Shown here piece after piece: positions 1 through 64,000 of a stretch of DNA of 64,000 nucleotides. Numbering within the stretch: the stretch's first letter is position 1; the number at the start of each line of letters is the position of its first letter. A program made the position numbers and the translations under genes. Where the stretch lies: assembly GCF_023101085.1 (NCBI RefSeq), contig NZ_CP064703.1, forward strand, positions 248,001 to 312,000, in the 5' to 3' direction. Under the pieces are notes generated by a model. The model was not told the DNA's origin and ran no database searches. It was given only the letters and a program-made list of their open reading frames with translations. Source of the stretch: Bradyrhizobium sp. 170. Lineage in GTDB: Bacteria > Pseudomonadota > Alphaproteobacteria > Rhizobiales > Xanthobacteraceae.

Positions 1-332
1 CGGCCGAGATCGCCGGCGTGCTCAATTTGCGCGGCCGCATCGTCACCGTGGTCGACATGCGCGCCCGGCTCGGCCTGCCCAAGAACGACGACGGCAAGCC
101 GCCGATGGCGGTCGGCGTCGATCTGCGCGGCGAGTCCTACGGCCTTCTGATCGATCAGATCGGCGAGGTCCTGAAACTCCGCGACGATGGCCGCGAGGAA
201 AACCCCGTCAATCTTGATCCCCGCATGGCCAAGCTCGCCGGCGGCGTTCACCGTCTCGACGGCCAGCTCATGGTCGTCCTCGACATCGATCGCGTTCTCG
301 AAATCGTGCCGAAAACAGCCCTCGCAGCGTAA
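1..332 (+). CDS. cheW: CheW chemotaxis coupling protein (5' end outside window)
   Basis: C-terminal two thirds of a CheW-type protein, which links chemoreceptors to the CheA kinase under the inner membrane. The open frame runs in from the window edge (first full codon at base 3), so the start is not visible. The visible part begins AEIAGVLNLRGRIVTVVD, the usual CheW signature for the conserved turn that contacts CheA and receptors, followed by the acidic and glycine-rich strands of the SH3-like fold and the ending LMVVLDIDRVLEI. It is followed after 28 bases by cheY with its own strong ribosome site, then cheR, so this is the tail of a chemotaxis operon. CheW is certain at family level; which chemotaxis system it serves cannot be read here. 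Confidence 0.93.
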   Translation, partial: AEIAGVLNLRGRIVTVVDMRARLGLPKNDDGKPPMAVGVDLRGESYGLLIDQIGEVLKLRDDGREENPVNLDPRMAKLAGGVHRLDGQLMVVLDIDRVLEIVPKTALAA

Positions 333-360
333 CACCGCGCGTCAAGCAAGGAGGCCTGAA

Positions 361-750
361 ATGAAAACCTGTCTTGTGGTCGATGACTCCAGCGTCGTGC
401 GAAAGATCGCGCGCCGCATCCTGGAAGATATGGATTTCCAGATCACCGAGGCCGAGGACGGCGAGCAGGCGCTTGCGTCCTGCAAGGAGGTCATGCCCGA
501 CGCGGTTCTGCTCGACTGGAACATGCCGGTCATGGACGGCTACGAATTCCTCGGCCATCTGCGCCGCCTGCCCGGCGGCGATGCGCCCAAGGTGGTGTTC
601 TGCACCACCGAGAACGGCATGGATCATATTTCGCGTGCGCTGCATGCCGGTGCCAACGAATATATCATGAAGCCGTTCGACAAGGACATCGTCGCGGCAA
701 AATTCCAGGAAGTCGGTCTGGTCGCGCTTAACGAACAGAGCCCGGTCTAA
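361..750 (+). CDS. cheY: CheY-like single-domain response regulator
   Basis: A 129-residue receiver domain with no output domain, as in CheY. Acidic pocket residues D8 and D9, phospho-acceptor D52 (VLLDWNMPVMDG), the T/S at FCTTEN and the conserved lysine at IMKPFD are all present. The start at 361 is fixed by AAGGAGG at 348-354; the frame is open further upstream but that part overlaps cheW and is not protein-like. It lies between cheW and cheR, so it is probably phosphorylated by the operon's CheA and acts on the flagellar motor or as a phosphate sink. No cheB lies between it and cheR in this window. Confidence 0.93.
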   Translation: MKTCLVVDDSSVVRKIARRILEDMDFQITEAEDGEQALASCKEVMPDAVLLDWNMPVMDGYEFLGHLRRLPGGDAPKVVFCTTENGMDHISRALHAGANEYIMKPFDKDIVAAKFQEVGLVALNEQSPV

Positions 751-781
751 ATCTTATCCGCTTGCCCTTGAGAGGCCGCCC

Positions 782-1654
782 GTGACCCCGCCAGACTATG
801 AGTACCTGCGTAAGCTCCTGAAGGATCATTCCGGTCTCGACCTGTCCGCAGACAAGCAATATCTGATCGAAAGCCGCCTGCTTCCGCTGTCGCGCAAATG
901 CGGTGTGCCGGGCATCGGCGAACTCGTGCAGAAAATGAAGGGCGGATCGCCTTCGATCATCGCCCAGGTGGTCGAAGCCATGACCACCAACGAAACCTTC
1001 TTCTTCCGCGACAAGGTGCCGTTCGAGCACTTCCGCGATACGATCATGCCTGACGTGTTGAAGGCGCGCGCCGGCCGAAAGAGCATCAGGATATGGTGCG
1101 CCGCCGGCTCGACCGGCCAGGAGCCGTATTCGCTTGCGATGTCGCTGAAGGAAATGGGCGCGGCGCTTGCCGGATGGCGCGTCGAGATCATCGCGACCGA
1201 CCTGTCCACGGAAGTGCTCGAGAAATCGAAATCGGGCATCTACAGCCAGTTCGAGGTCCAGCGCGGCCTTCCGATTCAACTGCTCGTCAAGTATTTCAAG
1301 CAGAACGGCGAGCTCTGGCAGATCAGCCCGGAGCTGCGCGCCATGGTTCAGCACCGGCAACTGAACCTGCTGCACGATTTCTCCCAGCTTGGCACCTTTG
1401 ACATCATCTTCTGCCGCAACGTCCTGATCTATTTCGATCAGGACACCAAGATCAATATCTTCGGCCGTCTCGGAAGGGCGATGGAAGGCGATGGCTTCCT
1501 GGTGCTGGGCGCGGCGGAAACGGTCGTCGGCCTGACTGATGTCTTCAAGCCGTTCCCGGACAAACGCGGTCTCTATCGGCCGAGCGGCGCGCGTGCCGCG
1601 TCTCCGCAGGGCGCAACGTCGATGCCAAAATTTGTGGCGATGGCGGGACGGTGA
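782..1654 (+). CDS. cheR: CheR chemoreceptor glutamate methyltransferase
   Basis: A 290-residue S-adenosylmethionine-dependent methyltransferase that methylates glutamates on chemoreceptors for adaptation. The N-terminal helical CheR domain (about residues 1-80, with TNETFFFRD) precedes the Rossmann methyltransferase domain. The SAM-binding motif reads WCAAGSTGQEPYSLAM and the later motif FDIIFCRNVLIYFD is typical. The start is a GTG at 782. Length is normal for CheR, and no C-terminal receptor-docking pentapeptide is expected or seen. It is 31 bases after cheY and 3 bases before the PilZ gene, so all are likely co-transcribed. Confidence 0.94.
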   Translation: MTPPDYEYLRKLLKDHSGLDLSADKQYLIESRLLPLSRKCGVPGIGELVQKMKGGSPSIIAQVVEAMTTNETFFFRDKVPFEHFRDTIMPDVLKARAGRKSIRIWCAAGSTGQEPYSLAMSLKEMGAALAGWRVEIIATDLSTEVLEKSKSGIYSQFEVQRGLPIQLLVKYFKQNGELWQISPELRAMVQHRQLNLLHDFSQLGTFDIIFCRNVLIYFDQDTKINIFGRLGRAMEGDGFLVLGAAETVVGLTDVFKPFPDKRGLYRPSGARAASPQGATSMPKFVAMAGR

Positions 1655-1657
1655 GCG

Positions 1658-1981
1658 ATGACAGAGGACGGCAAAGGCGCAGAGCGGGTCACGTTCAGCC
1701 GGGGCTATGACGTCTGCATCATGGCGATCGACGGGACCTGGCGCAGGGATTGCCAGCTCAACGCGATCTCGGACACCGACGCCACGCTGACCGTGGAAGG
1801 CTCCATCCAGGGCCTCAATCTCAAGGAGTTCTTCCTGCTGCTGTCGTCGACCGGCCTCGCCTATCGCCGGTGCGAACTCGTTCGCGTCAACGGCACGGAA
1901 ATGGACATCCGCTTCCTGAGAGGCAAGCACGCCAAGAAGCGGCCGAGCGCCTCGTCAAAGGCCGAAGAGGCGATGCACTGA
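1658..1981 (+). CDS. PilZ-like small protein downstream of cheR
   Basis: A 107-residue cytoplasmic protein starting 3 bases after the cheR stop, so almost certainly translated with it. The order of features (FSRGYDVCIMAIDGTWRRDC, then DATLTVEGSI, LKEFFLLLSSTG, YRRCELVRVNG and MDIRFL) matches the beta-barrel of rhizobial PilZ proteins that sit beside chemotaxis genes. The classical c-di-GMP signature RxxxR...DxSxxG is degenerate: the second half reads NAISDTDATL, so binding of c-di-GMP is uncertain. The tail from about residue 88 is basic and Ser/Lys-rich. A role in connecting chemotaxis or motility to c-di-GMP is inference from family and position. Confidence 0.75.
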   Translation: MTEDGKGAERVTFSRGYDVCIMAIDGTWRRDCQLNAISDTDATLTVEGSIQGLNLKEFFLLLSSTGLAYRRCELVRVNGTEMDIRFLRGKHAKKRPSASSKAEEAMH

Positions 1982-2084
1982 GCCGATCGCACCGCGGGGC
2001 GGGATGCCCGACGCGGCGCGGACGATCTGGAGCGTTTCCCAGCGAAGCATGCCTTCGGACTTGATCCGGGGAGACCGGTTCGCC

Positions 2085-3881
2085 TCAACTCGCCGTTTCA
2101 ACGGGCGCGGACGATGGTATCGCGCCGGCAAGACCCGACACCAGATGCCGGTAATGCGCGATCGGCTCCGGCCGGCCGATCAAATAGCCCTGAACCTGAC
2201 ACCCTTCCCGCGCGAGGAACGCCCGCTGCTCCTCGGTCTCGACGCCCTCCGCAATGACCGGCAACGCGAGCGTGCGCCCAAGTCTCAGAATGGAGTGGAT
2301 GATGGCGCCGGCCTGAAAGCTGTCGCCAATCCTGGAGATGAAGGTCTGGTCGATCTTGATCTTGTCGAATGGAAAGTCCTGCAGGTAGGACAGCGATGAA
2401 TAGCCGGTGCCGAAATCGTCCATCGCGATGCGCACGCCGAGGCCCTTGATCCGGCGCAGGATGGCGAGGGCGCGCTCGAAATCCTCGAACAGCACGCCCT
2501 CGGTGATTTCGACTTCAAGGCGTTGTGGATCGAGACCGGTTTCCACGAGCGTCGCAAGGATCATCGCCGCGACATCGCCCCGCCGGAAGTCGACCGGCGA
2601 CAGGTTTACCGCGATGGTGAGCGGTCGTCGCCAGGAAGCGGCTTCCCGGCAGGCTTCGCGCAGCACCCATTCATCGATCGGGCCGATCGCGCCGATCTCT
2701 TCCGCCAGCGGAATGAACAGCCCTGGAGGCACCAGGCCGCGCAGTGGATGCCGCCAGCGTAGCAACGCCTCGAAACCGAAGATACTTCCATTGGGCAGGG
2801 CCTGGGGCTGGAAATGCAATTCCAGTTCGTTCTTCGTCAGCGCTGCCCTGATGGCGTGCTGCAGCGCGCGCTTTTCCCGGATCTGGCGGCCCATCGCCGG
2901 TTCGAAGCAGCGCATGCTGCCGCGCTGGTCGGCCTTGGCGCGATAAAGCGCGGTCTCGGCATTGGCGGCCAGGGTATCCGCATCGGCGCCGTCGCGCGGG
3001 TAGACGCTGGCCCCGATCGTAAGACTGCTCTCGATCTCATAGCCGTCGATGCAAACCGGTTGGTCGAGGACGGTGGCAAGATGGGCGCTGAGCTCCTGCG
3101 CCGTCGCCGGTTGCGGGCCATCGGGCGAGACGACGATGAATTCGTCCGCGCCGAGCCGCGCCAGGAACGATCCGCTGCAGGCCGACGTCAGCCTGTGGCT
3201 GACTTCCACCAGAAACCGGTCGCCGGTCGAATGGCCGTAGACGTCGTTGATTTCCTTGAACTGATCGACGTCAACGCACAGCACGGCAAACGAGGCATTG
3301 CCGGCCGCCAGCTGGAGAGTGTTTGCGATGTGCTCGTTGAACGCCGCCCGGTTCGGCAGGCCGGTGAGCTGGTCGTGAAATGCCAGATGCGCGATCCTTG
3401 CCTCGTTTTGCGCGCGCTCGGTGATGTCCTCATGGGTCGAAACCCAGCAGCCGTTTTGCGTCGGGCGATATGAAACATTGACGATGCGGCCGTCGTCGAG
3501 CTGGGCGACGAGGCTGTCGGGGCTGCGCGTCGTTATCACCTCCCGCAGCTTCGATCCATATTGTCCGAGGTCGCGATAGGCCGTGCCCGCCGCCTTGCGC
3601 GCCTCGAGCATTTCGTCGAGCGTGCACCCGACGCGAAGGCTGTCGGGCGCCAGTTGGTACATTTTGACGTATCGATCGTTCCACAGCAGCAGGCGATTGT
3701 CCGGCCCGAACATGCAAAGGCCGTGGCTCATATTGTTGAGCGCCGCGTCGAGCTTCTCCATCGTCGTGGCGGCATCCTGGTCCGACGGTTCGCCTGTGGC
3801 ATGACGGACGCCAGCCCGCGATCGCAGCAGGTAGCTAACGGCGCGAGAAAATCCGGGTGAAAGTTTGCGGCGGAGGGACAT
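2085..3881 (-). CDS. PAS-GGDEF-EAL cyclic-di-GMP signalling protein
   Basis: A 598-residue cytoplasmic protein. A PAS domain (about 40-155, ending in the usual DITERAQNEA linker) is followed by a GGDEF domain (about 160-325) and an EAL domain (about 335-585). The GGDEF signature is GADEF at 244-248 (RLGADEF), one residue off consensus, so diguanylate cyclase activity may be reduced or only regulatory. The EAL domain looks intact: FEALLRW at 370-376, EITEGVL, MDDFGTGYSSL, KIDQTFI and VIAEGVE, so c-di-GMP phosphodiesterase activity is likely. There are no membrane segments. It converges on the cheR-PilZ operon, with a gap of about 100 bases, which fits a motility or attachment role. Confidence 0.92.
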   Translation of the reverse strand: MSLRRKLSPGFSRAVSYLLRSRAGVRHATGEPSDQDAATTMEKLDAALNNMSHGLCMFGPDNRLLLWNDRYVKMYQLAPDSLRVGCTLDEMLEARKAAGTAYRDLGQYGSKLREVITTRSPDSLVAQLDDGRIVNVSYRPTQNGCWVSTHEDITERAQNEARIAHLAFHDQLTGLPNRAAFNEHIANTLQLAAGNASFAVLCVDVDQFKEINDVYGHSTGDRFLVEVSHRLTSACSGSFLARLGADEFIVVSPDGPQPATAQELSAHLATVLDQPVCIDGYEIESSLTIGASVYPRDGADADTLAANAETALYRAKADQRGSMRCFEPAMGRQIREKRALQHAIRAALTKNELELHFQPQALPNGSIFGFEALLRWRHPLRGLVPPGLFIPLAEEIGAIGPIDEWVLREACREAASWRRPLTIAVNLSPVDFRRGDVAAMILATLVETGLDPQRLEVEITEGVLFEDFERALAILRRIKGLGVRIAMDDFGTGYSSLSYLQDFPFDKIKIDQTFISRIGDSFQAGAIIHSILRLGRTLALPVIAEGVETEEQRAFLAREGCQVQGYLIGRPEPIAHYRHLVSGLAGAIPSSAPVETAS

Positions 3882-3914
3882 CGTGCGCTCCAGCAGGGCG
3901 GTGCCGTGTCGGGC

Positions 3915-4277
3915 TTACGCCCCGATGACCGAAAGTACCGGCGGGCTTGAGGCGCATGGATCGCTATCGCCGGAATCCGGCAGGGGGCGCAGGGCGATGC
4001 CAAGACTGACGTCGCAGGCTTGCAGCGCGGCGGCAGCCTTCATGTAGCGGGGAGATACGTCGTCAAGCACAATGACATTGGTGGAACTCTCGGGACTGCG
4101 GGGCGAAGTTTCCGCCGGAGTTTCCGCCGGAGTTTCCCTGGCGATCGTCCGTTCGAGCAGCCGCAGGCTGTTCTGGACGTGCTCGACCAGGCTGACGAGG
4201 TCCAAAACCACGGCGCGGTAGGCGTCATTCTGGTCGTGGGGCGCCTGTGCGACGCCGTCGCCTGCTGCATTCCGCAT
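3915..4277 (-). CDS. Conserved hypothetical protein with an ETPA repeat
   Basis: A 120-residue acidic, Ala-rich soluble protein of unknown function. The start at 4277 is supported by AAGGAG 8 bases upstream. The N-terminal half (AYRAVVLDLVSLVEHVQNSL) is a probable amphipathic helix. The middle carries ETPAETPAETSP, made by a 12-bp tandem DNA repeat. The C-terminal half has NVIVLDDVSPRYMKAAAAL. I recall similar small proteins in Bradyrhizobium next to FixJ-type regulators, but cannot assign a job. It is divergent from the FixJ-like regulator at 4420, with about 140 bases between them, so control by that regulator is possible. Confidence 0.65.
   Translation of the reverse strand: MRNAAGDGVAQAPHDQNDAYRAVVLDLVSLVEHVQNSLRLLERTIARETPAETPAETSPRSPESSTNVIVLDDVSPRYMKAAAALQACDVSLGIALRPLPDSGDSDPCASSPPVLSVIGA
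4107..4137. repeat. 12-bp tandem repeat inside coding sequence
   Basis: The unit AGTTTCCGCCGG occurs at 4107-4118 and 4119-4130 and starts again at 4131. On the minus strand it encodes the ETPA/ETPA/ETSP segment of the hypothetical protein at 3915-4277. Because the unit is a multiple of three, slippage would change protein length without breaking the frame. Confidence 0.85.
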
Positions 4278-4419
4278 GGGTGCACTCCTTAGTTACTTTT
4301 TTAGGGGTGCGTTGCTACTTGTGCGTTAAGCTGCGGTCCCGTACAAATACGGTCCGGTATGGAGTTCGATACCGTTATCCGAGTGTGAGTCACATTCAAC
4401 CACGCATGGACGATGGAAC

Positions 4420-5061
4420 ATGGCTGAGAAAGTCCCCTCCCGTGGGGAGATCTTCGTAGTCGACGACGACCCTGCCGTTCGCGACACGCTATCGATGGTC
4501 CTGACGGCGGGTGGCTATCAGGTCATCTGTTTCGCCGACGGCGCCGCGCTGCTGGCGATTGCACGAACGCGGACGCCTTCCTGCATCCTGCTCGATGTGC
4601 ATATCCCCGGTAAGTCCGGCCTCGATATTCTGAGAGAGCTGCATGGTGAGGATTACCCTGCGCCGATCTTCATGATCTCGGGGCAGGGCGATATCGCCAT
4701 GGCGGTCAGCGCCATCAAGAACGGCGCGCTGGACTTCATCGAAAAGCCGTTCCGCGGCAGCGAAATCGTGGCGAGACTCGATGAAGCGATCGAGGCTTAT
4801 GCGCGCCGGCAGGCGGAGAATTCGGCATCTCGAATCGCGACACTGCATTTCCCTGGACGCGAACCGCTTACGCGGCGCGAACGCGAGGTGCTGGAACAGT
4901 TCACCGCCGGCGCTTCCAACAAGGAAGCGGGGCGGCATCTCGGGATCAGCCCGCGCACGATCGAGGATCACCGCGCCAATATCATGAAGAAGCTCGGCGC
5001 GCGGAATGCGGCTGACCTGGTCCGGATCGTGATGACCACGCAGCGTCAGGGCCAGATCTGA
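4420..5061 (+). CDS. FixJ/LuxR-type response regulator
   Basis: A 213-residue two-domain regulator. The receiver domain (about 10-125) has DDD at 15-17, phospho-acceptor D59 (CILLDVHIPG) and the lysine in FIEKPFRG. The LuxR/NarL helix-turn-helix (about 145-205) reads LTRREREVLEQFTAGASNKE, then GISPRTIEDHRANIMKKLG. It belongs to the FixJ family common in rhizobia, but nothing around it (no fixL, fixK or nif genes) says it controls nitrogen fixation. Upstream is a 140-base divergent region that contains the inverted pair CGGTAT/ATACCG near 4357-4376, a possible but weak binding site. The partner kinase may be the hybrid kinase encoded convergently at 5122-8628. Confidence 0.9.
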   Translation: MAEKVPSRGEIFVVDDDPAVRDTLSMVLTAGGYQVICFADGAALLAIARTRTPSCILLDVHIPGKSGLDILRELHGEDYPAPIFMISGQGDIAMAVSAIKNGALDFIEKPFRGSEIVARLDEAIEAYARRQAENSASRIATLHFPGREPLTRREREVLEQFTAGASNKEAGRHLGISPRTIEDHRANIMKKLGARNAADLVRIVMTTQRQGQI

Positions 5062-5073
5062 TTACAGGTCTGG
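5052..5073 (+). terminator. Possible hairpin terminator at the end of the FixJ-like gene
   Basis: CCAGATCTG and CAGGTCTGG (one G-U pair) form a 9-bp stem around an ATTA loop and overlap the stop codon at 5059-5061. There is no clear U-tract after it, so it may only be a 3'-end stabiliser. It lies between two converging genes. Confidence 0.35.
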
Positions 5074-5121
5074 TTGCAGGCTTGATCGTAAGGCAAGCCG
5101 GATGCGGCGCCGCGGCCGCCA

Positions 5122-8100
5122 TCAATCGGCGAGCGCCTTGCGGATCATGATTGCCATATCCGATTTCCGATAGGGCTTGGCGAGCAGCAATACGCCTTCA
5201 TCGAGCCGGCCGTGGTGAATGATGGCATTCTCGGTGTAGCCCGAGGTGAACAGCACCCGTAAGCCGGGCCTGACCTTCAATATCTCGTCGGCGAGCTGGC
5301 GGCCGTTCATGCCGGGCATGATCACGTCGGTGAACAGCAGGTCGAACGCATGGCCGATATGGACGAACGCAAGGGCTTCGGTCGCGTTCGCCGCATCCAG
5401 CGTGACGTAACCGAGTGAATGCAGTTGCGCCAGCACGTAGTCGCGCACCAGCTTGTCGTCCTCCACCACCAGAATTGTTTCGTGGCCGCCCTCGACGGCT
5501 GGCGCCAGCGTCGGCTCGGCGGCCGGCAAGGCGCCCATGGCCGGCGGCAGGTACATCTTGATCGTCGTACCGTGGCCCTCCTCGCTGTAGATCATGATGT
5601 GGCCGGCCGATTGCTTGACGAAGCCGTACACCATGCTCAGCCCAAGGCCGGTGCCCTTGCCGGGGCCCTTCGAGGTGAAGAACGGATTGAATACCTTGTC
5701 GAGCATCCCAGCCGGGATACCGCTCCCGGTGTCGCTCACTGCGATCATGGCGTAGCGGCCGGGCCGGACATCGCTGTGCATTCTCGCATAATTGTCGTCG
5801 AGTACGACGAAGCCGGTCTCGATGATCAGCTTGCCGCCGTCCGACATGGCGTCGCGGGCGTTGAGGGCCAGATTGAGAATCGCGGTCGCGAGTTGGTTGG
5901 GATCGACGATCGCCGGACAGGTCTCGTCCTCGAACACGGATTCGATCTCGACATGCTCGCCGAGCGTCCGCTGCAGCAGTTTCGCGGTGTCGATGATCAG
6001 CGTGTTGACGTCGGTTACCTTTGGTTCGAGGGGCTGCTTGCGCGCGAATGCGAGCAGGTGCTGGGTGAGGTCGGCGCCGCGCGACGCCGCCTCGTCGATC
6101 ATTCGCGTGATGGCGGCAAGCTGCGGTTCGCCCTTGACGGCATCGGCCAGAATTTCGATCGTTCCCGTGATCACGGTCAGGATATTGTTGAAGTCGTGCG
6201 CGATGCCGCCGGTGAGCTGTCCCATCGCCTCCATCTTCTCGGCCTGCCGGATCCTGTCCTCGGCCGCGATCCTGTCGGTGAGATCGCGGACGAATCCGTT
6301 GAACACGAACCCGCCGCGCGTCTTCAGCGCGGCGATGCTCAGCTCAACCGTGATCTCCTTTCCGTCCCGCCTCCTGACCTGGAGTTCGCGGCGGGGCTGA
6401 CGGACTACCTCGTTGCCGGAAAGCAGGAAGGATTGCAGGGCCTTCTTGAGAGGTCCTTGCCCGTCCGGCTGGCCCATCAGGTCGAACACATTCCTGTCGA
6501 GCGCTTCATCGCGCGGCCAGCCGAAGATATTTTCAGCCTGCGCATTCCAGTCCCGGATAAAGCCCTTCTCGTCGACCTGGACGAAGGCGTCGAGCGCGGT
6601 GTCGATGATGCCGCGCGCGAGCTGTTCGCTTTCGCGCAACGTCTCCTGTGCCAGCCGGCTCTCGGTCATGTCGCGGCCGACGAAGAAGAAGCGCCTGGCC
6701 GGCTGGGACCACGTTCCGAGCCATGACAGCCACACCTCCCGCCCGTTCTTGTGAATGCAGCGCGTATCGGAAATCTTCGGGCGCTGCCCGCGCCGGGCCG
6801 CGCGCATTTCGTGGCGGGAGGTCTCGAGGTGGTCGGGATGAATGAATTCGACCCCGCTGTGGCCGATCATTTCCTCCGGCCGATAACCCAATATGGCCTC
6901 GCAGCTCGGGCTGATCTGAACCAGAAATCCCCGGGAATCCATCACCATGATCAGATCCTGCGAGGTCTCGAAGATGCGGCGAAGCTCTTCGGTCTGCCGC
7001 CGCAGCATCTGCCTGGTCTTGTTGACCTCGGTGATATCGCGCACCACCTTCGAGATGCCGATGGTCGCGCCTGAGGGGGACTTGATCGGGGAGATGCTGA
7101 GCGAGACTTCGATCCGCTGGCCGCCTTTTCGCAGCCGCTCCGTTTCACTGTGTTCGATGCTTTCGCCCCAGCCGATCCGGCGCAGCGCGTCCTGCAGCTC
7201 CGGCATTCGATCCTCGGGTACAAGCAGCGTGATGTTCTTGCCCCCGGCTTCCGCCGCGCTGTATCCGAACAGCCGCTCCGCCGCCGAGTTCCAGCCGGTG
7301 ATGGTGCCGTCGAGCGACATCGTGATGATGGCGTCGTTGGAGGATTCGACCGCCGCGCTGAACAGCCGTTCCCGCTCGGCATGATGGTCGCGCGCCGCCT
7401 CGGTGCGGCGATGCTCCTGAACCTCCCGTTCGAGGGCGGTGGTCTTTGCGTTTACTTCGCCGATCGCTTGCGCAAACGCGCGCGCGAGCACGCCGGTCTC
7501 GCCGCGTGCGTCGACCGGAATGGCGATCTTCTTGTTACTGGCCACCCCCTGCACGGCTTCGGTCAGCTGCACGATCGGGCGGGTCAGCGACCTCGCGATC
7601 AGCACGGCCAGCACTGCCGCGGACAACACCGCGATCCCGCCAACGAGAAGGGAAGTATTTCTGATGCTCGCGGCGGGCGCCATGATGACCGCGTTAGGGG
7701 CGGTTTCGATGATGCCAACCCATTCGACGCCGGCTAGCAGAACAGGCGCGAGGGCGATTCCGCCCGGCCGTGCGGCTTGATCCGGAACTATGTCCGCGCT
7801 GCCTTGCGTGGCCCCGGCCTGCGAGGCCAGCTGCGGGAAGTCGGCTTTCCAGTCGTTCGACTTGCCGAGCAACCAGCCGAACTCGCGCGATCGGTCCGGG
7901 TGAATGAGATAGTCGCCCTGCTTGTTGACGACGTAGATGGTCTCGCCAGGCAATACCGACGACCGGACGCGGTCGAACGCGCGCCGCATGTCGACATTGA
8001 TCATGAAAAGGCCGAACAGCTTGCCGTCGTCTGCGAATATCGGCGTCGCGATGCGAAGCGTCGGCCTGTGCACCGCCTCTATCAGTCCGTTCCGGCGGCC

Positions 8101-8628
8101 CAGATCGAGCGGTGAGACGTAGATCTGTCCGGGGCCCAGCCGGATCGTTTCCGGGAAGTAGCTGCGAGTGCTTCTCGCCAGCAAACCCTCTTCGGGCACG
8201 ATCCGAACCGTGTCGTTCGGTCCCGCGCGATCGACGCGGACTAGCTCACGGCCATCATCATCAAGGCCTATGATCCGAAGCATCGCATAGGCGGGCTTGG
8301 CTTCGAGTTCGGCTGCGAAACGTGATGCCAGCCGGTTCCGCCAGGTCATTTCGGAGACGCCATCGACCGGATCTATGCCCCCCGATCTGCGGGCGCGGAT
8401 CAATCCGTGCAGCGCCGCTGCGGAACGAGAGGCCGCAACATCTCCGATCGCGCTGGCCGCGTAGTATTCGAGGTCGGTGGCGAGCTGCCGCGAATGAGTC
8501 TCAATGCGGTCGCGGGCCCGCAGCAGGAGCGCCTGTTCCAGGTTGCGATAGTTCAGCCATCCGACCGCGGAAACCGCGATCGCGACCAACGCAATCATCG
8601 CGATGGCAAGCCTGGTTGTGAGCGTCAT
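5122..8628 (-). CDS. Hybrid sensor histidine kinase with Cache, HAMP, three PAS and a receiver
   Basis: A 1168-residue membrane sensor. Transmembrane helix about 7-26; extracytoplasmic double-Cache-like region about 30-315; second helix about 325-347; HAMP about 347-400; three PAS modules about 420-535, 545-660 and 668-790; HisKA with the phospho-histidine H811 in GGIAHDFNNILT; HATPase with NLALNARDAM, DTGSGIP and KGTGLGLSMV; and a C-terminal receiver with D1101 (LLFTDVIMPG) and the lysine in LLAKPYRK. Autophosphorylation is followed by intramolecular transfer to the receiver. The ligand is unknown. Sixty-one bases upstream on the same strand is a single-domain receiver, the probable next step of the relay. 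No output domain is present. Confidence 0.94.
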   Translation of the reverse strand: MTLTTRLAIAMIALVAIAVSAVGWLNYRNLEQALLLRARDRIETHSRQLATDLEYYAASAIGDVAASRSAAALHGLIRARRSGGIDPVDGVSEMTWRNRLASRFAAELEAKPAYAMLRIIGLDDDGRELVRVDRAGPNDTVRIVPEEGLLARSTRSYFPETIRLGPGQIYVSPLDLGRRNGLIEAVHRPTLRIATPIFADDGKLFGLFMINVDMRRAFDRVRSSVLPGETIYVVNKQGDYLIHPDRSREFGWLLGKSNDWKADFPQLASQAGATQGSADIVPDQAARPGGIALAPVLLAGVEWVGIIETAPNAVIMAPAASIRNTSLLVGGIAVLSAAVLAVLIARSLTRPIVQLTEAVQGVASNKKIAIPVDARGETGVLARAFAQAIGEVNAKTTALEREVQEHRRTEAARDHHAERERLFSAAVESSNDAIITMSLDGTITGWNSAAERLFGYSAAEAGGKNITLLVPEDRMPELQDALRRIGWGESIEHSETERLRKGGQRIEVSLSISPIKSPSGATIGISKVVRDITEVNKTRQMLRRQTEELRRIFETSQDLIMVMDSRGFLVQISPSCEAILGYRPEEMIGHSGVEFIHPDHLETSRHEMRAARRGQRPKISDTRCIHKNGREVWLSWLGTWSQPARRFFFVGRDMTESRLAQETLRESEQLARGIIDTALDAFVQVDEKGFIRDWNAQAENIFGWPRDEALDRNVFDLMGQPDGQGPLKKALQSFLLSGNEVVRQPRRELQVRRRDGKEITVELSIAALKTRGGFVFNGFVRDLTDRIAAEDRIRQAEKMEAMGQLTGGIAHDFNNILTVITGTIEILADAVKGEPQLAAITRMIDEAASRGADLTQHLLAFARKQPLEPKVTDVNTLIIDTAKLLQRTLGEHVEIESVFEDETCPAIVDPNQLATAILNLALNARDAMSDGGKLIIETGFVVLDDNYARMHSDVRPGRYAMIAVSDTGSGIPAGMLDKVFNPFFTSKGPGKGTGLGLSMVYGFVKQSAGHIMIYSEEGHGTTIKMYLPPAMGALPAAEPTLAPAVEGGHETILVVEDDKLVRDYVLAQLHSLGYVTLDAANATEALAFVHIGHAFDLLFTDVIMPGMNGRQLADEILKVRPGLRVLFTSGYTENAIIHHGRLDEGVLLLAKPYRKSDMAIMIRKALAD

Positions 8629-8689
8629 GTCGGTGCCCGCTCGCCCTCCGCTCCGGCGAACTGCCGGGCAAATCCGATGCTATGGCGCA

Positions 8690-9121
8690 TTACGGTGAGG
8701 AAGCAACACCGCCGGTGGGCCGGGACAGTGAACCGCGCTCGGCAGCCTCCAGACAGCCCGTGACGGCAGCCAGCAGGTCGGCTGGCCGGAACGGCTTCTG
8801 CAGGCTGGAAACCGCGCCGAGCTTGGTCGCCATGGTCAGGAAGTCAGGGGCGGTGTCCGCCTCCGAAGAGATCGGCCGGCCGGAGATGACGATGATCGGA
8901 ATTTGCGGCCGTTGCTGGCGAACCATCCGCATGGTTTCAAATCCGTCCATTCCCGGCATGAAAATGTCGAGGAACAAGAGATCGAAGTCTGCGGTCTGAC
9001 ATAAGGCGAGGCCCTTCCGGCCGTCGCTGGCCGTGACCACGCTGTGGCCGGCGCGCTCCAACAGCAGACGGATGGTCACCTGGACCGCCGCATCGTCATC
9101 CACGACCAATATTCGTGCCAA
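8690..9121 (-). CDS. Single-domain response regulator (TTG start)
   Basis: A receiver-only protein of 143 residues, reading MARILVVDDDAAVQVTIRLL from a TTG at 9119-9121. This start is preferred because GGAGAA lies 8 bases upstream (9130-9135) and the receiver fold starts exactly here; the frame is open further upstream to 9256 but that part is not receiver-like. D8-D10, phospho-acceptor D52 (LLFLDIFMPGMDG) and the lysine in SLQKPFRP are present. It precedes the hybrid kinase at 5122-8628 with a 61-base gap, so the two are probably one operon and one phosphorelay. No DNA-binding or enzymatic domain is attached. Confidence 0.88.
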   Translation of the reverse strand: MARILVVDDDAAVQVTIRLLLERAGHSVVTASDGRKGLALCQTADFDLLFLDIFMPGMDGFETMRMVRQQRPQIPIIVISGRPISSEADTAPDFLTMATKLGAVSSLQKPFRPADLLAAVTGCLEAAERGSLSRPTGGVASSP

Positions 9122-9336
9122 AGTAAAAGTTCTCCGGACCCCGCTGGAATCAAGTGAACGGCGATTGCGAGTTTTGCCGAATCCTCGTGCTGTCGCAACT
9201 GCTTCACCGTCTGGAACATTCCGGTTGGTCGTCAAAACGCCGGGATAAAAACCCAATTATCCGCCTGTTGCCGGGCAGACAAGCACAAAGCCCGCCACCC
9301 GGCGAGCCGTGATTCGCCAAGCAAGGGCCACAAGGA

Positions 9337-10056
9337 TCAGTTGCTGAGATATTCCGGATTGCGCGATCGAATCCGGGCGAGTTCGCTGAGCGTGCCTGAC
9401 AGATGGGTGCGCAGGTGCTTCTGCGCCTCGTCGGGTTCCCCGGCATCGATCGCCTTCACGATCAATCTGTGATGCCGCACGATATCCTGCGCCTTGCCGG
9501 GCGAGGGCAGATGCATCCGGCGCAGCCTGTCGATATGCCCGCTGCGGCTGCGCACCAGCACCCAGATGTCCTGTTTGTCGGCTGCCGCATAGAGCTGGCT
9601 GTGGAACTCGTTATCGGCGGCCATGAATTTTTCGAAGTCGCCCGCTTTGGCATATTGCTGCTGGCGGGCAATCGTCGCGTGAAGTTCGGCGACGAGCGCC
9701 TCGTCGTGCTGGATCGCGAGCCCGCGCACGATTTCGAGTTCGACCGCCTGCCGCAGGAAATGCGCCTGCTGCGCCAGTCGCACGTCGACCCGGCTGACCA
9801 CGGTTGCATACTGCGGGAAGACGTCGACAAGCCCTTCTTCTTCAAGCCGCATCAGCGCATCGCGGATCGGCGTCGAACTGACGCCGAATTGTCCGGCGAG
9901 CGCAGCGCGCGACAGCGGCGATCCCGGCGGCAGTTCCAGCGAGATGATCATGCCGCGCAGGCGCTCGAACACCTGCGGCGCGGCCTGGCGGTCGCGATCG
10001 AGCCGGTCGGCGGAACGCGGGGCTGCGCGGCGGGAGGCGGTTTGCGGGGGAGCCAT
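9337..10056 (-). CDS. GntR-family (FadR subfamily) transcriptional regulator
   Basis: A 239-residue regulator starting at the ATG at 10056 (MAPPQTASRR). The winged helix-turn-helix (about 25-90) reads LSRAALAGQFGVSSTPIRDA followed by LMRLEEEGLV. The C-terminal FCD ligand-binding domain (about 100-230) has the helical pattern and the metal/ligand residues DNEFH and HHRLIVKAI. A perfect 10-bp inverted repeat 37 bases upstream of its start lies between it and the divergent ABC transporter/sugar-acid operon. It is therefore most likely the autoregulated repressor of that operon, released by a sugar acid or a pathway intermediate. The ligand is inference. Confidence 0.9.
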   Translation of the reverse strand: MAPPQTASRRAAPRSADRLDRDRQAAPQVFERLRGMIISLELPPGSPLSRAALAGQFGVSSTPIRDALMRLEEEGLVDVFPQYATVVSRVDVRLAQQAHFLRQAVELEIVRGLAIQHDEALVAELHATIARQQQYAKAGDFEKFMAADNEFHSQLYAAADKQDIWVLVRSRSGHIDRLRRMHLPSPGKAQDIVRHHRLIVKAIDAGEPDEAQKHLRTHLSGTLSELARIRSRNPEYLSN

Positions 10057-10092
10057 CGGGCGACCAGCCGTTCCAGAATGGACTTGCTTCAG

Positions 10093-10114
10093 ATGCACTA
10101 ATACATTAGTGCAT
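10093..10114. promoter_or_regulatory. GntR operator (22-bp inverted repeat)
   Basis: Arms ATGCACTAAT and ATTAGTGCAT are perfectly complementary around the spacer AC. The site lies in the 98-base region between the gntR start and the substrate-binding protein start at 10155, where it can block both promoters. Symmetry, A/T-rich centre and length fit FadR-type GntR dimers. Confidence 0.8.
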
Positions 10115-10154
10115 CTTCCCAGAAGCGTCAACGAGACGCCGGAGGAGATGCACA

Positions 10155-11171
10155 ATGAAAAACGGGATGTGGAGCGCCTGCGCGGGCGCCGTTGCGATGC
10201 TGATGTTGCTGCCGGGCTCGCAAGTCTCGGCCCAGCAGAAGTCGGAAGTGACGCTGTCGCGGCAGCCGGGCATTTTCTACATGCCCTCGCACATCATGGA
10301 AAAGAACAAGCTGATCGAGAAGCATGCGGCTTCCCTCGGCGTATCAGGCGTCACCACCAAATGGATTAATCTGAGCGGCGGCGGCGCGCAGACCGATGCA
10401 TTGCTGGCCGGCAGCGTCGACATCCTCAACACCGGAACCGGCAATCTCCTGCTGCTGTGGGATCGCACCCGCGGCGGCGTCAAGGGCATCGTCGCCACCT
10501 CGGCGCAGCCGATGACGCTGATCAGCCGCGATCCCAACATCAAGTCGATCAAGGATTTCGGCCCGAACGACAAGATCGCAGTGCCCACCGTCAAGGTTTC
10601 GACGCAGGCGATCGTGCTGCAGATCGCGGCCGCCGAGGCGTTCGGCGCCGACCAGTGGTCCAAGCTCGACCCCAACACAGTGCAGCTCGGTCATCCCGAC
10701 GCCTATGTGGCGTTGACCAACACGCAGCACGAGGTGCGAAATCACTTTTCGATTCCGCCGTTCACGTTCCTCGAACTGAAGAACGTTCCCGGCGCGCATG
10801 TGGTGCTGTCGTCGCCCGACGTGATGGGCGGCCCGCTCAGCCAGGCGCAGTTCTTCACCACGACCAAATTCGCCGACGCCAACCCGAAGATCGTGCAGGC
10901 GGTGCGTGACGCCACCAAGGAGGCGCAGGACCTGATCCGCAGCGACACCAAGGCCGCGGTCGAGATCTACAAGGAAGTCACCGGCGACAAGACCAGCGTC
11001 GAGGATTTGCTGGCGTGGCTCAAGGAGCCCGGCATGATGGAATGGAACCTGCAGCCGCAGGGCACCATGAAATTCGCCGCCCATCTGTTCAAGGTCGGCA
11101 CGCTGAAAACCATGCCGAAAGCCTTCACCGATTACTACCTGCCGGTTTCGCACGACCTGAAGGGCAACTGA
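10155..11171 (+). CDS. ABC transporter substrate-binding protein, SsuA/TauA-like
   Basis: A 338-residue exported binding protein. A Sec signal peptide covers about residues 1-27 (hydrophobic AGAVAMLMLLPG, cleavage after VSA). The mature part has the two-lobed pattern of the nitrate/sulfonate/taurine class: QPGIFYMPSHIMEKN, GGGAQTDALLAGSVDI and the later QAQFFTT. It is first in the operon controlled by the GntR operator and is followed by an ATPase and a permease of the same class. Substrate cannot be read from the sequence; the sugar-acid enzymes downstream suggest an organic acid or sugar acid rather than a sulfonate, which would be unusual for this class. Confidence 0.88.
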   Translation: MKNGMWSACAGAVAMLMLLPGSQVSAQQKSEVTLSRQPGIFYMPSHIMEKNKLIEKHAASLGVSGVTTKWINLSGGGAQTDALLAGSVDILNTGTGNLLLLWDRTRGGVKGIVATSAQPMTLISRDPNIKSIKDFGPNDKIAVPTVKVSTQAIVLQIAAAEAFGADQWSKLDPNTVQLGHPDAYVALTNTQHEVRNHFSIPPFTFLELKNVPGAHVVLSSPDVMGGPLSQAQFFTTTKFADANPKIVQAVRDATKEAQDLIRSDTKAAVEIYKEVTGDKTSVEDLLAWLKEPGMMEWNLQPQGTMKFAAHLFKVGTLKTMPKAFTDYYLPVSHDLKGN

Positions 11172-11176
11172 TCGAC

Positions 11177-11941
11177 ATGGCCGCGCTTCTCGATGTCAGT
11201 GACGTAACGCTGCGCTACAAGACTTCGAGCGCGGTTGTGACCGCGACCGAGCGGGTCAGCTTCACAGTCGATCGTTCCGATCGCTTCGTGCTGCTCGGCC
11301 CCTCCGGTTGCGGCAAGTCGACGCTGTTGAAGGCGGTCGGCGGCTATATGAAGCCGAGCGAAGGCAAGATGCGCATTAGCGGCCGCGAAATATCCGAGCC
11401 CGGCGCCGACCGGATGATGATCTTCCAGGAATTCGACCAGCTGCTGCCGTGGAAGACGGTGCTGGAAAACGTGATGTTTCCGCTGCTGATGACGCGCCGC
11501 CTGCCGCGCAAGGACGCGGAGATGCGGGCGCGCGCCTATATCGATAAGGTCAGCTTGACCCGCGTCCTCGACTCCTATCCGCACACGCTGTCCGGCGGCA
11601 TGAAACAGCGCGTGGCGATCGCGCGCGGCATGGCGATGGAGCCGGATATTCTGTTGATGGATGAGCCGTTCGCCGCCCTCGACGCGCTGACGCGGCGCAC
11701 CTGCCAGGACGAGCTGCTGCAACTATGGGCGGAAACAAAGTTCACCGTCCTGTTCGTCACCCATTCGATCGCGGAAGCGATCAAGATCGGCAACCGCATC
11801 CTGCTGCTGTCGCCGCATCCCGGCCGCGTCAAGGCCGAGGTTATCGATGTCGATCGGGTATCCAGCGAGGACGGCAGCGCCGCGCGGCTGGAAAAGCAGA
11901 TCCACGATTTGCTGTTCGCCGACGCCGTGACGGCACACTGA
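11177..11941 (+). CDS. ABC transporter ATP-binding protein, SsuB/TauB-like
   Basis: A 254-residue ATPase starting at the ATG at 11177, 5 bases after the binding-protein stop. Walker A is LLGPSGCGKST, the Q-loop is IFQEFDQLLPW, the signature is LSGGMKQRVAIARG and Walker B is DILLMDEPFAALD, followed by the H-loop VLFVTHSIAEA. The residues that follow (ILLLSPHPGRVKAEV) are typical of the nitrate/sulfonate family. It energises the importer with the permease at 11953 and the binding protein at 10155. The frame is open upstream of 11177 but overlaps the previous gene and is not used. Confidence 0.92.
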   Translation: MAALLDVSDVTLRYKTSSAVVTATERVSFTVDRSDRFVLLGPSGCGKSTLLKAVGGYMKPSEGKMRISGREISEPGADRMMIFQEFDQLLPWKTVLENVMFPLLMTRRLPRKDAEMRARAYIDKVSLTRVLDSYPHTLSGGMKQRVAIARGMAMEPDILLMDEPFAALDALTRRTCQDELLQLWAETKFTVLFVTHSIAEAIKIGNRILLLSPHPGRVKAEVIDVDRVSSEDGSAARLEKQIHDLLFADAVTAH

Positions 11942-11952
11942 AGGAGCGCGCG

Positions 11953-12816
11953 ATGGGCGAGGCAAAAATCCTGCTGCGCGATGCCGCAGACCTGGCGGCG
12001 GCTGTTCCGGCGGAAGTCGAGCGCAAGCTGACGGTGCCGGAGCTGTTGTGGAATGATGGCTTCGTCCGCAAATCCGTGATCATCATCTTTCTCGCCGTGG
12101 TGTGGGAAATCTACGGCACGGTTCTCAACAATCCGCTGCTGTTTCCGACCTTCCACGATACGATCCTGACGATGTACGAAAAGGTGCGCGACGGAACCAT
12201 TCCGATGCGCGCCTGGGCATCGCTGAAGGTGCTGTTCATGGGCTACGCCGCCGGCATCATCCTCGCCGCTATCTTCACCATTCTCGCGATCTCGACCCGA
12301 ATCGGCACGGACTTCCTCGAAACCATCACCGCGATGTTCAACCCCTTGCCGGCGATAGCGCTGCTGCCGCTGGCGCTGATCTGGTTCGGTCTCGGCAATG
12401 GCAGCCTCGTCTTCGTGTTGATCCATTCGGTGCTGTGGCCGGTCGCGCTCAACACCCATTCCGGCTTCAAGAGCGTGTCGAACACGCTGCGCATGGTCGG
12501 CCGCAATTACGGCCTGCGCGGTTTGCCTTATGTCGCCCGTATTCTGATTCCTGCCGCGTTCGGTTCTATCCTGACCGGGTTGAAGATCGGCTGGGCGTTT
12601 GCCTGGCGCACGCTGATCGCCGCCGAACTGGTGTTCGGCGTGTCGTCGGGGCAGGGCGGTCTCGGCTGGTTCATCTTCGAGAACCGCAATCTCCTGGATA
12701 TTCCCGCAGTGTTCGCCGGCCTGTTGACGGTGATCGTGATTGGCCTGATCGTGGAAAACCTGATCTTCCGCACGATCGAGCGCAACACCGTCCAAAAATG
12801 GGGCACGCAATCATGA
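11953..12816 (+). CDS. ABC transporter permease, SsuC/TauC-like
   Basis: A 287-residue inner-membrane permease with about six hydrophobic segments (for example IIIFLAVVWEIYG and GIILAAIFTILAI) and the binding-protein-dependent transport loop around NTLRMVGRNYGLRGLPYVAR. The start at 11953 has AAGGAG at 11941-11946. The stop codon TGA (12814-12816) lies inside an ATGA that starts a short downstream frame. It completes the importer with the two genes upstream. Confidence 0.9.
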   Translation: MGEAKILLRDAADLAAAVPAEVERKLTVPELLWNDGFVRKSVIIIFLAVVWEIYGTVLNNPLLFPTFHDTILTMYEKVRDGTIPMRAWASLKVLFMGYAAGIILAAIFTILAISTRIGTDFLETITAMFNPLPAIALLPLALIWFGLGNGSLVFVLIHSVLWPVALNTHSGFKSVSNTLRMVGRNYGLRGLPYVARILIPAAFGSILTGLKIGWAFAWRTLIAAELVFGVSSGQGGLGWFIFENRNLLDIPAVFAGLLTVIVIGLIVENLIFRTIERNTVQKWGTQS

Positions 12817-12941
12817 CCAAGAACAAGAACCCCGATCAGTCCGTAGGATGGGTAGAGCACTTCGCGAAACCCATCACAACATCAAGAACAGTGATGGGTA
12901 TCGCTTCGCTCCACCCATCCTACGAAGCGGTGCCGACATGA
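12813..12941 (+). CDS. 42-codon frame running through a palindromic repeat
   Basis: A short frame that begins in an ATGA overlap with the permease stop and ends in a TGA that overlaps the ATG of the dehydratase gene in another ATGA. Its first ten residues, MTKNKNPDQS, closely resemble the dehydratase start MTDKKKTPDQL, and the rest is encoded by the palindromic repeat. The likely reading is that the dehydratase once started here, coupled to the permease, and that the repeat arrived with a partial duplication of the start. Translation would carry ribosomes across the repeat to the next start. There is no evidence for a stable peptide. Confidence 0.35.
   Translation: MTKNKNPDQSVGWVEHFAKPITTSRTVMGIASLHPSYEAVPT
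12843..12923. repeat. Palindromic repeat, GTAGGATGGGTAGAGC family
   Basis: An 81-bp element with ends GTAGGATGGG and CCCATCCTAC and inner arms AAACCCATCAC/GTGATGGGT. A second copy lies at 27512-27595. It sits within the operon between permease and dehydratase, on transcribed DNA, so its RNA would fold into a long hairpin. Confidence 0.9.
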
Positions 12942-14677
12942 CCGACAAGAAGAAAACGCCCGATCAGCTCCGCAGCGCGCGCTGGTTCGCGCCCGATGAT
13001 CTCCGCGCCTTCGGCCACCGCTCGCGCGCCATGCAGATGGGCTATGCGCCGGAGGAATGGAAGGGCCGGCCGGTCATTGCGATTCTCAACACCTGGTCGG
13101 ATGCGCAGCCGTGCCACATGCACTTCAAGAGCCGCGTCGACGACGTCAAGCGCGGCATCCTGATGGCGGGCGGCTTCCCGATGGAGCTGCCGGCGTTGTC
13201 GCTGTCGGAATCGTTCCTGAAGCCGACCACCATGCTCTACCGCAACATGCTGGCGATGGACGCCGAGGAATTGCTGCGCGGTCATCCCGTCGACGGCGTT
13301 GTGCTGATGGGCGGCTGCGACAAGACCACGCCGGGCCTGCTGCTCGGCGCCACCAGCATGAACCTGCCGACGATCTATCTGCCGGCCGGTCCGATGCTGC
13401 GCGGCAACTGGAAGGGCAAGACGCTGGGCTCGGGCTCGGACGCCTGGAAATACTGGGACGAGCGGCGGGCCGGCAAGATCTCCGACAAGGACTGGGTCGA
13501 TGTCGAGGCCGGCATCGCCCGCAGCTACGGCACCTGCATGACCATGGGCACCGCCTCGACCATGACGGCGATCGCGGAATCGATCGGCATGACCTTGCCG
13601 GGCGCGTCTTCCATTCCCGCCGCCGACGCCGGCCATATCCGCATGGCCTCGGAATGCGGCCGCCGCATCGTCGAGATGGTGTGGGAGGATCTGACGCCGG
13701 AAAAAATCCAGACCCGCAAGGCTTTTGAGAACGCCATCACGGTGGCGATGGCGATGGGCTGCTCGACCAACGCGATCATCCATCTGATCGCGCAGGCGCG
13801 TCGTGCTGGCCAGGACATCGGGCTCGATGATTTCGAGAAGGCCAGCCGCAAGGTGCCTGTGATCGCCAATGTGCGGCCGAGCGGCGACAAATATCTGATG
13901 GAGGATTTCTTCTACGCCGGCGGCCTGCCGGGCCTGATGAGCCGCATCAGGGAGCATCTGCATCTCGACGTCATGACGGTGACCGGCCAGACGCTCGGCG
14001 ACAACATCGCGCGCGCCGAAGTCTATAATGACGACGTCATCCGCACCGTGAAGGATCCGATCTATGCCGAGGGCGCGCTTGCCGTGCTCAAGGGCAATCT
14101 CGCGCCCGACGGCTGCGTGATCAAGCCGAGCGCCTGCGAGCCGCGTTTCCTCAAGCACACCGGCCCGGCGCTGGTGTTCGACGATTACCCCTCGATGAAG
14201 AAGGCGATCGACGATCCGAATCTGGATGTCACCGCCGATCATGTGCTGATCCTGCGCAACGCCGGGCCGCAGGGCGGGCCCGGCATGCCGGAATGGGGCA
14301 TGCTGCCGATCCCGACAAAACTGGTGAAGCAGGGCGTGCGCGACATGGTGCGACTGTCGGACGCGCGCATGAGTGGCACCAGCTACGGCGCCTGCATCCT
14401 GCACGTCTCGCCGGAATCCTACATCGGCGGCCCGCTGGCGCTGGTGCGCAACGGCGACAAGATCACGCTGGATGTCAACGCCCGCACCATCAACCTCGAT
14501 GTGCCGGAGGCCGAACTGGCAAAACGCCGCGCCGCATGGAAGGCGCCGGAGCCGCGCTACGAGCGCGGCTATGGCTGGATGTTCACCAAGCATATCAAGC
14601 AGGCCAATGAAGGTTGCGACTTCGATTTTCTGGAGACTGGTTTTGGGGCGCCGGTGGAGGAGCCGTCGATCTACTAG
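12938..14677 (+). CDS. IlvD/Edd-family sugar-acid dehydratase, L-arabinonate type
   Basis: A 579-residue Fe-S dehydratase that would convert an aldonic acid to the 2-keto-3-deoxy acid. The start ATG at 12938 gives the cluster ligands C59 (NTWSDAQPC), C127 (GGCDKTTPG, with the Mg-site lysine K129) and C200 (GTCMTMGTAST), and the catalytic Ser region SDARMSGTS near 474-482. As I recall, length and cysteine positions equal those of the characterised L-arabinonate dehydratase of Rhizobium; true dihydroxy-acid dehydratases are spaced differently. With the lactonase, RraA-like lyase and aldehyde dehydrogenase downstream it forms an oxidative pentose or sugar-acid pathway. Exact substrate (L-arabinonate, D-fuconate, D-galactonate or similar) is open. 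Confidence 0.88.
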   Translation: MTDKKKTPDQLRSARWFAPDDLRAFGHRSRAMQMGYAPEEWKGRPVIAILNTWSDAQPCHMHFKSRVDDVKRGILMAGGFPMELPALSLSESFLKPTTMLYRNMLAMDAEELLRGHPVDGVVLMGGCDKTTPGLLLGATSMNLPTIYLPAGPMLRGNWKGKTLGSGSDAWKYWDERRAGKISDKDWVDVEAGIARSYGTCMTMGTASTMTAIAESIGMTLPGASSIPAADAGHIRMASECGRRIVEMVWEDLTPEKIQTRKAFENAITVAMAMGCSTNAIIHLIAQARRAGQDIGLDDFEKASRKVPVIANVRPSGDKYLMEDFFYAGGLPGLMSRIREHLHLDVMTVTGQTLGDNIARAEVYNDDVIRTVKDPIYAEGALAVLKGNLAPDGCVIKPSACEPRFLKHTGPALVFDDYPSMKKAIDDPNLDVTADHVLILRNAGPQGGPGMPEWGMLPIPTKLVKQGVRDMVRLSDARMSGTSYGACILHVSPESYIGGPLALVRNGDKITLDVNARTINLDVPEAELAKRRAAWKAPEPRYERGYGWMFTKHIKQANEGCDFDFLETGFGAPVEEPSIY

Positions 14678-14700
14678 CCGTAATCCGTCCAGCCGTATTA

Positions 14701-14785
14701 CGTCATTGCGAGCGCAGCGAAGCAATCCATCTCACCGCACAAAGAAAGAATGGATTGCTTCGTCGCTTCGCTCCTCGCAATGACG
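14701..14785. repeat. Palindromic repeat, CGTCATTGCGAGCG family
   Basis: An 85-bp element with complementary ends CGTCATTGCGAG and CTCGCAATGACG and the inner pair GCAATCCAT/ATGGATTGC. Related copies are at 62712-62796 and, degraded, at 28875. It lies between the dehydratase and lactonase genes. Confidence 0.9.
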
Positions 14786-14836
14786 TGGATAGATGAAGAG
14801 CGATACCTAAAAAAACATCCCAGGGGAGGATCACCA

Positions 14837-15928
14837 ATGAATATGAACCGACGCAACCTGCTCGCCGGAGCTGGCGCCGCTGCTGCTACCACGCTTCTCG
14901 CCCGCACAGCCGGCGCGCAATCATTCCCGTTCACGCCGAACCAGCGCTACCCCGATCCTGCCGTGCAGATCCTCGATCCCAGCTTCGCCAAATACCGGAT
15001 CTATTCCTCGACGGTCGAGCAGGTCGCGACCGGCATGCGCTGGGCCGAAGGGCCGGCGTATTTCCCCGAGGGCGGCTATCTCCTGTACTCCGACATCCCC
15101 AACAACCGCATCATGAAGTTCGACGAGAAGACCAACCAGACCAGCGTCTTCCGCGCCAATGCCAATTACGCCAACGGCAACGCGCGCGACCGCCAGGGCC
15201 GGCTCGTCACCTGCGAGCACTCGGTCACCCGCCGCGTCACCCGCACCGAGAAGGACGGCAAGATCACCGTGCTGGCCGACAAGTTCGATGGCAAGCGGCT
15301 GAACGCGCCGAACGACATCGTGGTCAAATCCGACGACACCATCTGGTTCACCGATCCCCTGTTCGGCATCAATGGCGAGTGGGAGGGCAAGAAGGAAAAG
15401 CCCGAGCAGGCTACCACCAACGTCTATCGCCTGACCAGGGACGGCAAGCTCACTGCCGTCATTACCGACATCGTCAATCCCAACGGACTTGCGTTCTCGC
15501 CGGACGAGAAGAAACTTTACGTGGTGGAATGGAAAGGCACGCCCAACCGCAGCATCTGGAGCTTTGACGTCAACGACGACGGCACCGTGGGCGGCAAGAC
15601 AAAGCTGATCGACGCCGCGGATCAAGGCGCGCTCGACGGCTTTCGCGTCGACCGCGACGGCAATCTGTGGTGCGGCTGGGGCTCCAACGGCGCGCTGCAG
15701 TCGGAGCCTTCGGATGTCGGCGGCCGCAGCGTATTTCAACTCAAGGGCAAGTCCGAAGACCTCGACGGCGTGATGGTGTTCAGCTCCGCCGGCAAGCCGC
15801 TCGCCCACATCCGCCTGCCGGAGCGCTGCGCTAATCTCACCTTCGGCGGCCCGAAGAACAATCGCCTCTATATGACGAGCTGCCACTCGGTCTACGCGCT
15901 GTATGTGGAATCGCATGGGGCGGTTTGA
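14837..15928 (+). CDS. SMP-30/gluconolactonase-family lactonase, exported by Tat
   Basis: A 363-residue six-bladed beta-propeller lactonase that would open a sugar lactone to the acid. The start at 14837 has GGGGAGGA at 14823-14830. The N-terminus MNMNRRNLLAGAGAAAATTL with cleavage near TAGAQS is a twin-arginine signal, so the enzyme probably acts in the periplasm. Propeller signatures include GMRWAEGPAYF (metal-binding Glu), LNAPNDIVV (Asn/Asp ligands), NPNGLAFSPDEKKLYV and DGFRVDRDGNLWCGWGSNG. Periplasmic lactone opening would deliver the acid to the ABC importer encoded upstream, which fits a single uptake-and-degradation operon. Confidence 0.9.
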   Translation: MNMNRRNLLAGAGAAAATTLLARTAGAQSFPFTPNQRYPDPAVQILDPSFAKYRIYSSTVEQVATGMRWAEGPAYFPEGGYLLYSDIPNNRIMKFDEKTNQTSVFRANANYANGNARDRQGRLVTCEHSVTRRVTRTEKDGKITVLADKFDGKRLNAPNDIVVKSDDTIWFTDPLFGINGEWEGKKEKPEQATTNVYRLTRDGKLTAVITDIVNPNGLAFSPDEKKLYVVEWKGTPNRSIWSFDVNDDGTVGGKTKLIDAADQGALDGFRVDRDGNLWCGWGSNGALQSEPSDVGGRSVFQLKGKSEDLDGVMVFSSAGKPLAHIRLPERCANLTFGGPKNNRLYMTSCHSVYALYVESHGAV

Positions 15929-15937
15929 TTGATCCTG

Positions 15938-16020
15938 TCGTTCCGGGGCGATGCGAAGCATCGAACCCGGAACCTCGAGATTCCGGGTTCGCTCGCTAAC
16001 GCGAGCGCCCCGGAATGACG
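15938..16020. repeat. Palindromic repeat, CGTTCCGGGGCG family
   Basis: An 83-bp element with ends TCGTTCCGGGGCG and CGCCCCGGAATGACG and the inner perfect arms CCCGGAA/TTCCGGG. It ends 20 bases before the RraA-like start. A related element is at 25020-25157. Confidence 0.88.
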
Positions 16021-16040
16021 ACGAAGAAAGCGAGAACGCT

Positions 16041-16760
16041 ATGACCAAACTAAGCGACGCCACCCGAAACAAACTGAAGACGGTCTCCACCGCCACCGTC
16101 GCCACCGCGCTGTTCAAGCGCGGTTTTCGCATCCAGATGATCCAGGATGTGCACCCGCTCGGCCCCGATCAGCCGGTGCTGGTCGGCGAGGCCTTTACGC
16201 TGCGCTACATGCCGGCGCGCGAGGATCTCAACAAGATCGATGTGTTCCGCGACCGCGGCCATCCGCAGCGCAAGGCGATCGAGGATTGCCCTGTTGGCGC
16301 GGTCCTGGTGATGGACAGCCGCAAGGATGCGCGCGCGGCGTCCGCTGGTGCCATCCTGGTGACGCGGCTGATGCAGCGCGGCTGCGCCGGCGTGATCACC
16401 GATGGCGGCTTTCGCGACTCCGCCGAAATCGCGGCTCTCGGCTTTCCCGCCTATCACCACCGCCCAAGCGCGCCGACCAATCTGACGCTGCATCAGGCGA
16501 TCGAAATCAACGTCCCGATCGGATGCGGCGACGCGCCGGTATTTCCCGGCGATGTCATCTTGGGCGACAGCGACGGCGTGATCGTCATCCCCGCGCATCT
16601 CGCGGATGAGATCGCCGACGAGGCAGTCGAGATGACCGCGTTCGAGGATTTTGTTACGGAGGAAGTCCGCAAGGGCCGCTCGATCCTTGGCCTCTATCCC
16701 GCGACCGACGAGCAGACGTCAAGGGATTTTGCCGCTTGGCGGAAGACGAATGGGCGATAA
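16041..16760 (+). CDS. RraA-like / HMG-aldolase-family lyase
   Basis: A 239-residue protein of the RraA/4-hydroxy-4-methyl-2-oxoglutarate aldolase fold. The active-site segment GVITDGGFRDSAEIAALGFP contains the Arg-Asp pair that binds substrate and metal in this family, and DGVIVIPAHLADE near residue 185 is typical. In this gene order it probably splits or rearranges the keto-deoxy acid made by the dehydratase, giving pyruvate and an aldehyde for the dehydrogenase downstream, but other members are keto-acid decarboxylases. A role as the RNase E inhibitor RraA is unlikely given the operon. Confidence 0.82.
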   Translation: MTKLSDATRNKLKTVSTATVATALFKRGFRIQMIQDVHPLGPDQPVLVGEAFTLRYMPAREDLNKIDVFRDRGHPQRKAIEDCPVGAVLVMDSRKDARAASAGAILVTRLMQRGCAGVITDGGFRDSAEIAALGFPAYHHRPSAPTNLTLHQAIEINVPIGCGDAPVFPGDVILGDSDGVIVIPAHLADEIADEAVEMTAFEDFVTEEVRKGRSILGLYPATDEQTSRDFAAWRKTNGR

Positions 16761-16811
16761 AATGTCCGCTGACCGGTACCGAACGCTTTTCTCTAACAGT
16801 GAGTCCACATC

Positions 16812-18254
16812 ATGCTGATGTTCAACAATCTGATCGACGGCGAATGGTTGTCCGATGGCGCGCGCGCGCCGAACGTCAATCCATCCGATACCAGGGACAT
16901 CGTAGGTCAAGCGGTGCGCGGCACGCGCGCGCAAGCGGAGGCTGCGATTGCCGCTGCAAAGGCCGCATTCCCAACGTGGTCGCGATCGACGCCGCAACTG
17001 CGCTACGACATCCTGAAGAAGGCTTCGGACGAAATCCTCGCGCGTAAAGACGAACTGGGCCGGCTGTTGTCGCGCGAAGAAGGAAAGACGCTGCCGGAAG
17101 GCATCGGCGAAGTCGCGCGCGCCGGCCAGATCTTTGCGTTCTTTGCCGGCGAATGCCTGCGGATGGCGGGCGAGAAACTCGCTTCCGTGCGACCCGGCAT
17201 CGACATCGAGATCACGCGCGAAGCGCTGGGTGTTGTCGGCTTGATCACACCGTGGAATTTCCCGATCGCGATTCCGGCCTGGAAGATCGCGCCAGCGCTG
17301 GCCTATGGCAACACCGTGGTGATCAAGCCAGCCGATCTCGTCCCGGGCTCGACCTGGGCGCTGGTCGATATTTTACACCGGGCGGGCTTGCCCAAGGGCG
17401 TGCTCAACCTCGTGATCGGACGCGGTTCTGAAGTCGGCGCGGTCTTGCTGGAGCATCCCGACGTGGCGGCCATCAGTTTCACGGGATCGGTGGCCACCGG
17501 CCAGAAGGTTGCGGCGGCCTGCATTGCTTCGCGGCCGATGAAGAAGTTTCAGCTGGAGATGGGCGGCAAGAATCCGCTGGTCGTTCTGGATGACGCAGAT
17601 CTGAAGGTCGCGGTGGAATGTGCCGCCAATAGCGCGTTCTTTTCCACCGGGCAGCGTTGCACGGCTGCCTCGCGGCTGATCGTCACCGCCGGCATCCACG
17701 ACAAATTCGTGGAGGCCCTCACCGACCGGATGCGCGGCCTGAAGGTCGCCGACGCCGTCACGGCCGGCGCGGATATCGGCCCGGTGGTAGATCAGAGCCA
17801 GCTCGATCAGGATCTCAAATATATCAGCATCGGCAAGGACGAAGGCGCCAAGCTTGCCTTCGGTGGCGAGCGTCTCAATCGCGCGACGCCCGGCTTCTAT
17901 CTGCAACCGGCATTGTTCACCGGCGTGGCCAACACGATGCGGATCGCGCGCGAGGAAATATTCGGGCCGGTGGCTGCGGTCATCAGGGTCAAGGATTATG
18001 CCGAAGCGCTGGCGACCGCGAACGACACCGATTTTGGCCTGTCATCCGGCATCTGCACCACCAGTCTGAAATATGCCAGCGACTTCAAACGCAATTCCGA
18101 AGCCGGCATGGTGATGGTGAACCTGCCGATCGCCGGCGTCGATTACCACGTGCCGTTTGGCGGCCGAAAGGGCTCCAGCTTCGGCGCCCGTGAACAGGGC
18201 CGCTACGCCGCCGAGTTCTATACGACGGTCAAGACGGCTTATACGATGCCGTGA
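16812..18254 (+). CDS. NAD(P)-dependent aldehyde dehydrogenase, ketoglutarate-semialdehyde type
   Basis: A 480-residue member of the aldehyde dehydrogenase superfamily. The cofactor loop GFTGS-type motif ISFTGSVATGQ, the general base Glu in LEMGGKNP, the catalytic Cys in FFSTGQRCTAASR and the EEIFGPVAAVI motif are all intact. Length and FIAE-like N-terminus match alpha-ketoglutarate semialdehyde and succinate semialdehyde dehydrogenases. As last gene of the sugar-acid operon it should oxidise the aldehyde end product, either alpha-ketoglutarate semialdehyde to ketoglutarate or glycolaldehyde to glycolate, depending on what the RraA-like enzyme does. Confidence 0.9.
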   Translation: MLMFNNLIDGEWLSDGARAPNVNPSDTRDIVGQAVRGTRAQAEAAIAAAKAAFPTWSRSTPQLRYDILKKASDEILARKDELGRLLSREEGKTLPEGIGEVARAGQIFAFFAGECLRMAGEKLASVRPGIDIEITREALGVVGLITPWNFPIAIPAWKIAPALAYGNTVVIKPADLVPGSTWALVDILHRAGLPKGVLNLVIGRGSEVGAVLLEHPDVAAISFTGSVATGQKVAAACIASRPMKKFQLEMGGKNPLVVLDDADLKVAVECAANSAFFSTGQRCTAASRLIVTAGIHDKFVEALTDRMRGLKVADAVTAGADIGPVVDQSQLDQDLKYISIGKDEGAKLAFGGERLNRATPGFYLQPALFTGVANTMRIAREEIFGPVAAVIRVKDYAEALATANDTDFGLSSGICTTSLKYASDFKRNSEAGMVMVNLPIAGVDYHVPFGGRKGSSFGAREQGRYAAEFYTTVKTAYTMP

Positions 18255-18269
18255 GGGGCTTCGCCTCAC
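18251..18269 (+). terminator. Hairpin at the end of the sugar-acid operon
   Basis: GTGAGG and CCTCAC (extendable through GGC/GCC around TTC) form a tight stem-loop overlapping the dehydrogenase stop codon. No U-tract follows. Together with the palindromic element at 18284-18366 it marks the end of the operon before a convergent gene. Confidence 0.45.
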
Positions 18270-18283
18270 CCGGCGCATAGTTC

Positions 18284-18366
18284 GTAGCCCGGATGGAGCG
18301 AAGCGCAATCCGGGGGGCCGCTCGCTCAGCAGACCCCCGGGTTTCGCTTCGCTCCACCCGGGCTAC
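18284..18366. repeat. Palindromic repeat, GTAGCCCGGATGGAGC family
   Basis: An 83-bp element with ends GTAGCCCGGATGGAGCGAAG and CTTCGCTCCACCCGGGCTAC. It fills the space between the convergent dehydrogenase and oligopeptidase genes and ends only 3 bases before the oligopeptidase stop. Confidence 0.9.
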
Positions 18367-18369
18367 GAA

Positions 18370-20487
18370 TTACGAAACCGCGTCCGCCTTCTCCGCCAAT
18401 CCCACCGCCCACAGCGCGAACGCATACGCGATTGCCACCTCATCCAGCCGGTTGAACCGTCCCGACGCACCACCATGACCCGCGCCCATGTTGGTGCGCA
18501 GCAGCACCGGGCCGCCGCCGCTCATCGTCGGGCGCAGCCGCGCGATCCATTTCGCCGGCTCCCAATAGGTGACGCGAGGATCGGTCAGCCCGCCCATTGC
18601 CAGGATCGCGGGGTAGTCCTTGGCCGCGAGATTGTCGTAGGGCGAATACGACAGGATGGTGCGAAAGTCCTTTTCGCTTTCGATCGGGTTGCCCCATTCC
18701 GGCCATTCCGGCGGCGTCAGCGGCAGCGTGTCGTCGAGCATCGTATTCAACACATCGACGAACGGCACCTCGGCGACGATGCCGGCGAACAATTCGCCTG
18801 ATCGGTTGGCGACCGCGCCCATCAGCATGCCGCCAGCGCTGCCGCCGTGGCCGACGATGCGTTTTGCATTCGTGTACTTCGCCTCGATCAGCGCGCGCCC
18901 CGCCGCTGCGAAATCATCGAACGAATTCGTCTTCTTCTCGCGCTTGCCGTCGAGATACCAGCCCCAGCCTTTATCCGCACCGCCGCGGATATGCGCGATG
19001 GCATAGACAAAACTGCGATCGACCAGCGACAGCCGGTTGGCCGCAAACGACGCCGGCATCGCCATGCCGTAGGAGCCGTAGCCATAGAGCAACAGCGGCG
19101 CTTTGCCGTCGCGCACCAGGTCTTTCCGATGAAGGATCGAGACCGGCACCTGCGCGCCGTCGTGCGCCGTCGCCATGATACGTGTGGTGACATAGTCGGC
19201 GGGGTTGTGGCCGGACGGTATCTCCTGCCGCTTGCGCAACACCCGCGCCCGCGTGGCCATGTCGTAATCATAGACTTCCGCCGGCGTCGTCATCGACGAA
19301 TAGGAGAACCGCAAATTCGTGGTTTCGAATTCGTAGCTGCCCATGGTGTCGAGCGAGTAGGCGGCCTCGTCGAAGGCGATGGCGTGCTCTTCGCCACTAA
19401 GGAGATCGCGGATGATGATGGCGGGCAGCGCGTTGGCGCGTTCCAGCCGCACCATGTGACCGGCATAGAGCTCGACATCCAGCACATAGACGCCTTCCCG
19501 ATAAGGAACGAGATCGCGCCAGTTGACGCGTTCGGGCGCGGCGAGCGGCGCGGTGACGACCTTGAAATCGATGGCGTCGTCGGCATTGGTTAGAATGAAC
19601 AGCTCATCGCCGCGGTCGGCGATCGAATACTGCACGCCTTCCTCGCGCGCCGCGACCAGTCGCGGCGGCGCCTCGGGATGTTCGAGATCGATCAATCTTT
19701 GCTCAGAGGTCTCGTGGTCGCCACCGGCGATGACGCAGAAGCGCCCCGACGAGCTCTCATGCAGATGGGTGAACCAGCCGGAATCTTTTTCCTCATAGAC
19801 CAGCGTGTCGTCGGCCTGTTGGGTGCCCAGCCTATGCCGCCACACCTGCATCGGCCGATGGTTGTCGTCGAGCTTGACGTAGAAGAAGCTGTTGCAATCC
19901 TTGCTCCAGACGATGCCGCCGTCGGTCTCCTCGACTAAATCGTCGCGATCGGCTCCAGACTCCCAATCGCGCACGCGAACGGAAAAATATTCCGAACCCT
20001 TGGTGTCGGCGGTCCACGCTTGCAATTTATGATCCGGCGAATGCCGCGCGCTACCGAACTTGAAGTATTCGTGGGTGACGGCCAGCGCGTCGCCGTCGAG
20101 CACGATTTGCACGTCGCCGCCATCGCGCGGCGTACGCCCGAACATTTCATGCTGTCCGCCCTCACGGAATTTCCGCAAATAGGCAAACGGGCCGTCCGCC
20201 GCAGGCACGCTGGAATCGTCTTCCTTGATCCGCCCGCGCATTTCAGCAACCAGCTTCTTCTGCAAGGGCGCGGTGTGGCCGAGCAGGCTCTCGGTGTAGT
20301 CGTTTTCCGCTTCCAGATACTTTCGGATATCCGGATCCAGGATCGACGGGTCGCGCAACACTTCCTGCCATCTGGCATCCTTCAGCCATGCGTAATCGTC
20401 CGTCACCGTGATGCCGTGCGTGGTGAAGGAATGCGGGCGGCGCGGCGCTGATGGTGCGGGCAGGGAAGTCGTCTTGGGTTGTGTCAC
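18370..20487 (-). CDS. ptrB: Oligopeptidase B (prolyl oligopeptidase family, S9A)
   Basis: A 705-residue serine peptidase that cleaves short peptides after basic residues. The N-terminal seven-bladed propeller (about 80-420) covers the C-terminal alpha/beta-hydrolase domain. The catalytic Ser is in GHGGSAGGML, the Asp in GLTDPRVTYWEP and the His in GAGHGGASGRF; GYGSYGMAMPASF and HIRGGADKGWGWY are typical of oligopeptidase B rather than prolyl endopeptidase. There is no signal peptide, so it is cytosolic. The start ATG at 20487 begins MTQPKTTSLPAP. It is a stand-alone gene convergent with the sugar-acid operon. Confidence 0.92.
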   Translation of the reverse strand: MTQPKTTSLPAPSAPRRPHSFTTHGITVTDDYAWLKDARWQEVLRDPSILDPDIRKYLEAENDYTESLLGHTAPLQKKLVAEMRGRIKEDDSSVPAADGPFAYLRKFREGGQHEMFGRTPRDGGDVQIVLDGDALAVTHEYFKFGSARHSPDHKLQAWTADTKGSEYFSVRVRDWESGADRDDLVEETDGGIVWSKDCNSFFYVKLDDNHRPMQVWRHRLGTQQADDTLVYEEKDSGWFTHLHESSSGRFCVIAGGDHETSEQRLIDLEHPEAPPRLVAAREEGVQYSIADRGDELFILTNADDAIDFKVVTAPLAAPERVNWRDLVPYREGVYVLDVELYAGHMVRLERANALPAIIIRDLLSGEEHAIAFDEAAYSLDTMGSYEFETTNLRFSYSSMTTPAEVYDYDMATRARVLRKRQEIPSGHNPADYVTTRIMATAHDGAQVPVSILHRKDLVRDGKAPLLLYGYGSYGMAMPASFAANRLSLVDRSFVYAIAHIRGGADKGWGWYLDGKREKKTNSFDDFAAAGRALIEAKYTNAKRIVGHGGSAGGMLMGAVANRSGELFAGIVAEVPFVDVLNTMLDDTLPLTPPEWPEWGNPIESEKDFRTILSYSPYDNLAAKDYPAILAMGGLTDPRVTYWEPAKWIARLRPTMSGGGPVLLRTNMGAGHGGASGRFNRLDEVAIAYAFALWAVGLAEKADAVS

Positions 20488-20659
20488 TCAATCCTCGTAA
20501 GCTGTATGTGCGGGTCGGGCCCGTGCATGCCGATCAGGCCAGGTGTCGCCGACCCACTATATCGGCTCGAAAACGCGAATTGCCAGATCGGCGCGAACCC
20601 AATCTTGTTGGCTAGCGCGTTGTATGGTTAGGCTTTTCGGCCCCGCCGGGAAAGGCCTG

Positions 20660-22096
20660 ATGCTCTTCAACTCCCATTCCTTCATCTTCCTGTTCCTGCC
20701 GGTCGTCCTGTTGGGCTATTTCGCGCTCGGCCGCCGCAGCAATCTGGCCCCGGTGGTCTGGCTGGCGCTGGCCTCGCTGGTCTTTTATGCCTTCGGCGGC
20801 GGGCAGTTCGTCCCGTTGCTGCTTGTTTCGATCGCCTTCAATTATGGCGTCGGCTATCTCCTGATCGCGCGCAAGCTGCGCCCCGGCTTGCGGTTTGCCG
20901 TGCTCACCATCGGCGTCGCCGGCGATCTCACGGTGCTCGGCATCTTCAAATATGCGGGATTCTTCGTCGCCAATCTCAACGCGCTGTTTGCGACCGGCTT
21001 CTTCGTCACCATCGTGCTGCCGGTCGGCATTTCCTTCTACACCTTCACCCAGATCGCGTTTCTGGTCGATGCCTACCGAGGCAATGTCGCGCGCTACGCG
21101 CTGCCGCATTACGCGCTGTTCGTCACTTATTTTCCGCATCTGATCGCGGGGCCGATCCTGCACCACAAGGATATGATCCCGCAGTTCGAGCGCGCGGAAA
21201 CAAAGCGCCCCGATCCGCATCTGATCCTGTGCGGCCTGATCATCTTCGCCATCGGCCTGTTCAAGAAGACGTGCCTGGCCGACGGCATCCAGCCGCTGGT
21301 CGCGCAGGCGTTCGGTCCCAACGCGCCGACCTTCGATCAGGCCTGGATCGGCGTCCTGGCTTACACGTTCCAGCTCTATTTCGATTTCTCCGGCTATTCC
21401 GACATGGCGATCGGCATATCGCTGATGTTCGGCATCATCCTGCCGTTGAATTTCAACTCACCCTACAAGGCGACCTCCGTCGTCGATTTCTGGCGGCGCT
21501 GGCATATGACGCTGTCGCAGTTCCTGCGCGACTATCTCTACATCCCGCTCGGCGGCAACCGTCACGGTCGCCTCCTGCGCTATGTCAATCTCATGATCAC
21601 CATGCTGCTCGGCGGCCTCTGGCATGGCGCGGCCTGGACCTTCGTGGTCTGGGGCGCGCTGCACGGCGTCTATCTCTGTATCAATCACGCCTGGAGCAAT
21701 TACGGCCCCAAGGCGCCGCCGCGTTTCGCCCGTCTTGCCGATATCGCAGGGTTGATCCTGACATTTTTGGCCGTCGTCATCGCCTGGGTCTTCTTCCGCG
21801 CCCCGGACATGGCGACCGCGCTCTCGGTGCTGTCGAAAATGGCCGATCCTTCCAATATCGCCTTTGGCCGCGTTGAAATGGTTTATGCGCTGTTCGTCGC
21901 GATCTACGCCGCGCTGGCCTGGCTTGCGCCGAATACGCAGGAGATCATGGGTTACGACCATGAGAACCGGAGCGTCGGTGAAAACCTTCGCGCGCAGCGG
22001 ATGCGGCCGCTGTTCCTCTATGCCACCGCGGCCGTGCTGGCGTTCGGGATTCTTGGCATCCAGCAGCACAGCGAATTCATCTATTTCAGGTTCTGA
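20660..22096 (+). CDS. MBOAT-family membrane O-acyltransferase (AlgI-like)
   Basis: A 478-residue polytopic membrane protein with about ten to twelve hydrophobic helices. The start at 20660 (MLFNSHSFIFLFLPVVLLGY) has GGGAAAGG upstream and matches the very conserved AlgI N-terminus; an in-frame upstream extension to 20543 is not conserved-looking. Family motifs are LPVGISFYTFTQIAFLVDAY, YFDFSGYSDMAIG, VVDFWRRWHMTLSQFLRDYL and the catalytic His in LGGLWHGAAWTFVVWG. It transfers an acyl, usually acetyl, group across the membrane to a polysaccharide. It overlaps the next gene by one base (TGATG), so the two form an acetylation unit. The polymer is unknown; no alginate genes are present. Confidence 0.93.
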   Translation: MLFNSHSFIFLFLPVVLLGYFALGRRSNLAPVVWLALASLVFYAFGGGQFVPLLLVSIAFNYGVGYLLIARKLRPGLRFAVLTIGVAGDLTVLGIFKYAGFFVANLNALFATGFFVTIVLPVGISFYTFTQIAFLVDAYRGNVARYALPHYALFVTYFPHLIAGPILHHKDMIPQFERAETKRPDPHLILCGLIIFAIGLFKKTCLADGIQPLVAQAFGPNAPTFDQAWIGVLAYTFQLYFDFSGYSDMAIGISLMFGIILPLNFNSPYKATSVVDFWRRWHMTLSQFLRDYLYIPLGGNRHGRLLRYVNLMITMLLGGLWHGAAWTFVVWGALHGVYLCINHAWSNYGPKAPPRFARLADIAGLILTFLAVVIAWVFFRAPDMATALSVLSKMADPSNIAFGRVEMVYALFVAIYAALAWLAPNTQEIMGYDHENRSVGENLRAQRMRPLFLYATAAVLAFGILGIQQHSEFIYFRF

Positions 22097-23202
22097 TGAG
22101 TGTATCGTCGAAAAACCTGTGGCGGTTTCTGTGCGCGGCGGCGGCCATCGTCCTGACGGCGGCGGCGCTGAACTTTGTCGTCGATCCCCTGCAATTGTTC
22201 CGGCCCGCGCGGCTGCTTCCGGCGATGTATTCGGCCGACAGCCGCATGCAGGATGCCGGCCTGATCCGGAGCCAGGATTTCGATACCGTCTTCATGGGCA
22301 CCTCGCTCGCGATTCACTTTCGCCAGAGCGATATCGACAGGGCATTGGGCGTCCGCTCGCTCAAGCTGTCGATGACCGGTTCGAATTCCCGCGAGCAAGG
22401 TTTTGTGCTGACTGCCGCGATGGAGCGCCGCCCCAAGCGGGTCATCTGGCAGATGGACGACTGGATCTTTCGCGACGCGCCCGAAATCGATTCCGACATC
22501 TACGTTCCTGCCGATCTTTACCGGCGCAATATCAGGGGCATCGGCGGCTATTTGTTCAGCGGCGCGATGGCGCGCGAGTCGTGGTGGATAGCGGCACGCG
22601 CGATCCCGCCGCTGGAGCCGATCGTCGCCCGGCTGACGAACGGCGTGATGTTCAAATTTCCGATTTCGCGTGTCGACGACATCAACGCCCTGAGGCCGGA
22701 TTTCGACGTTGCGGGCTTCTACAATGCGAACAGTGCCGTCGCCGCCTTCAGGCGCATCACCGACCCAGCGCGCAGCCATTCCATCGCGGAAGGCTATAAT
22801 TACGAAGCGATGGTCCGGGGCTTTGAGCGCGACGCGATCGCGTTGATCGAGAGCAACCCGAACGTCACCTTCGATATCTACTTCGCGCCTTATTCGATCC
22901 TGCATTTCGTGGCGATGCGCGATGCCTCGCCGGCAACGCTGAAGATGGCCTACGACCTCACGGCCTACGCGTTCCCGCGATTGCTGCAATTCCCCAATGT
23001 GCGGCTGCATGATTTCCGCGATGTGAAGGAGGTCACCCACGATCTCGGCAATTACGGCGACGTGATCCATCATTCACCGGCGATAGATCTGAAGATTTTG
23101 TCGTGGCTGGCGGAACGGAAGTATGTTGTCGCTCGTGGAGCACCGCTGGCTTCGCTGGAGCGGCTAAAGGCGCAGATCGAGGCGTATAAGGTCCAACCGT
23201 AG
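22096..23202 (+). CDS. SGNH-hydrolase-like partner of the MBOAT acyltransferase
   Basis: A 368-residue protein with one N-terminal membrane anchor (about 8-27, FLCAAAAIVLTAAALNF), so mostly periplasmic. A GDS-like block reads DTVFMGTSLAIH near residues 62-73, with a possible catalytic Ser in GTS. Near the C-terminus NYGDVIHHSPAIDLKIL gives an Asp/His pair in the place expected for the SGNH catalytic dyad, as in AlgJ/AlgX-type proteins. Start overlaps the MBOAT stop by one base, so it probably takes the acyl group and places it on the polysaccharide. The stop codon TAG (23200-23202) is provided by the first bases of a palindromic repeat. The family call is from motif order and context. Confidence 0.72.
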   Translation: MSVSSKNLWRFLCAAAAIVLTAAALNFVVDPLQLFRPARLLPAMYSADSRMQDAGLIRSQDFDTVFMGTSLAIHFRQSDIDRALGVRSLKLSMTGSNSREQGFVLTAAMERRPKRVIWQMDDWIFRDAPEIDSDIYVPADLYRRNIRGIGGYLFSGAMARESWWIAARAIPPLEPIVARLTNGVMFKFPISRVDDINALRPDFDVAGFYNANSAVAAFRRITDPARSHSIAEGYNYEAMVRGFERDAIALIESNPNVTFDIYFAPYSILHFVAMRDASPATLKMAYDLTAYAFPRLLQFPNVRLHDFRDVKEVTHDLGNYGDVIHHSPAIDLKILSWLAERKYVVARGAPLASLERLKAQIEAYKVQP

Positions 23203-23283
23203 GGTGGGCAAAGCGCAGCGTGCCCACCATCTATCATCATCGCGGCTCCGAATGGTGGGCACGCTTCGCTTTGCCCACCCTAC
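23199..23283. repeat. Palindromic repeat, GTAGGGTGGGCAAAGC family
   Basis: An 85-bp element with ends GTAGGGTGGGCAAAGCG and CGCTTTGCCCACCCTAC and the inner pair GTGCCCACCAT/ATGGTGGGCAC. Copies lie at 30687-30775, 40675-40759 and 62807-62893. It lies between convergent genes and its first bases form the stop codon of the gene to the left. Confidence 0.93.
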
Positions 23284-23289
23284 GATCCA

Positions 23290-25005
23290 CTAACTATTCC
23301 TTAACCTCGCCGCGGCGCCGCCGCCGAACACCGGGATCCGGTTCACCGCCAGCACCACCGCAAACGTAATCACCAGCATCGCGATACCCAGCACCGAAAT
23401 CGCGGCGAGGTCGCCGCTTTCGTTGAGATCGTAGATCAGGACCGACAGCACCTTGGTCTGCGAGGTGAACAGCACGATTGCCGCGGACAGCTCGCGCATC
23501 ACGCCGATGAAGATGAAGCACCAGGTCGCGATCACGCCGGTGCGCAGCAAGGGCGCGGTGATCTGGCGCAGCGTCTGCAGCCGCGTCGCGCCGAGGATGC
23601 GGCTGGCGTCTTCGAGCTCTGGATGAATGGTCGCGAACGCCGCCTGCAATTGCTGATAGGCCGACGGCAGATTGATGGTGAGGAACGCCACCAGCAGGAT
23701 CCACAGCGTGCCGTAGAGCACGAAGGGCGGCCGCGTGTAGCTCAGGAACAGCCCGACGCCGAGCACGATACCGGGCACAGCGACGGGGGCGGTCGCGAGA
23801 AAGCCGAGCACGCGGTGGCTTGCGATCACGCGGCGGGTCGTGACATAGGCGACGACCAGCGCGAGGATGGTGCCGATGGTCGCCGTCGATGCGCCGAGGA
23901 TCACGGTGTTTTTCAACGCGAGCTGGGTCGACGATAGTTCGGTGAAGACGAACACGATGTTGTGCAGGGTCGCTGTCGACGGCGTCACCAGCGTGGTCGC
24001 GTTCGGTGAGAACGCCGCATTGAGCAGCGCGAAATAGGGCAGGAACACCGGATTGAGCAGCACGATGAGGCAGAAGGCCAGCGCCGCCCAGCGCCATCCC
24101 TTCATCTCGATCGGCCGCGGTGCGCCATATTTGCCGCCGACCACGGAGAAGCCGCGCCGCCCAAGCAGGAATTTCTGGCCCTGCAGCAGCAGGATCGTCA
24201 GCAGCAATAGCGGCACTGCGGCGGCTGCGGCCAATTCCAGTTTTGGCGGATACTGGAACAGACTCCAGATTTTCGTCGTCATGGTGTGGAAGCCGGCCGG
24301 CAGCGCTAGGATCGCGGGCGATCCGAACAGCGTCATCGCCTGCAGGAAGGCGATCAGCGCGCCGGCGATCAGCGCGGGCAGCGCCAGGGGAATCGTGACG
24401 CGCCGCGCCGTCGTCCATGCCTTGCCGCCAAGGATGGCGGAAGCATCCTCGAGTTCGCCCGGCATATTGTCGAGCGCGTTGGCGACCAGCACGAAGACGA
24501 ACGGAAAGGTGTAGCAGGAAATCACGAAGATCAGCCCGGTCAGCGAATAGATATTGAACAGAGGATCTTCAGCGCCGGTGAGATAGCGATAAAGCTGGTT
24601 CAACAGGCCGCTGTTCGGCGCCGCCAGCAATTCCCAGGCGACTGCGCCAAGAAAAGGCGGGGTGACGAAGGAAGCCGTCACCAGTGCGCGGATGGTCTGC
24701 CGCCCCGGCATGTCGGTGCGCGACACCAGCCAGCCGATCGGAGCTGCGACAAGGCAGCAGAACACCGCCGAGGTGGTGGCGATGATCGCCGTCGTCAGCA
24801 AGGGATCGAGAAAAGCGGGATCGGTGAACAGCGTGACGAAATTCTGCAGCGTCGGATGCCGCGCCTTGTCCGTGAAGGCGTAGAGCATCAGCCACGACAT
24901 CGGCAGCACGATCAGCACGATCATGAAGGCCGCGAACAGCCACAGGACGGGGCGGGTGAGGTCGATGCGGGATTTTGAGGTGTCGGTGGTCGTGATGGTG
25001 GTCAT
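23290..25005 (-). CDS. Iron(III)-type ABC transporter permease, fused double domain
   Basis: A 571-residue permease carrying two binding-protein-dependent transport domains in one chain, about twelve membrane helices, as in FbpB-type importers. The start at 25005 (MTTITTTDTSKSRIDLTRPV) is chosen over an upstream in-frame ATG at 25068 because the extra residues are encoded by a palindromic repeat. The two EAA-type loops read ELEDASAILGGKAWTTARRV and ELEDASRILGATRLQTLRQI. Binding protein (25181-26248) and ATPase (26272-27348) are encoded upstream on the same strand. Substrate may be ferric iron, but this class also moves 2-aminoethylphosphonate and polyamines. Confidence 0.9.
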   Translation of the reverse strand: MTTITTTDTSKSRIDLTRPVLWLFAAFMIVLIVLPMSWLMLYAFTDKARHPTLQNFVTLFTDPAFLDPLLTTAIIATTSAVFCCLVAAPIGWLVSRTDMPGRQTIRALVTASFVTPPFLGAVAWELLAAPNSGLLNQLYRYLTGAEDPLFNIYSLTGLIFVISCYTFPFVFVLVANALDNMPGELEDASAILGGKAWTTARRVTIPLALPALIAGALIAFLQAMTLFGSPAILALPAGFHTMTTKIWSLFQYPPKLELAAAAAVPLLLLTILLLQGQKFLLGRRGFSVVGGKYGAPRPIEMKGWRWAALAFCLIVLLNPVFLPYFALLNAAFSPNATTLVTPSTATLHNIVFVFTELSSTQLALKNTVILGASTATIGTILALVVAYVTTRRVIASHRVLGFLATAPVAVPGIVLGVGLFLSYTRPPFVLYGTLWILLVAFLTINLPSAYQQLQAAFATIHPELEDASRILGATRLQTLRQITAPLLRTGVIATWCFIFIGVMRELSAAIVLFTSQTKVLSVLIYDLNESGDLAAISVLGIAMLVITFAVVLAVNRIPVFGGGAAARLRNS

Positions 25006-25019
25006 GCTAACTCTCTCGC

Positions 25020-25157
25020 CGTCATTCCGGGGCATCGCGAAGCGATGAGCTTTGATGTGCAATTGCACATCAGAGAATCCATGCCAGCCGGAGAAATGGA
25101 TTCCGGGCTCGCGCTAACGCGCGCCCTCAGGTGCGCAATTGCGCACCGGGAATGACG
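25020..25157. repeat. Palindromic repeat, CGTCATTCCGGGG family
   Basis: A 138-bp element with ends CGTCATTCCGGGG and CCGGGAATGACG. Internal small palindromes include GATGTGCAATTGCACATC and GGTGCGCAATTGCGCACC. It lies within the ABC operon between binding-protein and permease genes. Confidence 0.87.
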
Positions 25158-25180
25158 GCAATGGCTGAGGCAGCGCATCC

Positions 25181-26248
25181 TCAAACCCTGAACAGCCGCG
25201 CATAGCGCGTCTTGATCTCTTCGGTCATTTTCTCGACGCCCTCGGCATCTTCCTTCATCAGCTTGATGTCCGAGATCTTCCGCCGTCCCGGCTTCGATTG
25301 CACCTGCGCGTGAACCGAATACTGCGCGGTGAAGTCGATGAAGAACTGCTGGGTCTGCCGCGTATGCAGCCAGGCCTGGAACAGTTTTGCGGCGTTGGGA
25401 TGCTGCGCGGTCTTGAAGATGCCGGTCGGCCCGGAAATCGTCGGCGTGCCCTCGACAGGATAAACCGGCTCGACCGGCTGGCCGGCTTCCTTCAACAGCA
25501 CGATGCCATATTCGTTGCCGTCGGCCATCACGGCGCGCTCGCCGAGCGACAGCTTCTTTGGCGGGTCGGTCGACGACTGCACCTGCATCACGCGCTGCTT
25601 TGAAAGCTTTTCCATGTATTCCCAGCCGAGCTCGCGCACCATCTGGAACGTCGCGGTCATGATGGTGCCGCTGTAGGCGGGATGACCCTTCACCATCTTG
25701 CCCGCCCATTTGGGATCGAGCAGGTCGGCAAAGCTCTTCGGCGCATCCTCCGGCTTGACGAGGTTGGTGTTGTAGGCAATCGACGACAGCCAGACGCGCG
25801 AGGTCGCAAACATGCCGTCGGGGTCGCGATAGCTTTCCGGAAAATGTTTGGCGACGTCCTCGGGCACGAACGGCATCAGCCAGCCGTTCTTCTTCCAGAC
25901 GATGAAGTGCGAGGCATCGGAGGAGTTGACGATATCAGCGGCGCGAATGTTGCTGGCAAATTCCTGGTCGATCCGCTGAAAAAGCCGCTCCGAGCCGGAA
26001 CGTTCGATCTGAATGGTTATGCCGGGATAGGCGGCCTCGAACGCCTTGCCGAGCTTTTCGCCGACCGGCAGATCCATCGAGGAATAGAAGATCAGTTTGC
26101 CTTCCTTCTTCGCCGCCTCCACCAGATCAGGCGTGATCGCGACCGGCTCCGGCGCCTGCGCACGAACGGGAGAGGCGAACATAGTTCCGGCCGCCAGCGC
26201 GACTGAACCTTGCAGGATGTCGCGTCTCGAAAGCTTTCGTCCCTCCAT
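25181..26248 (-). CDS. Fbp-type ABC transporter substrate-binding protein with Tat signal
   Basis: A 355-residue periplasmic binding protein. The start at 26248 has GGGAGGA 6 bases upstream. The N-terminus has SRRDILQGSVALAAGTMFAS with cleavage near VRA, a twin-arginine signal, suggesting folding before export, perhaps with a metal. The mature part begins with the iron-binding-protein-class pattern EGKLIFYSSMDLPVGEKLGKAF and later AIDIVNSSDASH-like and VWLSSIAYNTNLV motifs. The tyrosine pair typical of ferric-binding proteins is not obvious, so iron is not assured. It is in an operon with its permease and ATPase. Confidence 0.87.
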   Translation of the reverse strand: MEGRKLSRRDILQGSVALAAGTMFASPVRAQAPEPVAITPDLVEAAKKEGKLIFYSSMDLPVGEKLGKAFEAAYPGITIQIERSGSERLFQRIDQEFASNIRAADIVNSSDASHFIVWKKNGWLMPFVPEDVAKHFPESYRDPDGMFATSRVWLSSIAYNTNLVKPEDAPKSFADLLDPKWAGKMVKGHPAYSGTIMTATFQMVRELGWEYMEKLSKQRVMQVQSSTDPPKKLSLGERAVMADGNEYGIVLLKEAGQPVEPVYPVEGTPTISGPTGIFKTAQHPNAAKLFQAWLHTRQTQQFFIDFTAQYSVHAQVQSKPGRRKISDIKLMKEDAEGVEKMTEEIKTRYARLFRV

Positions 26249-26271
26249 CGCGTCCTCCCGTTTCTTCTTGT

Positions 26272-27348
26272 TTACCGGCTCAGCGCCCGGCAACGCTCGG
26301 GCGGCAGCGTCAACCACACCTCGCTGCCCTTTGGTACGTTGGTTTCGGTCGGCGTGGTGGCGCGCAAACTGGTGCCGTCGGCCACCTCGACCATGTAGTC
26401 GCGTGCGGCGCCGAGATAGACCTGCCGCGTGACGACCGCCCTGATCGCATTTTTTGATGAAGCCGGCGGCTGCGTCGAAAGCCCGACGTCATGCTGGCGG
26501 ATCGCGACCACGGCGCCGTCACCTGCCGTGAGCGGCGCGCCGACCACCTGCAACGTCGCGCCAGCAAAGGAAATGTGGTTGGCATCAAGCGCGGTGCCCT
26601 TGATGACGTTGCTGGCGCCGATGAAGCGGGCGACGAATTCGGACTCCGGCCGCGCGTAGATGTCCTCGGGCGTGCCGAGCTGGTCGATCCGCCCGCCATT
26701 CATGACCGCGATCAGGTCGGCCGTGGTCATGGCCTCTGACTGGTCGTGGGTGACATAGACGGTGGTGTAGCGATATTCATCGTGGAGGCGGCGGATTTCG
26801 AACCGCATCTCCTCGCGCAAATTGGCGTCGAGATTGGAGAGCGGCTCATCGAGCAGCAGCGTTTCGGGTTCGACGATCAACGCGCGCGCCAGCGCCACGC
26901 GCTGCTGCTGTCCGCCGGAGAGTTCGCCGGGATAGCGCTGCGCCAGCGCCTCAAGCTTGGTCGTGGCCAAAATCGCCGCCAGCTTCTTCGCAATGGTGTC
27001 GCGGTCCATTTTGCGCAGGCGCAGGCCATAGACGATGTTTTCGGTCACCGTCATGTGCGGCCACAGCGCGTAGCTCTGGAAAATCATCGACATGCTGCGC
27101 TGCTCGGGCGGCAGCGTGCGCGCTTTGGACGACACCAGCCGCTCGCCGACATGGATCTCGCCGTCGGAAGGCTCCAGGAAGCCCGCGATCAGTCGCAGCG
27201 TCGTGGTCTTGCCGCAGCCGGATGGGCCGAGCAGGCAGACCAGTTGTCCATGGTCGATTTTCAAGGAGACGTTATCGACCACCGCAAGCGAGCCAAATCG
27301 CTTGGTCAGGCCGCGCAAATCAACGGACGCCAATCGCCTCACTCCCAC
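26272..27348 (-). CDS. FbpC/PotA-type ABC transporter ATP-binding protein
   Basis: A 358-residue ATPase. Walker A is LLGPSGCGKTTTLRLIAG, the Q-loop IFQSYALWPHMTV, the signature LSGGQQQRVALARAL, Walker B TLLLDEPLSNLD and the H-loop VYVTHDQSEA. The C-terminal third (about 245-358) is a TOBE/OB regulatory domain. The first codon at 27348 is GTG; another in-frame GTG lies at 27342 and a TTG at 27333, so the start is uncertain by a few residues. It ends 23 bases before the binding-protein start. Confidence 0.92.
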   Translation of the reverse strand: MGVRRLASVDLRGLTKRFGSLAVVDNVSLKIDHGQLVCLLGPSGCGKTTTLRLIAGFLEPSDGEIHVGERLVSSKARTLPPEQRSMSMIFQSYALWPHMTVTENIVYGLRLRKMDRDTIAKKLAAILATTKLEALAQRYPGELSGGQQQRVALARALIVEPETLLLDEPLSNLDANLREEMRFEIRRLHDEYRYTTVYVTHDQSEAMTTADLIAVMNGGRIDQLGTPEDIYARPESEFVARFIGASNVIKGTALDANHISFAGATLQVVGAPLTAGDGAVVAIRQHDVGLSTQPPASSKNAIRAVVTRQVYLGAARDYMVEVADGTSLRATTPTETNVPKGSEVWLTLPPERCRALSR

Positions 27349-27511
27349 CCTTGTTCTTGCACGGATCAGCGCCCGGCTTGGTATGCCAGTATACGGACAA
27401 AAACGGGATGGGAAAGGGAGTTGGGTTGGAAACGATGTCGCCCCGCCTCATGCGCAATTGCGCGCGGGCGCAGCGACGTGTCACCATTTCACATTGTGAG
27501 AGACGCAGGCC

Positions 27512-27595
27512 GTAGGATGGGTAGAGCGAAGCGAAACCCATCATTACAGCCACTGGACGCGGCTGATGGGTTTCGCTTCGCTCTACCCATCCTAC
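27512..27595. repeat. Palindromic repeat, GTAGGATGGGTAGAGC family
   Basis: An 84-bp element, second copy of the one at 12843-12923, with ends GTAGGATGGGTAGAGCGAAG and CTTCGCTCTACCCATCCTAC. It lies between the aminotransferase stop and the ABC operon. Confidence 0.92.
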
Positions 27596-27614
27596 AAGAG
27601 GTGCACGTCGGGGC

Positions 27615-28799
27615 TTACGCGCTCACACTCTCGCCGAGATATTCGATCGCGGCTTCGGTCCCGCCCTTGCCATGGGGAATGTTCAGCGCGTTGAGGCCGA
27701 CCTCGACGACGCCGAGCGTGCCCAGAATCATCGGTGCATTCACATGGCCCATATGGGCGATGCGAAACGCCTGGCCGGAGAGGTCGCCAATCCCGGTGCC
27801 CAGCACCACGCCGCATTTTTCCTTGCAGTAACGCTGCAGCGCGGCCGGATCAAAGCCGTTCGTCGTCACCGTCGTCACCGTGTTGGAGCGCTCATTGGCT
27901 TCCGCGATGTTGAAGCCGATCACCTGACCCTCGGACCACGCCGCCACCGCGCGCCGGACGGCTTCGCCGAGCAGGCGATGACGCAGAAAGGCGTTCTCCA
28001 GTCCCTCGACATGGAGCATGTCGATCGCCTTGCGCAGCGCGAACAGCAAATGCACCGGCGCGGTGCCGGCATATTTGCGGTAATGCTCAGCTCCTTCGCG
28101 CTCGGTCCAGTCCCAATAGGGCGTGCGCAAGTTGGCGCGTCTGTGCACTTCGCGGGCGCGGTCGTTGGCGGCGACGAAGCCGAGGCCGGGCGGTGTCATC
28201 AGGCCCTTCTGCGAGCCGGACATCGCGACATCGATGCCCCATTTGTCCATCTCGAACGGCATGCAGCCAAGCGAAGCCACGGTGTCGACCATGAACAGCG
28301 CCGGATGTCCCGTTGATTTGATCGCCTTGCCGATCGCTTCGATGTCGTTATAGGCGCCGGACGCCGTATCGACCTGTACAGCTACGATCGCCTTGATGCT
28401 GTGTTCCTTGTCCTGCTTGAGTCGCGCCTCGACCTCGGCGGGACGGATCGCGCGGCGCCAGTCGCCCCTGAGCACCTCGACCTCGACGCCCATCGCCGCC
28501 GCCGCCTGGCCCCAGCCGATCGCAAAGCGTCCGCTCTCCAGCACCAGCAGCTTGTCGCCGCGCGACAGCACGTTGGAAAGCGTCGCTTCCCACGCGCCAT
28601 GGCCGTTGGCGATGTAGATGTAGGATTGGCCCTTGGTGGCGAACAGTTTTGAGAGATCGGCGAGCAGGCTGTCGGTCAATTCCAGCATCTGTTCGGAATA
28701 GATATCGAGCGCCGGGCGATGCATCGCCTGCAGCACCTCGTCGGGCATGGTGGTGGGTCCGGGGATGGCCAGAAATTCCCGGCCCGCGCGAACGGTCAT
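27615..28799 (-). CDS. Class V aminotransferase, alanine/serine-glyoxylate type
   Basis: A 394-residue pyridoxal-phosphate enzyme. The start at 28799 (MTVRAGREFLAIPGPT) is preferred over an ATG nine codons upstream because of its spacing from AAGGAAAACC. The N-terminal substrate motif GPTTMPDEVLQAM, the cofactor loop ANGHGAWEATL, the Asp in FMVDTVASLG and the Schiff-base lysine in SGSQKGLMTPPGLG are present. The family transfers amino groups from serine or alanine to glyoxylate, linking to one-carbon and glycolate metabolism. It is on the same strand upstream of the Fbp-like operon, separated by a repeat, so co-regulation is uncertain. Confidence 0.88.
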   Translation of the reverse strand: MTVRAGREFLAIPGPTTMPDEVLQAMHRPALDIYSEQMLELTDSLLADLSKLFATKGQSYIYIANGHGAWEATLSNVLSRGDKLLVLESGRFAIGWGQAAAAMGVEVEVLRGDWRRAIRPAEVEARLKQDKEHSIKAIVAVQVDTASGAYNDIEAIGKAIKSTGHPALFMVDTVASLGCMPFEMDKWGIDVAMSGSQKGLMTPPGLGFVAANDRAREVHRRANLRTPYWDWTEREGAEHYRKYAGTAPVHLLFALRKAIDMLHVEGLENAFLRHRLLGEAVRRAVAAWSEGQVIGFNIAEANERSNTVTTVTTNGFDPAALQRYCKEKCGVVLGTGIGDLSGQAFRIAHMGHVNAPMILGTLGVVEVGLNALNIPHGKGGTEAAIEYLGESVSA

Positions 28800-28874
28800 T
28801 TTTTGGTTTTCCTTATGGGTAAGCACGCGGAATCGAAGCGCTTGTGGTTAGGCTGGATAATATGTGATCGAAAC

Positions 28875-28945
28875 CGTCATTGCGAGCGCAGCGAAGCAAT
28901 CCAGAGCCGCAAAAAGAGTTGATTGCACTCATTGCTCCGCTCCCG
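28875..28945. repeat. Degraded palindromic repeat, CGTCATTGCGAGCG family
   Basis: The left end is clear (CGTCATTGCGAGCGCAGCGA followed by AGCAATCCAG). The right half is decayed: only TTGATTGCACTCATTGCTCC resembles the expected complement. It sits between the LssY_C gene and the aminotransferase gene. Confidence 0.7.
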
Positions 28946-28962
28946 GGAGTAAGGATGCCGGC

Positions 28963-29799
28963 TTATTTCCCAACCGCGTTGGCGATCGCGCGCCAGATCT
29001 GGTCCTTCAATTCGGTCGCCGGCGGGCTCGGGACCGTCACCGCAGGCCCCTCGCGTTTTTTGCAGGCCTCGACCAGCCGCAGCACCCAGATTTCGCCGTC
29101 GGTGTAATAGAGGTCGCCGCCGCCATTATGGCCCGCAATCGTCGGCCCGATGCCGGTGACCTGGTATTTCGCCTCGACCATGCCGGCATTTTCCAGGTCG
29201 GCCGCAAGAAGCGCGCGCTCGGCGTCGAGATCGGGGCTGATATGGTGCGTGACGGCCACCGTGTATTTGCTGACGCCGACGCCGCGATCCTGCGTCGCAG
29301 CTCCAAGCCAGACCGGTCGCTTCTCCTCGCCTTGGTCGAGCACCTTCCAGTAACGCACATGATTGCGGCGATCGGCGCTGGCTCCGATCGGTTTTTCATA
29401 GGCGAGATCTTCGCGGCGGCCGAGATAATAGAGATTACTGACCGGCGCGTCCTTGTAAGGACGGTCGAGCAGCACGCTGCCGACGATCTCGATCGATGAT
29501 TTCAGCGTGATCGGATCGGCCGGATACCAGCCGGCCGCGTGCATCGCGCAGACCACGTCGCCGATGTCGCCGATCAGCCCGACATTCATGGGATCGCCGG
29601 GAATGCCCTGGCCGGTCCGCGTCACCATCGGCAATTGGGCGAGGCCTTTTTGATGTTCGTAATGGGTCCAGAACAACGGCAGTATCAGATAGGCGACGGC
29701 GCCGTAGACGATGACAACGAGCAGCAAGATCCAAGCCGCGCGCTTCCACCGCGAACGTTTCGGTTTGACCGGGGATTGCGCGCCATCGGTGTCGGTCAC
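28963..29799 (-). CDS. LssY_C-domain membrane protein
   Basis: A 278-residue protein with a short basic cytoplasmic N-terminus, one membrane helix (about 22-46, AAWILLLVVIVYGAVAYLIL) and a periplasmic domain. The conserved run MVTRTGQGIPGDPMNVGLIG, then AMHAAGWYPADPIT, LLDRPYKDAPVSNLYYLGR and HVRYWKV is characteristic of the LssY C-terminal domain, found in envelope proteins and next to PAP2-type phosphatases. The biochemical role of the domain is not known to me. It stands alone here, 55 bases from a nuclease-like gene on the same strand. Confidence 0.8.
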   Translation of the reverse strand: MTDTDGAQSPVKPKRSRWKRAAWILLLVVIVYGAVAYLILPLFWTHYEHQKGLAQLPMVTRTGQGIPGDPMNVGLIGDIGDVVCAMHAAGWYPADPITLKSSIEIVGSVLLDRPYKDAPVSNLYYLGRREDLAYEKPIGASADRRNHVRYWKVLDQGEEKRPVWLGAATQDRGVGVSKYTVAVTHHISPDLDAERALLAADLENAGMVEAKYQVTGIGPTIAGHNGGGDLYYTDGEIWVLRLVEACKKREGPAVTVPSPPATELKDQIWRAIANAVGK

Positions 29800-29853
29800 A
29801 TCCAGCGCTCCGCGATGTCAGGCCCCGAAGGGTAGCACGTCCGGGCTGTGGTG

Positions 29854-30585
29854 CTACCGCCGCGTCTCGCGGCAGCCGGCGAGTTCGGCCTCCTCGACCG
29901 AGCAGAACCAGCGCGTGCCCTTTGAGATCTTCATCTCGATCTTCGCATACCAGCGGCTCGTCGGCTGATGAAAGATGCACTCGCCGGACCGGTTGACGTT
30001 GCCCTTGATGGTGCAGTCGGGCGAGGGCGCGACCGATCCGGACGCCGACGCCAGCAGGATCGCCCTGGCATTCTCCGGCGGCCTGACCGCGCCAAGGATC
30101 GCCGTCTTCTTGTTGCGGACGCGCCAGTCCCATGGCGCGATGAACGCCCCTTGCCACATCCCCGCCTTGGCCTCGCGCGCGGCCTTCTCATCTGCCTCAT
30201 AGTCGCGCGAGATCCGCGTAGCCGCCAGCGCCCAGCCGTTCGACACCAGCCATTTCTGGATGTCCTCGCCGTCGGCCTCGCAGCGCGCCACCGTGCGGCC
30301 GCGGCGGTCGGTGACCGCCCTGGTATGACAGGTCCAGCTCTTGCCCCCGAAGTGCTTGATCAGTTCGTCGCGCGCGGCGGCGCCGCAGGCCCAGCGCTCG
30401 CTTTTGGTGTTGAGGCAGAGCTGGTCGGCGGCCGGCGCGTCGATGCCACCGAGGCGAATGCGGCTGTTGCCGATCTGGAGCTGATCGCCTTCGCGGATTT
30501 TCGGAACGCCGGTGATGTCGGCCGCCTGCGCCATGGCGGGGAGTGACAGCAGCAAAAGCGCGGACAGCAATTTCCGTAAATTCAT
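29854..30585 (-). CDS. Exported thermonuclease-like (SNase) protein
   Basis: A 243-residue protein with a Sec signal (about 1-22, MNLRKLLSALLLLSLPAMAQ). The OB-fold nuclease pattern is visible: GDQLQIGNSRIRLGGIDAPA, then CGAAARDELIKHFGGK, RRGRTVARCEADGEDI and WLVSNGWALAA. The Arg of IRLGGID and Asp of GIDAPA match the SNase active-site strand, but the Glu/Arg catalytic pair is not clearly kept (ARCEADG), so nuclease activity is uncertain. About 70 residues with several cysteines follow the domain (CTIKGNVNRSGECIFHQPTS). A periplasmic location is expected. Confidence 0.8.
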   Translation of the reverse strand: MNLRKLLSALLLLSLPAMAQAADITGVPKIREGDQLQIGNSRIRLGGIDAPAADQLCLNTKSERWACGAAARDELIKHFGGKSWTCHTRAVTDRRGRTVARCEADGEDIQKWLVSNGWALAATRISRDYEADEKAAREAKAGMWQGAFIAPWDWRVRNKKTAILGAVRPPENARAILLASASGSVAPSPDCTIKGNVNRSGECIFHQPTSRWYAKIEMKISKGTRWFCSVEEAELAGCRETRR

Positions 30586-30686
30586 CGGCAGTCCCAGCGG
30601 AATGATGCGGATAGTGCGGACAATGGAGCCATCTTGCCAGTGCCGTAGCGTCGCATCGCTTTCAACTTCCCGTCATTGCGCGATTC

Positions 30687-30775
30687 GTAGGGTGGGCAAA
30701 GGCGCGCTTGCGCCGTGCCCACCATCTCTCAACGGCAACACTATCGGTGGGCACGCTTCGCTTTGCCCACCCTAC
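30687..30775. repeat. Palindromic repeat, GTAGGGTGGGCAAAGC family
   Basis: An 89-bp copy with ends GTAGGGTGGGCAAAGGCG and CGCTTTGCCCACCCTAC. A CGTCATTGCG remnant of another repeat family sits 7 bases to its left (30671-30680). The right end supplies the stop codon of the minus-strand gene at 30772-32502. Confidence 0.92.
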
Positions 30776-32502
30776 GAGCTCTTCATCATCACGCCTCTCG
30801 CCAGCGCCAATCCCATCAGCACGAACGCCGACGTCACCTCGGGGCCGCCGACCAGAATCCGCGTCGGCGTCTTCATCTTGTTCCATTCATAGGCCTTGTA
30901 CGGCCCATGCCTGCCGCCTTCGCCGAGCTGGGCTGTGATGCAGTTGAGCGCGGGCGCGAAGGTCGAAACGTCGGCGCCGAGATGCGCCAGCGCCATCAGC
31001 GCCAGCGCGGCGTCGAACGGGTTCATCTCGCGCGCGATCAATTCTCCTTCGACATAGGCCAGCACGCGAACGCGGATGAACTCGAATGCGCCGTCCGGAT
31101 CGATCGCCTGCCGCGCCGCCTCAGGCAACGCCATGAACGCGGCATGGCAGCGGCCGAAATAGGCGGAGTAGAGTTCCGGGAGGTAATAGATATGCGAGCG
31201 CGGATTTCTGAACGCGCCGCTTTCCACCAGCCGCCGCTGGAAGCCAAGGATGCGATGCACCGTCTCCAGCCGCTGTGGCGTCTCCAGAATCTTCCAGCGC
31301 TTTAGATTCCGGAAAGAGACTTCGAGAATATCGAGGTTGAGCGTCGGATCGAGGTCGTTGCCGTAGGGCCGGTCGCCCGCGAGATTATCGATCCAGGTGA
31401 CGACGCCGCCCTCGTAATCGATATTGTCGTTCAAGGGCACGGTGACGCGCGGCTCGTTGGCGCCCTCGCGCACCTGATAGCCGCGGTAGAAGTCCAACAG
31501 CGGCTGGTCGAGGATCGGATCGGCGGAGCCTGCCTGGGTCGCCGCTGAGAACGAGCACGCGGTGGTGTCGCAATCCGGCACGTAGATGCCGAAGCCCAAA
31601 TCCTGCTTGATCTGGGCGAAGAAGCGCGAGAAGCGCGGATGCGGCAGCGGCGCCAGGGCCGTGATCACGCGCACCGTCGAGCCGTCATGCGAGGACACTT
31701 CCTCGGCTGAGGTCTTCAGGCAGAAATCCACCATCTCCGAAATCGCCCGCCGCGATGCCGCGGCCTCGTCCACGGACGCCAGCCCGGTCTCGATGAAGCT
31801 CAACAGCGCCTCGGTGAAGAAGGCGTCGTAATAGGCCGAGCGGTGGCGGATCTGCATCGGCTGCCACATCGGCTCGGCGATTCCGGTCCAGGGCGGGTTG
31901 ATCAGGGCGCGGGCCGGCGAATGCGCGATGAAGATCCGCGCCAGGCTGAACAACAGCGTCGAGTTCTTGTAGCCGCGCGAGTTCAGTCCCGTCAGCGCCA
32001 TCAGCATCTCGCGCCCGCCCATGTCGGCGTCGCCGATCAGGTTGAAGGCCGCATAGGTCGGGATGAAGCCGTTTTTGGCGAACGAGGCCAAGAGATGGGC
32101 GCCGCAGCGGCGGATCACCCGGTCGATCTCGCTTCCATCAGCCGCCCGGCCGGGGGCCGCCGCCGGCTGCGGCGAGGGGTGGTTCACCCCGATATCGGCC
32201 ATCAGCTCGGCGATCGGGGCGCCGACCGCGGCCCAGTCCGGCTCGGCCTCGTCGCGCGCCTGCCGGAGCGCCTCCTGCAAGGCGCCCAGTCGTTTTTCGT
32301 CCCGCAGCGCCGGCAGCCCGGTCCGCCGCAGCAGCGGCCGCAGCGCCGGATTGCCCAGTGCCGTGCGATAGAACTTGCCGAGATGGGGGTCGCCGCCGTG
32401 GTATTTCAGCAGCACGGGATCGCAGACGTCGTACAGCGAGGGGCCGTCTTTCCGCGCGGTCAGCGCCCGGAATGCGGCGCCGGCGATGGTGTGGAAGCCC
32501 AT
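30772..32502 (-). CDS. Large conserved protein of unknown function
   Basis: A 576-residue protein I do not recognise. It has no signal peptide and is mostly soluble, rich in helices. Notable segments are DPVLLKYHGGDPHLGKFYRT near the N-terminus, SLARIFIAHSPARALINPPW near residue 200, GFGIYVPDCDTTACSFSAA near 310, and the ending KTPTRILVGGPEVTSAFVL. Repeated helix pairs in the second half recall alpha/alpha-barrel enzymes, but no catalytic motif is certain. The start ATG at 32502 follows a weak GGAAAG. The TAG stop is part of a palindromic repeat, so the C-terminus has probably been reset by repeat insertion. Neighbours give no functional clue. Confidence 0.7.
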   Translation of the reverse strand: MGFHTIAGAAFRALTARKDGPSLYDVCDPVLLKYHGGDPHLGKFYRTALGNPALRPLLRRTGLPALRDEKRLGALQEALRQARDEAEPDWAAVGAPIAELMADIGVNHPSPQPAAAPGRAADGSEIDRVIRRCGAHLLASFAKNGFIPTYAAFNLIGDADMGGREMLMALTGLNSRGYKNSTLLFSLARIFIAHSPARALINPPWTGIAEPMWQPMQIRHRSAYYDAFFTEALLSFIETGLASVDEAAASRRAISEMVDFCLKTSAEEVSSHDGSTVRVITALAPLPHPRFSRFFAQIKQDLGFGIYVPDCDTTACSFSAATQAGSADPILDQPLLDFYRGYQVREGANEPRVTVPLNDNIDYEGGVVTWIDNLAGDRPYGNDLDPTLNLDILEVSFRNLKRWKILETPQRLETVHRILGFQRRLVESGAFRNPRSHIYYLPELYSAYFGRCHAAFMALPEAARQAIDPDGAFEFIRVRVLAYVEGELIAREMNPFDAALALMALAHLGADVSTFAPALNCITAQLGEGGRHGPYKAYEWNKMKTPTRILVGGPEVTSAFVLMGLALARGVMMKSS

Positions 32503-32878
32503 GCAGTTACTTTCCGCCGGAACGGTGAAGGGAGGGCCGCGTTGAGCACGGCAACGAGCTCAAGGCGGCCACCGCCGGCCGGATCGGGCCTGCAAGCCCT
32601 TGAAAACTATACAAATCAGCGAAAAATACAAATGTGATCTAGGTCACTTAACTGAAATTAACCTTCCGCCAGTATGGCCGGCAACTGGCTCCATGCGGCA
32701 AATGAGGTTGTTCGGGAGGGCCCGGCAGGCTAAAAGCCCGGTTGTTGCGGTGCCGCAAATTGAGCGCAATTGGACGGCACTTAACCCTGCAACCCCTTCA
32801 AACCTGAACGGTCCTCACGCGACTAACTGGCGCGGTCTTGTTTGGTGCCCTTTGGACAAACTTGGGAATGGTAACGCA
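32503..32878. other. 376-base intergenic region between divergent genes
   Basis: Holds no gene that I can support. It is A/T-richer than its surroundings around 32600-32660 and contains one strong CRP-like palindrome at 32633-32648. An in-frame extension of the downstream pseudocaspase reaches back to 32600 but lacks protein-like composition and a ribosome site. Confidence 0.6.
32633..32648. promoter_or_regulatory. CRP-like binding site
   Basis: TGTGA, six bases TCTAGG, then TCACT: nine of ten bases match the CRP consensus TGTGA-N6-TCACA, within an A/T-rich stretch. It lies about 230 bases before the pseudocaspase gene at 32879 and 130 bases before the divergent gene at 30772-32502. Confidence 0.55.
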
Positions 32879-33718
32879 ATGAACCTCGGTCAGCTCCGCA
32901 TCTCCCGCCGCACCGTCACCATTGCCGTTGCTTTCGTCGGCCTGGTGTCGCTGGCGATCGGCGCCCATGCGGCGTTGAACAAGCGCTCGCTCGACGCCGC
33001 CAAGGCGATCGGAACCGAGCAGACCGGCTCGATCGGCGCCACCGCCAGCCGCGTTGCGCTCGTGATCGGCAACGGCCATTACCCGGATGCGTCCGCGCCG
33101 CTCGCCCAGCCCATCAACGATGCCCGCGGCCTCACCGCCGCCCTGCGCGGCAAGGGTTTTGACGTCGACGTGGTCGAGGACGCCACCAAGGACGACATGG
33201 CCCGCGCCATCGTCCGCCTGAAGGCCAAGATCCAGCCGGACACCGTGGCGATGCTGTTCTTCGGCGGCTATGGCGTCCAGGTCGGCCGCGAGAGTTTCAT
33301 GATTCCGGTCGATGCCGCGATCTGGAAGGAAGCCGACGTCCGCCGCGACGGCGTCTCGATCGAACAGGTGCTGGACGCGATGACCGAGAAAGGCGCCAAG
33401 GCCAAGCTCGTCGTCGTCGACGCCTCCCGCCGCAACCCCTATGAGCGCCGCTTCCGCTCCTATTCCCACGGTCTGGCCCCGATCTCCGCGCCGGAAAACG
33501 CGCTGATCCTGACCTCGGCGACGCCGGGCAAGGTGGCCGATGACGGCAAGGGCCAGTACAGCGTGCTGGTGACCGAGTTGCTCAACAATCTGAATTCGCA
33601 GTCCGGCGCCGCCACTGCCTTCAACAAGACCCGCATCTCCGTCTCCCGCGCCTCCGACGGCGAGCAGGTGCCGCAGGTGTCGTCGTCGCTGCTGGAAGAC
33701 GTCCGCATCGGCGGGTAA
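32879..33718 (+). CDS. Membrane-anchored pseudocaspase (C14-like fold without catalytic dyad)
   Basis: A 279-residue protein. The start at 32879 has GGGAATGG upstream. A hydrophobic N-terminal segment (about 12-32) is a signal or anchor, so the domain is likely periplasmic. The caspase-like domain (about 56-275) begins RVALVIGNGHYPDASAPL and INDARGLTAALRGKGFDVDV. Active-site blocks are altered: AMLFFGGYGVQVG has Tyr131 where GHG would give the catalytic His, and VVVDASRRNPYERRF has Ser183 where DAC would give the Cys. The same changes occur in the second caspase-like protein at 52212-53681. It is probably a scaffold or regulator, not a peptidase. Confidence 0.87.
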   Translation: MNLGQLRISRRTVTIAVAFVGLVSLAIGAHAALNKRSLDAAKAIGTEQTGSIGATASRVALVIGNGHYPDASAPLAQPINDARGLTAALRGKGFDVDVVEDATKDDMARAIVRLKAKIQPDTVAMLFFGGYGVQVGRESFMIPVDAAIWKEADVRRDGVSIEQVLDAMTEKGAKAKLVVVDASRRNPYERRFRSYSHGLAPISAPENALILTSATPGKVADDGKGQYSVLVTELLNNLNSQSGAATAFNKTRISVSRASDGEQVPQVSSSLLEDVRIGG

Positions 33719-33746
33719 GCGCGCCGCGCGCTCAACTCTATCCACA

Positions 33747-33917
33747 CGTCGTCCCTGCGAACGCAGGGACCCATACCGCGTGATCCATCGATGGGACGCG
33801 GTCGCAGACGCCCTGCGTTGCCCAACACCCGCGTTGGATTGCTGAACCGAATCCGTCTTCCCTCTTGCCCATTCCAACGGCCGCGGCGTATGGGCCCCTG
33901 CGTTCGCAGGGGCGACG
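33747..33917. repeat. Palindromic repeat, CGTCGTCCCTGCGAACG family, copy 1
   Basis: A 171-bp element with ends CGTCGTCCCTGCGAACGCAG and CTGCGTTCGCAGGGGCGACG and inner complementary blocks CCCATACCGCG/CGCGGCGTATGGG. It starts 28 bases after the pseudocaspase stop and is followed by copy 2 in the same orientation. Confidence 0.92.
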
Positions 33918-33944
33918 AGTTGATAGGTTCTCGCCTTTTCCCAC

Positions 33945-34109
33945 GGTCGTCCCTGCGAACGCAGGGATCCATACCGCGTGATCCCTCAATAGCGCGCGGT
34001 CGCAAACGCTCTGCCAACTACCTCTGTGGCTTGCTGAGGCAAAGCCGTCTTCCAATGTGCCCAATACGCCGGCCGCGGCGTATGGGTCCCTGCGTTCGCA
34101 GGGACGACG
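33945..34109. repeat. Palindromic repeat, CGTCGTCCCTGCGAACG family, copy 2
   Basis: A 165-bp element, same ends and inner blocks as copy 1, 27 bases after it. The internal 90 bases differ at many sites, so the two copies are not a recent tandem duplication. It ends 16 bases from the stop of the GIY-YIG gene. Confidence 0.92.
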
Positions 34110-34125
34110 AGAGAGTGAGTTCCGC

Positions 34126-34407
34126 TCACACAATCAGATCGCTGAGATCGCGCCACTCCAGATTCTCGCGCTCGATCAGCTCGATCTTCCAGTTCCGCTT
34201 CCAGCGCTTGAGTTGCTTTTCACGGGCGATCGCCTCATCCGGCCGCTCGAACGCCTCGACATAAACCAGGCGATAAACACCGTAGGTCTTGACGAACGAG
34301 GAGCCTTCGCCGTTGCGATGCTGCTCCTTGCGTTTCGAAAGGGAATTTGTGACCCCGATATACAAGGTCCCATGCCGCCGGCTCGCAAGGATGTAGACGT
34401 AATACAT
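34126..34407 (-). CDS. GIY-YIG nuclease-family protein (COG2827, YhbQ-like)
   Basis: A 93-residue single-domain GIY-YIG protein. The start ATG at 34407 (MYYVYILASRRHGTLYIGVT) is the family start; an in-frame extension to 34494 is translated repeat sequence. The two-strand signature reads YVYIL...GTLYIGVTN, followed by the Arg in SKRKEQHRNG, the catalytic-type Glu in YVEAF, and REKQLKRWKRNWKIELIE. The family cuts DNA, with roles in repair or mobility known for some members. Copies of one palindromic repeat lie 16 bases beyond its stop and 14 bases before its start, framing the gene exactly. This suggests that gene and repeats travel or act together. Confidence 0.9.
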   Translation of the reverse strand: MYYVYILASRRHGTLYIGVTNSLSKRKEQHRNGEGSSFVKTYGVYRLVYVEAFERPDEAIAREKQLKRWKRNWKIELIERENLEWRDLSDLIV

Positions 34408-34421
34408 GCGCGAAACACTGC

Positions 34422-34540
34422 CGTCGTCCCTGCGAACGCAGGGACCCATACCGCGTGATCTATCGATAGAGTGCGGTAGCAGATACCTTATCACACAACT
34501 AGCGACGGTGGTTATGGCCCCTGCTTTCGCAGGGGCGACG
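34422..34540. repeat. Palindromic repeat, CGTCGTCCCTGCGAACG family, copy 3
   Basis: A 119-bp, internally shorter copy with left end CGTCGTCCCTGCGAACGCAG and right end CCCCTGCTTTCGCAGGGGCG. It begins 14 bases upstream of the GIY-YIG start and ends 5 bases before the stop of the minus-strand adaptor gene at 34546. Translating through it yields the residues GMGPCVRRDDG, a frequent artefact N-terminus. Confidence 0.9.
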
Positions 34541-34545
34541 GATGC

Positions 34546-35439
34546 CTACTTCACATCCGCGCTCGCCGTCACCGCCCGCACCGGGTCGCCTTCGCGCAGC
34601 AGCGCGCCGGCGCGCGCCACCACGATGTCGCCTTCCTGTAGGCCGGAGGTGATCTCGACCTGTCCGGCCGACATCAGCCCGGTCTCCACCCGCCGCGTTT
34701 CGACGCGCGCGCGCCGCACCACCTGCACCACGGTGCCGGCGGAGCCATAGAGGATGGCGGTGAGCGGCACCGAGACGCCGCAGCTCTGCCCGGTCTTGAT
34801 CTGCGCGCGGCCTGACGAATTCACCAATAGCCGCCGGTTGGTGGTGACGCCGAGGAACACCTGCGCGAGCTGGCTGTTCGGCTCGACCGTGGTCGACAGC
34901 CGCCGCACCTTTCCATCGACCTCGCCGGCGCCGATCACCTTGATCCGCGCGGTCTGGTTGACCTGAAGTTTGGCGATGTCGCGCGTCGGCACCATGCCGA
35001 CCAGATCGAACTCGCTGCGCGCGATGATCGAGAACAGCGCTTCGCCCTTGGCCGACGCCATCGCGCCGACGGAAGCCGTCGAGGCCGAGATCACGCCCGC
35101 CACCGGCGCCTGCACCGTGATCTGCCCACCCTCGGGGAGGGTCAGCCGCGCCAGCACCTGACCTGCGGTAACGCTGTCGCCCGCATCCACCATCACCTCG
35201 GCGACCTTCAGCCCCATCCGCTCGGGCCGCACCTGGTTCTCCTCGCGCGCAATGATGGTGCCGGAGACTTCGACGATATTGGCGAAACAGGATTTCGCGG
35301 CCTTGAGCACGGTGACGGCGGCACCCTTTGGGGGGGCCTCGTCGTCGGCGGCGAGGGGGGAGGTAGAAAGGCAGAGCAGGCCAGCCACCGCCGCAGCGAA
35401 CAGCCTTCGCGACGGGGTGGACGCAGTGAAATAGGTCAT
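34546..35439 (-). CDS. Orphan RND/HlyD-type periplasmic adaptor
   Basis: A 297-residue membrane-fusion protein with a Sec signal (about 8-30, SRRLFAAAVAGLLCLSTS). The start ATG is at 35439; the in-frame upstream part to 35526 is not signal-like. The barrel-sandwich halves are visible (AEVMVDAGDSVTAGQVLARL and GGQITVQAPVAGVISAS) and are followed by beta-barrel segments and TGLMSAGQVEITSGLQEGD. It is a paralogue of the adaptor at 50288-51211, sharing CF...V.G.I.. and the domain order, but no pump gene lies beside it. It may serve the pump at 47127-50288 or another one elsewhere. Confidence 0.85.
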   Translation of the reverse strand: MTYFTASTPSRRLFAAAVAGLLCLSTSPLAADDEAPPKGAAVTVLKAAKSCFANIVEVSGTIIAREENQVRPERMGLKVAEVMVDAGDSVTAGQVLARLTLPEGGQITVQAPVAGVISASTASVGAMASAKGEALFSIIARSEFDLVGMVPTRDIAKLQVNQTARIKVIGAGEVDGKVRRLSTTVEPNSQLAQVFLGVTTNRRLLVNSSGRAQIKTGQSCGVSVPLTAILYGSAGTVVQVVRRARVETRRVETGLMSAGQVEITSGLQEGDIVVARAGALLREGDPVRAVTASADVK

Positions 35440-35584
35440 CGGCAATCCAGTCCAATAATTCACATCATGAATACCAGAAGCCCGGCCGCGGAGCCAAGGC
35501 CAACGCCGGCCGCACCGGATCCGCACGTTTCGTTCGACCGATGCGGGCGGCGACGGACGAAAACGTCTCGGCTGCGTCGCTCTT

Positions 35585-35614
35585 GAAATGATATCATAAT
35601 GATGATATCATTTC
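35585..35614. promoter_or_regulatory. Operator of the VapBC-like module (30-bp inverted repeat)
   Basis: Arms GAAATGATATCAT and ATGATATCATTTC are perfectly complementary around AATG. Each arm contains the self-complementary ATGATATCAT (35588-35597 and 35602-35611), so the region offers two stacked half-sites. It ends 19 bases before the antitoxin start, as expected for autoregulation by an antitoxin-toxin complex. Confidence 0.85.
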
Positions 35615-35633
35615 CGCGTCGTTGGAGGATGCC

Positions 35634-35864
35634 ATGCAGGTTTCAAAATGGGGTGACAGCCTGGCCGTGCGGCTGCCCAAAGCCCTGGTCGAAAAGATGG
35701 GCCTGCGGGCAGGCGACGAACTCGACATCGTCGACGTGGCCGAGCGAACGCTGATCGTCCAGAAGGAAGACCGCCGCAAGGCCGCGCTCGAGCGTCTGGC
35801 TTCGCTGAACTGGGCGCTTCCTCCCGATTACAAGTTCGATCGGGACGAGGCGAACGAACGGTGA
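35634..35864 (+). CDS. AbrB/MazE-fold antitoxin (VapB-type)
   Basis: A 76-residue DNA-binding antitoxin. The start is the ATG at 35634 with GGAGG at 35624-35628. The swapped-hairpin SpoVT/AbrB domain reads QVSKWGDSLAVRLPKALVEK then GLRAGDELDIV; the C-terminal part (NWALPPDYKFDRDEANER) should wrap the toxin. It overlaps the toxin gene by four bases (GTGA), the standard arrangement for coupled translation. Its complex with the PIN toxin probably binds the large palindrome just upstream. Confidence 0.9.
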   Translation: MQVSKWGDSLAVRLPKALVEKMGLRAGDELDIVDVAERTLIVQKEDRRKAALERLASLNWALPPDYKFDRDEANER

Positions 35865-36265
35865 AGGCGTTTTTCGATACCAACATTCTCGTCTACACCG
35901 CGACTTCGGACGCCAGAAAACAACGGGCGGTGGATTGCCTGAGCCGCGGCGGTGTCGTCAGCGTTCAGGTGCTGAACGAGTTCGTTCACGTCGCCCGCCG
36001 CAAGCTTCGTCATGACTGGCCGCAGATCGAACTGGCGCTCGGGCTGTTCCGCGCGTCGCTCGATGACGTCTTGCCCGTCACGCTGAACATTCACACGGGC
36101 GCCGTGTCCCTCGCCCGCGAGCACGGCGTGCCGTTCTATGACGCCCTGATCGTCGCCGCCGCCATCGAGGCCGGTTGTGACACGCTGTTCAGCGAAGACA
36201 TGCAGCACGGCCGCAGCATCGGCGGCCTCGCCATCGTCAATCCGTTTCTCGATAGTGCACCGTAG
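35861..36265 (+). CDS. PIN-domain toxin (VapC-type ribonuclease)
   Basis: A 134-residue PIN nuclease starting with a GTG at 35861 inside the antitoxin stop. Acidic metal-binding residues are in place: D6 (FFDTNILVY), E near 40 (LNEFVHVA), D in PFYDALIVAAA and D in LFSEDMQHG. Family members cut specific RNAs, often initiator tRNA or rRNA, when free of antitoxin. The four residues being intact, the module looks functional. The substrate is unknown. Confidence 0.9.
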   Translation: MKAFFDTNILVYTATSDARKQRAVDCLSRGGVVSVQVLNEFVHVARRKLRHDWPQIELALGLFRASLDDVLPVTLNIHTGAVSLAREHGVPFYDALIVAAAIEAGCDTLFSEDMQHGRSIGGLAIVNPFLDSAP

Positions 36266-36317
36266 CCTGCCGCCCTCGGGCAGGTTCGGCCGTGCCGGCA
36301 AGGGTCATCTTGAAATG

Positions 36318-36722
36318 TCACTCCACCACCATGCTGACGGCCTCCGCCGGCGCCGCCTCCGCCGCCAGCGGAACGCCGGCCAACTCGTCCGCGCGGGCGA
36401 TATGCCCTGCGATCGCGGGATTGACTGATGACGCATGGGTGAGCGGGAGCATATGGCCGCCATCCGGCAAATGCCGGACCTCGGCGCCATCAATGATCGC
36501 ACAGAGCCGCTGCACGATGCGTTGGGTGAGATATGGCGACAGCCCTCCCGAAAACAGCAGCGTCGGAACGCGAAGCGAGGCCGCCGCGGTGGCGACATTC
36601 TCTTCGGCGAACGCTGCCGTGAAATCGAACGCAAGCTTGTGGGCGCGCTCGATCATGCGCAGGCGCGCGCTGGCCGGCAGCGGATCCTGCGGACCGGAGC
36701 CGTTCCAGAATTCGATGAACAT
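36318..36722 (-). pseudogene. C-terminal remnant of an alpha/beta hydrolase
   Basis: About 134 residues matching only the last part of an alpha/beta-hydrolase: MFIEFWNGSGPQDPL, the strand VPTLLFSGGLSPYLTQRIVQ and the catalytic His region VRHLPDGGHMLPLTHA. The lid, oxyanion and nucleophile region (G-x-S-x-G) are missing. The same frame continues upstream with plausible residues (ALEAID just before Met) to about 36770 and there runs into the 3' end of the methyltransferase gene. This looks like a deletion that joined the methyltransferase gene to the hydrolase tail. A shortened protein could still be made from the ATG at 36722, but it could not have normal activity. Confidence 0.65.
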
Positions 36723-36768
36723 GTCGATCGCTTCCAGCGCCCGCTGAATTGTTGTCCGGGCTAAAGTT

Positions 36769-37614
36769 TCACCGCTTGGTGATGACGACCTCGAGATATT
36801 CGCTGGGCACGACCATCGTGCCGTCGCTGGAGCGGTTCATGCGGACGATCAGGGCGTTCAGATCGTTATGCAGCTCTTCCTGTTTCGCCGGCTCGAGGGC
36901 TGCGAACGCTTTCAGCACCGGGCCGTAGTACGTCTTGAACACGTCGAGGAAGTGCGCCGGCGAGCGATAGCGGAACTTGAACAGGCGCGATTCCGCTCTG
37001 ATCGAGCGCGCGTCAGCGTCGAACATTTCGGTCAGCCGCGCGCTCGTTCCCCACAGCGCGGGCGATTTGGCGCCGGCTGGAGGCGGCAGATATTTGCCGA
37101 GCGTCTTGAAGAGCTGTCCGATAAAACCTTCCGGCGTCCAGTTCGCCAGGCCGACCTGGCCCTTGGGCTTGCAGACCCGCATCAGTTCGGCGGCCGCGCG
37201 GTCCTGGTTCGGCGTGAACATGACGCCGAAGGTGGAGAGCACGGTGTCGAAGCTGTTGTCGTCGAACGGCAGGTTTTCCGCGTCGGCTTCCCTGAATTCG
37301 ATTTGCATGCCTTCCGCCGCGGCGCGCGCCTGGCCGCGTTCCAGCAGTGCCGGCACGTAGTCGGTCGAGGTGACGTCGCACCACCGCCGCGCTGCGGCGA
37401 GGCTCGCCATGCCGTTGCCGGCGGCGACATCGAGCACCTTTGAGCCGGCCTTGAGATCGAGCGCCTCGCAGAGTTCCTCGCCGACGATCTGCAGTGTCGC
37501 GCCGACAATGGCGTAATTGCCCGAGGACCATGCGGCCTGCTGACGCGTCTTCAGGGCTGCGAGGTCGGGGGCAGGCTGGATCGGGGTCGCTGCGGTCGCT
37601 GTCTGGCCGGCCAT
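36769..37614 (-). CDS. Class I SAM-dependent methyltransferase
   Basis: A 281-residue Rossmann methyltransferase of the UbiE/Methyltransf_11 type. The start at 37614 (MAGQTATAATP) has AAGGAG 6 bases upstream; the frame is open to 37659 without a better site. The SAM motif I is KVLDVAAGNGMASLAAARR, followed by the acidic loop TSTDYVP, EFREADAENLPFDDNSFDTV and the post-motif CKPKGQVGLANW. The C-terminal third resembles small-molecule methyltransferases. Substrate unknown. Its 3' end abuts the hydrolase remnant. Confidence 0.87.
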   Translation of the reverse strand: MAGQTATAATPIQPAPDLAALKTRQQAAWSSGNYAIVGATLQIVGEELCEALDLKAGSKVLDVAAGNGMASLAAARRWCDVTSTDYVPALLERGQARAAAEGMQIEFREADAENLPFDDNSFDTVLSTFGVMFTPNQDRAAAELMRVCKPKGQVGLANWTPEGFIGQLFKTLGKYLPPPAGAKSPALWGTSARLTEMFDADARSIRAESRLFKFRYRSPAHFLDVFKTYYGPVLKAFAALEPAKQEELHNDLNALIVRMNRSSDGTMVVPSEYLEVVITKR

Positions 37615-37808
37615 CGGTGTCTCCTTGATCTGGATCGTGCGGCCACGGGAGGCGGCCACGATGAACCGAACATCGCCCTGTCAGGACCTAAAGACTGTGA
37701 TGCCGGGCTGATTTTGCCTTGAGAGGACCCTGATTTTTCAGTGAGATTTCTCTTTCTGTGAGATTTCACACACTTTCCCGCAGGGAATTTCGGTCTACCT
37801 CAGGCCGG

Positions 37809-37882
37809 GAGCATGATCCGGAAAAGTAGGTACCGGTTTTCCCTCGGGACAAACGCGAAGCGTTTGCCCCGAGATCATGCTC
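37809..37882. repeat. Palindromic repeat, GAGCATGATC family
   Basis: A 74-bp element with perfect ends GAGCATGATC and GATCATGCTC and inner arms CGGGACAAACGC/GCGTTTGCCCCG. The surrounding 358 bases (37615-37972) between divergent genes hold no other feature I can support. Confidence 0.87.
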
Positions 37883-37972
37883 AAACAAACAAAAAGGTGC
37901 GGGACAAACAAAATGACCGGAAATCGCGTGCCGGGACGAAGTGATCTAGGATGATTTAACCGGGATGAAGCC

Positions 37973-39553
37973 GTGCAATTTCACTTTTCCAACCATGTAC
38001 TTGATGTCGACCTGCGCGAGCTGACCCGCGGCGGCGAGAGCATCGCGGTCGAGCCGCAGGTGTTCGATCTCCTGATTCACCTGATCGAAAACCGCGACCA
38101 CGTCGTCACCAAGGACGATCTGATCGAGACGATATGGGACGGCCGCATCGTCTCCGAATCCACGCTGACGAGCCGGATCAACGCCGCGCGCAGGGCGGTC
38201 GGCGACAGCGGCAAGGATCAAGCCGTGATCCGCACCATTGCGCGAAAGGGTTTTCGTTTCGTCGGCGACGTGCGGCCGAAAGCTGCGAACGGCGCCCTGG
38301 CGCGCGCCGATGCGCCTTCCTCGCCCGGTTTTGCCGGCGAGCTGCCGCATCAGCAACTCCCGGCGCTTGATCGCACCGCGATCGCCGTGCTGCCGTTTGC
38401 CAATCTCTCCGGCGAGCCGGAGCAGGAATATTTTTCCGAAGGCATCAGCGAGGACATCATCACCGCGCTGTCGAAGCTGCGCTGGTTCTACGTGATCGCG
38501 CGGAATTCCTCGTTCAGCTACCGGGGCAAATCCGTCCACCACCAGCAGATCGGCGAGGAGCTTGGCGTCGGCTATGTCGTCGAAGGCAGCGTGCGCAAGG
38601 ACGGCGACCACGTCCGCATCACGGCCCAGCTCGTCGACGTGGCCACCGGCAGCCACCTCTGGGCCGAGCGCTACGACCGCAATCTCGCCGACGTGTTCGC
38701 CGTGCAGGACGAGATCACCCAGGCCGTCGTCGCGGCGATCGAGCCGCAGCTCTACGCCGCCGAGGATTTCCGGGCTCGGCGCAAGACGCCTGACAACATG
38801 GATGCGTGGGATCTGGTGATGCGCGCGCTGTCGCATTACTGGCGCGTGACGCGGCAGGACAATCTGGTCGCGCTGGCGCTTCTGGAAAAGGCGATCAGCG
38901 TCGATCCCGCCTACGGCCAGGCGCTTTCCTTGCTGGCTTCCTGCCATACGTTCAGCGCCCATATGGGCTGGCAGGAAATCACCAAAGTGGTCCCGGTCGC
39001 GGAGCGTGCGGCGCTGGCGGCGATCCGGGCCGACAGTGAGGATGCGTGGGCGCATTATGCGCTGGCCAGCGTCTATCTGTTCAACCGGCGCTTTGATGAT
39101 TGCCTCGCTGAATTCGAGCTGGCGCTGCGGCTCAACCCGAATTTTTCGCCCGCGCGCGGCCTTTACGGCGTTGCGCTGTCCTATCGCGGGCGCTGGCAGG
39201 AAGGCGATCGCGCCGCGCGCGAAGCGCTGAAATTCTCACCCCGCGATCCCTTTGCCGCGATCTATTGCGGCGTCGCCGCCTATTGCCAGTATGTCGGCAA
39301 AAATTACGCGGAGGCGATCCAACTGTCGCGCGAAGCGCTGCGGCAGCGTATCGATTTTGTCGGAGCTCACCGCGTGCTGACGGCCTCCTTCGGCATGGCC
39401 GGCGGAGGCGACGCTGCCAAAGCGGCGCTGCAAGAACTCCGCCGCGCCCAGCCCAACATTTCGCTCGCCTGGCTGGCAAGCGGACTGCCGTTCGAACACG
39501 AGGCGGACAAGGTGCACTACCTGGAAGGGTTTCGGCGCGCGGGTCTGCAATAG
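37973..39553 (+). CDS. Winged-helix regulator with TolB-like and TPR domains
   Basis: A 526-residue soluble protein starting at a GTG (37973). The N-terminal OmpR/CadC-type winged helix (about 5-100) has AVEPQVFDLLIHLIENRDHV, then SRINAARRAVGD and the recognition end VIRTIARKGFRFVGDV. A TolB-like/FlgO-like alpha/beta domain (about 130-260) contains AIAVLPFANLSGEPEQEYFS and GVGYVVEGSVRKDGDHVRIT. About six TPR helices follow (about 285-520). There is no membrane segment, unlike CadC. Rhizobia encode many such proteins, some with cyclase domains; this one has none. Target genes are unknown. Confidence 0.88.
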   Translation: MQFHFSNHVLDVDLRELTRGGESIAVEPQVFDLLIHLIENRDHVVTKDDLIETIWDGRIVSESTLTSRINAARRAVGDSGKDQAVIRTIARKGFRFVGDVRPKAANGALARADAPSSPGFAGELPHQQLPALDRTAIAVLPFANLSGEPEQEYFSEGISEDIITALSKLRWFYVIARNSSFSYRGKSVHHQQIGEELGVGYVVEGSVRKDGDHVRITAQLVDVATGSHLWAERYDRNLADVFAVQDEITQAVVAAIEPQLYAAEDFRARRKTPDNMDAWDLVMRALSHYWRVTRQDNLVALALLEKAISVDPAYGQALSLLASCHTFSAHMGWQEITKVVPVAERAALAAIRADSEDAWAHYALASVYLFNRRFDDCLAEFELALRLNPNFSPARGLYGVALSYRGRWQEGDRAAREALKFSPRDPFAAIYCGVAAYCQYVGKNYAEAIQLSREALRQRIDFVGAHRVLTASFGMAGGGDAAKAALQELRRAQPNISLAWLASGLPFEHEADKVHYLEGFRRAGLQ

Positions 39554-39676
39554 CTGCGCGGCGATATCTCAAGCTGAACTGGACGGTAAATCAAAACCGT
39601 CTGAAAGTCTTCGCCGGCCGCAACGGGCATGTTGATGCTGCCGCGCTTTCGCGAGGCAACCATCAAGGAGAACGGC

Positions 39677-39904
39677 ATGCCATTGATAGAGGTTCACGTT
39701 ATCGAGAACGTGTTCAATTCCGAGCAGAAGCGCCAGATGATCAGGAAGCTCACCGACGCCATGGTGTCGATCGAAGGCGAAAGCATGCGCGGCGTTACCT
39801 GGGTCAAGATTTCCGAAGTCGCGAGCGGCGATTGGGGCATCGGCGGTCAGCCGCTGACCACCGAAGCCGTCAAGGATCTCGCGGCCGGACGAAAGGTGGC
39901 CTGA
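39677..39904 (+). CDS. 4-oxalocrotonate tautomerase-family protein
   Basis: A 75-residue protein starting MPLIEVHVIENVF at 39677 with AAGGAG 8 bases upstream. Removal of Met exposes Pro1, the catalytic base of this family. The beta-alpha-beta unit and the DAMVSIEGESMRGVTWVKIS segment match the small tautomerases that work as hexamers. It is longer than the 62-residue classical enzyme. No aromatic meta-cleavage genes are nearby, so the substrate is unknown. Confidence 0.82.
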   Translation: MPLIEVHVIENVFNSEQKRQMIRKLTDAMVSIEGESMRGVTWVKISEVASGDWGIGGQPLTTEAVKDLAAGRKVA

Positions 39905-40024
39905 CGAGTTCCGGCCTTGCATGCCGGCGGGCTGGCCCTGCCGGCGGTGCGGCTCATCGTTTCCTCATTTAGATCCTTGATCCAACCGTATCCGGTACTC
40001 GTCCTGCCTTTCGGCGTACGCGCT

Positions 40025-40058
40025 GAAGCCTGCTGACACCATGCTGGCAGCAGGCCTT
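40025..40058 (+). other. Intergenic hairpin before the DUF1127 gene
   Basis: GCCTGCTG (40028-40035) and CAGCAGGC (40048-40055) are perfectly complementary, with further pairing of GAAG and CTTC outside a one-base bulge. No U-tract follows, so it could be a leader structure or attenuator of the DUF1127 gene 60 bases downstream rather than a terminator. Confidence 0.35.
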
Positions 40059-40118
40059 CGATAGAAAGGATGCCCGGCAAGCTGACCGGGCTCCGGCTAC
40101 TCTTGAAAGAAAATAGCC

Positions 40119-40385
40119 ATGACCATGTTGACCACCATTCCGACCTCCGCCACCAGGCCATTTGCCTGGCGAACTGCGATTTGGCTGGCGCGCGGGCGCC
40201 GTCTCATCAACCGCTTCTTCGCGGCGGTGATCTCGCGCCACGAGCGTCACGCCGCGCGTGAGGCCCTGCGCAAGCTCGACGATCGCCATCTCCAGGATAT
40301 CGGTATGTACCGCTCGCAGATCGACAGCAGGCTCGAAGAATTGGCGCAGACGCGCGCGCGAATGCAGCAGCCTGGCTGGCACTGA
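40119..40385 (+). CDS. DUF1127 (YjiS-like) small protein
   Basis: An 88-residue basic protein. The C-terminal 45 residues carry the DUF1127 core: HAAREALRKLDDRHLQDIGM followed by YRSQID. Two ATGs are available (40119 and 40125); the first is used here. In alphaproteobacteria such Arg-rich proteins affect phosphate or carbon metabolism and sRNA turnover, but the role of this one is not known. No operon partner. Confidence 0.85.
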   Translation: MTMLTTIPTSATRPFAWRTAIWLARGRRLINRFFAAVISRHERHAAREALRKLDDRHLQDIGMYRSQIDSRLEELAQTRARMQQPGWH

Positions 40386-40481
40386 CGAGCGGGTACGGCG
40401 TCGTCAGTCGTCAATCCGTCAGCGACGGTGGCAAGAGGAATTCGTCGCCGGGGAGAGCGCGCTATAAGCCGTAAAACCATT

Positions 40482-40580
40482 GCGCAGGGAAGGCCGGGTG
40501 TTCCGGCGCACCTTGCGATCACCCGTGTGCATTTTTTGCGCACGATTGCGGGTGCTGAGGGCACCCGGCTTTCCCTGCGC
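40482..40580. repeat. Palindromic repeat, GCGCAGGGAAGGCCGGGTG family
   Basis: A 99-bp element with ends GCGCAGGGAAGGCCGGGTG and GCACCCGGCTTTCCCTGCGC, and a central TGCATTTTTTGCGCA stretch. It is the only copy of this family in the window. It lies in the 378-base gap 40386-40763, which has no gene. Confidence 0.85.
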
Positions 40581-40674
40581 CCTCTGAATTTTCGTGAGGG
40601 CGGATGAATGAAGCAAATCCTCGGGCGCGTGGCGCCGCGGGAGGTTTGCTGCTGTTTGACATAAAGGCGGAGCC

Positions 40675-40759
40675 GTAGGGTGGGCAAAGCGCAGCGTGCC
40701 CACCATCTCTCCCCGGCGTTACGTTGCATGGTGGGCACGCTTCGCTTTGCCCACCCTAC
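40675..40759. repeat. Palindromic repeat, GTAGGGTGGGCAAAGC family
   Basis: An 85-bp copy with ends GTAGGGTGGGCAAAGCG and CGCTTTGCCCACCCTAC. It ends 4 bases before the stop codon of the cyclase gene. Confidence 0.93.
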
Positions 40760-40763
40760 AAGA

Positions 40764-43223
40764 CTACTGCATCTTCTTCCGTCGTGCGGCCGCCGCATCC
40801 ACCACGTTGTCGACCGCCTCACGCCAGCTCATGATCTCCGCCGCCAGAATCGGATGATTGAACCCCTTCAGATTCAAATCATCGATCGCTCGGCCCTCGA
40901 CCCATGGCTCGACCATGCCGTAGACGCGCCGGCTCACCACGATCTGGTTGGCCTTGGCTTCGTCGCACAGCCGCGACGCCAGATTGGTGACGCTGCCGAT
41001 CGCGGCGTATTCCAGCCGCTGCTCGAAACCGATCTGGCCGAGCGTGGCGTAGCCGAGCGCGATGCCGATGCCGAAGCCGAGATTGTGGCCGCGGTTGCGC
41101 CACTTCTCGGTGAGTTGCCCGATGGTGTCGCGCATCTCGACAGCCATGCGAACGGCGCGCGCGGTGTGGTCGTCGAACTGGATCGGCGCATTGAACAGGA
41201 TCATCACGCCGTCGCCGGCATAGCGGTCGAGCGTGCCTTCATACTTGAAAATAAGCTCGCCGAGCGCCGCGTGATATTCGCGCAGCACGTTCATCGCCTC
41301 TTCCGGCTCGGTCGTCTCGGTGAACGCCGTAAAACCGCGCAAATCGCAGAACACCACCGTCACTTCGCGGCGGTGGCTGTCGAGCAGGCCCTCATGGCCG
41401 TCGGAGGAGGCGATCAGTTGCGCCACCTGCGGCGCGAGGAAGCGCTCCAGCTTTCGGATGCGTTCGATCTCGCCGAGCTGCGTCTCGACGCGCTCCTCCA
41501 GCGAGCGATTCCAGTCCCTGAGCTGGTCGGTCTGCTCCTGCAGCTTGTCGGCCTGCTCGCGCACGATGTCGTTGGCGGCCAGCAGTTCGCGGCTCTTGTG
41601 GTCCACCTCGGTGAACAGTCGCGCATTGCGCATCGCCAGCACCGCCTGGTGCGCAAACGTCTTCATCAGCCCGATCAGGTTGTCGGAGAATTCTCCCGCG
41701 TTCTGCCGCAGCACCACCAGCGAACCCAAAATGCCGGTCTGGTCGACCAGCGGCACCACCAGCACGGAGTTGAAGCCGGCTTCAACCGTGACATCGCGCA
41801 AGGGATGCTCAGGCATCGCGCCGAGTTGGGGAATCGCGATCGGCTCGCCGCTCATCGCGGCCTCGCCGAGCGGGGAATTGTCGGCGTCGATGGCGCGATG
41901 GCGGCCTTCGGCCGATCTGTCGATGCCGATGGATTCGGTGAGGCTGAACTGGTGGTTGCCGGCGTCATAGCCGTAGATCAGCACGGCGTCGGCATGGGTG
42001 ATCTCCAGCGCACGCGCGGCGACCGTGGGCAGTACGGCGTCGAGGTCGAGCGAGGAGGCGACGGCGCGGCCGACTTCCTCGAGCACCTTGAGCTCGTTGA
42101 TCGATTGCGCCAGATCCCGCGTGCGCTCCTTCACCTTGGATTCAAGGTTCGAATACGTCTCGGCGAGCTGGCCGGCCATGCCGTTGAACTGATTGGCCAG
42201 CTCCTCCAGTTCGTCCGACGTCTTCACCTCGATGCGGTGGCCGAAATCGCCGGCGCCGAGACGCCTGGCGCCGGCCTGCAGCGCCGTGATCGGCACCAGC
42301 ATACGCCGCGCCATGATGGTGCCGGCGATGATCGCGACCACGAGACCAAGTCCGATCAAAAGCGCTATCCGTATCAGTTGATCGCGGATCGGCGTCAACG
42401 CCTGCGCGGTCTCCTGTTCGAAGAACACGTGCCAGCCGAGCTTCGGCACCAGGCTCGATGTGGTCAGAACGGCGTTGCCCCTGGCATCCTTGCCCGACGC
42501 CGGGGCCACGCCGCCGGGCTTGCTGACGGCGGCGACCTGCGGCAGCATCGACAGATTCTTGCCGACCTCGGGCCCGTTCGAGGAGGCGGCCAGCACGTCA
42601 CCCTTGGAATCGGTGATATAGGCAAACGCCACCTTGCCAACCTGGGCATCGATCAAAAACTCCGACAGGAAATCAAGGTCGACCTCGGCGACGGTGGTGC
42701 TGCCATCGGCATGTGACAGCGCGATCGACATCAACGGTCGCTCACCGCGGAAGTAGGCCGGCGCAAAACTGGTGCCGCGCGAGATGGTTTCGGTGAATCT
42801 GCGGGAAAAATCGGCGCCGCTGCCGAGCGTGACGGTCTGGCGCGTGTGGCGGAGTTGCTCACGGCCCTGGCCGTTGAGGAACGAGAGCTGGCTGACCTGC
42901 GGCACCTGCCGCAGCAGTTGCGCATAGTCTTCGCGGTGCTGCTCCAGCGTTGCGGCTTCGGTGATCTTGGTGGCGCTGGCGCGCGTCACCCAGGAAATCT
43001 GCCGCTCGAGGTCGGACAAGGATTGCTGGATTCGCTTGGCGGTCGCCTCCGCCTTCTCCGACATGCCGTCGCTAACCGAGCTCTTGATGCCGCGATAGGT
43101 GATCCAGATTTCCATCGCGCCGTTGACGGCCAGCACGAACACGACGAGGCCGACCAGCGCGACGACGTATTTGGCGAACAGGCCTTCGCGCAGAAATCCT
43201 GCTCTGTCCTTGACCTCGTTCAT
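40764..43223 (-). CDS. Membrane class III adenylate/guanylate cyclase with Cache, HAMP and GAF
   Basis: An 819-residue sensor cyclase. The start at 43223 is MNEVKDRAG; an upstream in-frame codon at 43268 is less likely. Two membrane helices (about 20-40 and 275-300) flank a periplasmic Cache-like domain; HAMP (about 300-355) has the usual PITALQAGARRLGAGDFGHR; a GAF domain (about 375-545) and a coiled coil (about 555-610) follow. The cyclase domain (about 630-790) has VTVVFCDLRGFTAFTE and YAGDGVMILFNAP (metal-binding Asp residues) and ASRLCDEAKANQIVVS. It should make a cyclic nucleotide in response to an external signal. The nearby Crp-type regulator may read the product. Confidence 0.92.
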   Translation of the reverse strand: MNEVKDRAGFLREGLFAKYVVALVGLVVFVLAVNGAMEIWITYRGIKSSVSDGMSEKAEATAKRIQQSLSDLERQISWVTRASATKITEAATLEQHREDYAQLLRQVPQVSQLSFLNGQGREQLRHTRQTVTLGSGADFSRRFTETISRGTSFAPAYFRGERPLMSIALSHADGSTTVAEVDLDFLSEFLIDAQVGKVAFAYITDSKGDVLAASSNGPEVGKNLSMLPQVAAVSKPGGVAPASGKDARGNAVLTTSSLVPKLGWHVFFEQETAQALTPIRDQLIRIALLIGLGLVVAIIAGTIMARRMLVPITALQAGARRLGAGDFGHRIEVKTSDELEELANQFNGMAGQLAETYSNLESKVKERTRDLAQSINELKVLEEVGRAVASSLDLDAVLPTVAARALEITHADAVLIYGYDAGNHQFSLTESIGIDRSAEGRHRAIDADNSPLGEAAMSGEPIAIPQLGAMPEHPLRDVTVEAGFNSVLVVPLVDQTGILGSLVVLRQNAGEFSDNLIGLMKTFAHQAVLAMRNARLFTEVDHKSRELLAANDIVREQADKLQEQTDQLRDWNRSLEERVETQLGEIERIRKLERFLAPQVAQLIASSDGHEGLLDSHRREVTVVFCDLRGFTAFTETTEPEEAMNVLREYHAALGELIFKYEGTLDRYAGDGVMILFNAPIQFDDHTARAVRMAVEMRDTIGQLTEKWRNRGHNLGFGIGIALGYATLGQIGFEQRLEYAAIGSVTNLASRLCDEAKANQIVVSRRVYGMVEPWVEGRAIDDLNLKGFNHPILAAEIMSWREAVDNVVDAAAARRKKMQ

Positions 43224-43410
43224 CCGGGCCCTCGTGCGCCACGGCTTGCGCGCGCATCGGTTTGTCACTGGCGCCGGTCTGTCTCGGCAGCCCCGGCATG
43301 AGGGCCCTGTTTAGCACGAATTGGGGGGCGGGTTTGTGGGCTCGCCAACATGGTTAGCCCCGATTTAGGGCAGGAATCGCGGGGATTCGTCATGCCCGGG
43401 CTTGCTTAAC

Positions 43411-43558
43411 CTCGCCCCGCTTGCGGGGGTCGAGACAAGCGAAGCTTGCTCTTAGGTCGACGCGAAGCGGCGGGTGAGGGGGTACAGGTATTCAGGCATC
43501 GGTACTCGCGGATAGAGCCCCTCACCCCGCCCTCTCCCCGCAAGAGCGGGGCGAGGGA
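43411..43558. repeat. Palindromic repeat, CTCGCCCCGCTTGCGGGG family
   Basis: A 148-bp element with ends CTCGCCCCGCTTGCGGGG and CCCCGCAAGAGCGGGGCGAG and inner GGGTGAGGGG/CCCCTCACCC. It lies between the cyclase start and the AsmA stop, in a 344-base gene-free gap. The element at 61237-61406 is related in plan. Confidence 0.87.
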
Positions 43559-43567
43559 GTGCCGGCC

Positions 43568-45643
43568 TCAGCGATTGAACAACTGCCGCAAGACCTCGTT
43601 CATTGGCTGACTGTCCTGCTCGGCAGTCGTATCGCTCGGCGGCGCGGGAGGGGCAGGTTCGGCGGCCGGAGCGTCCTGGGTCGGCGCCTCGGCGGGCGAG
43701 GTGCGGCTCGGGATGCTGCGCTGGCTGCTCGGCCTGCCGCCGCCCTGGCCTTGGCTCTGGCCGAGACCGCTCAGGCCCTGCTGCAAGAGATTGCCGATCG
43801 TCTCGCCGAGCTGGCCGCCGAGCGGACCAGCCGGCTGCTGGCCACCAGTTGCGCCCTGTCCGCCGGCAACGCCTTGTTGTCCGCCGGCCGTCCCCGGCTG
43901 TCCGCCGAGCAGGCTGCCGATCGCGGCACCAAGCCCGGCGCCGTTCTGGCCGAACAGGCCCTTGCCCATTTCCTTCAGCTTGGCATAGGCGGCGTCGGGA
44001 TTGTCGAGGATGCCCTGCATCTCCGGATAAATCCGCGGCGCGCCCCACGGGCCCGAGATCATCACGGGGATACCGAGCCCGACCGGATCGGTGACGCGAC
44101 CCTGGCCTTCGGTGGTCATCACGAGTTTTGGCTCGACGCGGAATCCGATCTGCTTGGTGCCGAGGTCGATGGTGCCTGCCCCGGTCATCTTGACCAGTGG
44201 GCCGACCAGATTGAGATCGGTGGTCTGCGCCTGGCCCTTGTCGATCTTGAACGACGCCGACAATTGCGAGAGATCCGTCGCCTTCTCCTCGCTCTCCTGC
44301 CAGCCCGACAAGGTGCTCGCCGTCAGCGAGCGGATCATCTGCGCGACGTTGAGTCCCTTGATGGCGCCGTCCTGGAATACGACGAACGCAGTACCGGCCA
44401 TGTTCGACATGATCGCGCGCTGGCTGGTGCCGGAGGAGCGCACGCTGAGCTTCGCCTGCATCTTGCCGTCGAGCTTGTCGAAGTCGGCCAGGCCCTGCAG
44501 CAGCGGCAGCGCGCGGACGCCGGTGAGGTCGGCCCGCATCGTGTAGGTCGGATTGGCGGTGGAGACGTCGACGGTCAGATCGCCGTTGGCGTTACCCTCA
44601 TAGGCACCGAGATTGGAAACCTGCGCCTTCAGGACGCCGCTTGTGAGGGTGGCGTCGATCGCGGCGGGCGTGAAGCGCGCGTCGCCGACGTTGAGCTCGG
44701 CCGCGGAAATGCGCACCTGCAGGTCGATATAGTTGAGGCCGTTGATGTCGATCGTCGCACTGCTCCAGGGCTGTGCCGAAGTATCGCCGGTGCTGCGTGT
44801 CGTCGCGATGGCGAGCTTCTGGAAATCGAGGTCGAGCTTCACCAGCGGCTTGCTCGAAAGATCGACCGAGGCCCAGCCGTTGAACGCGGCGTCGCCGAGC
44901 GCGCCGGTGACGCTGTTGATCATCACGACCGAGCCGTTGAGGCGGGCTTCGGCCTTGGCCGTGAGCGGGGCGCGCAACAGGTCGGGCGCGTCGATCTTGA
45001 TCTCGGCCGGGATATTCTGCCGCTCGATCGGCGGTGCGGGCGGCGCCGCCTTGATCTCGAATTTCAGCGGATAGCCGTTGCGGCGGGCGCTGCCTGACAG
45101 CACGACCTTGCGGTCGGAATCGATGGTGACGTCGACGTTGACGGTCTCGATCCTGTTCTCGACGCGGTCGCGCACGTTGGAGAACACGACGGTGCCGCCG
45201 GTGACGCTGATGTGCTCGATCGAAAACGCGTCAGCCGCCTTGCCGGCAGCGGGCTTCGAGGGAGGATTGGCCTCCCTGACGCGCTCGCGTCTCAGCGGCA
45301 GGTTCACCACCGGGCGGATGATGACCAGGTCGGTGATGTGCGGCTTGCCTGCCCACAGGCTGGCGAGCGTCACGTCCGCCTCGATGGTTGCGGCCGCGAA
45401 GCGGCGGTTGATGTCGCGGTCCTTCGGGTCCTGCAGCGTGACATCGTTCAGCGTGATGTTGAGCGATGGCCACAGGCCGAGCTTGGCGCCGCCATTGATG
45501 GCGAGCTGGTAGCCGGTCTCCCGCTCGACCCGCTCCTGGATCTGCGCCGTCAGGAAGCCCGACGGGATGCCGATCACCAGCAGCAGCGCGATGACGACGA
45601 TCACGGCCGCGATGACGGCGCCGGCAATTTTCAGTGCTTTCAT
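43568..45643 (-). CDS. AsmA-family envelope protein
   Basis: A 691-residue protein with one N-terminal membrane helix (about 5-28) and a long periplasmic beta-rich domain. The AsmA signature is seen at GYQLAINGGAKLGLWPSLNI near the N-terminus and in GAGTIDLGTKQIGFRVEPKL (about 510), followed by IPVMISGPWGAPRIYPEM. AsmA-like proteins are thought to carry phospholipids between membranes. The C-terminal 120 residues are a low-complexity tail rich in Gly, Gln and Pro. It is divergent from the crp-type gene, with a CRP-like site between them. Confidence 0.88.
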   Translation of the reverse strand: MKALKIAGAVIAAVIVVIALLLVIGIPSGFLTAQIQERVERETGYQLAINGGAKLGLWPSLNITLNDVTLQDPKDRDINRRFAAATIEADVTLASLWAGKPHITDLVIIRPVVNLPLRRERVREANPPSKPAAGKAADAFSIEHISVTGGTVVFSNVRDRVENRIETVNVDVTIDSDRKVVLSGSARRNGYPLKFEIKAAPPAPPIERQNIPAEIKIDAPDLLRAPLTAKAEARLNGSVVMINSVTGALGDAAFNGWASVDLSSKPLVKLDLDFQKLAIATTRSTGDTSAQPWSSATIDINGLNYIDLQVRISAAELNVGDARFTPAAIDATLTSGVLKAQVSNLGAYEGNANGDLTVDVSTANPTYTMRADLTGVRALPLLQGLADFDKLDGKMQAKLSVRSSGTSQRAIMSNMAGTAFVVFQDGAIKGLNVAQMIRSLTASTLSGWQESEEKATDLSQLSASFKIDKGQAQTTDLNLVGPLVKMTGAGTIDLGTKQIGFRVEPKLVMTTEGQGRVTDPVGLGIPVMISGPWGAPRIYPEMQGILDNPDAAYAKLKEMGKGLFGQNGAGLGAAIGSLLGGQPGTAGGQQGVAGGQGATGGQQPAGPLGGQLGETIGNLLQQGLSGLGQSQGQGGGRPSSQRSIPSRTSPAEAPTQDAPAAEPAPPAPPSDTTAEQDSQPMNEVLRQLFNR

Positions 45644-45778
45644 ATCGACATTCCAGACCGCGCGAACGGCACTTATTTCGGTGGCGCGAGACGCGGGCGC
45701 AACCGGTCAGGCGAGCTTATCCCGGAAAGGGGTCGGGCCCAAAGAAGCCAAAAATATTACGGGGGTACTGCAAAGTTA

Positions 45779-45794
45779 TGTGACTTATGACACA
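45779..45794. promoter_or_regulatory. CRP-like binding site upstream of the Crp/Fnr gene
   Basis: TGTGA, six bases CTTATG, then ACACA: nine of ten bases match TGTGA-N6-TCACA. It is 73 bases before the crp-type start and 135 bases before the divergent AsmA start, so it could serve autoregulation, AsmA control, or both. Confidence 0.5.
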
Positions 45795-45866
45795 CTCGTT
45801 GGCGTGGGAATCTTGCTAACGGCCTGAGGGGGCGGGTCCGGGGCCTATTTGGAAGGTAATAGTACA

Positions 45867-46541
45867 ATGAGCAAACAGGCCGAATTTGCGGTCATTCTGA
45901 AAATGAACCCGATGTTTGCGGATTTGGGCGCCGACGAATTGCAGCGCATCTCCGGTCTTTGCCACACCGAGCAGCTCGGCCTCGGCCAGATGCTGTTCCA
46001 GAAGGGCGATGCGGGCGATGCCCTGTATGGCGTACGGCGCGGCCAGATCCGGATCGAGACCGGCGCCTCCGACGGCAGCCGCCTGACGCTGAATTTCATG
46101 GGCCCCGGGGATCTGTTCGGCGAGGTCGCCGTCCTCGACGGCCAGAGCCGCACCGCGGACGCCACCGCCGGCGAGCCGTCGGAACTGTTCGTGCTGCGGC
46201 GCGAGGATTTCCTCGCCTTCCTGGAACGCGAGCCCAAGGTCGCGATCAAGATCATGATGCTGCTGTGCCAGCGCATCCGCTGGCAGAGCGAGCGGATGGA
46301 GGAATCCGTGCTGCAGCCGCTGCCAGTTCGGCTGGCGCGAAGGCTCTGCGCACTCGCTTCCGATTTCGGTTCCGAAGTGCACATCTCGCAGGAGCAACTC
46401 GGCGTCTTCGTCGGCGCTGCCCGTGAAAGCGTCAACCGTCAACTCCAGCTCTGGCGCAAGGACGGCATTCTGGACCTCCAGCGCGGACGCATTCTGCTGC
46501 AGAACATGACCAAGCTGACGGCGGTGGCAAGGAACGAGTAG
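45867..46541 (+). CDS. Crp/Fnr-family transcriptional regulator
   Basis: A 224-residue regulator starting at ATG 45867 (MSKQAEFAVILKMNPMF). The cyclic-nucleotide domain (about 20-130) has GDAGDALYGVRRGQIRIE and the phosphate-binding cassette LFGEVAVLDGQSRTADATA with the Glu and Arg that contact cyclic nucleotide. The dimer helix is followed by a Crp-type HTH: ISQEQLGVFVGAARESVNRQ then LQLWRKDGIL. There is no N-terminal Cys cluster, so it is not an oxygen-sensing Fnr. The cAMP-type cassette and the cyclase gene 2.6 kb away support cAMP or cGMP as effector. Confidence 0.9.
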   Translation: MSKQAEFAVILKMNPMFADLGADELQRISGLCHTEQLGLGQMLFQKGDAGDALYGVRRGQIRIETGASDGSRLTLNFMGPGDLFGEVAVLDGQSRTADATAGEPSELFVLRREDFLAFLEREPKVAIKIMMLLCQRIRWQSERMEESVLQPLPVRLARRLCALASDFGSEVHISQEQLGVFVGAARESVNRQLQLWRKDGILDLQRGRILLQNMTKLTAVARNE

Positions 46542-46586
46542 GGGCCATCCGTCGTCAATCATGACCTGTTATGGTATGATGACTGC

Positions 46587-46814
46587 ATGAACAAGATACT
46601 CAAAGAAGTGATCGAGCACGCCGAGACTTGGCCCGTGGAGGATCAAGAGGAGCTTGCCGAGTACGCCCGAGAAATCGAGGCGCGTCGGACCGGCGTCTAC
46701 ACGATGTCAGACGATGAGCGTGCGGCAGTCCGGAAAGGGTTGGCTGAGGCCGATTGCGGGGAATTTGTTTCGGACGAGATCATTACCGAAGCCGACAAGC
46801 GCCACGACGGATGA
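46587..46814 (+). CDS. Antitoxin of a RelE/ParE-type module
   Basis: A 75-residue acidic protein (MNKILKEVIEHAETWPVEDQ...) with helical character throughout. The C-terminal part TMSDDERAAVRKGLAEAD followed by a flexible tail fits RelB/ParD-like antitoxins that bind the toxin with their C-terminus. It overlaps the toxin gene by ATGA. The N-terminal helices probably dimerise and bind the promoter, but no clear palindrome is seen in the 45 bases upstream. Confidence 0.8.
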   Translation: MNKILKEVIEHAETWPVEDQEELAEYAREIEARRTGVYTMSDDERAAVRKGLAEADCGEFVSDEIITEADKRHDG

Positions 46815-47095
46815 AGATACGCTATACGCCCGCTGCCTTCTCCGACCGAGAGCGAATAATCGAATATGTGAGAGGACGATCTGCCAGCGGCGCGAGCAAC
46901 GTAGCGGCAAGCATTCGCGAGGCAGTAGCCCAGCTCAAAGACCATCCACACAGCGGTTATCGGACGAATGATCCCGATGTGCGGGTAATATTTGTCGTCC
47001 GTTATCCCTACAAGATCTTCTATCGAGTGCGAGAAGCGATAGAAATTCTGCACATCCGGCACACGTCTCGAAGAGCATGGAAGAACGATAGGTAG
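46811..47095 (+). CDS. RelE/ParE-family toxin
   Basis: A 94-residue basic protein starting in the ATGA overlap with the antitoxin. It shows the family plan: MKIRYTPAAFSDRERIIEYV, REAVAQLKDHPHSGYRT, VRVIFVVRYPYKIFYRV and the C-terminal IEILHIRHTSRRAW. The HIRHTSR ending is typical of ParE/RelE toxins that act on gyrase or ribosome-bound mRNA; which one is not decided by sequence. Confidence 0.88.
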   Translation: MKIRYTPAAFSDRERIIEYVRGRSASGASNVAASIREAVAQLKDHPHSGYRTNDPDVRVIFVVRYPYKIFYRVREAIEILHIRHTSRRAWKNDR

Positions 47096-47126
47096 CCGGC
47101 GCTGCCCAAGTGCGCAGAGCCGCCCC

Positions 47127-50100
47127 CTACTTCGCCGCAGGTGACATCGCTGGCGGCACGGCAGGTGGGCCCTTGGCGGGCGGTTCGTTGTGATGATCCG
47201 GCCCGTGACCGGCCACCTCTGGCTCGCCGCTGGAGACCAGCAGCTTCTGGCCCCAGCGCCAGCACAGGGCGCCGAGATCGTCCATCACCATGAACATCGC
47301 CGGCACGAACACCAGCGACAGGATGGTGGAGAAGATCAGGCCGCCGATCACCGCGAGCGCCATCGGCGAGCGGAATTCGCCGCCGGCGCCGAAGGCCAGC
47401 GCCGATGGCATCATGCCCGCCGCCATCGCGATCGTCGTCATCACGATCGGGCGCGCGCGCTTCATGCCGGCGTCGATCATGGCGTCTTCGCGTTTCTTGC
47501 CCTCGCGGATTGCTTCGACCGCGAATTCGACCAGCATGATGGCGTTCTTGGTGACGATGCCCATCAGCATCAGGATGCCGATCCACACCGGCGTGGTCAG
47601 TTGCTTGCCGGTGAGCAGCAAGGCCGCGATCGCGCCGCCGATCGAGAGCGGCAGCGAGAACAGGATGGTGATCGGCTGCAGGAAGGTGCCGAACAACAGC
47701 ACCAGCACCGCATAGACCATCATCAGGCCGGCGGTGATGGCGGTGGCAAAGCCTTCCGACAATTCGTTCAGACTTTCGGCGTCGCCCGACGGACTTACCT
47801 TCACGCCCTTGGGCAGGCTCTTCATGACCGGAAGGTCGTAGATCATCTTGGTGGCGTCGCCGAGCGCGGCGTTGCCGACGAGATCGGCGGCGACAGTCGC
47901 CTGCCGTTCGCGGTCGTAGCGGTTGATGCTGGTCGGACCCTGATCGAGCTGAATGTCAGCCACGACGGATAGCGGCACGCCGCCGCGTTCGCCGCGCTGG
48001 CCGAGCGGCACCCGCAATTGCTGCAGCATCTGCAGGTCGCTGCGCGCACTGTCCTCGAGCTGGACGCGGATCGGCACCTGACGGTCGCCGGCGTCGAATT
48101 TTGCCAATGCCGGCCCGACGTCGCCGATGGTGGCGACGCGGATCGTCTGCGACAGGCTCTCGGTCGAGACGCCAAGCCGCGCTGCGAGTTCCGCCCGTGG
48201 CCGGATGCGAAGCTCGGGGCGGTCGAGCGAGGTTTCCGAGATCACGTTGGCGATGATCGGAATCCGCTTCATCTGCGTCGCCAGCTCGCTGGCAACGTTG
48301 TTGACGATATTGCTGTCGACGCCGGTCACGACGAGTGAAATCGCGCGAAGGCCGTTTTCATCGAGAAACCAGAAGCGAATGTCAGGAACGTTTTCGAGTT
48401 CCTGGCCGATCTCGAGCTCGAGCTGCCGCTGGGTGACTTTGCGGTCGCCCTTCGGCGTGTAGTTGATGATCAGCGCGGCGCGGCGCACTTCCAGCGTGCC
48501 CGGCGGCACCCGGCCGCCGTCGACGAAGATGCTCTTCACTTCGGGCCGCTTGCGCAGGCGCGCGACGATTTCTTCCGTTACCTTCTCTGTATAGGCGAGC
48601 TGCGTACCCGGCGGCAGCTCCATCGCCAGCAGCGAGCGTGCGGTGTCCTGCGCCGGCAGGAAGCCTTGCGGCAGCAGCGTGATGCTCCAGATCGAGGCTG
48701 CGAACACGCCGAAGCCGATCAATACGGTGATGAAGTAGTGCTTCACCGACCAGGTGACGAGCTTGGTGTAGGTCTGCAGAATGCGCCCGGGTGGCGGGTC
48801 TTCGTGCGGGTGATCCTTCAGGAAGTAAGCCGCGAGCACCGGCGTGACGAACCGCGCGGCGAGCAGCGAAAAGAACACCTGGACCGATACGGTGATGCCG
48901 AACTGCTTGAAGAACTGCCCGGCGATACCGGACATGAAGCTGGCCGGAGCAAAGATCGCGATGATCGTCAGCGAGATCGCGATCACGGCGAGGCCGATTT
49001 CGTCGGCGGCTTCCAGCGCGGCGCGATAGGGTGATTTGCCCATGCGCATGTGGCGCACGATGTTCTCGATCTCGACGATGGCGTCGTCGACCAGAATACC
49101 CGTCGACAACGTGATGGCGAGGAAGGAGACCAGGTTCAGCGAGAAGCCGAGCAGGTCCATCGCCCAGAACGCCGGGAAGATCGACAGCGGCAGCGAAATC
49201 GCGGCGATGATGGTGGCTCTGAGATCGCGCAGGAACAGCAGCACGACGATCACCGCAAGGATTGCGCCCTCGAACAAGGTCGAGATCGCCGCATCGTAAT
49301 TGCCCTTGGTGAAGTCGACCGAGGTATCGATCAGCTTCAGATCGACGTCGGGATAGGCGACCTTCAGCGCATCGATGCGCTTCTGCACGGCAGCCGCCAC
49401 CACGACGTCGCTGGCGCCCTTGGAGCGCTTGATGCCGAGCGCCACCACCGGCTCGCCGTTGAAGCGGGCGAAGGTCCGGCGATCGGCAATGGTGTCGGTG
49501 ACGGTGCCGAGGTCGTCGAGCCGCACCTCGCCGCCGCCGAACAGTGGGATCATGGTGCCGGCGAGCTCGTTGAGCGTCTTGGCGCCGGCCAGCGTGCGAA
49601 TGGCCTGGTCGTTCTTGCCGATTTCGGCGCGGCCGCCGGCCAGGTCGACATTGGTGCCGCGCAGAATCTGGCTGACATTGACGGCGGTCAGGCCCGCGGC
49701 CTGCAGCCGGTCGGGATCGAGCGAGACCAATATCTCGCGCTCGACACCGCCGATACGCTCGACCTGCGCCACGCCGCGCACGCCCTGCAGCGCGCGTTTG
49801 ACGACGTCGTCGACGAAATAGGAAAGCTGCTCCGGCGTCTTGCCAGGCGAGATCGCGGCATAGGTGACGATCGGCAGGCCGATCACGTCGACGCGCTGGA
49901 TCAGCGGCTCGTTGACGTTCTGCGGCAGGTTGGCGCGGACGCGGGTGACGGCGTCCTTGACGTCATTGAGCGCGCGGTCGGTGTTGGTCTCCAGCGCGAA
50001 CTGGATCGTGGTCACCGACAGGCCGTCGGTGATCGAGGACGAAATATGCCGCACGCCCTCGACGCCGGATACGCCGTCCTCGATGGTCTTGGTGACCTGG

Positions 50101-50288
50101 CTCTCCAGCTCGGCGGGGGCCGCGCCGAATTGCGCTACCGCGACCGAGATCACCGGAATGTCGGCGCTCGGCAGCCGCGTCACCGCGAGCTTGGTGAAGC
50201 TGACCCAGCCCAGCACCAGCAGGATGATCGAGAAGACAATCGAAGGCAGCGGGTTCCGGATCGACCATGCCGAGATATTCAAAGCCAT
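47127..50288 (-). CDS. RND efflux pump inner-membrane transporter (HAE1/AcrB type)
   Basis: A 1053-residue proton-driven efflux pump with the duplicated plan of six helices plus a large periplasmic loop. The N-terminus has IRNPLPSIVFSIILLVLGW and LPSADIPVISVAVAQFG. Helix 4 contains the proton-relay Asp pair in GILVDDAIVEIEN, and the second half has GILMLMGIVTKNAIMLVEFA (helix 10 Lys region). The length matches AcrB. It overlaps the adaptor gene by one base and is translated after it. No outer-membrane channel gene is present, so the pump must use one encoded elsewhere. The tail (about 1020-1053) is Pro/His-rich. Confidence 0.94.
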   Translation of the reverse strand: MALNISAWSIRNPLPSIVFSIILLVLGWVSFTKLAVTRLPSADIPVISVAVAQFGAAPAELESQVTKTIEDGVSGVEGVRHISSSITDGLSVTTIQFALETNTDRALNDVKDAVTRVRANLPQNVNEPLIQRVDVIGLPIVTYAAISPGKTPEQLSYFVDDVVKRALQGVRGVAQVERIGGVEREILVSLDPDRLQAAGLTAVNVSQILRGTNVDLAGGRAEIGKNDQAIRTLAGAKTLNELAGTMIPLFGGGEVRLDDLGTVTDTIADRRTFARFNGEPVVALGIKRSKGASDVVVAAAVQKRIDALKVAYPDVDLKLIDTSVDFTKGNYDAAISTLFEGAILAVIVVLLFLRDLRATIIAAISLPLSIFPAFWAMDLLGFSLNLVSFLAITLSTGILVDDAIVEIENIVRHMRMGKSPYRAALEAADEIGLAVIAISLTIIAIFAPASFMSGIAGQFFKQFGITVSVQVFFSLLAARFVTPVLAAYFLKDHPHEDPPPGRILQTYTKLVTWSVKHYFITVLIGFGVFAASIWSITLLPQGFLPAQDTARSLLAMELPPGTQLAYTEKVTEEIVARLRKRPEVKSIFVDGGRVPPGTLEVRRAALIINYTPKGDRKVTQRQLELEIGQELENVPDIRFWFLDENGLRAISLVVTGVDSNIVNNVASELATQMKRIPIIANVISETSLDRPELRIRPRAELAARLGVSTESLSQTIRVATIGDVGPALAKFDAGDRQVPIRVQLEDSARSDLQMLQQLRVPLGQRGERGGVPLSVVADIQLDQGPTSINRYDRERQATVAADLVGNAALGDATKMIYDLPVMKSLPKGVKVSPSGDAESLNELSEGFATAITAGLMMVYAVLVLLFGTFLQPITILFSLPLSIGGAIAALLLTGKQLTTPVWIGILMLMGIVTKNAIMLVEFAVEAIREGKKREDAMIDAGMKRARPIVMTTIAMAAGMMPSALAFGAGGEFRSPMALAVIGGLIFSTILSLVFVPAMFMVMDDLGALCWRWGQKLLVSSGEPEVAGHGPDHHNEPPAKGPPAVPPAMSPAAK

Positions 50289-51211
50289 TAGCGTGCCCGC
50301 GTGCGCTCGAGTTCATCGGCGAACATGGTCTTGACCTGGTCGCCGTCATGCAAAGAGGTGCCAGCATCGGCCACGACGGTTTCGCCGACGTCGAGGCCTT
50401 CAAGAATTTCGGTGGAGGTTTCGGAGGTCAGGCCGACGCGCACTCGTCGCGTCTCGATGGTATTGCCTTTTACGACCTGCAGCGTCAGGCGGTCGATGGC
50501 GGTACGCGGAACGGCGACGCCGCAGGAGCGCTTGGCGTCGATATTGGCGCGGGCAAACATGCCGACCTTGAGGGAGGGATTGTTGTTCAGCGAAATCCGC
50601 ACCTTGCCGAGCTGGGTGGTGCGGTCGATCTGCGGCGAGATCTGCCGGACCTTGCCGACAACATCGGGTGCGTCGTCACGGCTGATGCGCACGGTAGCAC
50701 CCGGATTGAGCTTGAGCAGATGAACGCTCGGCACTTCGGCCTCGAGTTCGATTTCATTGTTCACGGAAATGCGGAACATCGGGCCTGCCTGCGGCGAGGC
50801 GGGAGCGCCGACCGCGGTTCTGGCCTCGGTGACGAGGCCGGCGGCGGGGGCGCGCAGCGAGATCGGTCCCTGTCGGCCGCCCGGGGCGCCGGGCTGCTGC
50901 GGCGGCGGGGTAAGGCGCGCCAGTTCCTGATTTTCGGTGACCGTGTCGCCTTCCTTGACGAACAGGTCGGTGACCCTGGAGCCCTCCTGATCGACGCCGA
51001 CCTGGGCCTCGCGCCGCGGCACGATAAAGCCGGTGACCCGCACCATGTCGGAGAAGCAGGCATTGGTGGATTTGGTCACGATCACCAGTGCCTGGCCCGG
51101 CGTGTCTTTTACTTCCGCGCGCGGACGGTGCTCGAACCAGTAGTAGCCGACGGCCACGACGGCAACGAAAGTCACGCCGAGCGCAGGTTTGAGGTATTCG
51201 GAGAATTTCAT
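50288..51211 (-). CDS. RND periplasmic adaptor (membrane-fusion protein)
   Basis: A 307-residue adaptor anchored by an N-terminal helix (about 8-24). The lipoyl-like halves are EGSRVTDLFVKEGDTVTENQ and ISLRAPAAGLVTEA, followed by the beta-barrel region (EIELEAEVPSVHLLKLNPGA) and the membrane-proximal domain (VRVGLTSETSTEILEGLDVG). It precedes the pump gene with a one-base overlap, so the two are one unit. The orphan adaptor at 34546-35439 is a paralogue. Confidence 0.92.
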   Translation of the reverse strand: MKFSEYLKPALGVTFVAVVAVGYYWFEHRPRAEVKDTPGQALVIVTKSTNACFSDMVRVTGFIVPRREAQVGVDQEGSRVTDLFVKEGDTVTENQELARLTPPPQQPGAPGGRQGPISLRAPAAGLVTEARTAVGAPASPQAGPMFRISVNNEIELEAEVPSVHLLKLNPGATVRISRDDAPDVVGKVRQISPQIDRTTQLGKVRISLNNNPSLKVGMFARANIDAKRSCGVAVPRTAIDRLTLQVVKGNTIETRRVRVGLTSETSTEILEGLDVGETVVADAGTSLHDGDQVKTMFADELERTRAR

Positions 51212-51295
51212 CGCCGGATCAATCCAGACTGGAAGTCAAATCAAACAGGGCGCATGAGGCCGGCCGACGGCCTGCAATGGAGCCCAAAACGAATA

Positions 51296-51320
51296 CGTCC
51301 CGCACGGGTGCTGCGGGACG
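51296..51320 (-). terminator. Probable terminator of the OmpA-like gene
   Basis: CGTCCCGCA and TGCGGGACG form a perfect 9-bp stem with a 7-base loop. On the minus strand it follows the OmpA-like stop by 64 bases and is trailed by a modest T-rich TATTCGTTTT. It separates the OmpA-like gene from the efflux operon. Confidence 0.6.
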
Positions 51321-51384
51321 CATTGTAGCCGGAAACTATCGGTCGGCGCCACGCCCTTGCTTGCAAGGCCTTATTTGCAGGTCC

Positions 51385-52062
51385 TTACTTGGAAGCGTTC
51401 GACGCAGTGGCCTTGTTTTCCATGTTCACGACCTGAACGCGGCGGTTCACTTCCGCCATCGGCTGGCCCGGATCCTTGAGCTTGCTCTTGCCATATCCGA
51501 CGGTGACGAGGTCGGTGCCGTTGATGCCATATTTGTCGACGAGATAGCGCTTGATCGCGTCGGCGCGGCGCTCGGAGAGATCCTGATTATAGGCCTCGCC
51601 GCCGGCCGCATCGGTGTGGCCTGCGACCACGAAGACCGAGCCCTTGAGATCATTGTTGGTGAGCGCGCGGCCGAGCGCCTGAACCGACGGCAGCGACTTC
51701 GCGCTGATATCGGCCGAGTTGTAGTCGAAGTTGATCTCCAGATCGATCTTCGGCTTGTCCTTGACGATGGCAGCGATCTCCTCGCGTTCGGCGATCGAAA
51801 GCGAGCGCGTGGAGCGGCCGCGGATCTTCTGGACGAACTTGCCCTCGGCGGCGGTTACTGCCGGGTCCACGGTGGTCTGCGGACCGGTAGAAAGGCCGCG
51901 GGTCAGCGGCTTCTTTTCGGGCGCCAGCGCGCGGACGATCTGATCCTCGGTAACGTTCTTTTCCTGGGCCAGTGCGGTTCCCGCGCTGAAGAAAATTGCG
52001 GCGCCGAGCGTTGCAACCGAGACGATTGCGGTAAAGGTTTTCGCTGCCGAGATGTTTGCCAT
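51385..52062 (-). CDS. OmpA-family peptidoglycan-associated protein
   Basis: A 225-residue exported protein. The start at 52062 (MANISAAKTFTAIVS) has AGGAGG 11 bases upstream. A signal peptide runs to about residue 33 (cleavage near ALAQ). A linker is followed by a C-terminal OmpA domain (about 105-215): INFDYNSADISAKSLPSVQA, then the diaminopimelate-binding block VAGHTDAAGGEAYNQDLSER and RADAIKRYL, and NRRVQVV. It binds the peptidoglycan wall. Its N-terminal part is not a beta-barrel, so it is a periplasmic rather than pore-forming member. It lies downstream of the pseudocaspase-TPR gene on the same strand, 149 bases away. Confidence 0.88.
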   Translation of the reverse strand: MANISAAKTFTAIVSVATLGAAIFFSAGTALAQEKNVTEDQIVRALAPEKKPLTRGLSTGPQTTVDPAVTAAEGKFVQKIRGRSTRSLSIAEREEIAAIVKDKPKIDLEINFDYNSADISAKSLPSVQALGRALTNNDLKGSVFVVAGHTDAAGGEAYNQDLSERRADAIKRYLVDKYGINGTDLVTVGYGKSKLKDPGQPMAEVNRRVQVVNMENKATASNASK

Positions 52063-52211
52063 TGCCAGTCCCCTCCTGAGGGCTTCCCACGCGGTTCCAA
52101 CGTCATCCAAATGAGCTGCCGGACCCCTGGATCGCGGTCGGCGGCTTTTCTTTAGTCTGGACGGCCCGCCACAGGGTTCGAGGGGCCGGCAGCCTTCATC
52201 TAAAAAAATAG

Positions 52212-53681
52212 TCACTGCACCCCGTAATCGGCGAATTCCTTGACGATATTGGGGTCCATCGCCTTCGCATTGTTAATATCCAGGTCGCCTTCGGAAATCG
52301 AGCCGTTGCGTTTCTTGGCAAGGCCCCGACCATACAGCGACGACGTCAATCTCGGGTTGATCTTGAGAGCGGCATCGAAATCAGCAATTGCATTCTTGTT
52401 CTGGCCGCTCTTCAGGTTGACGAGGCCGCGGCTGTCGAGCGCGTCGACGAAATTCGGTCGCAGCCGCAACGCCTCGTTGCAATCCTTCAGGGCCGCCTGC
52501 AGGTCGCCGATCACCGTGCGCGCCCAGCAGCGGTTGTTGAAGGCTTCCACATCCTTCGGGTTCAGCCGCAGCGAATTGTTGAAGTCCTTGATGGCGAGTT
52601 CGTAGGCGCCTTTGCTCGCATAGACCTGCCCGCGCCGGTACAGCGCGGCCGCATCGTCCGGATTGTCGTTGAGCTTGGTGGTCAGGCTCTTGATGGTCGG
52701 GTCGTCGGCTAGCGCGATCACGGTCGGGCTGGGACTCTCGACCGGCTTGGCCGGTGGCGGGGGCGGAGGAATCGCGCCTTCAACCGGTTTCGCTGGCGCC
52801 GGAGGAGGCGGCGGTGCCGGCGCAGCCACCGGTGGGGGTGCAGGAGGCGCAGGCGCGGGAGCAGCAGGTGGCGCCGCAGGCGCCGTGGCCACCGGAGTCG
52901 ACGGCGGGCTCGCCGGCCGCGGGCCTGAGCCGCTGGGGATGAAGGAGAAATCCTCGGCGAGCGACGACGAAATCCACGGCACCTGTTCCTGGCGCGAGGC
53001 GCGGGTCACGCCGACGCGGGTGCGATTCAGCGTTTCTTCCGCCATCAAATCGGGGGTGCGGATTTCCTTCAGCAGCTCTTTCACAAAGAGGCTGCGGTCG
53101 CTGCCATTGTCGGAAACGACGGACGAGAGCGCGGCCGAATACATCACCAGTGTGCCGTTCGGCGCAATCACCGGCGCAAGGCCGGCGGAAAAGCTGCGGA
53201 ACCGGCGCTCGAACGGATTGCGCCTGGAGGCATCGATCAGCGCGATCTTGACGCCGGCGCCGCGGCTGTTGATCTCCCCCAGCACGGTTTCGAGGCTGAA
53301 ACCGTCGCGGCGGACGTCCGGCTCGGTCCAGATCTGGGCATCGACGGGGATCATGTAGCTCTGGCGGCTCGATTGCACGCCAAAGCCGGAAAAGAATATC
53401 AGCGCGACGGAGCCCGGCTTGATCTTGCCATACAGGCGCTCGAAGGCGCGGCGCATCTGCTCGCCGGTCAGGTTCTCGCCGATATCGACATTGAAACCGT
53501 CGCGCTTGAGCTCTTCGGCAATGTCGCGCGCATCGTTGATCGGCTCCTTCAGCGGCGCCTCGGCGTCCGGATATTTCGCGTTGCCGATGACCAGCGCATA
53601 GCGCTCACCGGCTGCGAACGACGGGGCTACCGACGCAACTGAAAAAAACAATGTGAGGAGCAATGCGAGGCGGATTTTCAT
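52212..53681 (-). CDS. Exported pseudocaspase with proline-rich linker and TPR repeats
   Basis: A 489-residue protein from the ATG at 53681, which starts a clear signal peptide (MKIRLALLLTLFFSVASVAP, cleavage near FAAG); a GTG seven codons upstream (53702) is the alternative. The caspase-like domain (about 27-245) opens RYALVIGNAKYPDAEAPLKE. The active-site blocks are LIFFSGFGVQS, with Phe100 in place of the catalytic His, and ALIDASRRNPFERRF, with Ser152 in place of Cys. A Pro/Ala-rich linker (about 250-325) leads to four TPR-like units (about 340-480). It is probably a periplasmic scaffold. The protein at 32879-33718 shows the same two substitutions. Confidence 0.9.
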   Translation of the reverse strand: MKIRLALLLTLFFSVASVAPSFAAGERYALVIGNAKYPDAEAPLKEPINDARDIAEELKRDGFNVDIGENLTGEQMRRAFERLYGKIKPGSVALIFFSGFGVQSSRQSYMIPVDAQIWTEPDVRRDGFSLETVLGEINSRGAGVKIALIDASRRNPFERRFRSFSAGLAPVIAPNGTLVMYSAALSSVVSDNGSDRSLFVKELLKEIRTPDLMAEETLNRTRVGVTRASRQEQVPWISSSLAEDFSFIPSGSGPRPASPPSTPVATAPAAPPAAPAPAPPAPPPVAAPAPPPPPAPAKPVEGAIPPPPPPAKPVESPSPTVIALADDPTIKSLTTKLNDNPDDAAALYRRGQVYASKGAYELAIKDFNNSLRLNPKDVEAFNNRCWARTVIGDLQAALKDCNEALRLRPNFVDALDSRGLVNLKSGQNKNAIADFDAALKINPRLTSSLYGRGLAKKRNGSISEGDLDINNAKAMDPNIVKEFADYGVQ

Positions 53682-53685
53682 AATG

Positions 53686-53712
53686 ACGGCAGTCCAGATC
53701 ACGGCAGTCCAG
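53686..53712. repeat. 12-bp direct repeat at the pseudocaspase-TPR start
   Basis: ACGGCAGTCCAG occurs at 53686-53697 and 53701-53712 (period 15). It covers the region just upstream of the ATG at 53681 and creates the alternative GTG at 53702. The rest of the 526-base gap 53682-54207 has only the palindromic element below. Confidence 0.75.
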
Positions 53713-53976
53713 CCAAAATAGCGCCGATGCCAGCTCGCGCCGCGGCGACCTTACTCTACGCTATCGGCATTATCAAACCGCGCCCGCAGTCCGTCAACCG
53801 CTTGCGATGTCGTCACTAATTGCGACAATTAACCGCGACAGGGCCGGAGTGGATGAAGGGAATAAAAGTCGTCCGTTGCGACAGAACCACAGCGTGCGAT
53901 CTGGCCCGTGCAAACGGTTCCCGATCAGGCCGACAACCCTTTTGCGCATATGCCCGGCTTCGTGTCCGACCTGATC

Positions 53977-54073
53977 GTCATACCCCGCGAAAGCGGGGTA
54001 TCCAGTACGCTGCGGCCTGTCGGTTCTATCGCTGCCGTCCGTAAATGCTGGGGTCACCACTTTCGCGGGTGGT
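53977..54073. repeat. Palindromic repeat remnant with a GNRA-capped hairpin
   Basis: GTCATACCCCGCGAAAGC starts the element. Its left part is a self-contained hairpin at 53981-54000: stem TACCCCGC/GCGGGGTA with loop GAAA, a GNRA tetraloop. The right end (CACTTTCGCGGGTGGTAATG) is only a decayed complement. It lies in an otherwise empty stretch before the metallo-beta-lactamase gene. Confidence 0.7.
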
Positions 54074-54207
54074 AATGTGATGCCTCTCACATAGCCTTCT
54101 GCATTGGCACGCGGCTGCCATTCGCCTCCGGTGTTTGACCTTTGCGGATGACAATGGCTTGTTGCCGGGATCGGCCAATCCAAACATCCAAGAAAAAAGT
54201 GACACCG

Positions 54208-55014
54208 ATGGGAAATGCCTACGAAATCTACGCGCTGCGCTATGCGACGATGTCGCCGCGCACCCCCCATTTGAATTTTCTGATCCCCGACCCGCACGAG
54301 ACCACGGCGCAGGATCTGGATTATTTCGTCTGGCTGATCCGAGGCGCCGGCCGCGACATCCTGGTCGACACCGGCTTCAATGCCGAAGAGGCGAAGGCGC
54401 GTTCGCGCAAGCTCACGCTCAATCCGGTCGACGCGCTGGCGAACTTTGGCGTCGCGGCCGACACGATTCGCGACGTAATCGTCACCCATTTGCATTACGA
54501 CCACGCCGGCAATCTCGATCGCTTCCCGAATGCGCGGTTTCATCTGCAGGACCGCGAGATGAGCTACGCGACCGGGCGCTGCATGTGCAACGGCATGCTG
54601 CGGCATCCGTTTTCGGTCGAGCACGTCACGACGATGGTGCGCCATGTCTATGGCGAGCGCGTCACCTTTCATTCCGGCGATGGCGAGATCGCGCCCGGCG
54701 TGACGGTGCATCGCGTCGGCGGCCATTCCGACGGGTTGCAGGTGGTGCGCGTGGAAACGGCGCGCGGGCCGGTGGTGCTGGCGTCGGACGCAGCGCATTA
54801 CTATGCCAACCTCCAGAAGCGCAGCCCGTTTCCGATCGTCTACAATGTCGGCGACATGGCGCAGGGCTGGGAGATCGTCGAGCGGCTGGCCGGCCATCCC
54901 GACCGTTTCATCCCCGGACACGATCCGATCGTCAGCGAGATCTATCCGCGCGCCAGCGACAAGGTCGATGCGTTTGCGCTGCACCTGGCGCCGTCGCGTT
55001 CGTTCGCGAAATAA
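54208..55014 (+). CDS. Metallo-beta-lactamase-fold hydrolase, lactonase (AHL-lactonase-like) type
   Basis: A 268-residue cytosolic hydrolase starting at ATG 54208. The zinc motif HxHxDH is intact (IVTHLHYDHAGNLDRFPNAR), preceded by DILVDTGFN, and further ligands are in GGHSDGLQVVRV, LASDAAHYY and FIPGHDPIV. The order and spacing resemble N-acyl-homoserine lactonases of the AiiA/AttM group, but the family also contains other lactone and ester hydrolases. It is followed by a beta-hydroxyacid dehydrogenase and a RidA protein at short spacing, so a role in catabolism is more likely than quorum quenching. Confidence 0.85.
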   Translation: MGNAYEIYALRYATMSPRTPHLNFLIPDPHETTAQDLDYFVWLIRGAGRDILVDTGFNAEEAKARSRKLTLNPVDALANFGVAADTIRDVIVTHLHYDHAGNLDRFPNARFHLQDREMSYATGRCMCNGMLRHPFSVEHVTTMVRHVYGERVTFHSGDGEIAPGVTVHRVGGHSDGLQVVRVETARGPVVLASDAAHYYANLQKRSPFPIVYNVGDMAQGWEIVERLAGHPDRFIPGHDPIVSEIYPRASDKVDAFALHLAPSRSFAK

Positions 55015-55026
55015 CGGGCGGTCGCG

Positions 55027-55911
55027 ATGCCGACGTACAAGACGATCGGTTTCATCGGCCTCGGCGTGATGGGCGAGCCGATCTGTCGCAATCTCGTGAA
55101 GAAGAGCGGCAGGCGCGTCCTTGCCTTTGATCGATCGCCGGAGCCATTGGCGCGGCTGCGTGCCGATGGTGCCGACGTCGCGGCCTCCATTGCCGACGTG
55201 ATCAAGCAAAGCGAGCTGCTGTTCCTGTGCCTGCCCAGCGCCAAACATGTTCGCGCGGTGTTCGAGGGCGATGGCATTCTCAAGAACGTCAGGAGCGGGC
55301 AGGTCATCGTCGATCTCGGTACCTCCGCGGTCAGCCAGACGCGTGATTTCGCAAAGCAGTTGCAGGCAAAGGGCGCTGCCTGGGCCGATGCGCCGATTGC
55401 GCGCACGCGTCAGGCGGCGCAGGACGGTACGCTCAGCGTCATGGTTGGCGCAACGCCGGCGCTTTACGCCGATATCGAACCATTGATCCGCTGCTTTGCG
55501 ACCGACGTCACCCATTGCGGCGAGGTCGGCGCGGGGCAGGTGACGAAGATCCTCAACAACATGGTGCTGTTCGAAACCGTCAACGCGCTCGCGGAGGCGG
55601 TTGCGGTGGCGAAGCATAATGGCGTCGATCCCAAGCTCCTGCTCGATACGCTTTCAAAGGGCTCGGCCGACAGTTTTGCGCTGCGCAATCACGGCATGAA
55701 GGCGATCGTGCCGGGTAATTTCCCGGAGCGCGCGTTCTCGACCGAATATGCGCTGAAGGATCTGTCCTATGCGCTGGAGCTGGCGGCCGATGCCGGATTA
55801 AGAATTCGCGGCGCGGAGCTGATCGGCACCGTGTTGCAGGAAGCCATCGATGCCGGTTCAGGGGAAAATTATTTTCCTGTGATCGCGAAGCATATTGATG
55901 GCCGCAACTGA
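55027..55911 (+). CDS. NAD(P)-dependent beta-hydroxyacid dehydrogenase (3-hydroxyisobutyrate type)
   Basis: A 294-residue dehydrogenase. The N-terminal Rossmann domain starts TIGFIGLGVMGEPICRNLV; the substrate motif is IVDLGTSAVSQTRDFA with APIARTRQAAQDGTLSVMVG; the catalytic Lys is in VGAGQVTKILNNMVLF. Family members oxidise 3-hydroxyisobutyrate, tartronate semialdehyde or related acids. It is 13 bases after the metallo-hydrolase and 25 bases before a RidA gene, forming a three-gene cassette. Confidence 0.87.
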   Translation: MPTYKTIGFIGLGVMGEPICRNLVKKSGRRVLAFDRSPEPLARLRADGADVAASIADVIKQSELLFLCLPSAKHVRAVFEGDGILKNVRSGQVIVDLGTSAVSQTRDFAKQLQAKGAAWADAPIARTRQAAQDGTLSVMVGATPALYADIEPLIRCFATDVTHCGEVGAGQVTKILNNMVLFETVNALAEAVAVAKHNGVDPKLLLDTLSKGSADSFALRNHGMKAIVPGNFPERAFSTEYALKDLSYALELAADAGLRIRGAELIGTVLQEAIDAGSGENYFPVIAKHIDGRN

Positions 55912-55935
55912 GTCTGGATTCAAACGGAGACAAAC

Positions 55936-56280
55936 ATGATCCATCGCTTTGCCGGGCTCACGCCCACCCGCAGCCGCGCCGTCGCTCACGACGATCTGGT
56001 TTTCACGGTGGCGGTCGCGCCCGATCCGGTCAGTTCCTCGATGTATGATCAGAGCGCAAAGGCGCTTGCTAGAATCGACGAAAGCCTCGCGCTGTGCGGC
56101 ACGGACAAGAGCAAGATCCTCTCGGCCATCGTCTATATCACTGACATCAAGCGCAAGGGCGAGATGAACCGGGCCTGGGACGAATGGGTCGATGCCAACA
56201 ATCCGCCGATGCGCGCCTGCATTGGCGTCGATCTCGAGCCGCCGCACATCGTGGAGATCGTGGTGACGGCAGTGAAGTGA
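55936..56280 (+). CDS. RidA/YjgF-family protein
   Basis: A 114-residue trimer-forming protein. Family residues are seen in YDQSAKALARIDESLALCGT, ILSAIVYITDIKRKGEMNRA and the conserved PPMRACIGVDLEPPHIVEIV, where the Arg normally binds carboxylates and the C-terminal Glu follows. It removes reactive enamine/imine intermediates or works as a specific deaminase. Together with the dehydrogenase it suggests an amino- or imino-acid step. Its stop is 5 bases from the convergent MarR stop. Confidence 0.88.
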   Translation: MIHRFAGLTPTRSRAVAHDDLVFTVAVAPDPVSSSMYDQSAKALARIDESLALCGTDKSKILSAIVYITDIKRKGEMNRAWDEWVDANNPPMRACIGVDLEPPHIVEIVVTAVK

Positions 56281-56285
56281 GCCGG

Positions 56286-56837
56286 TCAGTAGGCCTCTTT
56301 CGCATCGGCCTCTTCGCTGGTCTGCACCAGTTCGAGGCTCTCCTCGATCTTGCCGAGCAGCCGCGCGAAATCGCGCCGTTCCTGCGCGGAGAGGCATGAC
56401 AGGATTTCCTGCTCCTTGCGCAACAGGCGCGGGATCAGTTCTTCGTAAAGCGCTGCGCCCTTGCGTGTCAGGCGCAGGCGGAATTCGCGGCGGTCGTCCT
56501 CGTTCTCGACGCGCTCGACGATCTGCCGCTTCATCAATGCCGTGACGGCGCGGCTGATGGTGGATTTATGAGTGCGCGTGCACTGGGCGATATATTGCGC
56601 GCTGCAGGCATCGTGGCGGAAGCCGAGCGTCGCCAGCACGCGCCATTCCGGAATATCCAGCCCGTAGCGGGCCGCATACTCGACAGAGAGCGCGGAACTT
56701 ACTTCGGCGGCCAGCCGGTTCAGGCGGAACGGGACGAAGCCGAACAGGTCCAGCCTGGTCGTTCGCTTGGATGCGCCTTCTTCGCGCTGGCCGGCAGCCA
56801 CTTCGCCTGAGATCGCTTTTGGCAAGGATCGCCTCAA
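56286..56837 (-). CDS. MarR-family regulator of the aromatic cluster
   Basis: A 183-residue protein if read from TTG 56837; a GTG at 56801 with AGG upstream gives 171 residues and is equally possible. The winged helix (about 70-150) reads EWRVLATLGFRHDACSAQYI, then TRTHKSTISRAVTALMKRQI and the wing DDRREFRLRLTRKG. It is divergent from the flavin hydroxylase/hmgA operon, with an imperfect palindrome between them, so it is probably a repressor of that operon responding to an aromatic acid or CoA ester. The effector is inference. Confidence 0.85.
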   Translation of the reverse strand: MRRSLPKAISGEVAAGQREEGASKRTTRLDLFGFVPFRLNRLAAEVSSALSVEYAARYGLDIPEWRVLATLGFRHDACSAQYIAQCTRTHKSTISRAVTALMKRQIVERVENEDDRREFRLRLTRKGAALYEELIPRLLRKEQEILSCLSAQERRDFARLLGKIEESLELVQTSEEADAKEAY

Positions 56838-56873
56838 TTTGAGTTGACGCCGGAGCCGGCCCGGGGTTTAAGA

Positions 56874-56891
56874 TAGTTGCAGATGCGACTA
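56874..56891. promoter_or_regulatory. Candidate MarR operator
   Basis: TAGTTGC and GCGACTA (one mismatch) face each other around AGAT. Short TAGTTGC-type half-sites are common for MarR regulators of aromatic catabolism. It lies 37-54 bases upstream of the TTG start of the marR gene, in the 200-base divergent region. Confidence 0.5.
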
Positions 56892-56918
56892 ATTTAGCAG
56901 GGTCGCAGGCCGCTAGCC

Positions 56919-57021
56919 AGCGTTTTCGAGCGAAGTGGATACCGGTTCGCGACAAGAAAACGCGTCAAAACAGGAATCTAAGCTTATCGGCTCTGATTCA
57001 ATCAGAACCGGTAAGCTCTAG
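56919..57021. repeat. Palindromic repeat, AGCGTTTTCGAGCG family
   Basis: A 103-bp element. Its right half is a long hairpin, AGCTTATCGGCTCTGATT against AATCAGAACCGGTAAGCT, with two G-U-type mismatches. It ends 18 bases before the flavin hydroxylase ATG, so it will lie in that gene's leader or promoter. Confidence 0.85.
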
Positions 57022-57039
57022 TCACGGGGTTGAGCCCGC

Positions 57040-58653
57040 ATGGCGCAGACTAAAACCCAGTTCGGCTATCGCCGCCATCCCGATCAGGATCGGGCGGGCG
57101 CGAATATCACCGAACACGCTGTTGTCGTGGTCGGCGCTGGTCCCGTGGGGCTGTCGCTGGCGATCGACCTAGCGCAGCGCGGCCAGTCCGTCGTGCTGCT
57201 CGACGACACCGACCGGATCGGCGAGGGCTCGCGGGCGATCTGCTTCTCAAAACGCTCGCTCGAATTCTGGGACCGGCTCGGCATCGGCCAGCGCATGGTC
57301 GACAAGGGCGTGGTGTGGAGCGTCGGCAAGATTTTTCACGGCGAGCAGCAACTCTACCAGTTCAATCTGCTGCCCGAGCAGGGCCACAAGCGGCCGGCCT
57401 TCATCAACCTGCAGCAATTCTATGCAGAGGCCTATCTGGTCGATCGCGTCGGCGAGCTTCCCGCAATTGACCTGCGCTGGCGCAACAAGGTGACAGGGCT
57501 GGAGCCGCGCAACGATCAGGTCCTGCTGACGATCGAAACACCCGAAGGTCCCTACCAATTGAGCGCGCGCTTCGTTATCGCCTGCGACGGCGCGCGCTCG
57601 TCGCTGCGGCAGATGGTGGGCGCTGAATTTGCGGGGCAAGTGTTCGAGGACCAGTTTCTGATCGCCGATGTCAAGATGACGGCGGCGTTTCCGACCGAGC
57701 GCTGGTTCTGGTTCGATCCGCCGTTCCATGCCGGGCGCTCGGCGTTGCTGCACAAGCAGCCCGACGATATCTGGCGGATCGATTTGCAGCTCAGCCCGGA
57801 TGCCGATCCGGCGGTGGAGAAGCGTCCCGAGAACGTGCGGCCGCGCATTGCGCGCATGCTCGGGCATGACAAGTTCGATTTCGAGTGGATCTCACTCTAC
57901 AAATTCCAGTGCCGGCGGATGGACAGGTTCGTCCATGGCCGCGTGATCTTCGCCGGCGATGCCGCGCACCAGGTTTCGCCGTTCGGCGCCCGCGGCGCCA
58001 ATTCGGGCCTCGAAGACGCCGAGAATATTGCGTGGAAGCTCGATCGCGTGCTGCGGGGAACATCGCCAGAAACGCTGCTCGAGAGCTATCACATCGAACG
58101 CAGCGCTGCCGCCGACGAAAACATCCGCGAATCCACCCGCTCGACGGACTTCATGGCGCCGGTGACGGCGCAGGAGGCGCGGTTGCGCAAGGCGGTGCTG
58201 TCGCTCGCGAAGGAAACCGAATTCGGCAAGCGCATGGTCAATGGGGGACGGCTGTCGGTGCCGTCGGTCTACGAAACACCGCTCTCGACCGCCGATGGCG
58301 ACGCCTGGCGCGGCGGCCCGCGGCCCGGCGCGTCGATGCCGGATGCGTCGCTCGCCGCCGCAAACGGTGAGCCGATGTTCCTGACGGATGCCTTCATCAA
58401 GAGTGGAACGCGGTTCACACTGCTGGAGTTTGGCAATGGTGCGGTTGCGGAAGTACCGGAAGGGGTGGGCGTCATCCGCATTGGCGGCGATGGCGGCTTG
58501 ACCGATGCCGCGGGCCTTGCTGCGGCGCGTTACGATGCCGAGCCGGGCTCTGCCTATTTGCTGCGGCCTGATGGCTACGTCGCGGCGCGTTTCCGCAAGC
58601 CGTCACGATCGGCGGTCGATGCGGCGCTGTCGCGCGCGTCCGGCCTGAACTGA
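57040..58653 (+). CDS. FAD-dependent aromatic hydroxylase in the homogentisate cluster
   Basis: A 537-residue class A flavoprotein monooxygenase. FAD-binding motifs are GxGxxG (VVVVGAGPVGLSLAIDLAQR), the DG motif (VIACDGARSSLRQM) and the GD motif (VIFAGDAAHQVSPFGARGAN). The C-terminal thioredoxin-like tail (about 430-537) resembles MhpA/PheA-type hydroxylases. Immediately downstream are a 75-residue protein and the genes for homogentisate breakdown. A parallel exists in Pseudomonas putida U, where the flavoprotein MhaA works with a small coupling protein MhaB to make homogentisate from 3-hydroxyphenylacetate. The same function is plausible here but unproven. Confidence 0.87.
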   Translation: MAQTKTQFGYRRHPDQDRAGANITEHAVVVVGAGPVGLSLAIDLAQRGQSVVLLDDTDRIGEGSRAICFSKRSLEFWDRLGIGQRMVDKGVVWSVGKIFHGEQQLYQFNLLPEQGHKRPAFINLQQFYAEAYLVDRVGELPAIDLRWRNKVTGLEPRNDQVLLTIETPEGPYQLSARFVIACDGARSSLRQMVGAEFAGQVFEDQFLIADVKMTAAFPTERWFWFDPPFHAGRSALLHKQPDDIWRIDLQLSPDADPAVEKRPENVRPRIARMLGHDKFDFEWISLYKFQCRRMDRFVHGRVIFAGDAAHQVSPFGARGANSGLEDAENIAWKLDRVLRGTSPETLLESYHIERSAAADENIRESTRSTDFMAPVTAQEARLRKAVLSLAKETEFGKRMVNGGRLSVPSVYETPLSTADGDAWRGGPRPGASMPDASLAAANGEPMFLTDAFIKSGTRFTLLEFGNGAVAEVPEGVGVIRIGGDGGLTDAAGLAAARYDAEPGSAYLLRPDGYVAARFRKPSRSAVDAALSRASGLN

Positions 58654-58662
58654 GGTTTTGTC

Positions 58663-58890
58663 ATGGCGCTATCGACCGCTTCGAATTTTGCCAAGCCTGA
58701 CGACGCATTTCGCGCCGTCGTCGAGGCGCATCGCGGACTGAGCGAGGCGCAAAGCGCCGATCTCGACGCGGCGCTGGTTTTGGTGCTGGCCAACCACATC
58801 GGCGATATCGCCGTTCTGCACGAGGCCATCGCCCTTGCCAAGCGGCGGATGCTCGATGCGAGCCAGCAACAGCAACAACAGCAGCAATAA
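58663..58890 (+). CDS. Small DUF2783-like protein with a polyglutamine tail
   Basis: A 75-residue protein 9 bases after the flavin hydroxylase stop, so translated with it. The body (FAKPDDAFRAVVEAHRGLSE, AALVLVLANHIGDIAVLHEA) is a short helical bundle found downstream of such hydroxylases. The last eight residues are all Gln, from mixed CAG/CAA codons. Size and position resemble the coupling component of two-component flavin hydroxylases, which is inference. Confidence 0.82.
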   Translation: MALSTASNFAKPDDAFRAVVEAHRGLSEAQSADLDAALVLVLANHIGDIAVLHEAIALAKRRMLDASQQQQQQQQ

Positions 58891-58923
58891 TTCACGTCTC
58901 GAACGAAGTCAGGAATCGAATTG

Positions 58924-59880
58924 ATGGCCAAAGGTTTCGCGTCCACCACGGATCTCGCCGAGAAGAAAATCACCTTCTCCGAAATCGGCACCGACCTCTA
59001 CGCGTTCACCGCCGAGGGCGATCCGAACTCCGCCATCATCGTCGGCGACGACGGCTGCCTGGTGTTCGACGCGCAGTCGACACCGGCGATGGCGAATAAA
59101 GTGATCGAGCGCGTTCGCACCGTGACCGACAAGCCGATCAAATATGTCGTGCTGTCGCATTATCACGCCGTGCGCGTGCTGGGCGCTTCCGCCTACAAGG
59201 CGCAGGGCATCGTGGCCTCCGCGGAAACCCATCGGCTGATCGAGGAGCGCGGCCAGCAGGATTGGGATTCCGAGTATGGCCGCTTCCCGCGCCTGTTCCA
59301 GGATGCGCAGAGCATTCCCGGCCTGACCTGGCCGACGCTGACCTTCGAAGGCGAGATGTCGATCTACTTAGGAAAACGCGAGGTGCGGCTGATGCAGCTC
59401 GGTGCGGGGCATACCTCAGGCGATATCGTGGCCTGGGTGCCGGATGCGGAGGTGATGTTCTCCGGCGACCTCATTGAATATCACTCGGCCTGCTACTGCG
59501 GCGACGCGCATTTGCGGGAATGGCCGGCCACGCTGAATGAAATCCGCGCCTTTAACCCGAAAGCGATCGCGCCGGGCCGCGGCGATGCGCTGAAGGGTCT
59601 CTCGACCGGGCGCGACGCGATCGCGATGACGCGCGACTTCGTCACCTCACTTTATGGTGCGGCAGAAAGCTCGGTCGCCAGGGGCCGTACGCTGAAGGAG
59701 ACCATGGCCGCGACGCGCGAGGTGATGGACCCGAAATTCTCCGGCTTCGCCATTTACGAGCATTGCTTGCCGTTCAACGTCTCGCGCGCGTTCGACGAAG
59801 CTTCCGGGATCGACGATCCCGTGATCTGGACCGACAAGCGCGACCAGGAAATGTGGGCCGCCCTGCAAGGAGGAGGATGA
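58924..59880 (+). CDS. Metallo-beta-lactamase-fold protein with a degenerate metal motif
   Basis: A 318-residue protein (start ATG 58924; TTG at 58921 adds one residue). The fold is clear: [39 protein letters not shown] and [13 protein letters not shown]. The HxHxDH box instead reads [14 protein letters not shown]: the two His remain but Asp and the third His are Val and Arg. Later ligands (GHTSGD, FSGD, a later His) are present. One-metal or non-hydrolytic function is possible. Position between the hydroxylase unit and hmgA ties it to homogentisate breakdown. It ends in the AGGAGGATGA that also forms the hmgA ribosome site. Confidence 0.85.
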
Positions 59881-59882
59881 CC

Positions 59883-61229
59883 ATGAATATCAACACCTCG
59901 CCTGATGCGATCGTTCGAAGCACCGCCCAATTGACACCGGGCTATATGTCCGGCTTCGGCAACAGTTTTGAGACCGAGGCCTTGCCCGGCGCGCTGCCGA
60001 TGGGGCGTAACTCGCCGCAGCGCTGCGCCTACGGGCTCTATGCCGAGCAACTCTCCGGCTCGCCCTTCACCGCGCCACGCGGCAGCAACGAGCGCTCATG
60101 GCTTTATCGCATCCGCCCGTCGGTGAAACATTCCGGCCGCTTTGCCAAAGCCGATGCCGGGCTGTGGCGCACCGCGCCGTGCCACGAATATGACCTGCCG
60201 ATCGCGCAGCTGCGCTGGGATCCGGCGCCGATCCCTGGGGAAGACATGACCTTCCTGCAGGGCGTGCAGACCATGACCACCGCAGGCGACGCCAACACCC
60301 AGGCCGGCATGGCGGCGCATGTCTATCTCATTACCAAATCGATGGTCGATCAGCACTTCTACAACGCCGACGGCGAGATGATGTTCGTGGCCCAGCAGGG
60401 CAATCTGCGGCTCGTCACCGAGTTCGGCCGCATCGATATCGAGCCAGGCGAGATCGCCGTGATCCCGCGCGGCGTGAAATTCCGCGTCGAGATTCCGTCA
60501 GGGCCCGCGCGCGGCTATCTCTGCGAAAATTACGGCGGCGCCTTCACGCTGCCGGAGCGCGGGCCGATTGGCGCCAACTGCCTCGCCAATTCGCGCGACT
60601 TCCTCACCCCCGTGGCCAGCTATGAGGACAAGGACACGCCGACCGAACTCTACGTGAAATGGGGCGGCTCGCTGTTCAGGACCACCTTGCCGCATTCGCC
60701 GATCGACGTGGTGGCGTGGCACGGCAATTACGCGCCCTATAAATACGACCTGCGCACCTTCTCGCCGGTGGGCGCCATCGGCTTCGATCATCCCGATCCC
60801 TCGATCTTCACGGTGCTGACCTCGCCGTCGGAAACCGCCGGCACCGCCAATATCGACTTCGTGATTTTCCCGGAGCGATGGGCGGTCGCCGAAAACACCT
60901 TCCGTCCGCCCTGGTATCACATGAACATCATGTCGGAGTTCATGGGGCTGATCTACGGCGTCTACGACGCCAAGCCGCAGGGTTTTACGCCGGGCGGCAT
61001 CTCGCTGCATAACATGATGCTGCCGCACGGCCCCGACCGCGAGGCCTTCGATCATGCCAGCAATGGCGAACTGAAGCCGGTGAAGCTGACCGGCACCATG
61101 GCGTTCATGTTCGAGACGCGATACCCGCAGCGCGTCACCGCGCATGCGGCGAAGTCGGCGACCTTGCAGGATGATTACGCGGATTGCTGGAAGGGTCTTG
61201 AGAAGCGGTTCGATCCGAACAAGCCATGA
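59883..61229 (+). CDS. hmgA: Homogentisate 1,2-dioxygenase
   Basis: A 448-residue iron(II) dioxygenase that opens homogentisate to maleylacetoacetate. Start: AGGAGG at 59871-59876 gives ideal 6-base spacing to ATG 59883; an ATG at 59877 directly abuts it. Conserved blocks are [19 protein letters not shown], the Fe-binding region [20 protein letters not shown] and [18 protein letters not shown]. The pathway then needs maleylacetoacetate isomerase (not in this window) and fumarylacetoacetase (next gene). Probably co-transcribed with the genes from 57040 and controlled by the MarR protein. Confidence 0.96.
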
Positions 61230-61236
61230 TGTTGTT

Positions 61237-61406
61237 CCCCTCTCCCCTTGTGGGAGCGAGACGAGCGAAGCTCGCTCTTGGGGTGGATCAATCGCGCGTC
61301 GCGCGATTGAGACGGGTGAGGGGTCTGTCTCCGCGGAAAGAACCCCTCATCCGGCGCAATCTCTCTCCGGTCGATTTCGCCACCTTCTCCCACAAGGGGA
61401 GAAGGA
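61237..61406. repeat. Palindromic repeat between hmgA and fahA
   Basis: A 170-bp element with ends CCCCTCTCCCCTTGTGGGAG and CTCCCACAAGGGGAGAAGG and inner ACGGGTGAGGGGT/ACCCCTCATCCGG. It begins 8 bases after the hmgA stop and ends 20 bases before the fahA start. Its purine-rich right end (GGGGAGAAGGAAGAAAGG) probably serves as the fahA ribosome site. Confidence 0.87.
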
Positions 61407-61425
61407 AGAAAGGACGAAGCCTAAA

Positions 61426-62700
61426 GTGACAACGCATCCCAACGACCCCAAACTCCGCTCCTTCATCGACGTCGCGCCCGATTCCCATTTCCCGATCCAG
61501 AATCTCCCCTACGGCGTGTTCTCCGCCAAGGACGGGCTCGCCCCGCGCGTCGGCGTCGCGATCGGCGATTACGTGCTCGATCTCTGGCAGCTCGCACAGG
61601 ATTGCCGCTTCGATGCCGTCGAGCCGGCGGTGTTCGCAGCACCTCAACTCAACCCGTTCATGGCGCTGGGGCCAAAGGTCTGGCCGAGCACGCGCTCACG
61701 GATCAGCGAGCTTTTGCGGCACGACCATCCCGAACTCCGTGACAATGAAAAGCTGCGCAAGCGCGCGCTGGTGCCGATGGCGGATGTCACGCTGCATCTG
61801 CCGTTCGCCGTTTCCGGCTACACCGACTTCTATTCGTCGAAGGAGCACGCCACCAATGTCGGCGTGATGTTCCGCGGCAAGGACAATGCGTTGCAGCCGA
61901 ACTGGCTGCACATGCCGATCGGCTACAACGGCCGCGCTTCCACTGTCGTCGTCAGCGGCACGCCGGTGCGCCGGCCGCGCGGGCAATTGAAGCCGCCGAC
62001 CGCCGAGGTGCCGAGTTTTGGGCCCTGCAAGCGGCTCGATTTCGAACTCGAAATGGGCGTGGTGGTCGGCCAGCCCTCGGTGATGGGCGAAATGCTCACC
62101 GAGAAGCAGGCCGAGGAAATGATCTTCGGCTTTGTGATCCTCAACGACTGGAGCGCGCGCGATATCCAGCAATGGGAGTATGTGCCGCTCGGGCCGTTCC
62201 AGGCCAAGGTATTCGCGACCTCGATCAGCCCGTGGGTGGTGACGCGCGAGGCGCTGGAGCCGTTCCGATTGCATGGGCCTGCGCAGGACCCAAAGCCGCT
62301 GGCCTATCTGCAGCAGGCGCAGCCGAATAATTACGACATGGCGCTGGAGGTCGGCTTGCGCGCGGCGCAGATGAATGCGGCCCAAAACATCAGCCGCACC
62401 AATTTTAAGTATATGTACTGGTCGTCGGTGCAGCAGCTCGTGCACCATGCTTCAAGCGGCTGCGCCATGAACGTCGGCGATCTCTTGGGCTCAGGTACTA
62501 TCTCGGGCCCCGAGAAGGACCAGCGCGGCAGCCTGCTCGAAATAAGCTGGAACGGCACCGAGCCGGTGGAGCTGGCTTCCGGCGTGAAACGGACGTTCCT
62601 GGAGGACGGCGATTCGCTGGTGATGCGCGGCTGGTGCCAGGGCGATGGCTATCGTGTCGGCTTCGGCGAGGTCGAGGGGACGATTCTGGCGGCGGAGTGA
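61426..62700 (+). CDS. fahA: Fumarylacetoacetase
   Basis: A 424-residue hydrolase that splits fumarylacetoacetate to fumarate and acetoacetate, the last step of tyrosine breakdown. The start is a GTG at 61426 (followed by TTHPNDPKLRSFIDVAPDSH); upstream in-frame codons are translated repeat. Domain I covers about 1-120; the catalytic domain has SDFYSSKEHATNVG-like (YTDFYSSKEHATNVGVMF), the metal ligands in LDFELEMGVVVG and FVILNDWSARDIQ, and the catalytic His of the SKEHA block. It follows hmgA with a 196-base gap filled by a palindromic repeat. Confidence 0.94.
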   Translation: MTTHPNDPKLRSFIDVAPDSHFPIQNLPYGVFSAKDGLAPRVGVAIGDYVLDLWQLAQDCRFDAVEPAVFAAPQLNPFMALGPKVWPSTRSRISELLRHDHPELRDNEKLRKRALVPMADVTLHLPFAVSGYTDFYSSKEHATNVGVMFRGKDNALQPNWLHMPIGYNGRASTVVVSGTPVRRPRGQLKPPTAEVPSFGPCKRLDFELEMGVVVGQPSVMGEMLTEKQAEEMIFGFVILNDWSARDIQQWEYVPLGPFQAKVFATSISPWVVTREALEPFRLHGPAQDPKPLAYLQQAQPNNYDMALEVGLRAAQMNAAQNISRTNFKYMYWSSVQQLVHHASSGCAMNVGDLLGSGTISGPEKDQRGSLLEISWNGTEPVELASGVKRTFLEDGDSLVMRGWCQGDGYRVGFGEVEGTILAAE

Positions 62701-62711
62701 CTCTCTTTCCC

Positions 62712-62796
62712 CGTCATTGCGAGCGAAGCGAAGCAATCCATCGAGTCGCAAGCGGGGGCATGGATTGCTTCGTCGCTACCGCTCCTCGCAATGACG
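62712..62796. repeat. Palindromic repeat, CGTCATTGCGAGCG family
   Basis: An 85-bp copy with ends CGTCATTGCGAGCG and CTCGCAATGACG and inner GCAATCCAT/ATGGATTGC. A further right end (CTCGCAATGACGCGG, 62898-62912) lies beyond the next repeat, suggesting nesting. Confidence 0.92.
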
Positions 62797-62806
62797 TGGA
62801 TAGTTC

Positions 62807-62893
62807 GTAGGGTGGGCAAAGGCGCATTTGCGCCGTGCCCACCATCACGTTCCGTGTAAGAGTGGTGGGCACGCTTCGCTTTGCCCACCCTAC
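62807..62893. repeat. Palindromic repeat, GTAGGGTGGGCAAAGC family
   Basis: An 87-bp copy with ends GTAGGGTGGGCAAAGGCG and CGCTTTGCCCACCCTAC, embedded between two right ends of the CGTCATTGCG family. Confidence 0.93.
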
Positions 62894-62917
62894 ATCGCTC
62901 GCAATGACGCGGAGAAT

Positions 62918-63229
62918 TCAGCGCTCTTGCGGCGGAATATCCCGCAGCTGCGCCGAATGTGCCGCGACATCTTCGACGCTGTACTTCAGATGCACCCGTT
63001 TGTCCGATGGCATCTGCTTGGTGACGCAAACCCCGGGTCGGCGCTCGGTCGCGGGCCGGATCGGCCGTGGCACAAAGCCGCCGCCGCAGTTCGGGCAGAC
63101 ATTGTGCAGCTTGTTGTCCACGCAATCCGCGCAGAACGTGCACTCGTAGGAGCATATCCGCGCGTCCGCCGCGTTCGGCGGCAGGTCCTTGTCGCAATAT
63201 TCGCAGTTCGGGCGGAGTTGCAGTGCCAT
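62918..63229 (-). CDS. DUF1272 cysteine-rich protein
   Basis: A 103-residue protein from ATG 63229 (MALQLRPNCEYCDKDLPPNA). Ten cysteines, nine of them in pairs, occur within the first 70 residues (NCEYC, CSYECTFCADC, CPNCGG), a treble-clef-like zinc-binding pattern. The C-terminal part (KRVHLKYSVEDVAAHSAQLR) is not Cys-rich. Function unknown; the family is widespread in alphaproteobacteria. A frame extension to 63313 is less likely. Its start is 86 bases from the Lrp stop on the same strand. Confidence 0.85.
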   Translation of the reverse strand: MALQLRPNCEYCDKDLPPNAADARICSYECTFCADCVDNKLHNVCPNCGGGFVPRPIRPATERRPGVCVTKQMPSDKRVHLKYSVEDVAAHSAQLRDIPPQER

Positions 63230-63314
63230 CGTCGCCTCGTAACGTGATTCCAAAGGGATCATCGCAAATCGATCTGCGAAAGCGAATGACAAATTTCCCT
63301 CGAATTGCGCCACG

Positions 63315-63782
63315 TCAGGACTTCAGCGGCAACCTCGCGCTCTCCTTCAGCCGGTCCAGCACGATCGATGAGCGGACATGCGCGACGCTCTGGTGCGGCA
63401 TCAGCACGTCGTTGACGAGGCCGGAGAGGTCCTTGAGGTCGCGCAACACGACCTTCAGCACGTAGTCGGCGTCGCCGGTCAGCGAGTAGGCTTCCTGGAT
63501 GTCGTCCACGCGGTTGACCAGTTCACGAAATTTCTTGGCGTTGTCGGGCGAATGCGTCGCCAGCGTAATGTGGATGAAGGCGATCAGGTTGAAGCCGAGG
63601 GCTTCGCCGGCGAGGTCGGCGTGGTAGCCCGCGATTACCTTTTCTTCCTCCAGCCGCATCCGCCGCCGCGAACATTGCGAGGCCGACAGGCCGACCAGGT
63701 CGGCGAGCTGCTGGTTGGTCAGCCGGCCGTCGTCCTGCAGGGCGGCCAGCATTTTGAGGTCGAAGGCGTCTACGGAGATCAT
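63315..63782 (-). CDS. Lrp/AsnC-family transcriptional regulator
   Basis: A 155-residue regulator read from ATG 63782 (MISVDAFDLKMLAALQDDGR); in-frame ATGs at 63806 and 63851 are alternatives with no clear benefit. The helix-turn-helix reads LTNQQLADLVGLSASQCSRR, then the RAM ligand-binding domain: VIAGYHADLAGEALGFNLIA and VQEAYSLTGDADYVLKV-like (DIQEAYSLTGDADYVLKVVL). It is divergent from hppD, so it most likely activates or represses hppD in response to tyrosine or phenylalanine. Confidence 0.9.
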   Translation of the reverse strand: MISVDAFDLKMLAALQDDGRLTNQQLADLVGLSASQCSRRRMRLEEEKVIAGYHADLAGEALGFNLIAFIHITLATHSPDNAKKFRELVNRVDDIQEAYSLTGDADYVLKVVLRDLKDLSGLVNDVLMPHQSVAHVRSSIVLDRLKESARLPLKS

Positions 63783-63872
63783 GCGTAAATTGCCGTTTCG
63801 ATGCATGGATTGTGCATCATGATAGCTGAACGCAGGCCCGTTTGCATACACTTTGCGCCCGTCTCGATCGAT

Positions 63873-63888
63873 ATTGATTCAGATCAAT
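63873..63888. promoter_or_regulatory. Palindrome matching the FNR/FixK box, upstream of hppD
   Basis: ATTGAT, TCAG, ATCAAT: a perfect 6-bp inverted repeat around four bases, identical in its core to TTGAT-N4-ATCAA. Its centre is 24.5 bases before the hppD start codon and 98 bases before the lrp start. The position suits repression of hppD or activation of lrp. It could also be the Lrp site. Confidence 0.5.
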
Positions 63889-63904
63889 TTTCAGGAGAAC
63901 CGCC

Positions 63905-64000
63905 ATGGGTCCGTTTCCGCACGACGCGCCGGCCGCCACCATCAGCGCCGACAATCCGATGGGCACCGATGGTTTCGAATTCGTCGAATACGCCCACCCG
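63905..64000 (+). CDS. hppD: 4-hydroxyphenylpyruvate dioxygenase (3' end outside window)
   Basis: Only the first 32 codons are inside the window. The translation MGPFPHDAPAATISADNPMG then TDGFEFVEYAHP matches the N-terminus of alphaproteobacterial HPPD, where DGFEFVE is very conserved. CAGGAG 9 bases upstream supports ATG 63905. The enzyme makes homogentisate from 4-hydroxyphenylpyruvate, the step before HmgA, whose gene lies 3 kb away. It is divergent from lrp. Confidence 0.85.
   Translation, partial: MGPFPHDAPAATISADNPMGTDGFEFVEYAHP

What the first reader, a model, noticed from the sequence alone, without database searches (positions are those of the whole stretch)
33747..34540. GIY-YIG gene boxed by three copies of one palindromic repeat: a possible nuclease-repeat mobile unit
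The 93-codon GIY-YIG gene is framed with 16 bases on one side and 14 on the other by copies of the same palindromic family (ends CGTCGTCCCTGCGAACG and its complement), with a further copy next to the left one. The repeats are not related to the gene by coding. Tight framing is what is seen for REP elements and their RAYT transposases, where a single-domain nuclease moves or maintains hairpin repeats. A GIY-YIG enzyme acting on this repeat family would be a new kind of such system. Alternatively the repeats only tolerate insertion around small accessory genes.
Basis: partly seen in the sequence, partly recalled or inferred. Interest (0 to 1): 0.72.

Follow-up and report, generated by a model that had tools for sequence, protein, structure and literature searches.

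The report
GIY-YIG nuclease paired with palindromic repeats
A small nuclease gene in this soil bacterium is framed by copies of a hairpin-forming repeat that is scattered through the genome, and relatives of the gene in many other bacteria are often framed by their own version of such repeats, so the nuclease is probably the missing enzyme partner of this widespread class of bacterial repeats.

Summary
The repeats fit the CGTC-tagged REPs, which a 2013 paper says 'apparently lack a dedicated transposase' (PMC3733652). GIY-YIG genes look like that partner. All 32 intact close homologues examined carry the same hairpin within 160 bp on at least one side. Other subfamilies carry their own; repeat classes fit the gene tree with the fewest possible changes. 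Outside loci named Bradyrhizobium, 44 of 81 genes have such repeats on both sides, against 1 of 114 other ORFs. Across 117 genomes repeat number follows the cognate gene in three classes, with exceptions. The gene is mostly stationary: five sites for 37 close homologues, one for 24 of the next subfamily; none in 50,697 phage records, 33 of 72,556 plasmid records. This works like REPIN-RAYT with an unrelated nuclease; it is not a unit that jumps as a whole. I recall (not held, unread) a 2025 paper on GIY-YIG 'Ssn' nucleases cutting single-stranded DNA at a Neisseria repeat; if recalled rightly, the pairing is known in kind. Cutting and mobilisation are inferred.

The parts
34126..34407 (-). 93-aa GIY-YIG nuclease (PF01541, UPF0213-like); Y5, Y16, G18, R26, H30, E63 present and invariant in relatives
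   Evidence: AlphaFold2 model mean pLDDT 93; only PDB match with E under 0.001 is 1zg2 (E 3.7e-4, TM 0.58)
33747..33917 (.). REP doublet 1 (171 bp): hairpins at 33750-33769 and 33895-33914 in inverted orientation, CGTC tags outward
33945..34109 (.). REP doublet 2 (165 bp): hairpins at 33948-33967 and 34087-34106; ends 16 bases from the gene's stop codon; left tag reads GGTC
34422..34540 (.). REP doublet 3 (119 bp, in the commoner length class): hairpins at 34425-34444 and 34518-34537; begins 14 bases from the gene's start codon

Best explanation
A small, mostly stationary, host-inherited GIY-YIG nuclease is the dedicated partner of CGTC-tagged REPs. It recognises its cognate hairpin plus the CGTC tag, probably in single-stranded or extruded DNA (for example on the lagging strand), and nicks there; repair or recombination of the cut ends then copies, converts, shortens or occasionally moves REP doublets, so the repeat population is fed by the gene and decays after gene loss. 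The gene's own flanking REPs are the ends of the ancestral unit (hairpin - gene - hairpin). Shown in silico: framing, matching of gene class and repeat class, coupling of copy number to the cognate gene, few sites per subfamily, and different repeat states at orthologous sites. Inferred: binding, single-strand cutting, and that cutting drives spread.
For: (1) Framing: 32 of 32 intact A-subfamily genes have an A hairpin within 160 bp on at least one side; with a strict detector 52 of 82 intact genus genes have a REP within 100 bp on both sides and 72 of 82 on at least one, against 5 and 57 of 219 other ORFs of 200 aa or more in 60 of the loci (the 57 includes neighbours of the unit itself). (2) Breadth: in loci not named Bradyrhizobium 44 of 81 on both sides and 63 of 81 on at least one, against 1 and 13 of 114 other ORFs, and 0 and 1 of 84 when the flanks are read backwards. 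(3) Upstream and downstream stems of one gene agree in 7.41 of 8 bases against 5.11 when shuffled, maximum 5.63 in 5,000 (n=63). (4) Specificity: six repeat classes on the tree of 82 proteins need 5 changes, the fewest possible for six labels; 4 unlabelled genes not counted. A genes have A hairpins nearby at each of their 5 sites. (5) Copy number: cognate AUC 0.80, 0.93 and 0.73 for A, B and C; stratified one-sided p 1e-4, 5e-5 and 5e-5. (6) One orthologous intergenic site read in 56 genomes holds nothing recognisable, A, B or D doublets, scars, a frameshifted relic gene or a gene.
Against: No biochemistry. Five of 33 genomes with a full-length A gene (two of the 33 genes have one internal stop) have fewer than 10 A hairpins (G009, G042, G067, G070, G087), and 17 genomes scored as having neither gene nor fragment have 40 or more (one of them, G005, proved to hold a frameshifted A relic). 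One non-cognate pair is significant in the positive direction (repeat C with gene B, stratified p 0.0046). The own genome has only 3 strict matches to the L003-type repeat although it has that gene. In 200 kb sampled from each of 6 other genera the cognate stem was found 0-2 times. Of five homologue loci read in the plasmid collection, palindromes were detected in two, seen by eye in one, and in R. rhododendri and Photobacterium none such was found in about 200 bp. Outside Bradyrhizobium 18 of 81 genes have no detected REP on either side. No target duplication was defined. Most loci of a subfamily are orthologous, so framing counts within the genus are not independent.
Confidence: 0.62

Rival explanations
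1. Ssn-type control of DNA transfer without mobilisation: the nuclease cuts incoming or replicating single-stranded DNA at the repeats and thereby modulates transformation or recombination; repeats spread by ordinary gene conversion and selection, not by the enzyme.
For: An N. gonorrhoeae homologue is 45/85 identical to the window protein and stands among CGTCATTCCCGC..GCGGGAAT palindromes; PMC3733652 files the Neisseria dRS3 repeat as CGTC-1. I recall, unread, a 2025 report that a Neisseria GIY-YIG protein cuts single-stranded DNA at a repeat and affects transformation. Doublets at one site carry different cores in different species, as conversion would give.
Against: Copy number rises with the cognate gene in three classes, which a pure cutter would not obviously cause. 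The family also occurs in groups not known to me to be transformable (general knowledge, not tested).
Confidence: 0.22
2. The palindromes are regulatory: hairpins at both ends act as operator, terminator or mRNA stabiliser for the GIY-YIG gene, and genome-wide copies are unrelated passengers.
For: The nearest upstream hairpin often lies 10-45 bases from the start codon; REPs are plausibly transcribed (PMC3733652, passages).
Against: The same stem at both ends with tags outward as the commonest arrangement, the agreement between gene class and genome-wide repeat number, and doublets without the gene at orthologous sites.
Confidence: 0.06
3. Repeats tolerate insertion around small accessory genes, so the framing is a bystander effect.
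For: REPs lie mostly between unidirectional and convergent ORFs (PMC3733652, passages); the window site also takes D-like doublets without any gene.
Against: Other ORFs are framed on both sides in 5 of 219 and 1 of 114 cases (these controls are mostly longer genes, small genes were not tested as such), and the bystander view does not predict class matching.
Confidence: 0.04
4. Gene plus repeats is an autonomous transposon of ordinary kind.
For: Hairpin - gene - hairpin with tags outward is the commonest arrangement (33 of 82; 45 of 104); A genes occupy 5 sites, two genomes have two copies, and at the second site the gene lies in opposite orientation in G037 and in the others.
Against: Few sites per subfamily, one site for B, no phage and few plasmid records, no target duplication recognised.
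Confidence: 0.06

Closest known systems
REPIN-RAYT / REPtrons (GTAG REPs with HUH tyrosine transposases; passages of PMC8049555 and PMC3733652 seen)
   Same: Inverted hairpin doublets, gene framed by its own repeats, low-copy mostly stationary gene, more repeats in genomes holding the gene, gene rare on plasmid records.
   Different: The enzyme is a GIY-YIG nuclease, not an HUH tyrosine transposase; the tag is CGTC, not GTAG.
CGTC-tagged REPs (Di Nocera, De Gregorio and Rocco 2013, PMC3733652; abstract, sections 6 and 11 and passages seen)
   Same: Tag, 8-9 bp stem, CCA tail, inverted dimers, Bradyrhizobium named as a host.
   Different: The paper reports no dedicated transposase; here a GIY-YIG gene goes with each of the three classes whose copy number was tested.
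Ssn single-strand nuclease family and its repeat in Neisseria (2025; recalled, not held, nothing read)
   Same: Small GIY-YIG protein; a Neisseria homologue is 45/85 identical and stands among CGTC-type palindromes.
   Different: As far as I recall that work is about cutting and transformation; the coupling of repeat number to gene and the REPIN-like doublets are what is added here, in silico. I cannot say what the paper covers.
UPF0213 proteins 1zg2 and 1ywl; Slx1; I-TevI and UvrC GIY-YIG domains
   Same: Fold (only 1zg2 has E under 0.001) and, for the first two, sequence.
   Different: Slx1 and UvrC act on branched or damaged DNA; no repeat partner is known to me for any of them.

Membership tests
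CGTC-tagged REPs | Unpaired CGTC (or TGTC, CCTC) tag at one end of the stem | tested here: met
   one of the six window hairpins has GGTC
CGTC-tagged REPs | 8-9 bp stem, short loop, CCA tail | tested here: met
   9 bp + 2 nt or 8 bp + 4 nt, tail CCATA; 4-5 nt loops are the rule and Bradyrhizobium CGTC-1 is named as an exception. The consensus sequences of the paper's Figure 2 were not held, so the exact family was not matched.
CGTC-tagged REPs | Mostly inverted dimers, high copy number | tested here: met
   18 doublets in the 30 own-genome loci examined (overlapping loci among them), 136 hairpin matches genome-wide
REPIN-RAYT | HUH tyrosine transposase | tested here: not met
   protein is PF01541 GIY-YIG
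REPIN-RAYT | GTAG tag | tested here: not met
   tag is CGTC
REPIN-RAYT | Gene vertically inherited, not seen on plasmids | tested here: met
   few sites per subfamily; 33 of 72,556 plasmid records, several chromosome-sized, so rare rather than absent; 0 of 50,697 phage records
REPIN-RAYT | More repeats where the gene is present | tested here: met
   with exceptions
Ssn nucleases (recalled) | Small GIY-YIG homologue of the Neisseria protein | tested here: met
   45/85 identical to the N. gonorrhoeae homologue; that this protein is Ssn is my recall
Ssn nucleases (recalled) | Site-specific cutting of single-stranded DNA | not testable with these tools
   needs purified protein
Autonomous insertion sequence | Terminal repeats with many dispersed gene copies | tested here: not met
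   5 sites for 37 A loci, one for 24 B loci, 7 for the other 30
Autonomous insertion sequence | Target-site duplications | tested here: inconclusive
   filled and empty sites differ in more than the repeat; no duplication recognised by eye
GIY-YIG nucleases | Catalytic-type residues and fold | tested here: met
   Y5, Y16, G18, R26, H30, E63 invariant in 33 sequences; model mean pLDDT 93. Which residues are catalytic is recalled.

The most novel reading that the evidence does not exclude
Small GIY-YIG nucleases are the dedicated mobilising partners of the CGTC-REP superfamily across bacterial phyla: a second, independently evolved REPIN-type system in which a domesticated nuclease of a different fold takes the place of the RAYT and breeds hairpin-doublet populations.
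Probability: 0.55. Interest if true: 0.8.

Novelty: new variant of a known kind. Interest (0 to 1): 0.66.

Why it matters
CGTC-REPs have been recorded in five phyla, and the paper that defined them left open what multiplies them. A testable enzyme for them would show that REP-type genome populations arose with two unrelated nucleases, would give a natural collection of paired nuclease and hairpin specificities, and would explain why small GIY-YIG genes and these repeats keep company in so many genomes.

Tried and rejected
Rejected: chance framing; a whole-unit transposon as the main mode; phage cargo. Rejected too: a class of GIY genes without hairpins. That impression came from a detector limited to loops of 2-6 bases; of the 17 loci then read by eye most show long-loop CGTCATTCCGGG palindromes or other repeats, while L096 and L118 do not clearly fit. 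Led nowhere: cognate-repeat sampling of 200 kb from each of 6 other genera was too thin; insertion boundaries and target duplications could not be fixed; own-genome doublets do not group into young copies, 18 doublets giving 17 core groups. NCBIfam gave no family. The Mantel test of protein against stem distance outside Bradyrhizobium is weak (r 0.19, p 0.0024; only pairs under 70% identity r 0.13, p 0.032; n=63). Unstratified, repeat C is lower with gene A (p 0.047) and higher with gene B (p 0.0041).

Rows dropped: of 91 GIY loci in the genus, 82 intact distinct ones entered (internal stop, length outside 85-125 aa, or duplicate left out). Of 110 wide loci, 104 intact ones entered (own L155 also left out); one search used 84 without that filter. 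Carriers of A fragments were left out of the A comparison (4; 5, G005 added) and 3 doubtful B carriers of the B comparison; 4 genomes without a usable marker match were missing. Genomes counted as gene-bearing include some whose gene has an internal stop or is partial in the search listing (for instance G102 and G012 for A, G072 and G057 for B, G046, G113, G082 and G087 for C). The match lists were cut by the tool; the per-genome counts are whole. The 60 loci were picked by me down the ranked list, not all of it. The site count (6 for A) was corrected to 5, where L043 proved to be the second site with the gene reversed.

Full report
What is there. The window lies in a single-contig 9.2 Mb genome; the named relatives with the nearest genes are mostly Bradyrhizobium. 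The gene at 34126-34407 (minus) encodes 93 aa with a PF01541 domain. Its model is confident (mean pLDDT 93) and nearest in the PDB to UPF0213 protein 1zg2 (E 3.7e-4, TM 0.58), then Slx1 (E 0.019). On each side stands a REP doublet: two hairpins (GTCCCTGCG-AA-CGCAGGGAC type) in inverted orientation with tags outward and CCATA tails inward, 14 and 16 bases from the gene, and a further doublet to the left. Eighteen doublets found in 30 own-genome loci (some overlapping) fall into two length classes, 119-123 and 165-171 bp, with conserved ends and variable cores.

The repeats have a name. Di Nocera and colleagues (PMC3733652; I saw the abstract, sections 6 and 11 and passages) divided REPs into GTAG and CGTC superfamilies. 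CGTC REPs are mostly alphaproteobacterial, include Bradyrhizobium and the Neisseria dRS3 repeat, form inverted dimers, and 'apparently lack a dedicated transposase'. The window repeats fit tag, stem, tail and dimer form; the paper's consensus figure is not held, so the exact family was not matched.

The gene goes with the repeat. In 117 genomes of the genus, a search with the window protein and later fetches gave 91 GIY loci. All 32 intact close homologues (A subfamily, 78% identity or more) have an A hairpin within 160 bp on at least one side. Most of the 63-71% group (B) have GTCCTGGC or GTCCCGGC hairpins about 45 bases upstream and 15 downstream. The 56-61% group (C) has TCGCCCGG hairpins; three C-like genes have E-type hairpins instead (L110, L115 on both sides, L108 upstream). 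Three genes (D) have ATGGCCGGG or ATTGCCGGG stems, and many that first seemed bare have long-loop ATTCCGGG palindromes. With a strict detector, 52 of 82 intact genes have a REP within 100 bp on both sides and 72 of 82 on at least one, against 5 and 57 of 219 other ORFs of 200 aa or more in 60 of the loci. Repeat class on the protein tree needs 5 changes for six classes, the fewest possible; four unlabelled genes were not counted. Most members of a subfamily share one orthologous site (A: 37 loci at 5 sites; B: 24 loci at one; others: 30 loci at 7), so these counts are not independent. The independent part is that A genes have A hairpins nearby at each of their five sites, and that the pattern recurs in other genera.

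Outside the genus. A class-wide search (86 of 190 genomes with a match; 30 loci) and a named-genome scan (the 80 best loci) gave 110 loci. Among 81 intact ones not named Bradyrhizobium, 44 have REPs on both sides within 130 bp, 63 on at least one and 18 on neither; controls are 1 and 13 of 114 other ORFs of 120 aa or more, and 0 and 1 of 84 when the flanks are read backwards. Upstream and downstream stems of one gene agree in 7.41 of 8 bases against 5.11 shuffled. Loci with a tagged palindrome on at least one side include records named Flavobacteriia, Deltaproteobacteria, Zixibacteriota, Uhrbacteria, Komeilibacteria and Nomurabacteria (most are metagenome bins, so the host is less sure). Five homologue loci from the plasmid collection were read: N. 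gonorrhoeae (45/85 identical to the window protein) stands among CGTCATTCCCGC..GCGGGAAT palindromes; S. meliloti has CCTCATCCCTGTG palindromes; Planktothrix has GTCATTCTGAG..AGAATCTC repeats by eye only; R. rhododendri and Photobacterium gave no such palindrome in about 200 bp.

Repeat number follows the cognate gene. Median A hairpins are 54 with and 9.5 without the A gene; B 145 and 7.5; C 18 and 9. Stratified by identity of a neighbouring gene to the window (113 genomes), the three cognate pairs give one-sided p of 1e-4, 5e-5 and 5e-5. Of six non-cognate pairs five are not significant in the positive direction and one is (repeat C with gene B, p 0.0046). Exceptions exist: five of 33 A-gene genomes have fewer than 10 A hairpins, and 17 genomes scored as lacking the A gene have 40 or more; one of those, G005, has a frameshifted A relic beside its repeats. 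Three strata are a coarse control for relatedness.

Repeats come and go; the gene mostly stays. At the window's own intergenic site (30 loci fetched; three lack the left gene) nine loci hold the gene (broken in G051, one internal stop in G102), four hold only an A doublet (G037, G038, G056, G032), others hold D-like doublets (such as G012, G036, G084), truncated A repeats (G086, G049) or no such repeat (such as G114, G080, G089, G072). At a second site, read in 56 genomes (16, 40), there are A doublets with several different cores, B doublets (G110, G046, G060), D-like doublets (G084, G006), a gene (G037, G038), a relic (G005), fused or truncated scars (G103, G071, G022) or nothing recognisable (for instance G088, G094, G104, G013), 23 of the 37 A loci lie at this second site. 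G037 and G038 hold the A gene there and only a doublet at the first site; in G037 the gene lies in the orientation opposite to the others. The gene was found in 33 of 72,556 plasmid records, several of them chromosome-sized, and in 0 of 50,697 phage records (one query protein, from L106).

How it probably works. [quoted passage not shown] coli genomes with a RAYT. Apart from the enzyme class and the tag, each of these points is matched here at least roughly. I therefore propose that the GIY-YIG protein recognises its cognate tagged hairpin as single strand or cruciform and nicks it, and that repair of such cuts copies, converts or deletes doublets. Binding, cutting and the link from cutting to spread are inferred. 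The GIY-YIG fold and its likeness to a branched-DNA nuclease (Slx1) make hairpin cutting plausible, no more.

What is already known. From memory only, a 2025 paper describes 'Ssn', a family of small GIY-YIG nucleases that cut single-stranded DNA site-specifically, found through a Neisseria protein and a repeat that surrounds many genes, with many homologues having their own targets. The library does not hold it under the identifier I tried, and the searches listed no paper that by title and abstract joins GIY-YIG to REPs; a term search within two later REP papers (PMC12306157, PMC6006769) found no 'GIY' term. Absence from this library is not absence from print. If recall is right, the pairing of enzyme and sequence is known in kind and the window is a further member; the identification with CGTC-REPs, the coupling of copy number to gene and the REPIN-like inheritance may be new. 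I therefore score it as a new variant of a known kind, of the REPIN-RAYT type.

Limits. No species tree was built; the tree of 82 short proteins is poorly resolved (46 of 78 inner branches open); small non-GIY genes were not used as a framing control; sampling of other genera for repeat number was too thin.

Noticed in passing
L283 and L133; also L276, L309, L320, L330: REP hairpins seem to be insertion targets themselves: elements with CTAG-type ends lie inside REPs (CTAGGGCATCTACACATCT.. in G053, a similar one in G109), and a 22-base palindrome CTAGTGCGCAATTGCGCACTAG or close variants recurs inside REP hairpins (G033, G093, G101, part in G001). Seen by eye.
   Followed up: no
L001:1300-1740: A third small GIY-YIG gene of the own genome, of another subfamily, sits directly after what looks by eye like a tRNA-Ala gene and has no CGTC repeat that I could see.
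   Followed up: no
window 35622-36265: Two adjacent small ORFs look by eye like an AbrB-type antitoxin and a PIN-domain toxin pair; no family search was run.
   Followed up: no
L108, L110, L115: Three genes of the C subfamily are flanked by E-type repeats (ATGCCCCGC / ATCGTCCGC; L108 only upstream); they group together on the gene tree and may show a switch of specificity.
   Followed up: partly
own-genome doublets, window 33747-34540: Doublet ends combine three sub-terminal modules (CCATACCGCGTGATC, CCATACGCCGCGG, CCATAACCAC) in varying pairs at nearly fixed total length, as if ends were reassorted.
   Followed up: partly
L270: On a Planktothrix plasmid the GIY-YIG gene lies between an MmeI-type restriction gene and a DISARM drmA gene (record annotation).
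   Followed up: no
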